Positions 1 through 23,793 of a stretch of 23,793 nt of DNA are shown here, piece by piece. The stretch's first letter is position 1; each line of letters begins with the position of its first letter. Made by a program: the position numbers and the translations under genes. Origin of the DNA: a virus; IMG/VR virus record IMGVR_UViG_3300042521_002036, positions 1 through 23,793 of that record. One strand, written 5' to 3'. The notes below the pieces were generated by a model. It had not been told where the DNA came from. It ran no database searches and was given only the letters and a program-made list of their open reading frames with translations.

Positions 1-1
1 T

Positions 2-679
2 GTGGACATTAATGAACTATATGTACCCGCACACAACTGGCCCTATCATTTAATTAGTATTAATGATGATAGGATTAAAAATAAACAAAATATTCACAAT
101 ATAATGCATGGTGGAGACTACCTTGGACTAGCCTGCTTAAATGGCAATGATAAATCATCACGCGATAAGTTTTTTTCAGACAACCCAGATTTTAAGATAT
201 CTTGGGAAGGATTTAAGGCAGGAGAGATTGGTAATTTTGCTAGTCATTTTATTGCCTGGAAGTACCTTATCAATTCATCAATGAATAGAATTTTAGTTTT
301 TGAGGACGACGCGGTAGTTAGCGATGATTTTATTGAAAGAGTTTCTAATATGATGGAAAAACTTCCTTCAGACTGGGATATCTTTAGTATTTTTGTTCAT
401 CCTAATCAATACGATAGGTATAATGGTAATGATTCTGGAGATGTTGTTAAGGCTTATCAGGACTGGTCAACACTATGTTATGTTGTGTCAAAGTCTGGGG
501 CTAGAAAATTATATGACTACGTTTGTAAAAATGGAATGGACTATCCAACAGATTGGTTTATATTCCGTCATGCAGATGAGCATAATTTTAATGTATTTAC
601 ATTACACCCAGAATGTAATTTGCCAGTATGGATTGATGAAAGTCAACCATCCCTAGTTCAGAATACAGAAAAAATATGA
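2..679 (+). CDS. Glycosyltransferase family 25-like protein (5' end at window edge)
   Basis: Probable glycosyltransferase that adds a sugar to a glycan or protein acceptor in the cytoplasm. Seen: PYHLISINDDR near residues 14-24, then GEIGNFASH (74-82) and VFEDDAV (99-105). The spacing GEIG-x-x-x-SH followed by an EDD motif is the signature of the GT25 / LPS-biosynthesis family, where the acidic residues bind the nucleotide sugar and metal. The first possible codon is a GTG at the very edge of the window, so the true start may lie upstream. The stop overlaps the next start (ATGA), placing it in an operon with a nucleotidyltransferase and an FkbM methylase. Family assignment is by motif; donor and acceptor are unknown. 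Confidence 0.8.
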   Translation: MDINELYVPAHNWPYHLISINDDRIKNKQNIHNIMHGGDYLGLACLNGNDKSSRDKFFSDNPDFKISWEGFKAGEIGNFASHFIAWKYLINSSMNRILVFEDDAVVSDDFIERVSNMMEKLPSDWDIFSIFVHPNQYDRYNGNDSGDVVKAYQDWSTLCYVVSKSGARKLYDYVCKNGMDYPTDWFIFRHADEHNFNVFTLHPECNLPVWIDESQPSLVQNTEKI

Positions 680-1326
680 TACTAGGAGTACTTCCCGCTT
701 CTGGAAAGGCATCAAGACTAGGAGGAATACCAAAATTTTGTCTGCCCATAAATGACAATCAAACACTTCTTGAGTGGCATGTAGATAGAATGAAAGAAGT
801 ATGCGATGATATTAGAATTTCTACTAGAGAAATGTGGCTACCAATAGTTGAGAGGTTCGACCTTGATGTAGAAATATTCATTGTTGAGCCATCAAGTATG
901 GCTGATGCCATATTAAAAACTTGTGATAATAAATCGGATAAGGTTGTAATTGGGATGCCAGATACCTTTATATCAGGAAGCAAGGATAATTTTTACGGAA
1001 GAATGATAGAAAATGATTCTCAAGTAGTTCTGGCATCATGGGAATGTGATGAATTTTTAAAGGGTAAAGTAGGCCAAATAGAATCATTGGGAGATAAAGT
1101 ATTAAGCATTATCGATAAGGATTCAAGTTGCCCGTTTGAAAGAATGTGGGGAGCGATATACTTAAATGAAACTGTAGAATTGCTAGACCCTAAGGAAGAT
1201 GTTATAGGTGACCAGTTCAATTCTTGGATAAAAGATGGGGTAGTAACTACCCATGCTCCATGTTCTGGTAGTTATATTGATGCTGGTACTTTTAGTGGAC
1301 TGAAAAGGATGTACTCTGAATTATGA
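676..1326 (+). CDS. Sugar nucleotidyltransferase-like protein (NTP_transferase fold)
   Basis: 216 residues with an N-terminal nucleotide-binding signature, LPASGKASRLGGIPK (residues 6-20; G10, R14 and K20 fit the GxGxRL...PK pattern of NTP transferases, slightly degenerate), and a metal-binding aspartate in VIGMPDTF (91-98, D96). These enzymes join a sugar phosphate to an NTP to make a nucleotide sugar. It starts inside the stop of the GT25-like gene and ends inside the start of the FkbM gene (both ATGA), so the three are translationally coupled. It is shorter than full-length RmlA/GlmU-type enzymes, lacking an acyltransferase domain. The sugar substrate cannot be read from sequence. Confidence 0.75.
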   Translation: MILGVLPASGKASRLGGIPKFCLPINDNQTLLEWHVDRMKEVCDDIRISTREMWLPIVERFDLDVEIFIVEPSSMADAILKTCDNKSDKVVIGMPDTFISGSKDNFYGRMIENDSQVVLASWECDEFLKGKVGQIESLGDKVLSIIDKDSSCPFERMWGAIYLNETVELLDPKEDVIGDQFNSWIKDGVVTTHAPCSGSYIDAGTFSGLKRMYSEL

Positions 1327-1970
1327 AATCGTTAAAAGAATATCTGCAATCTGGAAGATTATCTTACTCACAAAATAACCAAGATTTATTAGTAACTTAC
1401 TATTATGGTGATCGTCCAGGATTTTTTGTAGAGTTTGGTGCTATGGATGGTATAGAATTAAGCAATACTTTACTTTTAGAAAAATATTATGGATGGACTG
1501 GTATAGTAGCAGAGCCATTACCAATATTCTCTGATGAAATATCTAAAAACAGGTCTTGTAGTATTGAGTATAAGTGTGTATCAAATAAAAGCGGGGACGT
1601 TGTAGAATTTTATGAAACATCATTTCCAGCACTTTCAACAATTTCAGATTATGCATATAGTGATCATTGGGGAAAAACTAGAGAAGATCATGTAGTTCAT
1701 AAAATTGAAACTGTATCTTTGAAAGACATGCTTAGTAAGCACAGGGCACCAAGTATTGTTGACTATTTATCAATAGATACTGAGGGTTCGGAATTTGATA
1801 TTCTATCCGCCTTTGACTTTTCTACAAGATTTAACATAATAACATGTGAGCATAATAATTCAAGTATGCAAGAACCAATATATAAATTATTAACTTCATA
1901 TGGATATAAAAGAATATATCCAGAGATATCAGCGTGGGAAGACTGGTATGTTCATGAAGATTTTATTTAA
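1323..1970 (+). CDS. FkbM-family SAM-dependent methyltransferase
   Basis: 215 residues. The SAM-binding loop FFVEFGAMDG (34-43), the GIVAEPLP strand (60-67) and the DYLSIDTEGSE motif (147-157) in this order are typical of the FkbM methyltransferase family, which O-methylates sugars and natural products. It is the third gene of an overlapping cassette with a GT25-like transferase and a nucleotidyltransferase, so methylation of the same sugar is the simplest reading (inference). The start ATG overlaps the upstream TGA. Confidence 0.85.
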   Translation: MKSLKEYLQSGRLSYSQNNQDLLVTYYYGDRPGFFVEFGAMDGIELSNTLLLEKYYGWTGIVAEPLPIFSDEISKNRSCSIEYKCVSNKSGDVVEFYETSFPALSTISDYAYSDHWGKTREDHVVHKIETVSLKDMLSKHRAPSIVDYLSIDTEGSEFDILSAFDFSTRFNIITCEHNNSSMQEPIYKLLTSYGYKRIYPEISAWEDWYVHEDFI

Positions 1971-2023
1971 TAAATTAAATATTAATGTAAGGATTAATTC
2001 AAGTCTTAGAGAAAGTAAACCAC

Positions 2024-2296
2024 ATGCCAAACATTAATACTGAAAAAGAAATCTCTAGAGTTTGCAAAGAAATAGAAGAATTACTTATTAAAAAGAATCG
2101 CGCCTATGGAAACTCCGCGCTTGACCCAGTAAGAATATTTTCACAAGCAAATCCTACAGAGCAAATTAAAGTTCGTATAGATGATAAACTTAGCAGATTT
2201 GCCAATGGCGGGGAGTTCCCTGGAGATAATGATATTGACGACTTAATAGGTTATCTGGTATTATTAAAAGTAGCGAATAGTGAAAACTGGAGATAG
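2024..2296 (+). CDS. Nucleotide modification associated domain 1 (Nmad1/DUF1599)-like protein
   Basis: A 90-residue, mostly helical protein. KNRAYGNSALDP near residues 24-35, VRIDDKLSRFANG near 50-62 and DDLIGYLVLLK near the C terminus match what is known of the DUF1599 (Nmad1) family, common in phages and predicted from gene neighbourhoods to take part in nucleotide or DNA modification. The start ATG follows a purine-rich stretch (AGAGAAAG). The downstream zinc-ribbon gene starts one base after the stop. Biochemical function is not established. Confidence 0.7.
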   Translation: MPNINTEKEISRVCKEIEELLIKKNRAYGNSALDPVRIFSQANPTEQIKVRIDDKLSRFANGGEFPGDNDIDDLIGYLVLLKVANSENWR

Positions 2297-2297
2297 A

Positions 2298-2471
2298 ATG
2301 CCACTTTATACATATTATTGCAAAGTATGCGATTTAGATCTAGAGTTAATTTCTAAAATTTCTGATAGAGATAGTCAGCGTTGTCAAGATTGTGGATATG
2401 AACTTCTCAGGAATTTAGATAGACCAGGGATGGTTTGGAGTCCAACAAGAAACGGTGGATTCTCTTTATGA
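2298..2471 (+). CDS. FmdB-like small zinc-ribbon protein
   Basis: 57 residues beginning MPLYTYYCKVC, with CxxC pairs at C8/C11 and C29/C32. This is the layout of the FmdB-type putative regulatory zinc ribbon, which binds one zinc. An in-frame GTG lies upstream at 2280, but the ATG at 2298 gives the family's typical MP-[LT]-Y-x-Y-x-C start and is preceded by GGAGA. The stop overlaps the next start (ATGA). Role unknown; nucleic-acid binding is possible. Confidence 0.75.
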   Translation: MPLYTYYCKVCDLDLELISKISDRDSQRCQDCGYELLRNLDRPGMVWSPTRNGGFSL

Positions 2472-2845
2472 GAAAATTTGAAAATATATACATACCAGAT
2501 CAATATGAATCTAAAACAAGAATAGTTATTGCGGCATGGCTGTTGTACTTAGCATTACCAGTAATAGTTATGTTAGATATAATATCTATTTTATGCAATT
2601 CTATTATTTTTAAAATATCTGGCATCCCAAGAGTGGATAGAAAAAAATATATAAAACCTTTCTCTAGAATGAAATTGCCAGAGGCTACAATTTGGTATAA
2701 ATTAGGTTGTGTTTATTGTTCATATGCAAATGGTGTAGCCTACTATTATAAAGATACTGTTATGAGTATAGAATTTCTATACTGTCCATGGAAGCAAAAG
2801 TGCAGGACTAAAATTCATCATCATAATTTTTTTAATGATTGGTAA
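2468..2845 (+). CDS. Small membrane protein with a CVYCSYANG motif
   Basis: 125 residues starting at the ATG that overlaps the upstream stop. Residues about 16-42 are strongly hydrophobic (one long or two short membrane segments). The C-terminal half has KLGCVYCSYANGVAYY and a later CPWKQKC followed by a histidine run. The YCSYANG and CPxKxx elements recall an uncharacterised family of bacterial membrane-associated proteins, and the Cys/His pattern suggests metal binding or redox, but I cannot name a function. An upstream in-frame TTG at 2435 is a less likely start. Confidence 0.65.
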   Translation: MRKFENIYIPDQYESKTRIVIAAWLLYLALPVIVMLDIISILCNSIIFKISGIPRVDRKKYIKPFSRMKLPEATIWYKLGCVYCSYANGVAYYYKDTVMSIEFLYCPWKQKCRTKIHHHNFFNDW

Positions 2846-2849
2846 TCAT

Positions 2850-3149
2850 ATGCCTAAGAAAAAAATAAATAGAGAATATATCCCATACAGCATGAATGAT
2901 AATATTCATGTATATTATGAAGTTGAATATTTAAAAGACGTAATTAAGCCTGGTGATAGAATTAAGTTCAAGCATATTCGTGGGGAGTTTACATTTATTC
3001 TTATGGCACATAATTCAGAAAAAGATGTTACTTGGATAGACTGTAGAAATCCTAATACTGGAGAATACAGGTCTTTCTATATTGATAGACTGAGCGGACT
3101 AGTAAGAGCAAAGAAGAGTAGAAGGAAGAAGCAACTTGTCAGAGATTGA
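2850..3149 (+). CDS. Small basic phage protein (DUF7246-like)
   Basis: About 99 residues from the ATG at 2850; an in-frame ATG at 2835 is also possible. The core PGDRIKFKHIRGEFTFI followed by TWIDC and a YRSFYIDRLSGLVR stretch resembles short beta-barrel-like proteins found beside terminases of actinobacteriophages (DUF7246-like, from memory). The C terminus is very basic (KKSRRKKQ), suggesting nucleic-acid contact. It overlaps the terminase small subunit start by 14 nt. Function unknown. Confidence 0.6.
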   Translation: MPKKKINREYIPYSMNDNIHVYYEVEYLKDVIKPGDRIKFKHIRGEFTFILMAHNSEKDVTWIDCRNPNTGEYRSFYIDRLSGLVRAKKSRRKKQLVRD

Positions 3150-3651
3150 ACTTACTAGTTCTTTTGACCAAATGAATCTTGTCGTAGAAGAATTATTAAA
3201 GGGAAAGAATCCCACCGACATATCAAAGTTCTTGGGAATAAAAAGATCTCAGGTATTAGAACACATAGATACATGGAGAGAACTGGTATCTGGAGATAGT
3301 AGAATTAGGGAGCGTGCCAAGGAAGCCCTCGCTGGCGCTGATCAACATTATTCTATGATTATCCAACGCGCCTGGGAAACAGTAGATCAGGCAGATGCCA
3401 ATCAACAATACAACACTAAAGCCTCCGCTCTTAAAATGATTGCAGATGTTGAACAAAAAAGAATTGATATGCTCCAGAAGGCTGGTCTTCTAGAGAATAA
3501 TGAAATGTCTGCTCAACTTCTAGAGACAGAGCGCAAGCAAGAGATCCTTATGAACATTTTAAAGGAAGTAACATCCGAATGCAGTCATTGTAAAATGGAG
3601 GTCGCTAAAAGATTATCAGAGGTTACGGGCAAGGTAGAACCAATTGATTGA
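3136..3651 (+). CDS. Putative terminase small subunit
   Basis: 171 residues. Residues about 18-45 form a helix-turn-helix (KNPTDISKFLGIKRSQVLEHI pattern) followed by long helices; near the C terminus there is a CSHC pair. A DNA-binding protein of this size directly upstream of, and overlapping by 8 nt, a large terminase is expected to be the small subunit, which recognises packaging sites. The TTG start at 3136 is supported by the GGAAGAAG purine tract just upstream; the next ATG (3172) would cut into the N-terminal region. Called mainly from position plus the HTH. Confidence 0.7.
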   Translation: MSEIELTSSFDQMNLVVEELLKGKNPTDISKFLGIKRSQVLEHIDTWRELVSGDSRIRERAKEALAGADQHYSMIIQRAWETVDQADANQQYNTKASALKMIADVEQKRIDMLQKAGLLENNEMSAQLLETERKQEILMNILKEVTSECSHCKMEVAKRLSEVTGKVEPID

Positions 3652-5434
3652 TTTTAGTGACTTTATAGAAGCACTTGACGATGACAAGTTTGAGGAAACT
3701 CCAGCCACGATAGAGGAGTTTGTTACTGACAAGAAGTACCTAGACTTGCCTCCTCTTTCAGAATATCAATACAAAGCCATCAAGTCTATGACGCAAATTT
3801 ATGATAAAGACACCCTAACTAAGTGGCTTGGAGAAGAAGAAGGAATAAAAAGATGGAACCAGACATGCAAGGAAGTGATTCTTCAGATAGGGAAAGGCGG
3901 GGGGAAGGACTTTATCTCTACTATAGGGTGTGCCTATGTTGTCCACCTCTTATTGTGCCTTAGCGACCCAGCCAAATATTATGGTAAGCCGCCAGGAGAT
4001 TCAATTGACATTATTAACATTGCTATAAACGCTGTTCAGGCAAATAGGGTATTCTTTAAAGGGTTCAAGCGTATCATTGAAAAGTCGGCCTGGTTTCAGG
4101 GTAGGTATATCCCCAAGGCTAACAGTATTGAATTTGATAAAGAAATAACTGTTCATTCAGGACATTCAGAGGCAGAATCCTGGGAAGGGTACAACGTCCT
4201 GCTTGCTATCCTTGACGAAATTTCTGGTTTTGAACTAGAGAATACTACAGGCAGGCAGAGTCCAAAGACTTCTGCTGCTATTTATAAAATGTATAGAGCA
4301 TCTGTTAACTCACGCTTCCCGGATTTTGGGAAAGTTATCATGCTTTCATTCCCTAGATTTAAGAATGACTTTATTCAGCAAAAATATAATGATGCGGTAG
4401 CAGAAAAAGAAACTGTAGTTAAATCTCATAGTTTTAAAATAGATCCAGACCTTCCAGATGGTCATGATGGTAATGAATTTACCATTGAGTGGGAGGAGGA
4501 TCATATTGTTTCCTACGCTCTACCACATATATTTGCCTTGAAAAGACCTACCTGGGAATTTAATCCAACCAGAAAAATTCAAGACTTCACCATTGCTTTC
4601 TATGACGATCCATTAGATTCTCTTATGCGCTTTGCCTGTATGCCTCCAGAAGCAACAGATGCATTCTTTAAGTCCCGCGAGAAGATCGAAAAGGCTTTCA
4701 GCAGTCCCAAGTTTGCAGTAGATAGTAGTGGTAGGTTTGCAGAATGGTTCAAGCCAGAGGAAGGCCGTCAGTATTTTGTTCATGTTGACTTAGCCCAAAA
4801 ACATGATAATTGTGCCGTGGCAATGGCTCATATTGAGGGTTGGGTGCAGATGAAGATCGCGGGGACAATGACAGAGGCAGCACCCAGGGTTATCGTGGAC
4901 GCTGTAAGATATTGGCAACCAACATCTACTACTAGTGTAGATTTATCTGAAGTAAAAGATTACATTATTGAATTGCGCGAGCGAGGATTTAATCTGGGAG
5001 TGGTGACATTTGACAGATGGAATTCTCATGACATGATGCAACAATTAAAGCATTATGGAATTAATACTGAATTACTATCTGTGGCGAAGAAACATTACGA
5101 GGACATGGCCCTGCTTGTAACAGAAGAAAGAGTTTATGGCCCAGAACTTAAATTATTAATCGATGAATTATTGCAACTAAGGATACGCGGTGATAAGGTT
5201 GACCACCCTAGAAAGGGCAGCAAGGACTTGGCTGATGCCGTATGTGGCGCGGTCTATAATGCTATTGCTCGCTCTAGAAGAGATTCGCTACAAGAAATCG
5301 AAGTATATTCGTACGATATGCTTGAACAAGATAGCGAGGAAGAGATAAAATTAAGGATGGGTAGGAAACAAAATAGCGAACTTATCATCCCACCCGCTTT
5401 ACAAAATGCTATTGACAGCATGGAAATAATTTAA
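3644..5434 (+). CDS. terL: Terminase large subunit (DNA-packaging ATPase/nuclease)
   Basis: 596 residues, full length for the family. ATPase domain: a deviant Walker A IGKGGGKD (82-89) and Walker B LLAILDE (186-192). C-terminal RNase H-like nuclease: FVHVDLAQKHD (378-388), FDRWN (456-460) and SKDLADAVCGA (526-536) supply the acidic metal ligands. The protein pumps DNA into proheads and cuts the concatemer. The TTG start overlaps the small subunit stop; no better start is nearby. Its 3' end contains a consensus promoter for the tRNA that follows. It is the firmest evidence that this is a tailed phage. Confidence 0.95.
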   Translation: MIDFSDFIEALDDDKFEETPATIEEFVTDKKYLDLPPLSEYQYKAIKSMTQIYDKDTLTKWLGEEEGIKRWNQTCKEVILQIGKGGGKDFISTIGCAYVVHLLLCLSDPAKYYGKPPGDSIDIINIAINAVQANRVFFKGFKRIIEKSAWFQGRYIPKANSIEFDKEITVHSGHSEAESWEGYNVLLAILDEISGFELENTTGRQSPKTSAAIYKMYRASVNSRFPDFGKVIMLSFPRFKNDFIQQKYNDAVAEKETVVKSHSFKIDPDLPDGHDGNEFTIEWEEDHIVSYALPHIFALKRPTWEFNPTRKIQDFTIAFYDDPLDSLMRFACMPPEATDAFFKSREKIEKAFSSPKFAVDSSGRFAEWFKPEEGRQYFVHVDLAQKHDNCAVAMAHIEGWVQMKIAGTMTEAAPRVIVDAVRYWQPTSTTSVDLSEVKDYIIELRERGFNLGVVTFDRWNSHDMMQQLKHYGINTELLSVAKKHYEDMALLVTEERVYGPELKLLIDELLQLRIRGDKVDHPRKGSKDLADAVCGAVYNAIARSRRDSLQEIEVYSYDMLEQDSEEEIKLRMGRKQNSELIIPPALQNAIDSMEII

Positions 5435-5440
5435 TATAGT
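5412..5440 (+). promoter_or_regulatory. Consensus sigma70-type promoter for tRNA-Ile
   Basis: TTGACA (5412-5417), a 17-nt spacer, then TATAGT (5435-5440), inside the last codons of terL. The expected transcription start falls a few bases before tRNA-Ile at 5450. The -35 is perfect and the -10 differs from TATAAT by one base. Confidence 0.75.
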
Positions 5441-5449
5441 AGTTGTTAC

Positions 5450-5523
5450 GGGGCGGTGGCCAAGTTGGTGAAGGCGTCACTCTTATAAGGTGAAGATCGT
5501 GAGTTCAAGTCTCACCCGCCCTA
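5450..5523 (+). tRNA. tRNA-Ile (UAU anticodon, reads AUA)
   Basis: Full cloverleaf: the 7-bp acceptor stem has one G-U pair at its end, the D arm is 3 bp, the anticodon stem 5481-ward is TCACT/GGTGA with loop CTTATAA (anticodon TAT), and the T arm is GTGAG/CTCAC with loop TTCAAGT. CCA is not encoded (next bases CGA). Most bacteria read AUA with a lysidine-modified CAU tRNA, so a UAU isoacceptor is notable. AUA is frequent in the surrounding AT-rich genes. Confidence 0.88.
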
Positions 5524-5524
5524 C

Positions 5525-5656
5525 GATTACAGATGGCAATATCTTAGGATGGTGTAGTTACATACAAATATCCCGTTATAGCGAGTCTGCCGTTGAGTGC
5601 GTTGAATTCGTTTCTAGCGTCTTTCGTGCAAAAAGGATTCGTCGCCATCTGTAATC
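5525..5656 (+). ncRNA. Candidate structured RNA between two tRNA genes (long inverted repeat)
   Basis: GATTACAGATGGC at 5525-5537 is the exact reverse complement of GCCATCTGTAATC at 5644-5656, a perfect 13-bp closing stem around a 106-nt interior. Inside, GGAT (5547-5550) can pair with ATCC (5570-5573) around a smaller GTGT/ACAT hairpin (5552-5563). No reading frame here looks like a gene. It starts one base after tRNA-Ile and ends three bases before tRNA-Pro, so it is probably cotranscribed and released by tRNA processing. It does not fold as a standard tRNA. No known RNA family is recognised. Confidence 0.5.
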
Positions 5657-5659
5657 CCA

Positions 5660-5733
5660 CGGGATGTGGCGCAGTTTGGTAGCGCACCTGTTTTGGGAAC
5701 AGGGGGCCGAAGGTTCAAATCCTTTCATCCCGA
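5660..5733 (+). tRNA. tRNA-Pro (UGG)
   Basis: Acceptor CGGGATG pairs perfectly with CATCCCG; anticodon stem CCTGT/ACAGG carries loop TTTGGGA (anticodon TGG); T arm GAAGG/CCTTT with loop TTCAAAT. Discriminator A at 5733, no encoded CCA; a single C separates it from the ATG of the next gene. Confidence 0.93.
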
Positions 5734-5734
5734 C

Positions 5735-6022
5735 ATGCAGACAATAATTGCAGTAGGAGCAATAACTCTAGCGATAGAGGTGTTTCTATTTTTTGTTCTT
5801 GTAAAACATGTTAAATATATAACATCATTATTTAATGAATATAAGAATTCAAATATTAAAAATGGCGATGTAGAGCAGAAAATAGAAATGTATCAGGATA
5901 AAGTAATTGAACTAGAAGATAAAAATAAAAAACTAGAGTTAGAAAATAAACTTCTACAGGAAAAAATAAGTAAGATAAATAAACAAATGAAGCAAATTAG
6001 CGATCATTTTAAACCAAACTGA
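5735..6022 (+). CDS. Membrane-anchored coiled-coil protein
   Basis: 95 residues from the ATG at 5735, one base after tRNA-Pro. The open frame extends back through the tRNA, but that part is not protein. Residues about 3-24 form one membrane helix (IIAVGAITLAIEVFLFFVLV); residues about 45-90 are a charged Lys/Glu/Leu heptad-like coiled coil. There is no ribosome binding site, so it is probably translated from an mRNA made by cutting off the tRNA (inference). Function unknown; spanin-like or membrane scaffold roles cannot be decided. Confidence 0.65.
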   Translation: MQTIIAVGAITLAIEVFLFFVLVKHVKYITSLFNEYKNSNIKNGDVEQKIEMYQDKVIELEDKNKKLELENKLLQEKISKINKQMKQISDHFKPN

Positions 6023-6028
6023 TATAAT
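6020..6028 (+). promoter_or_regulatory. Extended -10 promoter, leaderless type
   Basis: TGATATAAT (TGN plus TATAAT) followed after 6 nt by ATG at 6035. The first transcribed base should coincide with the start codon. No good -35 is seen. Confidence 0.6.
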
Positions 6029-6034
6029 TAATAT

Positions 6035-6271
6035 ATGGAGGACTCCATGGAAACTGAAGTTCAGGAAGAAGTAAGAGTTCTTACCAGAAGCGATAGGTGT
6101 GATGCACCTAAATGTCCCGCTCAGGCGTGGGTTATCGCTAAGTTTGTAACTGGCGAGTTGTATTTCTGTGGGCACCACTTTGACAAGTACGAGGTTAGCA
6201 TCATTCGTGATGCATACGATATTGTAGATGAAAGAGAATTTATCAATGCTAAATCAGAATCTTCTGCTTAG
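6035..6271 (+). CDS. DUF7455-like small zinc-binding protein
   Basis: 78 residues. DRCDAPKCPAQAWVIAKF followed by GELYFCGHHFDKYE gives a Cys4/His2-type zinc site and matches my memory of the DUF7455 family of small actinobacterial and actinophage proteins. Two starts compete: ATG 6035, placed for leaderless translation from the extended -10 at 6020-6028, and ATG 6047, with a GGAGG 5 nt upstream that is itself inside the longer form. Function unknown. Confidence 0.75.
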   Translation: MEDSMETEVQEEVRVLTRSDRCDAPKCPAQAWVIAKFVTGELYFCGHHFDKYEVSIIRDAYDIVDEREFINAKSESSA

Positions 6272-6758
6272 TAAAAGGGATAAAATAAAACTTGTTAGAG
6301 AGCGTGATGGATTTACATGCGCCATCTGCCTAAAGGATTTTAAGGCAAATTCTGACGTAACATTAGATCATTGGATTCCCCGTTCAGCGGGAGGATCAGA
6401 AGATGTATCTAATTTAAGACTTGCACATAAAAAGTGTAACGCATGGAAAAGTGATAGGATACCTAATGAAGATGGATCGATTCCTCCGCGCCCTCCAAGG
6501 GCTAATTATCAAGATCGAAGGCGGAGAAAGCAAGAAATATTAGAAAGCCTCTGTACCGACTGCTATGATGGTAGGCTGCTATTGCAGGGAGAAACATGTC
6601 CATACTGTGGATCTCCAGCGGGTCCAGAAGATTGGCCCCATTGGGCAAAAAAACCAGCAAATAAGTGTGATCATACCCCGCCAGAATGGTGCTGGGCATG
6701 TTCTATAGGAATAGTTGACCGAAAACCAGTATTTCTGGTACTATTAGAAGGTAACTAG
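6246..6758 (+). CDS. HNH endonuclease with C-terminal zinc-ribbon region
   Basis: About 170 residues. The HNH core is clear: CAIC (25-28), TLDHWIPRSAGG (39-50), an Asn near 56 and HKKCN (61-65), i.e. the beta-beta-alpha metal fold with paired zinc cysteines, which nicks or cuts DNA. The C-terminal half carries further Cys pairs (CTDC, CPYC, and a CDHTPPEWCWAC stretch). HNH proteins near terminases often help terminase cleave DNA in cos-type phages; here it lies about 800 nt downstream. An in-frame ATG at 6228 is possible; 6246 has the purine tract GAAAGAGAA upstream. It overlaps the previous gene in another frame. Confidence 0.85.
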   Translation: MLNQNLLLSKRDKIKLVRERDGFTCAICLKDFKANSDVTLDHWIPRSAGGSEDVSNLRLAHKKCNAWKSDRIPNEDGSIPPRPPRANYQDRRRRKQEILESLCTDCYDGRLLLQGETCPYCGSPAGPEDWPHWAKKPANKCDHTPPEWCWACSIGIVDRKPVFLVLLEGN

Positions 6759-6762
6759 ATAG

Positions 6763-6833
6763 TCCCTGATGGTGTAATGGTAGCACAAATGACTTTGGAT
6801 CATTTAGTTTTAGTTCGAATCTAGATCGGGGAG
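6763..6833 (+). tRNA. tRNA-Gln (UUG)
   Basis: Acceptor TCCCTGA/TCGGGGA (one T-G pair), anticodon stem AATGA/TCATT with loop CTTTGGA (anticodon TTG), T arm TTTAG/CTAGA with loop TTCGAAT. Discriminator G; no encoded CCA (next bases CGG). Confidence 0.9.
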
Positions 6834-6845
6834 CGGGAGGGTATT

Positions 6846-7037
6846 ATGCCTTGGAAAGTACAAAGAAACTTTGGCGATTGCAATGGATATGCAGTAGTCA
6901 AAGAAGGAACAAACGAAATTGAGGGTTGCCATGCAACTCGCGCAGAGGCAGAGGCACAACAACGTGCGCTTTATGCTTCTGAAAATAAGTCAGACTCCGT
7001 ATGGGACGGCGCATTTATTGAAAAGGGATACAATTGA
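6846..7037 (+). CDS. Small phage protein with a CHATRAEAEAQQRALYASE motif
   Basis: 63 residues starting MPWKVQRNFGDCNGYAVVK, with a strong ribosome site GGGAGGG just upstream. The middle (GCHATRAEAEAQQRALYASE) matches a short module often seen in phage proteins, sometimes fused to prohead protease or portal-associated proteins; here it stands alone. It overlaps the next small gene by 4 nt (TTGA). Role unknown, possibly virion-related. Confidence 0.7.
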   Translation: MPWKVQRNFGDCNGYAVVKEGTNEIEGCHATRAEAEAQQRALYASENKSDSVWDGAFIEKGYN

Positions 7038-7171
7038 CACGCGATAAGATTATTGAAAGACTTAAGGCAAAGAAGATGAAAAGTTCTGCTTCATCTGCTG
7101 AAATTAGTTCTTTTATTGCAGGATGGAATCAGGCAATTAAAGAGGCGATTGATCTTTTAGAAAAAGATTAA
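7034..7171 (+). CDS. 45-residue hypothetical protein
   Basis: TTG start overlapping the previous stop (TTGA), with AAAAGGGA upstream as the ribosome site. The translation begins MTRDKIIERLKAKK and is predicted to be helical, with a basic N terminus and acidic C terminus (LLEKD). It ends 6 nt before tRNA-Gly. Tight coupling and a proper ribosome site argue for a real gene; no family is recognised. Confidence 0.55.
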   Translation: MTRDKIIERLKAKKMKSSASSAEISSFIAGWNQAIKEAIDLLEKD

Positions 7172-7177
7172 TCTCTC

Positions 7178-7248
7178 GCGAGTGTGGTGTAGAGGTAACA
7201 CATCTGCCTTCCAAGCAGTTATCGCCAGTTCGATTCTGGTCACTCGCT
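7178..7248 (+). tRNA. tRNA-Gly (UCC)
   Basis: Acceptor GCGAGTG/CACTCGC perfect; anticodon stem CTGC/GCAG (outer pair mismatched) with loop CTTCCAA (anticodon TCC); T arm CCAG/CTGG with loop TTCGATT. Discriminator T, then C, then the ATG of the next gene. Confidence 0.9.
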
Positions 7249-7249
7249 C

Positions 7250-7966
7250 ATGAAATTCCTACCTGATAAATACAAGGCGGGTAAAGTAGTTGAAGAAAAC
7301 TACACCCATTATTTTATATGGGACGATTCAGATAAACAAGTAGTTGATGGAATGTGCCATTCTCCAGGGATAGAAGTAATGGTTATTCATCCAAAAACTA
7401 ATTATTTTTATTCTGAAAACTTTTCATCCTGGGAAAGAATGTTCAGCGCACCAGAATTTCATCATGATTATGGCAAGTGCGGCGGAACCGGAGTGATAAA
7501 TAATCAACTACCATTATTCAACATACATCAAACATTTTCTTTCTGGAAAAGAATGTACGCCAATAATAAATTTGATCATTACATAATGACTTTAGTTGGA
7601 GTAAGTCTATTAGAGTTTAGAATAAGTAGGAATACGACTATATGCCTAGATAAATCACAATCTAAAAAAGTTCAACATTTATCTAAATTGTATTCTAAAT
7701 CCGGTCTAGCACCAGACCCAGTAAAAGTTCTTCTTAATGAAGAAGATGAAAAATTCGACTACGACAGTTTTGAAATAAATTTTGAAATAGAAAAAATAGA
7801 ATATATAGATGACATTTTATTATTCAGAGGAGAAATGTTGTCTAGGTATGAAATAAAAAATGCTATAGATGGAAGAACTGATTTACCTAGATTTTTGAGG
7901 CAGATAGAACTTAAAAGTCTTGACCCATCAGATATTGTATGTGATAATCAATTATCGTTGTTCTAG
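7250..7966 (+). CDS. Unknown protein with two putative sliding-clamp-binding motifs
   Basis: 238 residues, start ATG one base after tRNA-Gly, no ribosome site. The last residues are DNQLSLF, an exact match to the bacterial DnaN beta-clamp binding consensus QL(S/D)LF, and an internal NNQLPLF lies near residues 84-90. Such C-terminal peptides tether polymerases, mismatch-repair and regulatory proteins to the clamp. The rest is rich in aromatic and charged residues, with HHDYGKCGGTG near 71-81, and matches no family I know. tRNA-Arg begins 3 nt after the stop. Clamp binding is inferred from the motifs only. Confidence 0.7.
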   Translation: MKFLPDKYKAGKVVEENYTHYFIWDDSDKQVVDGMCHSPGIEVMVIHPKTNYFYSENFSSWERMFSAPEFHHDYGKCGGTGVINNQLPLFNIHQTFSFWKRMYANNKFDHYIMTLVGVSLLEFRISRNTTICLDKSQSKKVQHLSKLYSKSGLAPDPVKVLLNEEDEKFDYDSFEINFEIEKIEYIDDILLFRGEMLSRYEIKNAIDGRTDLPRFLRQIELKSLDPSDIVCDNQLSLF

Positions 7967-7969
7967 TTG

Positions 7970-8042
7970 GCCCCAGTAACTCAGAGGATAGAGTGTCGGA
8001 CTTCTAATCCGTTGGTCGCAGGTTCGAATCCTGCCTGGGGCG
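7970..8042 (+). tRNA. tRNA-Arg (UCU)
   Basis: Acceptor GCCCCAG/CTGGGGC perfect; anticodon stem TCGGA/TCCG(T) with loop CTTCTAA (anticodon TCT, reads AGA); T arm GCAGG/CCTGC with loop TTCGAAT. Discriminator G, no CCA. Confidence 0.93.
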
Positions 8043-8047
8043 CTTAT

Positions 8048-8134
8048 GGAAGTATGGCAGAGTGGTTATTGCAACGGTTTGCTAAACCGTGATCGGTTAA
8101 TACTGATCCATAGGTTCGAATCCTATTACTTCCG
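8048..8134 (+). tRNA. tRNA-Ser (GCU)
   Basis: Class II tRNA with a long variable arm (GATCGGTTAATACTGATC). Acceptor GGAAGTA/TACTTCC perfect; anticodon stem ACGGT/ACCGT with loop TTGCTAA (anticodon GCT); T arm ATAGG/CCTAT. Discriminator G; CCA not encoded. Confidence 0.93.
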
Positions 8135-8143
8135 CACCACTTA

Positions 8144-8215
8144 TGGCGTGTGGCGCAATGGCAGCGCAATCGGCTGTTAACCGATGGGTTGTAGGTTCGA
8201 ATCCTACCACGCCAG
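8144..8215 (+). tRNA. tRNA-Asn (GUU)
   Basis: Acceptor TGGCGTG/CACGCCA perfect; anticodon stem ATCGG/CCGAT with loop CTGTTAA (anticodon GTT); T arm GTAGG/CCTAC. Discriminator G at 8215. It alone in the set is followed by an encoded CCA (8216-8218), one base before tRNA-Tyr. Confidence 0.93.
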
Positions 8216-8219
8216 CCAA

Positions 8220-8299
8220 GCCGGATAGCCCCCAAGGTGGGGGAGCGGTCTGTAAAACCGTCGCCTAAGGCATGGTTGGTTCGATTCCAACATCCGGCA
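8220..8299 (+). tRNA. tRNA-Tyr (GUA)
   Basis: Acceptor GCCGGAT/ATCCGGC perfect; anticodon stem GCGGT/ACCGT with loop CTGTAAA (anticodon GTA); extra arm CGCC-TAA-GGC as in bacterial class II tRNA-Tyr; T arm TTGG/CCAA region with TTCGATT. Discriminator A. Confidence 0.93.
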
Positions 8300-8311
8300 C
8301 AAAATACTAAA

Positions 8312-8320
8312 TGATATACT
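8312..8320 (+). promoter_or_regulatory. Extended -10 promoter, leaderless type
   Basis: TGATATACT followed after exactly 6 nt by the ATG at 8327; no ribosome site intervenes. It restarts transcription after the four-tRNA run. Confidence 0.6.
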
Positions 8321-8326
8321 TTTTAT

Positions 8327-9064
8327 ATGTACCCATGTCTTATAGATGTTTTCACTCCAGATGAGTGCCTAAATATAGTTAATAAACTTGACAGTATGAA
8401 TGAATATTGGACTTATAGATGTAGCAATGGTCCAAGTTCTACATATACTTTAGGTGCTGCCACCTATCAAGATAGTAATAATTTAGATAATTATTATAAA
8501 TTATCAATTAGTACTAATGAAATTATATTAAGCACTTTCAAGGAAGAATTTGAAAGAATATTAGAAGTTTTAAATAGGGAAGTCGGACCATCTGAGTTAG
8601 AATATGATTTAGCAGTACCAGGGTTTAACATATTCGTTAATGATAGTGAAAAACAGTTTTCTCTCCTCTCCCTTGGAGATGTAATAACTCATACAGATTT
8701 TGTAGATGATGCACATGATCAAATTTTTCAAAAAAAATATAAAAATATTAATCATGATGAAAAAATTTCCTTTACTCTATCACTAGAATTGCCAAGAGGG
8801 GGGAGCGGGATAAGCGTATGGGGAGATTCTAGTTTAGATAAGTATGACCATGACCAAGAATTTAGTAAAATAATTAAAAAAATAGGATATTACAATAATA
8901 ATAAGCCCAGTATAGTTAATTATTATGTTGGCAAAGCATTCATTTTCTCTGGAAGATATCCACATCAAGTAACTCCAACAGTTAAATATTATTTAGGAGA
9001 TAGAAGAATTACTATCCAAGGACATGCAATAAATTGCGATGGTAAGTTTAGGTGGTTTGTTTAA
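8327..9064 (+). CDS. 2-oxoglutarate/Fe(II)-dependent oxygenase-like protein
   Basis: 245 residues. The expected double-stranded beta-helix ligands are visible: HTDF (H122, D124) as the HxD pair and YPHQVTP (H213) as the distal histidine, with GDRRITIQGHA (R226/R227) supplying the 2OG-binding arginine. The middle ELPRGGSGISVWGDSS fits the family's GGx-strand. These enzymes hydroxylate amino acids, nucleobases or small molecules. Start is leaderless from the extended -10 at 8312. A glycosyltransferase follows after 2 nt, so the pair may hydroxylate and then glycosylate a target (inference). Confidence 0.75.
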   Translation: MYPCLIDVFTPDECLNIVNKLDSMNEYWTYRCSNGPSSTYTLGAATYQDSNNLDNYYKLSISTNEIILSTFKEEFERILEVLNREVGPSELEYDLAVPGFNIFVNDSEKQFSLLSLGDVITHTDFVDDAHDQIFQKKYKNINHDEKISFTLSLELPRGGSGISVWGDSSLDKYDHDQEFSKIIKKIGYYNNNKPSIVNYYVGKAFIFSGRYPHQVTPTVKYYLGDRRITIQGHAINCDGKFRWFV

Positions 9065-9066
9065 TT

Positions 9067-10062
9067 ATGTTAAATAATATATTGATAGCGATGGCTGGTC
9101 AGGATGAAAATTTTATATCCCAAACTGTAGAGAGTTGCCTAGACAACGCAATATTTCCAGATAATATAAATTTTTCTATAGTGGATCAAAGATCTGATGG
9201 GAACTTTGCAAAATTACCAGAGAATAAAAATATAATTGTAAATCAAATTTTAACCATGCCCAGGGGCGTTGGGTATGGAAGATCTCTATCCATACCAAAA
9301 AAAATAAAAGAAAAATATGTTTTAAGCATTGATCCTCATATGGTATTTTCACCTGGATGGGATAAGGAACTTCTAGATAGATATATTGAAGTTAAAAATA
9401 AATTTAATCAGGATGTAGTAGTATCTCAACATCTTCCATGGTCAACTATAGTTGATAATAAATTAGTAATACATGAAGATGTTGTGCCAGGTGAGGCATA
9501 TAGTTTGTTTTTTAATGGCATATTTGTAGACGCAAAGCCAATACCCAAGAATTTAGATTATGTAGAACAGGAGGCTCTATGCGGGTACTATTTATTCTCA
9601 GGAAGATCTGTTTTTGAAGAAGTTAGATTTGACCCACGATTATTTTATTTCTCAGAAGAATCAGTACTTTCTTTAAGATTAATATCTAGAGGACATAAAT
9701 TAGTATCATTAAATTATAATCCTATGTTTCATTTAGAAAAAGTATTAACTAAATCAGATTCTGACTGGAGAAATAGAATAAAAATAGAATCAGTAAAAAG
9801 AGACATAAAAATATTCTATGAAACATTTTCAGGGGAGTACTTTGGCGAGTGGGGCGCTAAGGATTTAGATAGTTTAGAAAATTTTAAAAATAAAAATGGG
9901 ATATCTATGGACCTACTTTTGAGTAAAATAAATTATTCAGAAGAATTTGGCGATAAAAAAGAATTCCTTCTAGGAACAATTGATGGAATATTTAATAATA
10001 CAGATGTATGGACAGCAATATACGATATAGTGCTTAATACTATAAAAAATAATGAAAGATAG
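9067..10062 (+). CDS. Glycosyltransferase (GT2/GT60 GlcNAc-transferase-like)
   Basis: 331 residues, start ATG 2 nt after the upstream stop. ILIAMAGQDEN at the N terminus, RGVGYGRSLS (66-75) and LSIDPHMVFSPGWD (86-99) follow the pattern of GlcNAc-transferase-like (GT60) proteins, in which the D-x-H motif binds metal and nucleotide sugar. FYFSEESVLSLRLISRGHKL further on fits the acceptor/E-D region of the fold. GT60 members glycosylate hydroxyproline in some eukaryotes; pairing with an upstream 2OG oxygenase here recalls that two-step chemistry, but this is inference. The N-terminal extension to a GTG at 9052 is unlikely. Confidence 0.75.
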   Translation: MLNNILIAMAGQDENFISQTVESCLDNAIFPDNINFSIVDQRSDGNFAKLPENKNIIVNQILTMPRGVGYGRSLSIPKKIKEKYVLSIDPHMVFSPGWDKELLDRYIEVKNKFNQDVVVSQHLPWSTIVDNKLVIHEDVVPGEAYSLFFNGIFVDAKPIPKNLDYVEQEALCGYYLFSGRSVFEEVRFDPRLFYFSEESVLSLRLISRGHKLVSLNYNPMFHLEKVLTKSDSDWRNRIKIESVKRDIKIFYETFSGEYFGEWGAKDLDSLENFKNKNGISMDLLLSKINYSEEFGDKKEFLLGTIDGIFNNTDVWTAIYDIVLNTIKNNER

Positions 10063-10073
10063 AATGAGCACGG

Positions 10074-10082
10074 TGGTATAAT
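10074..10082 (+). promoter_or_regulatory. Extended -10 promoter, leaderless type
   Basis: TGGTATAAT followed after 7 nt by the ATG at 10090. No clear -35 or ribosome site. Confidence 0.6.
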
Positions 10083-10089
10083 ATATATT

Positions 10090-10455
10090 ATGGACCTGTA
10101 TGATGAATTGACAGAAGAAGAAAAAGCATATCACGATGCAATGGTTTCTATTGCAGAAAGATTTGGCCCGTTTGACCAAGGAACATCTAGTATTTGGGTT
10201 GGATACGAGGGTCCAGGAGATAATGAAGACGCACAAATCGGAGTTAAATGCTCCAACTGCTCTCTACATATTGAAAGAGAAGATGGGCAACTAGGATGTG
10301 CTATTCTTTCTTACTTAGTTCATCCAGAGGGCAAATGCCGACTTGCAGCCATCCCAGACGGATATGTTAATGCATCAATGGATGATGAAGATGATGATCC
10401 AAGTGACGATGATGATATGATGGGCAAATTCTGGGGCGGATCTTTTTTTAAATGA
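10090..10455 (+). CDS. Small acidic phage protein with a Cys cluster
   Basis: 121 residues. VKCSNCSLHIERE, then GCAILSYLVHPEGKCRL, then an IPDGYV segment: four cysteines spaced like a small iron-sulfur or zinc site. Similar Cys-cluster segments occur in phage capsid-region proteins (from memory, unproven here). The C-terminal third is very acidic (DDEDDDPSDDDD) and ends with aromatic/glycine residues. Leaderless start from the extended -10; stop overlaps the next small gene (ATGA). Confidence 0.65.
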   Translation: MDLYDELTEEEKAYHDAMVSIAERFGPFDQGTSSIWVGYEGPGDNEDAQIGVKCSNCSLHIEREDGQLGCAILSYLVHPEGKCRLAAIPDGYVNASMDDEDDDPSDDDDMMGKFWGGSFFK

Positions 10456-10577
10456 ATAATGTAATTACTACCGAAACTATTAAGCAGGGTGGCGGAGGAA
10501 TTACTAATCCAGAACATAAAGATGGCAAAATAAATATTGGTAAATCTCCACTTAAAGTACGTCGTGGCAAGAAGTAA
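10452..10577 (+). CDS. 41-residue glycine-rich basic hypothetical protein
   Basis: ATG overlaps the upstream stop. The translation has a GGGG run near residues 13-16 and a basic tail (KVRRGKK). It fits between two genes without other explanation and its stop is followed immediately by another overlapping ATG. No family recognised. Confidence 0.5.
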   Translation: MNNVITTETIKQGGGGITNPEHKDGKINIGKSPLKVRRGKK

Positions 10578-10696
10578 TGTTTACATTTTACTGTCTCGTT
10601 AAGCACAATGGTAACTACTACCTCAGACCTTACATTACTTTGTATAATAATATGATTGAAATAGTAAATTATCCAAAATCGTTGACCATATCGTAA
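10577..10696 (+). CDS. 39-residue hypothetical protein (low confidence)
   Basis: ATG overlaps the upstream TAA (TAATG). The product begins MFTFYCLVKHNGNYYLRPY and is aromatic-rich. Its last codons overlap the -35 of the next promoter. Coupling favours a real gene, but the short length leaves it doubtful. Confidence 0.35.
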   Translation: MFTFYCLVKHNGNYYLRPYITLYNNMIEIVNYPKSLTIS

Positions 10697-10710
10697 TATT
10701 CCCGTATAAT
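10682..10710 (+). promoter_or_regulatory. Near-consensus promoter for the lysozyme-like gene
   Basis: TTGACC (10682-10687), 17-nt spacer, TATAAT (10705-10710). The mRNA should start near 10717 and carry a short leader with AAGGAGG (10731-10737) ahead of ATG 10743. Unlike other genes here it has both a -35 and a strong ribosome site, suggesting high expression. Confidence 0.75.
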
Positions 10711-10742
10711 AGAATTCATGTTGCCGCCACAAGGAGGTCAAT

Positions 10743-11357
10743 ATGACGACAATAAACCGATTTGGTGCTGCATTAGTATCAACAGTAACAGTATTATCAA
10801 TGGTACTAATCTCTCCAAACCTGGCGTATGCTAAGTCTGCGCCTTTGGCGGAAGGTACAGTAAACCTTGCCACCGCTGATGCATTAGAAAGAAGGGCAAT
10901 AACAGATAGAAACTGGACTTTGCCATCTAATTGTAATGATAAGCAAGCAAAGATGTTGTTTAAGTCAGGTTTTAATAGACCTGGGATGCTTAGAGGAGCC
11001 TGGGCAATTACCTGGCGTGAATCTAAGCATGAATCATTAGATGAATCTAGCAGATGGTTCACAGGTGCTCTGGGTACTTGGCAAATTCAAACAAGTGCCT
11101 GGTCAGGAAAACCCTGGTGGTCTAGGGATAATATGCTAGACAAAGAAAAGCAATCAGAAATTGTAAGGAAGCATTTCCTTAATGATGGTATGCATAATTG
11201 GGGATATGGTTATTCGTTTAAGAATGACTCATGGTATGAGGATGCAGGAATGTATTATTCACTATGGGGTTCTGGACTAACGTATTCATGGGTAATCGCA
11301 CCGTTCAATACTGGATGGTCGTTGTTTCCAAAGAAGTGTACACCTGAAAAGATTTAA
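10743..11357 (+). CDS. Secreted lysozyme/transglycosylase-like protein
   Basis: 204 residues with a Sec signal peptide: basic start (TTINR), hydrophobic core about 8-25 and AYA at 28-30 as a signal peptidase site. The mature domain has AWAITWRESKHES (E93 a candidate catalytic acid), FTGALGTWQIQTSAW (107-120) and a WGYGYS segment, the layout of lysozyme-like transglycosylase domains that cleave peptidoglycan. Two cysteines (C64 and one near 199) could form a disulfide outside the membrane. A signal-bearing hydrolase could act in lysis or in remodelling the host wall. Strong promoter and AAGGAGG support the start. Confidence 0.75.
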   Translation: MTTINRFGAALVSTVTVLSMVLISPNLAYAKSAPLAEGTVNLATADALERRAITDRNWTLPSNCNDKQAKMLFKSGFNRPGMLRGAWAITWRESKHESLDESSRWFTGALGTWQIQTSAWSGKPWWSRDNMLDKEKQSEIVRKHFLNDGMHNWGYGYSFKNDSWYEDAGMYYSLWGSGLTYSWVIAPFNTGWSLFPKKCTPEKI

Positions 11358-11370
11358 ATGATAGAATTAT

Positions 11371-11409
11371 ATTCTAGGCGCAAATAAAATTGCGGCAACA
11401 GCCTAGGAT
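11371..11409 (+). other. Hairpin just upstream of tRNA-Thr
   Basis: ATTCTAGGC (11371-11379) pairs with GCCTAGGAT (11401-11409), 9 bp with one wobble; inside it GCAA/TTGC can form a second small stem. No U-run follows, so it is not a classic terminator; it ends one base before tRNA-Thr and may affect processing or separate the two units. A TGATAGAAT element at 11359-11367 could be a weak extended -10 for the tRNA. Confidence 0.45.
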
Positions 11410-11410
11410 C

Positions 11411-11484
11411 GCCTCAGTAACTCAGTTGGCCAGAGTATCCGCCTTGTAAGCGGAAAGTCATCGGTTCGAATCCGATCTGAGGCT
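11411..11484 (+). tRNA. tRNA-Thr (UGU)
   Basis: Acceptor GCCTCAG/CTGAGGC perfect; anticodon stem TCCGC/GCGGA with loop CTTGTAA (anticodon TGT); T arm ATCGG/CCGAT with loop TTCGAAT. Discriminator T, then C, then the ATG of the next gene. Confidence 0.93.
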
Positions 11485-11485
11485 C

Positions 11486-11806
11486 ATGGATTATAGTAAT
11501 GATGAAATAGAGCAATTCATGGTCTATTTAGAAGAAGAAGGCGTCCTTGAGTGGGTAGGTATGACTTCAGACGGAGAAAGAACATTCGTCTTCAACTTTG
11601 AAAAAATGCATGACATGTTCCCAGAACTATATCTTGCTATAACAGAAGAATTAAATAATGAACTAATGCATCTTTATGAACTAGGATTTGTAACTATTGA
11701 ATATAACACAGAATTAGTGCCAAAGTTTAAGATAACTGATGCTGGAAAGCAATATTTAATTGATAGTGGCATTCCTATGCCGGAAGAGTGGGGCTTGGAT
11801 GAGTAA
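11486..11806 (+). CDS. Hypothetical protein, possible winged-helix
   Basis: 106 residues starting one base after tRNA-Thr, with no ribosome site. It is acidic; a helical N-terminal half is followed by LYELGFVTIEYNTELVPKFKITDAGKQYL-type sequence whose helix, beta-hairpin and TxxG segments resemble the wing of winged-helix proteins (a weak structural guess). It overlaps the next gene by 8 nt. Function unknown. Confidence 0.6.
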   Translation: MDYSNDEIEQFMVYLEEEGVLEWVGMTSDGERTFVFNFEKMHDMFPELYLAITEELNNELMHLYELGFVTIEYNTELVPKFKITDAGKQYLIDSGIPMPEEWGLDE

Positions 11807-12506
11807 TATTTTAACCAAGTATTATATTAAAAAATTGGGATACGAAGTAGAAGAAGTCGCACATAGAATATTTTTAATTAAAAATTTTATAACTAATGAA
11901 GAGTATAATGAACTAATTTATCTGGCAACTTCAGCCACAGATGATGAGTGGAAAGATCATTACTTAGATGGTGCAATAAAACTTGCTGAATTAAAATTTG
12001 GAAGAACGGATATAGATAATTTAGTTAAAGAAGGTCTATATGAAATAACAGAGGATTGGGCAGACAAGAATCTAAAAATATCTCATCTAAAAATTGCAGA
12101 GATATTAGATAAAAGATTGCAAAAATTATTTGATTTTAGGACGGACCTTCTTTTTAATGGATGTGGAACTATTCAAAGGCAATACGAGGGAGTGCCACTA
12201 AAAGATCATGTAGATAATCATACTGATCCATCATTAGAATATGCAGCAGTACTGTATCTTAATGATAATTATTTCGCTGGAGAAGTATATTTTGTAAATC
12301 AGAATATAGAGTTAAAGCCAGATAGCCGTTCCTTATTAATATTTCCAAGTACTGAGGGTTGGAGACATGGAGTTAATCCTCCTGGTCCTGGACCACATCG
12401 TTATGTTCTCCCGTCGTTTGTATCTAGGAAAGATTTCTGGGAAATAAATAAAGATAATGGATATAATGTAGATAAGACATTAGAAGATACAAATTTTAAG
12501 GAGTAA
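11799..12506 (+). CDS. Prolyl 4-hydroxylase-like 2OG-Fe(II) oxygenase
   Basis: 235 residues from ATG 11799, which overlaps the upstream stop. The oxygenase core is clear: KDHVDNHTD (H137, D139), a VLYLNDNYFAGEVYFVN strand (151-167), IFPSTEGWRHGV (H190) and HRYVLPSF (R201), in the order of P4Hc domains. It would hydroxylate a protein or peptide side chain using 2OG, O2 and Fe(II). It is followed closely by an RNA methyltransferase gene. An upstream in-frame TTG is possible but less fitting. Confidence 0.85.
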   Translation: MSNILTKYYIKKLGYEVEEVAHRIFLIKNFITNEEYNELIYLATSATDDEWKDHYLDGAIKLAELKFGRTDIDNLVKEGLYEITEDWADKNLKISHLKIAEILDKRLQKLFDFRTDLLFNGCGTIQRQYEGVPLKDHVDNHTDPSLEYAAVLYLNDNYFAGEVYFVNQNIELKPDSRSLLIFPSTEGWRHGVNPPGPGPHRYVLPSFVSRKDFWEINKDNGYNVDKTLEDTNFKE

Positions 12507-12508
12507 TC

Positions 12509-13036
12509 ATGGACAATCGTAATGTCATTGATTATTACAAGCAATGGGAGACTGATCAAATTAAGGCTGATCTAGATACCCGCCGACTTCCTTTTATCGT
12601 GGGCTTTGAGAATATTTCAGGTGACTTTAATAAGGCTACAGGAATTAGGAATGCTAATGCATTTATGGCCAAAGAATGCTGGATTGTTGGAGCCAAGAAA
12701 TGGGATAAGCGTGGTGCTGTAGGAACTCAACACTACAATCACTTAAAGTATGCTCCAAGTCTAGATAATATCTATCTTCATGAACCACAAGTTCGTGGTG
12801 CCAGGTGGGTGGCGATTGATAATGTTCCAGGTGCTATTCCAATTACCTCATATGAATGGAAGCCAGAAACTTTTATGATATTTGGCGAAGAGCAAAGGGG
12901 ACTTAGCCCGATGGCCTTAGGCATGGCTGACGATATTGTCTACATCCCACAACTTGGAAGCGTTCGTAGTCTAAATGTTGGTACTGCAAGTGGTATTGTT
13001 ATGTATGACTATGTGACAAAATTGGGCATGGTATAA
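12509..13036 (+). CDS. SpoU/TrmH-family RNA 2'-O-methyltransferase
   Basis: 175 residues. The SPOUT trefoil-knot motifs are present: FGEEQRGLS (125-133), then VYIPQLGSVRSLNVGTASGI at 144-163, with the asparagine that contacts SAM/RNA. The family methylates ribose 2'-OH in tRNA or rRNA. It starts 2 nt after the oxygenase stop, with GGAG upstream. The nine phage tRNAs nearby suggest tRNA as substrate (inference). The length equals the minimal catalytic domain. Confidence 0.9.
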   Translation: MDNRNVIDYYKQWETDQIKADLDTRRLPFIVGFENISGDFNKATGIRNANAFMAKECWIVGAKKWDKRGAVGTQHYNHLKYAPSLDNIYLHEPQVRGARWVAIDNVPGAIPITSYEWKPETFMIFGEEQRGLSPMALGMADDIVYIPQLGSVRSLNVGTASGIVMYDYVTKLGMV

Positions 13037-13037
13037 T
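13029..13037 (+). promoter_or_regulatory. Extended -10 promoter overlapping a stop codon
   Basis: TGGTATAAT includes the last codons and TAA stop of the SpoU gene; a GTG start follows after 5 nt at 13043, with no ribosome site. Leaderless layout. Confidence 0.6.
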
Positions 13038-13042
13038 TAATT

Positions 13043-13696
13043 GTGGCTGAAAAAACATACACACCAACAGATGGTATGGCCTCTGCAGCACGCAGAGCCT
13101 TAAAGTGGAAAGAAGAGGGCAAGCGCGGTGGAACAACCGTAGGACTTGCCAGAGCAAATCAATTAGTAAAGAAAGAGCAATTGTCTCAGAGTACTGTCAT
13201 GAGAATGCATAGTTTTTTCTCAAGGCACGCTGTTGATAAAAAGGCTACTGGATTTAATTCAGGAGAAGAAGGTTTTCCCAGCCCAGGTAGAGTTGCCTGG
13301 GATTTATGGGGCGGAGATGCGGGAGCATCCTGGTCTAAACAGAAAAGAGATCAAATAATGAACGAAAGAATGAATAAGTCAATCTGGTCTGGGGTTTTCT
13401 TCCCAGCAGATGAGCCAGAAACAATGACTCTGATTGAAGAGGATATTGAAGATGCCCCACTAGATACTGCTGAAGTGGTGGATACCGGATTTGAAGTAGA
13501 TAGAGAAGATATTTCTCAAGATACTGATATAGTAAATGAAGTTTCAGATACTCCAGAAATAGAAAATGTTAAAGTAGAAGATCAGGTAATTGAGAATGTT
13601 GATTCTACAATAGAAGAAGTATCAGAGGAACCAATATCACAAGATCCAGTATCAGAAGAACCTGTGGCTCAGGAAACAGAAGTAGCAGAACAATAA
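13043..13696 (+). CDS. Phage protein with KRGGTxVGLARA domain and acidic repetitive tail
   Basis: 217 residues, GTG start. The N-terminal 110 residues (MASAARRALKWKEEGKRGG, VGLARANQL, a STVMRMHSFFSRH helix, VAWDLWGGDAGASW) match a module common in phage proteins of unknown role, often seen with head/prohead proteins or DNA-binding regions. From about residue 125 on, the tail is almost purely acidic and repetitive (EEPISQDPVSEEPVAQ), as in scaffold or DNA-mimic regions. It is probably a separate addition. Confidence 0.7.
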   Translation: MAEKTYTPTDGMASAARRALKWKEEGKRGGTTVGLARANQLVKKEQLSQSTVMRMHSFFSRHAVDKKATGFNSGEEGFPSPGRVAWDLWGGDAGASWSKQKRDQIMNERMNKSIWSGVFFPADEPETMTLIEEDIEDAPLDTAEVVDTGFEVDREDISQDTDIVNEVSDTPEIENVKVEDQVIENVDSTIEEVSEEPISQDPVSEEPVAQETEVAEQ

Positions 13697-13713
13697 ACAA
13701 TTAGGGAGCAGCG

Positions 13714-14106
13714 GTGAGAGTTCTTATTGCTGGCAGCCGTAATTGGGTTGATTACAACGAGATAATGCGTAAGATGACTGTAATTCTAGATGAATGGGTT
13801 TCCTCTAATCCATCAGATAGAAAGATCACGTTTGTCCATACAGCATCATCTCCTGCCGAAAATATGATTACTGAATATATAGGTAAGGTAGAAAAATTAG
13901 TAAGTCAGAAGGGATACTCTATATCTGAACAATTGTTTAAGCCAGGTAGAGGAGAGCAATGGCAGGGAAGAGTATCTATAGATGATGTTTCTAAGATGAA
14001 AGTAGACAAGGCAATAATGTTTATCAGGGACTCTTGCAAAAAGACCCATAATATTGCTAATATTACTAGTGCAATGGGTATTCCTACGGATATTGTGAAA
14101 GGGTGA
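13714..14106 (+). CDS. SLOG-like protein (DUF2493 type)
   Basis: 130 residues from a GTG preceded by GGAGCA. The N terminus MRVLIAGSRNW is the nucleotide-binding start of the YspA/DUF2493 branch of the SLOG superfamily; HTASSPAENM (about 47-56) and KMKVDKAIMFI fit its second and third strands, although the usual G-x-A-x-G loop is altered. These proteins bind nucleotide-derived ligands and are frequent in phages. Precise ligand unknown. Confidence 0.7.
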   Translation: MRVLIAGSRNWVDYNEIMRKMTVILDEWVSSNPSDRKITFVHTASSPAENMITEYIGKVEKLVSQKGYSISEQLFKPGRGEQWQGRVSIDDVSKMKVDKAIMFIRDSCKKTHNIANITSAMGIPTDIVKG

Positions 14107-14111
14107 TGATG

Positions 14112-14481
14112 ATGCCAAAAGGAGATCTTTTCTCGTCTATCGCGTCGTGATCAGAACTATCTTGATCTAGCACTAAACGCAGCACAGTCATCTGACTGTA
14201 GAATGAAGCATGGTGCAGTTATTGTTAAGGGTGGAAGAGTTATTAGTATTGGTATAAATAAAAACCGAAACCATCCCACCGTGGTTTCATCAGAACACAT
14301 TAAGACGCATTGCTCTGTACATGCAGAGATTGATGCATTGCGTAAGGTAAAGAATCCTAAGGGTGCCACAATTTATGTGGCAAGAGTAAATAGGAAGGGT
14401 CAGGATAGAATGTCCAGACCATGTGACCGCTGTCACAATGCAATCCGTGAGGCGGGTATTAGAAAGGTTATTTATACATGA
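14112..14481 (+). CDS. Cytidine/deoxycytidylate deaminase-like protein with a disrupted 5' frame
   Basis: The zinc deaminase motifs are intact: CSVHAEIDAL (HAE) and PCDRCHNAI (PCxxC), with GAVIVKGGRVISIGIN before them. This family deaminates cytidine or dCMP for pyrimidine supply. Homology-like sequence (RRDQNYLDLALNAAQSSDC) continues upstream of the first in-frame ATG (14203) back to about 14143, but that frame has no ATG/GTG/TTG before a TGA at 14110. An ATG at 14112 with GAAAGGG upstream reads MPKGDLF and then needs a +1 shift near CTTTTC (14127-14132) to enter the deaminase frame. So it is either programmed frameshifting, an indel, or a rare start codon. Confidence 0.7.
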
Positions 14482-14627
14482 GCGATCTATCTAACATAGA
14501 AATTATCCTAGATGGTATTAAGGATGAACTGCTTCGAATTCGTAAGATTATGGAGCGAGAAGAACAAAGTAAATCAATGATTCTACAGAAAGTGAATAAT
14601 GAAAACTTTAACACTAAATTACTCTGA
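14478..14627 (+). CDS. 49-residue helical hypothetical protein
   Basis: ATG overlaps the deaminase stop (ATGA). The product begins MSDLSNIEIILDGIKDELL and reads as an amphipathic helix rich in Ile, Leu, Lys and Glu, probably a short coiled coil. It overlaps the next gene by 29 nt. No family recognised. Confidence 0.5.
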   Translation: MSDLSNIEIILDGIKDELLRIRKIMEREEQSKSMILQKVNNENFNTKLL

Positions 14628-14832
14628 TGCACATGACTTCGTGGCCAAGAACAGCCACCGTGGTTATTTCTGGGACGGATGGAATATCAATAGATGGGTT
14701 CCAAATCCATCTGGGTACATGTCTCAGGATGGTGAGTTTCGTCATGGTAAGTGGGGTATGAAATTTACATTCCCCGTAAATAATGACGGGTCATGGAAAG
14801 TAAAGGTCCCAGCAAATGTCGAATATAATTGA
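14599..14832 (+). CDS. Hypothetical protein with aromatic-rich beta region
   Basis: 77 residues, ATG start inside the preceding small gene with CAGAAAG upstream. Sequence such as GYFWDGWNINRW and KWGMKFTFPVNNDGSWKV suggests a small beta fold. It overlaps the WhiB gene by 17 nt. Similar short proteins are known only as hypotheticals. Confidence 0.6.
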   Translation: MKTLTLNYSDAHDFVAKNSHRGYFWDGWNINRWVPNPSGYMSQDGEFRHGKWGMKFTFPVNNDGSWKVKVPANVEYN

Positions 14833-15151
14833 GGAACTAGGACTAGATCCAGATAATGTAAAATGGTATCAATTAGCAGCATGTTCTGGTGCTGATATTA
14901 ATATGTTTTATGATGACTATGAGACAGATAAATTCTTAGCAACACAGGTAGATGAGATGTGTTTGCATTGTCCAGTCATATCACAATGCTATAATGAAGG
15001 TATAAGTAATAAAGAAAAAGGGGTCTGGGGAGGTATCTACCTAGACCTTGGAAGAGTAGACAGAGAAAATAACTTACATAAAACTCAAGAAGTTTGGGAC
15101 AGGTTAAAGAATAGTCATGGGTCAAGTATTCTACACAAAAGAGATGGCTAA
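14816..15151 (+). CDS. WhiB-like Fe-S transcriptional regulator
   Basis: 111 residues. Four cysteines in the Wbl pattern: C23, then C49-x2-C52-x5-C58 (MCLHCPVISQC), followed by KGVWGG (68-73), the diagnostic Wbl turn. Wbl proteins bind a [4Fe-4S] cluster and act with the primary sigma factor; they exist only in actinobacteria and their phages, so this fixes the host group. The basic C-terminal helix typical of DNA-binding Wbls is weak here. Start ATG overlaps the preceding gene. Confidence 0.92.
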   Translation: MSNIIEELGLDPDNVKWYQLAACSGADINMFYDDYETDKFLATQVDEMCLHCPVISQCYNEGISNKEKGVWGGIYLDLGRVDRENNLHKTQEVWDRLKNSHGSSILHKRDG

Positions 15152-15365
15152 GGCTGTCAGAGAAATCAAGGCTCCCTATAAAAATGTTAGGCTAGACATT
15201 ATGAAAAGGCCCAACTATATAGCGCTTGTCATTCATGAGAACAACATCATGGAGTTTGGTCAGGAGCAAAGAATGAATATCATGGAATATTTATTGAAAG
15301 TAAGATCCATGATTCAATCATTCGGGGTCAGATGTGAAATAGAAGGCATAAAGTATGACAAATAA
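15117..15365 (+). CDS. Hypothetical phage protein
   Basis: 82 residues, ATG start inside the WhiB gene's end. Pattern: a basic helix (MAKAVREIKAPYKNVRLDI), a beta strand (YIALVIHENNI) and a long helix (QRMNIMEYLLKVRSMI). It overlaps the following gene by 11 nt. No family recognised. Confidence 0.6.
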   Translation: MGQVFYTKEMAKAVREIKAPYKNVRLDIMKRPNYIALVIHENNIMEFGQEQRMNIMEYLLKVRSMIQSFGVRCEIEGIKYDK

Positions 15366-15552
15366 ATCTATAAAACATTTTTATGTTTATGTTGTAGATG
15401 AGCGGGTCTACGGTACTGTGTCTAGCCTTGGGGCACATGCTAGCCGTGTAAAATATGAAAAAGATGGAATACATTATGACGTTTTAATGTTAAATGAAGA
15501 CTTGTTATTTGTAGATGAATTTTCTATTGGTATAGAGGAAGAAGAGATTTAA
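15355..15552 (+). CDS. Hypothetical phage protein, beta-rich and acidic C terminus
   Basis: 65 residues. KHFYVYVVDERVYG and VKYEKDGIHYDVLMLNEDLL suggest a small beta fold; the C terminus ends EEEEI. Similar short proteins occur in aquatic phages as far as I recall. Its TAA overlaps the next ATG (TAATG). Confidence 0.6.
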   Translation: MTNKSIKHFYVYVVDERVYGTVSSLGAHASRVKYEKDGIHYDVLMLNEDLLFVDEFSIGIEEEEI

Positions 15553-15779
15553 TGAGATGCTATTCGTGCGATCAGCCGAAAAATGAATTAAACCCTAAGA
15601 AGTCAGCCCTGCTAGGACTTAATTTGCTTCTTTGTAAAAAATGTATAGAATTGAAATACGAACCTCGCTGGATCATAATTTTGGCTGGCAGGAAGTTTGG
15701 TTCAGATTCAGTAAGGGATTATGTAATTAAACATAGATATGTCGGCAAAGAAATATCAGCGAGTGAACTCATCTCCTAG
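15552..15779 (+). CDS. Small zinc-finger-like protein
   Basis: 75 residues with CYSC (C3, C6) and CKKC (C28, C31) pairs forming a likely zinc ribbon at the N terminus, then an RWIIILAGRKFGSDSVRDYV helix-strand region. Probably binds nucleic acid or protein; no specific family. It overlaps the next gene by 41 nt. Confidence 0.65.
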   Translation: MRCYSCDQPKNELNPKKSALLGLNLLLCKKCIELKYEPRWIIILAGRKFGSDSVRDYVIKHRYVGKEISASELIS

Positions 15780-16017
15780 CATAAAATGCGAAGATATAGT
15801 ATCTGAAATAAATAATTTAGTAAAAAAAATAAAATCTGGGACTGCTACGGTAAAAGATTTACAAATTTGTGAAAAACTTACAGATACACTACAGAATGTA
15901 CTGAAAACCTTTACAGACATAGACGCCTTTGATACATGGGTTGCTAAAGAAACAATAGAAATGTCTCGTTATACATGTAAAAAATATGGACAACTCCCCA
16001 TGAATGATAAAATATAA
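15739..16017 (+). CDS. Hypothetical helical protein
   Basis: 92 residues, ATG start within the preceding gene's 3' end. It is mainly helical (CEDIVSEINNLVKKIKSG, LQICEKLTDTLQNVLKTF), acidic and basic in alternation, as in small phage coiled-coil proteins. No motif recognised. Confidence 0.55.
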   Translation: MSAKKYQRVNSSPSIKCEDIVSEINNLVKKIKSGTATVKDLQICEKLTDTLQNVLKTFTDIDAFDTWVAKETIEMSRYTCKKYGQLPMNDKI

Positions 16018-16044
16018 ATATAATATTTACTGGGGTGGATACTC

Positions 16045-16335
16045 ATTTTATCTGATGCTGTGATAATAGCCCTTATAGGTCTTGCAGGAACTATATTTAC
16101 TGGGGCTATAGTAAAGTACTTTGACTATAGATTAAATAGAATAAGACACGACTTTGACGAGCGTGTCCAAATCAGGTCTGATAATGTAGAAGATCTAAAT
16201 ATTCTAAAACAAGAGTTAGAGAAAAGAAAAGAAGAGATTAGAATACTTGAGAATGAATTAGATGAGTGGAAGGGTAAGTATTATGAGATACTTGAACACC
16301 TTATTGAACTTAGGGGAAAATTAAATGGTAACTAG
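16045..16335 (+). CDS. Membrane-anchored coiled-coil protein, possible ATT start
   Basis: The first ordinary start is GTG at 16060 but the ribosome site GGGGTGGA (16033-16040) is about 20 nt away; an in-frame ATT at 16045 sits 4-5 nt after it and gives a normal N terminus (I/M-LSDAVIIALIGLAG). One membrane helix (about residues 4-22) is followed by a highly charged coiled coil to the end (LKQELEKRKEEIRILENELDE). Topology resembles small phage membrane/scaffold or spanin-like proteins. It overlaps the next membrane gene by 11 nt. Confidence 0.65.
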   Translation: MLSDAVIIALIGLAGTIFTGAIVKYFDYRLNRIRHDFDERVQIRSDNVEDLNILKQELEKRKEEIRILENELDEWKGKYYEILEHLIELRGKLNGN

Positions 16336-16558
16336 AATTGTTGGTTTACTAGTATTGCTTGCATGTCTAACAGTTTCTTTGCTAAGGGGTCTAGGTGTGA
16401 TGGACGGGGATTTTATTATTCCATTACTACTTCTTAGCCAATTAGTTATTTTAGGCTACTTGGTACAACTAGTACAAATGCTTGCCAAGGACATTCTGAT
16501 AAGATATACTAGTAACAGTACGAAAACAACAACGACCAATCTACATACCTGGAACTAA
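16325..16558 (+). CDS. Small two-helix membrane protein (holin candidate)
   Basis: 77 residues with two hydrophobic stretches, about 4-22 and 29-54, joined by a short acidic/polar turn (GVMDGD), then a polar Thr/Asn/Lys tail. Size and topology fit a class II holin, and the coiled-coil membrane protein just upstream would suit a lysis partner, but no endolysin is adjacent (the lysozyme-like gene is 5 kb away). The holin reading is a guess. The next gene starts 1 nt after the stop. Confidence 0.6.
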   Translation: MVTRIVGLLVLLACLTVSLLRGLGVMDGDFIIPLLLLSQLVILGYLVQLVQMLAKDILIRYTSNSTKTTTTNLHTWN

Positions 16559-16559
16559 T

Positions 16560-17093
16560 ATGACATGTATTTCTGCACTATCATATAACGGTAAAGTTTG
16601 TATGGGTGGAGATTCTGCTTCAGTAGATGAAGATTCTTCTTTAGTATCTTCTAGAAAAGAACCAAAAGTATTCATAAAGAATGGGTACTTGCTAGGCTAC
16701 GCTGGAAGTTTCAGATTTGGAAAAGTTCTCCAGCACACATTTAGTCCTCCAAAACTTTCTGATGATGATGTAGATAAGTTCTTAAATACTACATTTGTAA
16801 ATGCTCTAAGAGAATGCTGTGAATTAAATAAAGTAGACCCTGGATCAGAAGAAGATTCATCAGAAATGCTTATAGGCGTGGCAGGCAGGGTATTTGAATT
16901 TTGCAATGACTGGCACTTTGGCGAGGATATTAATAATTTTAATGCTATTGGATCAGGAACAAAGTTCGCACTAGGATCTTTATATTCTACTAGACGAATC
17001 AAGTCTCCTACTGCTAGAATACAAATGGCGCTTGAATCTGCGGAGAGATTTTCTCCATCTGTAAGAGGTCCGTTCACTATATTGGAGTTGTAA
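16560..17093 (+). CDS. Proteasome beta/HslV-like Ntn-hydrolase peptidase
   Basis: 177 residues starting MTCISALSYNGK. After Met removal, Thr1 would be the N-terminal nucleophile; Asp17 lies in GGDSA exactly as in proteasome beta subunits, and a Lys near 35 (EPKVF) takes the place of Lys33; GYAGSFRFG matches the G47-type substrate-binding turn. Such phage Ntn-hydrolases are predicted self-compartmentalising peptidases. No unfoldase partner (ClpX-, HslU- or Mpa-like) is in this window, so it may work with host factors or alone. The neighbouring gene overlaps its stop (TAATG). Confidence 0.8.
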   Translation: MTCISALSYNGKVCMGGDSASVDEDSSLVSSRKEPKVFIKNGYLLGYAGSFRFGKVLQHTFSPPKLSDDDVDKFLNTTFVNALRECCELNKVDPGSEEDSSEMLIGVAGRVFEFCNDWHFGEDINNFNAIGSGTKFALGSLYSTRRIKSPTARIQMALESAERFSPSVRGPFTILEL

Positions 17094-17284
17094 TGCTAGA
17101 TGCCAGAGGTCTTCCGACCCCAGAGTGTCCTAGTTGTGGTAGTTGGTTGCTTAAAGTAACCCTTAATTTCGATGAAGAATATAACATATGCTCGTATTTA
17201 CTTGAAGGAGAGTGTGCCATGTGTGGCACACTTCTTACTGTACCTACCCCACTAGACCATCCAGATTATGAGGAGATGTTGTGA
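17093..17284 (+). CDS. Small zinc-ribbon protein
   Basis: 63 residues with CPSC (C12, C15) and CAMC (about 40-43) pairs, a classic two-knuckle zinc ribbon. It overlaps the Ntn-hydrolase stop and the next gene's GTG start, within one coupled operon. Function unknown. Confidence 0.7.
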   Translation: MLDARGLPTPECPSCGSWLLKVTLNFDEEYNICSYLLEGECAMCGTLLTVPTPLDHPDYEEML

Positions 17285-17736
17285 AAACAGCAGTCATATT
17301 CGACATGGACGGCACGCTTGCAGATGTGTCGTCTATTCGTCATTATCTAACAAAATATGATGAAGGTAAGCGCAGAGTTATTAAACACTTTGATAACTTT
17401 CATGCTGAATCAGTTAATGTTCCCCCGCATAGTCATGTAGTAAATGCTGCTCAGATTGCACATATGCTAGGACACGCGGTGCTGGTTGTTACTGCAAGAA
17501 AGCATATGTGGAGAAACCATACGGCATGGTGGCTTGCCATGCATGATGTTCCTAGCGATATGCTAATGATGCGCGGGGATGAAGATAACCGCAAAGACTA
17601 TGAGGTCAAGAAAGATATGCTTGACACGCTCCGTAAGGCATACGATATAATTCATGCATGGGATGATAACCCAAGCATTATAAAACTATGGAAAGAAAGT
17701 AATATTCCAACTACAGTAGTTCCAGGATGGGAGTAA
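17281..17736 (+). CDS. HAD phosphatase, T4 Pnkp 3'-phosphatase-like
   Basis: 151 residues, GTG start overlapping the upstream TGA. HAD motifs: FDMDGTL (7-13; D8 and D10), VVTARK (69-74; T71), a Lys near 110-111 and AWDDNP (126-131). The DNFHAESVN cap segment and the ARKHMWRNHTAWWLAMH stretch resemble the 3'-phosphatase domain of T4 polynucleotide kinase and its phage relatives, which trim 3'-phosphates or 2',3'-cyclic ends of RNA/DNA. The kinase domain (P-loop) is absent. Role in nucleic-acid end repair is inferred. Confidence 0.82.
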   Translation: MKTAVIFDMDGTLADVSSIRHYLTKYDEGKRRVIKHFDNFHAESVNVPPHSHVVNAAQIAHMLGHAVLVVTARKHMWRNHTAWWLAMHDVPSDMLMMRGDEDNRKDYEVKKDMLDTLRKAYDIIHAWDDNPSIIKLWKESNIPTTVVPGWE

Positions 17737-17738
17737 CA

Positions 17739-17804
17739 ATGGACGGAATTGATGACTACTTTGAGATGAAGTTTCAGGATAGATATAATGACTCTCAGTA
17801 CTGA
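17739..17804 (+). CDS. 21-residue acidic peptide ORF (low confidence)
   Basis: ATG 2 nt after the HAD stop; product MDGIDDYFEMKFQDRYND... It overlaps the next small gene by 17 nt. Position and coupling are suggestive, but the size makes it uncertain. Confidence 0.3.
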   Translation: MDGIDDYFEMKFQDRYNDSQY

Positions 17805-17910
17805 GTACGAGAAGAAGGCTATGCACTTTGCCGAAATTGGAATTTATGCAGCCGCACAGGTGTTTGCTACACTAGCCCTCGCAGCCGCAACTAGAGAGAG
17901 TAATTCATAA
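17788..17910 (+). CDS. 40-residue alanine-rich hypothetical protein
   Basis: ATG 17788 within the overlap with the preceding small ORF; ends 1 nt before the glycosylase gene. The middle (AEIGIYAAAQVFATLALAAA) is hydrophobic and could form one membrane helix. It fills the only gap between two coupled genes. No family recognised. Confidence 0.5.
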   Translation: MTLSTEYEKKAMHFAEIGIYAAAQVFATLALAAATRESNS

Positions 17911-17911
17911 C

Positions 17912-18445
17912 ATGCAAGTTTTTCTACCAGAACATACTTACCGAGATTGTGCCCAGGCATTAGACCAAAAACGTTTGGTTAAGCAGTTGCTTGAGGGTAG
18001 GCAGATTCTTGCAGCACTTGCTGGTCAAACTAGGGGTTGGGTAAACCACCCTGCCACTCGTATGTTTAATGGATACGAGGGAGAACTTGTATCTTATCTA
18101 TTGCAAATCAAGATTGAAATGGAACAGCGCGGCTACAAGTGGGAAAATAACTGGGACACTATTACTGATACATGGACCAAATACTTTAAGCCCAAGCACG
18201 GAGTAGCCATTGAACTTCCTGACTATTTAAAGCCAGGGCATCCAGATAACCTTAGACTTATTATTACACATCGTGGTAGACTATATGAGAAAGCGCCAGA
18301 ACTGTATCCACAGTATCGGCATGAGTCTACTATTTACCGCCAGTATGTTTGTTGTGATAGGTGCAATTACTACTGGCCTACCCACCCCAAGGAGGATAAG
18401 ACTTGTTTAATAACGTCAGAGTCGTTGAAGGCTCAGAGCGCGTAA
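17912..18445 (+). CDS. Pyrimidine-dimer DNA glycosylase-like protein (MSMEG_6728 type)
   Basis: 177 residues. MQVFLPEHTYRDCAQALDQKRLVKQ..EGRQIL and HPATRMFNGYEGEL are the defining blocks of the Pyr_excise/MSMEG_6728 family, related to T4 endonuclease V that excises UV pyrimidine dimers (the family link is known; activity here is inferred). The C terminus has a CCDRC pair, probably a zinc knuckle. Fits an aquatic, light-exposed phage. Overlaps the next gene by 43 nt. Confidence 0.82.
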   Translation: MQVFLPEHTYRDCAQALDQKRLVKQLLEGRQILAALAGQTRGWVNHPATRMFNGYEGELVSYLLQIKIEMEQRGYKWENNWDTITDTWTKYFKPKHGVAIELPDYLKPGHPDNLRLIITHRGRLYEKAPELYPQYRHESTIYRQYVCCDRCNYYWPTHPKEDKTCLITSESLKAQSA

Positions 18446-18702
18446 GCACTAACAATCTTAATTTTACCCAATTTACAGAGCCAGTAGAGAAGCCATGGCT
18501 GCCGTTCTATGTTACATCAGACGAATTTTTTGAAATTTTGCGAGTGGCATATGAGGATTCGTATGGTAAAGATACTGGTGTATGGCATCCAGAGGATATG
18601 TACGTCAATGTTTCTGTAATTCTAGAGACAGTAACTAATACTCTGTCTAATATGTCACGAATTCGCAGCGGAAAGCCGTTGAGGGGAATTAAAGAGTCAT
18701 GA
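18403..18702 (+). CDS. Hypothetical protein with TTG start
   Basis: 99 residues. The TTG start at 18403 is decided by a perfect AAGGAGG (18389-18395) 7 nt upstream. The product has a polar N terminus, a FFEILRVAYEDSYG helix and a basic end. It overlaps the glycosylase gene by 43 nt in another frame and the next ATG by 4 nt. No family recognised. Confidence 0.65.
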   Translation: MFNNVRVVEGSERVSTNNLNFTQFTEPVEKPWLPFYVTSDEFFEILRVAYEDSYGKDTGVWHPEDMYVNVSVILETVTNTLSNMSRIRSGKPLRGIKES

Positions 18703-18884
18703 CAGAAGTGCAGTATGTAGCAAATGCTCTTTTAGAGTCATGGTTCCCCAAGCGTCACTCAGATAAAGAATGGCTTAATAGTGATGATGGTCAAAACTGG
18801 CAGGAGATAGCCATCCTAGACGCTACAATAGCCATAGATGCCCATTTGAAATGGCAGCAATTAAATGGGGACGACCTTAAATAA
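18699..18884 (+). CDS. Hypothetical protein
   Basis: 61 residues; ATG overlaps the upstream stop (ATGA). Tryptophan-rich helices (ALLESWFPKR, EWLNSDDGQNW, DATIAIDAHLKW). Its TAA overlaps the next ATG. Nothing recognisable. Confidence 0.6.
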   Translation: MTEVQYVANALLESWFPKRHSDKEWLNSDDGQNWQEIAILDATIAIDAHLKWQQLNGDDLK

Positions 18885-19081
18885 TGTACGTTAAATGCTG
18901 GCAATGCTCAGAAAGTATTGATACAATTTCAGTAGAGAAACAGTTCTACAGTAATGTAATCAATGATCTGCGCGGGATGCTCTGCAAGAGTTCCATGGGA
19001 GATTCCTGCGATCTTGATTGGCGGCATGAAGATTGTAGAGTTATTTCAGCATTAATAAAACACTATAAGGAAAAAATATGA
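18884..19081 (+). CDS. Small Cys-rich protein
   Basis: 65 residues. A CWQC pair at residues 5-8 plus later C, C and a HEDC segment suggest a treble-clef-like zinc site (CxxC...HxxC). Overlaps the next gene start by 4 nt. Function unknown. Confidence 0.6.
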   Translation: MYVKCWQCSESIDTISVEKQFYSNVINDLRGMLCKSSMGDSCDLDWRHEDCRVISALIKHYKEKI

Positions 19082-19269
19082 AGGCAAATGACCTAGAAGA
19101 TATTGTAAGCAGGGTATCTTTAGAGTACTTCCAGTATAAGAATCCAGGATTCTCTCCAGCAGAGAACCCTAATACTGTACACACTTGCATTGACGATACA
19201 GCATTTATTATTAATAAATTTATTAAATATTTTAATGAAGCAACGGAGGCAGAATTAAATGGCAAATGA
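19078..19269 (+). CDS. Hypothetical protein
   Basis: 63 residues, ATG overlapping the upstream stop. Helical, with YKNPGFSPAENPNTVHTCIDDTAF in the middle. No match; overlaps the next gene by 11 nt. Confidence 0.55.
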   Translation: MKANDLEDIVSRVSLEYFQYKNPGFSPAENPNTVHTCIDDTAFIINKFIKYFNEATEAELNGK

Positions 19270-19432
19270 CAATAATGAAGATCTACTGAGAGATCTTAAT
19301 ATTGCCAGTCAGGATGTAAAGAAGGCAACTCCTGGTAAGTCTGGCGAGGGAGCAGAAAAGAAGTACGGTCAAGCATATGCTGCCTGCGTTAAGGCTGGCA
19401 TTAAGCCACTTCTTAAGCGCAAGTACCGTTAA
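19259..19432 (+). CDS. 57-residue basic hypothetical protein
   Basis: ATG 19259 is preceded by GGAGG (19245-19249) at 9 nt, a good ribosome site. The product starts MANDNNEDLLRDLNIASQ and has a basic C-terminal half (EGAEKKYGQAYAACVKAG, ending LLKRKYR). Likely a small nucleic-acid or protein-binding phage protein. Stop overlaps the next ATG (TAATG). Confidence 0.65.
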   Translation: MANDNNEDLLRDLNIASQDVKKATPGKSGEGAEKKYGQAYAACVKAGIKPLLKRKYR

Positions 19433-19662
19433 TGAAAAGCCCTTGCACTAGTAGCAAGCATTCTGAATACACATGCCTCATAAAATGGGGAGTAAGCAGT
19501 AAGAAGTTTGCAGTAAATAAATGGTGTAAGGAATGCATACAGCACCATTCCCACACTCATCTCGTACAGGAATATCTAGCCACGAATGAGCGCGAAAAAG
19601 AGAACCATAATATCGATATTGAGTCTAAGCCGCGACGCGGCAGGAAGAAGAAGGTGGCATGA
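19432..19662 (+). CDS. Small Cys/His protein with basic AT-hook-like tail
   Basis: 76 residues. Cys5, Cys15, then WCKEC and HHSHTH could bind zinc; the C terminus PRRGRKKK resembles an AT-hook (RGR core in a basic setting). A DNA-binding role is plausible. TAATG overlap at the start, ATGA-like overlap at the end. Confidence 0.6.
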   Translation: MKSPCTSSKHSEYTCLIKWGVSSKKFAVNKWCKECIQHHSHTHLVQEYLATNEREKENHNIDIESKPRRGRKKKVA

Positions 19663-19901
19663 GAAACTTTGCCATTATCACAGGAAGATGGACTGGTGTA
19701 TGGGCATGGGTCTGGTATGCTGATGTAATGCATGAATCAGATAATGTGCCATATACGTCATTTAATGCACTCTCTAGACGCGGGGCATTAAGAAAGGCTA
19801 AGAGATACATTAGAAGGCTTACCTCTCCCATAGAGAATAAGCAGGCATTTATTTATGCATATGATGAATCGACATTTAAATTGGAGAAGATAGATGTTTA
19901 G
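19659..19901 (+). CDS. Hypothetical protein
   Basis: 80 residues, overlapping both neighbours. The N-terminal IITGRWTGVWAWVWYADVM is aromatic/beta-like; a basic stretch RRGALRKAKRYIRRL follows, then a YAYDES segment. No family recognised. Confidence 0.55.
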   Translation: MRNFAIITGRWTGVWAWVWYADVMHESDNVPYTSFNALSRRGALRKAKRYIRRLTSPIENKQAFIYAYDESTFKLEKIDV

Positions 19902-20007
19902 TTTTGTAGGAGATGCGGTCAATACTATGGTCGATAAGGTCATTGATTGGGTAGTTCCATTGGATAATTTTGGCCCACTCACAGATGACGATGAAGTGAA
20001 TTGGTGA
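19894..20007 (+). CDS. 37-residue acidic hypothetical protein
   Basis: ATG overlaps the previous stop and has TTGGAGA upstream. Product MFSFVGDAVNTMVDKVIDW... is an amphipathic helix followed by an acidic end (DDDEVNW). Its TGA stop is part of the extended -10 of the next gene. Confidence 0.5.
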   Translation: MFSFVGDAVNTMVDKVIDWVVPLDNFGPLTDDDEVNW

Positions 20008-20013
20008 TATAAT
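20005..20013 (+). promoter_or_regulatory. Extended -10 promoter overlapping a stop codon
   Basis: TGATATAAT, whose first bases are the stop of the preceding gene; ATG follows after 6 nt at 20020. ATGACG at 19985-19990 with a 17-nt spacer is a poor possible -35. Confidence 0.6.
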
Positions 20014-20019
20014 AATATT

Positions 20020-20325
20020 ATGATAGTTTCAAAGACATATGAATTCGAATCAGAATTCCCCATCACACTCAATCAAATAATTTCTGCTACTGATTTCAAC
20101 AATGTATATATCCAGAATCTCTCACATGAATTAGATATCTATATTGGAGATGAGACTGTATCTGGAAGCAACTATGGGATAAGAATGACCCCTCTTCTTA
20201 TGTTATATCTACCATTTATTGACATAAATCAAAATCAGAACATGCATATCATTGGAAGTCCAGGTGCAAAATTCTCAGTCTTTGGGTGGTACGGAATCCA
20301 CCCAGTATTCAACGCCTTTAATTAA
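20020..20325 (+). CDS. Beta-rich hypothetical protein (possible minor structural)
   Basis: 101 residues, leaderless start from the extended -10. Alternating hydrophobic strands (VYIQNLSHELDIYIGDETVSG, MLYLPFIDIN, MHIIGSPGAKFSVFGWYG) suggest a beta sandwich like small phage decoration or fibre-accessory proteins, which I cannot prove. A P4H-like gene overlaps its 3' end in another frame. Confidence 0.6.
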   Translation: MIVSKTYEFESEFPITLNQIISATDFNNVYIQNLSHELDIYIGDETVSGSNYGIRMTPLLMLYLPFIDINQNQNMHIIGSPGAKFSVFGWYGIHPVFNAFN

Positions 20326-20893
20326 GGAATACCCCAACTTTCTTTCTTCAGAAGAATTGGAATTAGCAGTAAAGTATTTTGATCTCGTAGAAGAATTTAA
20401 TCTATGGGATCAATCTACTATGCCTTACTGGGACAAAAGGATCTACGAAATTAATCACATGCTAGATCATTTCTCAGATAGGAAAGCCTACGCCACCATG
20501 GTAAACATACTGCTGAGAAAAAGAGATATCATTAACGAATTTGATACTCGTAAAATTAATTCTGACAGTATGAAGTTTATGAAAATGGTGGATGGAGAAG
20601 GTCAGGCCATTCATGCCGACAATGCGGAACTAAATGGAGGACCCCCTATCGCCCCCTGGAGGGTCTATGCGTCCCTAATATATTTAAATGATACATATGA
20701 GGGCGGTCAAACATTTTTCGAGAATTATGGCATAGATATAGAGCCAGAAGCAGGAAAGTTACTGGTATTTTCATGCGATATAGATCATGCTCATGGTGTC
20801 AGAATAGTGAGGTCAGAAATGAGAAAGACCCTCATCTCATTCTGGGGATATGAGAGCGTAAATAAGATGTATAGGTTGAAAGATGACAGATAA
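20252..20893 (+). CDS. Prolyl 4-hydroxylase-like 2OG-Fe(II) oxygenase
   Basis: Up to 213 residues. Core motifs: AIHADNAEL (HxD), YASLIYLNDTYEGGQTFF, LLVFSCDIDHAHGV (distal His) and EMRKTLISFWG (Arg), in P4Hc order. The start is uncertain: TTG 20252, GTG 20264 (weak GGAAG upstream) and TTG 20282 are all in frame; all overlap the preceding gene. The protein body proper begins about KEYPNFLSSEEL. It is the third such oxygenase in the window, and another oxygenase-like gene overlaps its end. Confidence 0.82.
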   Translation: MEVQVQNSQSLGGTESTQYSTPLIKEYPNFLSSEELELAVKYFDLVEEFNLWDQSTMPYWDKRIYEINHMLDHFSDRKAYATMVNILLRKRDIINEFDTRKINSDSMKFMKMVDGEGQAIHADNAELNGGPPIAPWRVYASLIYLNDTYEGGQTFFENYGIDIEPEAGKLLVFSCDIDHAHGVRIVRSEMRKTLISFWGYESVNKMYRLKDDR

Positions 20894-21386
20894 ATACTTT
20901 AAGAAGGTCAATGCTCCATCGGAGCATGTGTCTAAATTCTTTACTGAAGATAGACTATCTAAATTGGATTGGCTCAACGTTCCTGGATATCAGGGAATTG
21001 AAGTTCCTAGACCCATCTATATGAAAGAGAAATTCTTTCAGTCTCTGGATGAAAAGTACGGGGTATCTGGATGTGCCATATTAAAATTCAGTCCTATGAT
21101 TGCATACACCTGGCATAATGATAGCGATAGAAATGCCACCATTAATATGCTTCTCAATCCAGGGCATCACAGTCATAGCATGTTCGGAGAACATGGAAGT
21201 GAATGGCACAAGGAACTGATCGAATTGGTATATGAACAGGATCACTTCTATCTATTCAATACTCAGCATACACATGAGGTTATTAATCTAGATCATGTGA
21301 GATATCTTTTTACTGCTCGTATCACGGCTGACCCAACTTATGAGGAATTGCTAGAATGGGCGGTGGCTAATGAATGGGTCTCATAA
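20883..21386 (+). CDS. 2OG-Fe(II)/Asp-Asn hydroxylase-like cupin protein
   Basis: 167 residues. YTWHNDSDRNATINMLLN (H78, D80, with R83 after) and YLFNTQHTHEVINLDHVRYLFTARI (H131, R140) fit the HxD...H...R ligand set of 2OG oxygenases, in the style of Asp/Asn beta-hydroxylases. Motif spacing is convincing but overall similarity is weak. Overlaps the P4H-like gene by 11 nt, suggesting joint action on one target. Confidence 0.68.
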   Translation: MTDKYFKKVNAPSEHVSKFFTEDRLSKLDWLNVPGYQGIEVPRPIYMKEKFFQSLDEKYGVSGCAILKFSPMIAYTWHNDSDRNATINMLLNPGHHSHSMFGEHGSEWHKELIELVYEQDHFYLFNTQHTHEVINLDHVRYLFTARITADPTYEELLEWAVANEWVS

Positions 21387-21511
21387 AGTATGGATTATTC
21401 CTTGTAGGTTTATACACAATCACCTATACTATAACCAAGATCATCTTGAGGATGAACAAGAAGCAATATAACATTACACACTACTATCCACAGAATGCGA
21501 TAAATGTATGA
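21374..21511 (+). CDS. 45-residue small membrane protein
   Basis: ATG 21374 overlaps the previous gene by 13 nt. Residues about 5-24 (YGLFLVGLYTITYTITKIIL) form one membrane helix, with a basic and polar tail. First of three tiny overlapping membrane ORFs. A TTATACACA DnaA-box-like sequence lies inside it at 21410-21418. Confidence 0.5.
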   Translation: MGLIKYGLFLVGLYTITYTITKIILRMNKKQYNITHYYPQNAINV

Positions 21512-21630
21512 ATCAAAATAGGTACGGAGCGGTAGGCTCAGATTGTCTAACTACATTTCTGGGCGGGTGCTTTACGATTACCCTTATCAGTATAGTAGTA
21601 ATAAGTATACTAGGATGGATCTTCACATGA
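21508..21630 (+). CDS. 40-residue small membrane protein
   Basis: ATGA overlap at its start and end. Residues about 15-37 (TTFLGGCFTITLISIVVISI) are one membrane helix. Together with its neighbours it may belong to a lysis or membrane-modifying set. No family. Confidence 0.5.
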   Translation: MNQNRYGAVGSDCLTTFLGGCFTITLISIVVISILGWIFT

Positions 21631-21722
21631 GTCATAAAGAAACAATAGGTATTGCTATCTATTCACTAGGCTGCATTATTGCTGCTATTTGTCTAGGAGA
21701 ATTGCTGCGATTTGTCTACTAA
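21627..21722 (+). CDS. 31-residue small membrane protein
   Basis: ATGA overlap with the preceding ORF. Residues about 6-24 (TIGIAIYSLGCIIAAICLG) form a membrane helix, followed by ELLRFVY. Last + strand gene before the origin-like region. Confidence 0.45.
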   Translation: MSHKETIGIAIYSLGCIIAAICLGELLRFVY

Positions 21723-22079
21723 ATACACAATTGCTTGTGGATAAGTTGTGGACAATATGATACAAAATGTGGATAAGAGTATATAACTATTTGAAAAATA
21801 TATTAGGTGTAATGGGGCACTATACCCCCTCCCTCGTAATGTCAAGAAAAATGGGGCATTTTTATAATATATTTACCAAATATGACCACATATTATTTAA
21901 TTCTGTTTAATTCTAAAAAATTCCAGCAAATTTTGGGGTCCTTCGTAATATGCCCAAAGTTATCCACAACCTGTGGATAATATGTGGGCGGGATGTGTAT
22001 ATGTATCCTAGTATAGTATGTATAGTATAGGGGGATACATCATATACCCCACCTGTGGATAACATGTGTATAAAAATAT

Positions 22080-22105
22080 ATCGCAGAATCGTAAAATTCT
22101 GCGAT
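22080..22105 (+). terminator. Rho-independent terminator
   Basis: ATCGCAGAAT (22080-22089), loop CGTAAA, ATTCTGCGAT (22096-22105), a perfect 10-bp stem whose last base begins a six-T run (22105-22110) on the + strand. On the minus strand the stem is followed by ATATTTTTA, so it could stop transcription from both sides of this convergent region. Confidence 0.8.
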
Positions 22106-22251
22106 TTTTTCATGTCCGTCGTAATGTCTAATTTGTAAAATATAAGCGCCCATACCCGCTGTGGATAAAATTGTGGATAACTGTCAAAAATTCTGCGAAA
22201 TTTTTAAGTTCTTCGTAAAGGGGTATTTTTTACTACGCGGGTAAGATCTTG

Positions 22252-22268
22252 GCCGCGCCAAGCGCGGC
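22252..22268 (-). terminator. GC-rich hairpin after the last minus-strand gene
   Basis: GCCGCGC (22252-22258), loop CAA, GCGCGGC (22262-22268), a perfect 7-bp stem ending 2 nt beyond the stop of the gene on the minus strand. No T-run follows on the minus strand, so termination is plausible but not certain; it may instead stabilise the mRNA 3' end. Confidence 0.5.
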
Positions 22269-22270
22269 TG

Positions 22271-22588
22271 TCAAGCCACCCTGACGGCAGATGCGGGAAG
22301 TAGTGCCTTCATTGCGCGATATGAGAAATAATCATCCTCTACCCATTCTGACTCTGGCTTATCCTTAAGATCATAGACTGGCTTCCAGAAGTTTGCCCAC
22401 TCTGGGTTATCCACCTTATACTCCCACGGCCTGCCAGAATATGATTCTGTGTATACTAGAACCTTCTGCTGCTCACGCAGCAAATGCAGATCATGTGGGC
22501 GGGACTTGAGAATGCTTCTGCCAATCTCAGCAGGAGTCATACCCTCATACTGAGAGAAGTTATCTGGGTCAATCTGTGTCCATGTCAT
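22271..22588 (-). CDS. Hypothetical protein, leaderless from a consensus promoter
   Basis: About 105 residues from the ATG at 22588 (an in-frame GTG at 22603 lies within the -10). The protein starts MTWTQIDPDNFSQYEG and has QYEGMTPAEIGRSILK, a helix resembling helix-turn-helix-type sequence, and tryptophan-rich RPWEYKVDNPEWANFW. No family recognised. TATAGT ends 6 nt before the ATG, so the mRNA is leaderless. Confidence 0.6.
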   Translation of the reverse strand: MTWTQIDPDNFSQYEGMTPAEIGRSILKSRPHDLHLLREQQKVLVYTESYSGRPWEYKVDNPEWANFWKPVYDLKDKPESEWVEDDYFSYRAMKALLPASAVRVA

Positions 22589-22594
22589 ATCTCT

Positions 22595-22623
22595 ACTATA
22601 CACCCGCCCTCTGACATTGTAAA
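22595..22623 (-). promoter_or_regulatory. Near-consensus promoter for leaderless minus-strand gene
   Basis: On the minus strand: TTTACA (22623-22618), 17-nt spacer, TATAGT (22600-22595), then AGAGAT and ATG at 22588. Confidence 0.7.
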
Positions 22624-22643
22624 GAAAAAAGATGGTGGCTGCT

Positions 22644-22662
22644 AGGAGTTTTCGAGGCTCCT
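22644..22662 (-). terminator. Possible terminator hairpin after the gene ending at 22713
   Basis: AGGAG (22644-22648) and CTCCT (22658-22662) pair around a 9-nt loop. On the minus strand a TTTTTT run (about 22630-22625) follows some 14 nt later. Short stem and distance make it weak. Confidence 0.35.
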
Positions 22663-22712
22663 GCTTTAGTTAACGACTAGGGCGTCCCCTGATAGCCGCA
22701 CCACCCACCTAT

Positions 22713-22907
22713 TTAATTATTCCAGTATTGTAGCACTTCTACTTTTTGTACGTCAAGCCCAGGCTTGATGTTCCTAAGAGTCAAAGCCTCTTCGAATGAA
22801 TGACGGAGAATATCGGCTCTCATAGTCTTCCCAAGTTCCTCTATTATCTGCACTTCCACCCTCAAATCCACGACCAGGGTTGTAGTCGGGTAGTTCTTCA
22901 TAGTCAC
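22713..22907 (-). CDS. Hypothetical protein overlapping the next gene by 135 nt
   Basis: Up to 64 residues (GTG 22907; ATG 22901 also possible). TTTLVVDLRVEVQIIEELG followed by MRADILRHSFEEALTLRN and LDVQKVEVLQYW looks like a regular beta-alpha-beta small protein. It overlaps the gene at 22774-23133 by 134 nt in another frame; the real start may be internal, for example the ATG of MRADIL. Uncertain which frame is used in the overlap. Confidence 0.45.
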   Translation of the reverse strand: MTMKNYPTTTLVVDLRVEVQIIEELGKTMRADILRHSFEEALTLRNIKPGLDVQKVEVLQYWNN

Positions 22908-23133
22908 TCAGCACCTCGTTTACGATACGCGAACCAAGTTCGCCAATTACGGGATCACCAATGCCATAGCGATGTTCGACCTCCATTAGCCTAAACCATC
23001 CGATAGCCACTTTATTCAGAGCAGAGGCAGGGACAGCACCTGCAAGCCTGACGGCATCAGCAAATCCATAAGCGCTGAACAATACATTATGCGAGGCGTC
23101 GATGAACGCCTTTTCAGCCTTGTCCTGTGTCAT
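22774..23133 (-). CDS. Hypothetical protein
   Basis: 119 residues, with AAAGGA 5 nt before the ATG at 23133. An alanine-rich helical N-terminal region (AEKAFIDASHNVLFSAYGFADAVRLAG) precedes WFRLMEVEHRYGIGDPVIGELGSRIVNEVL; the last 40 residues are low-complexity (GRGFEGGSADNRGTWED). No family recognised. Confidence 0.65.
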   Translation of the reverse strand: MTQDKAEKAFIDASHNVLFSAYGFADAVRLAGAVPASALNKVAIGWFRLMEVEHRYGIGDPVIGELGSRIVNEVLSDYEELPDYNPGRGFEGGSADNRGTWEDYESRYSPSFIRRGFDS

Positions 23134-23159
23134 GATATCCTTTCGATGGGGAACCTACA

Positions 23160-23522
23160 TTATACACGAACGAGCGGGTCTTTGCTAGTGGATATGGAAG
23201 ATGGAGCCTTTACTCCCCCCTCGCATGAGCAATACATCATGTGATAATGGCAGTCAAAACAAGTAACAAACTCTACAACATATCCCTCTTTACTACGCCC
23301 CCTGAGTTTCTTAGGCTTGCGAACCTGGGTCATAGGAGGAACGTGTGGACGAATAATGACAGGCTCTAGTTCAGGTAGACCATCATCTCTCTTACCTGTA
23401 CGACCTTCTAGTTTCCCGCCTTCTTCTTGGTAGTCCTTCAGAGCAGTCATCATCTCAGCAGTAAAGCGACCACGCTCTCCTACTGTGAATCCCAGACTAC
23501 GCAGATACTCACGCTTATCCAT
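23160..23522 (-). CDS. Lsr2-like DNA-binding protein with Cys cluster
   Basis: About 120 residues from ATG 23522 (an in-frame ATG at 23534 is possible). MDKREYLRSLGFTVGERGRFTAEMMTALKDY follows the Lsr2 C-terminal DNA-binding domain pattern (LGxxV-x-x-RGRxP/T-x-E..xA), in which RGR inserts into the AT-rich minor groove. The domain is N-terminal here and the Lsr2 dimerisation domain is absent. The C-terminal CFDCHYHMMYCSC segment is Cys-rich, probably zinc. Likely regulatory or origin binding given its position next to the DnaA-box region. Confidence 0.6.
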   Translation of the reverse strand: MDKREYLRSLGFTVGERGRFTAEMMTALKDYQEEGGKLEGRTGKRDDGLPELEPVIIRPHVPPMTQVRKPKKLRGRSKEGYVVEFVTCFDCHYHMMYCSCEGGVKAPSSISTSKDPLVRV

Positions 23523-23739
23523 TCCATGCCCCATTCTCTGTCATGATCTCTACTTGCATCTCTAGGTTATATTCAGCCTGAGTGTAGAATCTATAAGATA
23601 CATCTACCATCTTCAGAAGGGCAGCATCATTCAGCATAGCCGCCTCGCTTTCATATGACCTAAGATGGTCATGATGTTGTGAGTGTAGTTCCCACACATA
23701 CCCGCCAGGGCCACAGTCAATCTCTATAAACTTTAGCAT
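23515..23739 (-). CDS. Hypothetical protein
   Basis: 74 residues; ATG 23739 preceded by GGTGGAG on the minus strand (an upstream in-frame TTG at 23754 is less likely). MLKFIEIDCGPGGYVWEL and a histidine-rich HSQHHDHLRSYESEAAML stretch. It overlaps the Lsr2-like gene by 8 nt. No family recognised. Confidence 0.55.
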   Translation of the reverse strand: MLKFIEIDCGPGGYVWELHSQHHDHLRSYESEAAMLNDAALLKMVDVSYRFYTQAEYNLEMQVEIMTENGAWNG

Positions 23740-23760
23740 TACTCCACCGTCCAAAATGAT

Positions 23761-23788
23761 AGTTGGCCAGGGACCTGATTAGCCAACT
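23761..23788. repeat. Inverted repeat upstream of the minus-strand operon
   Basis: AGTTGGC (23761-23767) and GCCAACT (23782-23788), a perfect 7-bp inverted repeat with a nested CAGG/CCTG stem (23768-23771 and 23774-23777). It lies about 22 bp upstream of the start at 23739 on the minus strand, so it may be an operator, an mRNA leader hairpin or a terminator of an upstream gene. Confidence 0.4.
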
Positions 23789-23793
23789 CTATT

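Follow-up and report, generated by a model that had tools for sequence, protein, structure and literature searches.

Introduction

Fuchs, Alva and Lupas described 22 new proteasome homologs in 2021 (PMC8665760). In the parts of that survey on which we draw here, group I, which is related to HslV and BPH, includes PPH and AAH. PPH has about 140 residues, lacks helix H2, and is found in phages and their hosts. AAH occurs in many phage genomes and in alpha-proteobacteria, actinobacteria, Firmicutes and others. The same parts of the survey report that AAH was not found in actinobacteria-specific phages, and that its genomic context gave no hint of function. BPH forms tetradecameric double rings with an acidic inner surface and cavity, and it binds epoxomicin. 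In the sections of the BPH report used here, a partner unfoldase was not apparent, and a pull-down recovered neither HslU nor any other obvious partner (PMC5777263). HslV without HslU has also been noted in a Salmonella jumbo phage (PMC7823757), and the phrase "peptidase HslV" occurs once in a further article (PMC11841896). Phage peptidases of the PHROG 1040/AAH kind are already described, and the family is not new.

Here we analyze a viral DNA of 23,793 nucleotides (IMG/VR record IMGVR_UViG_3300042521_002036), which we call the window. It carries a gene for a proteasome/HslV-like Ntn peptidase of 177 aa (16560..17093, plus strand) that is best filed as AAH-type.

Results

The window very probably belongs to an actinophage

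The window is very probably from a tailed phage of an actinobacterium. We base this assignment on two actinophage markers, a WhiB-like regulator (14816..15151, plus strand; phrog_472, 1.2e-15) and an Lsr2-like protein (23160..23534, minus strand; phrog_6269, 1.5e-8), and on the large terminase subunit (3644..5434, plus strand). Its identity to the terminases of Streptomyces phages, Phredrick and Gilson among them, reaches 62%, and its gene is 11 kb away from that of the peptidase. Three reports treat WhiB as a marker of actinophages (PMC6802176, PMC10202952, PMC8612146). We found WhiB in all seven contigs tested from the near clade, the branch of the peptidase tree that holds the window protein, and it was missing from the one contig tested outside that clade.

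Divergent relatives of the peptidase are present in phage DSL-LC01 and in the Arthrobacter phages Hum25 and Pitbull, the latter two both annotated "protease." DSL-LC01 is a 129-kb genome from a lake metagenome, and the peptidase is annotated in its record; the words "HslV" and "protease" are absent from the main text of the DSL-LC01 paper as available to us (PMC10611076).

The remainder of the window is varied. Nine tRNA genes lie at 5450-8300 and 11411-11485, and scattered among them are small ORFs and a gene for an HNH endonuclease. The terminase and most of the tRNAs are flanked by two stretches, 2-1970 and 8327-10062, which contain two glycosyltransferase-like ORFs (2-679 and 9052-10062) as well as three ORFs, 215-245 aa long, that have no known function. 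A SpoU-family RNA methyltransferase-like gene at 12509-13036 recurs in 13 of 17 near-clade loci, and a gene like pyrimidine dimer DNA glycosylase (PF03013) occupies 17912-18445.

The peptidase gene is intact and under purifying selection

The peptidase ORF is intact, with an ATG start, 177 codons, and a TAA stop. Directly upstream, an ORF finishes at 16558, and on the downstream side the TAA and the start codon (ATG) of the following ORF overlap at 17093. Frame 1 of the opposite strand is interrupted by stops, and another frame contains a mechanically called ORF of 126 aa. A first-pass annotation of the window, made from the sequence by itself, had called the protein "only" 177 residues long. 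The length is correct, but it is no oddity, because HslV chains in the PDB have 171-198 aa and 177 is thus a usual size.

Purifying selection acts on the gene, with dN/dS values of 0.06-0.17 against ten near relatives, in six of which dS exceeds 1 and is saturated. These values, together with a match to PHROG 1040, relatives in 164 phage records, and the retained Thr, Asp and Lys, show that the ORF is more than a product of chance. None of the PADLOC models matched the peptidase, and a defence or anti-defence role was dropped for that reason.

The neighborhood is conserved, and the peptidase gene is optional

The gene order in the near clade is WhiB, several small genes, the peptidase, a 63-aa CxxC...CxxC protein, and a HAD/PNKP-like phosphatase. 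Among 17 near-clade loci, some of them short, WhiB is present in 14, the CxxC gene in 17, and the phosphatase in 12. The start of the CxxC gene (17093..17284, plus strand) overlaps the peptidase stop in the window, and the same overlap is seen in most near-clade loci. Directly upstream of the peptidase is the gene for a 77-aa hydrophobic small protein (16325..16558, plus strand) that is found in 6 of the 17 loci and has no family match. It is preceded by the gene for a 91-aa protein with a hydrophobic N terminus and a charged tail (16060..16335, plus strand; 14 of 17 loci), which belongs to phrog_10127, of unknown function. In the window, the peptidase neighbors are small unknowns, WhiB, and a dCMP deaminase.

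We considered the 63-aa zinc-ribbon-like protein as an obligate partner or adaptor of the peptidase. This candidate was dropped, because the peptidase gene is directly upstream of the 63-aa gene in just 14 of the 32 viral loci that have the latter. Four of the other 18 loci have fewer than 200 bases upstream. We searched 11 of these 18 contigs and found a divergent peptidase elsewhere in three and none in the available sequence of eight. Given the 14 of 32 loci, the peptidase gene is optional in these phages. In L232-L237 and L239, a protein of 42-46 aa with an INPWEWLWDDE core replaces the missing peptidase upstream of the 63-aa gene.

The active-site residues are conserved

The first-pass annotation had proposed a proteasome-type active site with Thr1, Asp17 and a Lys near residue 35, and had pointed to a GYAGSFRFG stretch; all of these are present in the translated protein. 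We followed them in a fresh alignment of 108 non-redundant relatives. Thr2 (codon 16563..16565), which is the catalytic Thr1 of the mature protein, is Thr in 107 of the 108 rows and Ser in one. Asp18 (codon 16611..16613), the triad Asp17, is kept in 108 of 108, a count that is partly selected in the cellular rows because the residue lies inside one of the two cellular search patterns. Lys36 (codon 16665..16667), which is Lys35 of the mature protein and the equivalent of Lys33, is also kept in 108 of 108. It aligns with Lys33 of M. tuberculosis PrcB, which is two residues shorter before the Lys. Thr and Lys are outside all the patterns used to find viral and cellular relatives. A check of the relatives for loss of the three residues found none, the single Thr-to-Ser change being the sole substitution.

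The window protein starts with MT and, like AAH, has no propeptide. At the position of the query Met, (M/V/L)T was found in 171 of 173 loci, near-copies included, and the exceptions were one MS and one truncated match. A Met that is followed by Thr is cleaved off by methionine aminopeptidase, and Thr1 thereby becomes free.

Three further elements are encoded on the same strand. The two Gly residues of a GSG motif (residues 131-133; 16950..16958) are kept in 108 of 108 rows, and between them the 68 rows of alignment A3 have Cys 51 times and Ser 15 times. We take this motif to be at the position of proteasome Ser129. An acidic loop after helix H2 (residues 89-101; 16824..16862) is at what we take for the pore-loop position and is net negative in 62 of the 68 rows of A3. 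Gly46 (codon 16695..16697) is found in 108 of 108 rows, a figure that is partly selected because this residue is inside the pattern of the viral search and one of the two cellular search patterns. Gly46 probably corresponds to Gly47, for which the survey, in the part cited, gives an oxyanion-hole role (PMC8665760).

The predicted structure is a proteasome-like Ntn fold

We predicted the structure of a single chain with AlphaFold2, using the window protein and 67 viral relatives as input. The model has a mean pLDDT of 94.7 and a pTM of 0.89. It shows an Ntn fold with the nucleophile at the start of the first strand, in agreement with the fold that had been proposed at first pass. Helices span residues 51-60, 71-89, 134-143 and 150-164, forming both helix pairs, and the last strand spans 173-176. 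As in AAH, there are the H1-H4 pairs, no insertions, and no C-terminal S12/H5.

The closest known structures are BPH and HslV. Foldseek placed BPH 5ovs (E 4.4e-12) and HslV 6kui (1.2e-11) at the top. In VIA-align, BPH 5ovs superposed with a Z score of 21.2 and an rmsd of 2.0 over 163 residues, its chain residue 1 falling on model residue 2. HslV 3ty6 and 6kui, with Z scores of 21.1, are tied with BPH, followed by actinobacterial PrcB at about 19-20, with M. tuberculosis PrcB 3mka at 20.1; the "viral" structure library was left out of this comparison, and a family missing from its rows is not thereby shown to be absent. The family profile, run against PDB sequences, gave BPH 5ovu as the best match (residues 2-174, E 1.5e-5) and then HslV (6.5e-5). 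We regard it as nearly certain that the window protein has the fold and active site of a proteasome-like Ntn peptidase, and it is very likely an active protease.

The peptidase is best filed as AAH-type

A single PHROGs family matched the peptidase, phrog_1040, "peptidase HslV family" (E 4.3e-18, residues 1-176). The Pfam Proteasome model gave 11.3 bits, which is under its cut-off of 22.4. The scores for the NCBIfam models 20S_bact_beta (TIGR03690; 21.6 bits against an equivalog cut-off of 191.9) and HslV (TIGR03692; 11.3 bits against 157.75) are so far below the cut-offs that an equivalog of proteasome beta (PrcB) or HslV was ruled out. PPH was ruled out as well, since the window protein has 177 aa and a helix at 71-89, compared with the approximately 140 residues of PPH and its lack of H2. 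The two-helical insertion between S3 and S4 that marks the connectase type is missing, and the model has no helix before residue 51. We found that the protein is best filed as AAH-type, by description and spread rather than by comparison with reference sequences. This filing follows from the presence of both helix pairs and from relatives that have the taxonomic spread of AAH.

We searched three collections for those relatives. With tblastn, 164 of 50,697 phage records had one (E <= 0.01), every one of them below 60% identity. By name, 88 of these are Salmonella and 25 are Escherichia phage records, and the two that were examined are T5-like Epseptimavirus. The records include phages of E. coli, Salmonella, Vibrio and Geobacillus. 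In IMG/VR, 13 of 19 pattern-matched stretches encoded close relatives, and a profile search gave 242 of 255. In the genome collection, 129 of 181 candidate stretches encoded relatives. The best 80 of the 242 viral relatives and 80 of the 129 cellular ones were kept. The 80 cellular relatives are largely from Rhizobiales, Azospirillum and actinobacteria, with some from Firmicutes and others; the actinobacterial carriers include Frankia, Dactylosporangium, Asanoa, Streptomyces and Micromonosporaceae. The neighbors of the cellular genes are conserved only between close species, except for an ORF of about 590 aa in four of five Firmicutes loci; ORF calling here was crude, and many of the high-GC ORFs listed are probably spurious.

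Viral and cellular relatives fall into a single family in a quickly made tree of 117 rows, in which the window clade (12 rows) is one branch with an SH-aLRT support of 98. The unity of this clade is the one firm result of that tree, in which 52 of 114 inner branches have a support below 80 and branches are long. The tree was built without L136-L139 (interrupted), L183 (start missing) and near-identical rows, and its outgroups were the 4 of 9 PrcB and 5 of 7 HslV loci extracted by a motif script. The clade had a support of 88 in a second tree, from which the outgroups and three long rows were removed and to which three rows were added. Rows from Frankia, Streptomyces and Micromonosporaceae lie outside the window clade, grouped with further cellular and viral rows. 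Because the window clade is a separate branch, the trees do not indicate a recent pick-up from the sampled genes of these bacteria, and we are unsure of the deeper order.

Several individual relatives stand out. L132, from a 3-kb contig of a Salinibacterium MAG, is placed apart from the other cellular actinobacterial rows. The AAH frame ends after 38 codons in all of L136-L139 (two Rhizobium lusitanum, R. leucaenae and R. freirei), and intact copies are present in other Rhizobium genomes (L120, L123). The phage relatives L015 and L018 have C-terminal tails rich in Lys, Ala and Pro, which the window protein lacks.

No unfoldase gene was found in the near clade

We searched for AAA (PF00004) and AAA_2 (PF07724) domains. 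Neither was found in the seven near-clade contigs (25 to 105 kb, linear in IMG/VR and maybe fragments), and all 14 control genomes gave matches. The first-pass observation that no ATPase partner is seen thus holds for these seven contigs, possibly fragments. Across 16 searched records, PF00004 matched in eight, over the cut-off in five, and PF07724 matched once, in Vibrio phage R16F. With none of these matches in the seven near-clade contigs, they give no indication of a phage-borne unfoldase common to the family.

The R16F genome (vB_VpaM_R16F; L022, OP793884.1) has a 728-aa open frame with two AAA stretches, away from the peptidase. A second small gene directly behind its peptidase is annotated "nucleophile aminohydrolase."

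In the wider viral family, the gene is often near portal and terminase genes

Across 49 non-redundant viral loci, the immediate neighbors of the peptidase frequently match head and packaging families. The tallies behind this observation (45 downstream and 48 upstream ORFs) count families, so that one gene may appear several times, and we used them as a lead only. The portal family phrog_12 is present in 27 of the 49 contigs, within 2 kb of the peptidase in 13 of these 27 and on the same strand in 24. The terminase family phrog_2 occurs in 16 contigs; in 9 of them it is no more than 2 kb away, and in 14 it is on the same strand.

We then compared these distances with a positional null in contigs of at least 20 kb, which took contigs as independent and gene position as uniform and which left out shorter contigs and those lacking phrog_12 (22 of 49) or phrog_2 (33 of 49). 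A portal gene was within 2 kb in 8 of 20 contigs, compared with 1.8 expected under a null that disallows overlap (p 1e-4) and 2.5 under one that allows it. A terminase gene was within 2 kb in 5 of 12, compared with 1.1 (p 0.002) and 1.5, respectively. Within 5 kb, the excess persisted for the portal (11 of 20 versus 4.3 expected, p 0.0015) and was not significant for the terminase (5 of 12 versus 2.6 expected, p 0.087).

At least 22 of the 49 loci, three of them identified by direct labeling, have a head gene next to the peptidase or no more than 2 kb away. Nine of ten directly labeled downstream genes were head or packaging genes, a choice that is biased, mainly by size. The position of the peptidase gene inside the head module varies among relatives. 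In L071 and L105 a head maturation protease is encoded directly behind the peptidase, and in L101 it is fused to a capsid domain. These three relatives indicate that the Ntn peptidase stands beside the usual head protease rather than replacing it, and that it is not needed as the head maturation protease.

The peptidase of the window clade is outside the head module, with the terminase 11 kb upstream in the window. In the stretch examined around the gene in 11 annotated named phage records, we found no portal or capsid annotation, and a terminase is near the peptidase in DSL-LC01 only, about 5 kb off. In Geobacillus, T5-like, Pseudoalteromonas and two Vibrio phages, ribonucleotide reductase, PhoH, thymidylate synthase or dihydrofolate reductase is encoded nearby. 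Our literature search on phage Ntn/HslV-like peptidases gave no head-assembly role among the matches listed. Placement beside portal and terminase genes in the wider viral family hints at a role in head assembly. The first-pass idea that the enzyme may process virion proteins thereby gains indirect, family-level backing from the head-module placement, but this placement is not common to the window's own clade.

Discussion

We tentatively propose that the window gene encodes an accessory peptidase of the HslV/BPH/AAH branch, which forms rings, needs no ATP, and clears or trims unfolded proteins at the time when virions are produced. In this proposal, host methionine aminopeptidase would expose Thr1, and the subunits would build a double ring that encloses the active sites, like the rings of BPH and HslV. 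Hydrolysis would proceed without ATP and would act on unfolded chains or peptides rather than on folded proteins. ATP-independent working is suggested by the lack of an own unfoldase among the genes found and by the acidic loop at the pore position, as proposed for BPH. A ring that works without a dedicated unfoldase is, in our analysis, probable; a host unfoldase could serve the peptidase, and we count this against the ATP-independent reading. The task of the ring may be to clear or trim unfolded or misassembled proteins while virions are made. This part is suggested by the family-wide gene placement, and a tie to virion production is possible, though open to considerable doubt. A broader version would give AAH peptidases a common and so far overlooked part in phage head assembly. 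Rings that need no ATP, made along with the products of terminase, portal and capsid genes, would remove or trim head proteins that are misfolded or left unassembled and would act as a viral quality-control proteasome; some actinophages would have moved the gene out of the head module. We think this version unlikely.

The same gene placement bears on a different role, in which the Ntn peptidase would carry out one defined maturation cleavage of a head protein, be it the scaffold, the capsid or the portal. Head or packaging genes close to the peptidase in at least 22 of 49 diverse viral contigs, and a portal gene on the same strand in 24 of 27, are what such an enzyme would lead one to expect. 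However, L071, L105 and the capsid fusion in L101 already supply head maturation proteases directly behind the peptidase, the place in the module varies, and the window clade and the named phages examined have no head placement. A closed ring would also shut out folded capsid proteins. We therefore judge a defined maturation step quite improbable. A protease that degrades particular host proteins early in infection, by way of a host AAA+ unfoldase, is a somewhat better candidate, although we still find it rather doubtful; degradation of host factors was also among the first-pass suggestions. Use of the host unfoldase would explain why phages carry only the peptidase, with no AAA or AAA_2 gene found in the seven near-clade contigs. 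The nucleotide-metabolism genes near the peptidase in several named phages, and the run with WhiB and dCMP deaminase in the window, also suit an early host-directed function. Clustering with the head module is not expected from it, however, and the BPH pull-down, in the sections cited, recovered neither HslU nor another obvious partner (PMC5777263). The hosts differ as well: among 16 cellular AAH genomes searched, a 20S beta gene scored over the cut-off in nine, which are all of the actinobacteria, and HslV is present in the remaining seven, so that one conserved host partner is not obvious.

The two remaining explanations have very little probability in our estimation. The first-pass annotation had raised interference with the host Pup-proteasome, for instance by joining host rings or competing for Mpa. 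The fold does resemble actinobacterial PrcB (Z about 19-20), and the host is probably actinobacterial. However, relatives are present in phages of E. coli, Salmonella, Vibrio and Geobacillus, and these hosts are not known to have a Pup-proteasome; in an E. coli control, the 20S beta model stayed under its cut-off. Cellular AAH and 20S beta, moreover, coexist in nine of nine actinobacterial genomes searched, and the suggestion found no support. It is just as improbable that the protein is a ligase, as in connectase, or has some other Ntn activity. One ligase does occur among the proteasome-like homologs in the part of the survey cited (PMC8665760), but the model lacks the S3/S4 two-helical insertion of connectase, and its compact form fits the group I peptidases.

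Two points are new with respect to the parts of the 2021 survey used here. Phage AAH-type peptidases extend to probable actinophages, where the survey reported none, so that a very probable actinophage with such a peptidase fills the gap it had named. Placement in the wider family is biased toward portal and terminase genes, where the survey saw no telling context. If the head link is true, phages control the quality of their assembly with a proteasome-like particle of their own; if it is false, the window encodes one more optional phage protease of unknown target. Relatives in SuperGirl (recorded host E. coli K-12) and Hum25 (Arthrobacter globiformis) make the link testable.

Among the closest known systems, AAH shares with the window peptidase the compact group I subunit, both helix pairs, the Thr/Asp/Lys triad, and the missing propeptide. 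The carrier differs, being a probable actinophage, a kind in which the survey, as far as cited, found no AAH, and the cellular AAH copies sampled from Frankia, Streptomyces and Micromonosporaceae are separate from the window's own branch. The PHROG 1040 profile is longer, at 277 positions, and its family name carries no functional test. PPH is likewise a phage-borne group I Ntn peptidase. Relatives with the same triad and other surroundings are found in Actinomycetia phage DSL-LC01 ("ATP-dependent protease subunit," 31% identity), Escherichia phage SuperGirl (bas29_0065, "hypothetical protein," 28%) and Arthrobacter phage Hum25 (gp81, "protease," 25%). HslV (ClpQ) shares the fold, the size and the Thr1 chemistry (Z up to 21.1), whereas the window protein misses the HslV equivalog cut-off and no HslU-type gene was found in seven near-clade contigs. 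BPH, tied with HslV as the nearest solved structure (5ovs, 5ovt, 5ovu), is about 19-21% identical and is not phage-borne in the sections of its report cited here (PMC5777263), but it may resemble the window peptidase in having an acidic pore-loop region and no known unfoldase, none having been found in the seven near-clade contigs.
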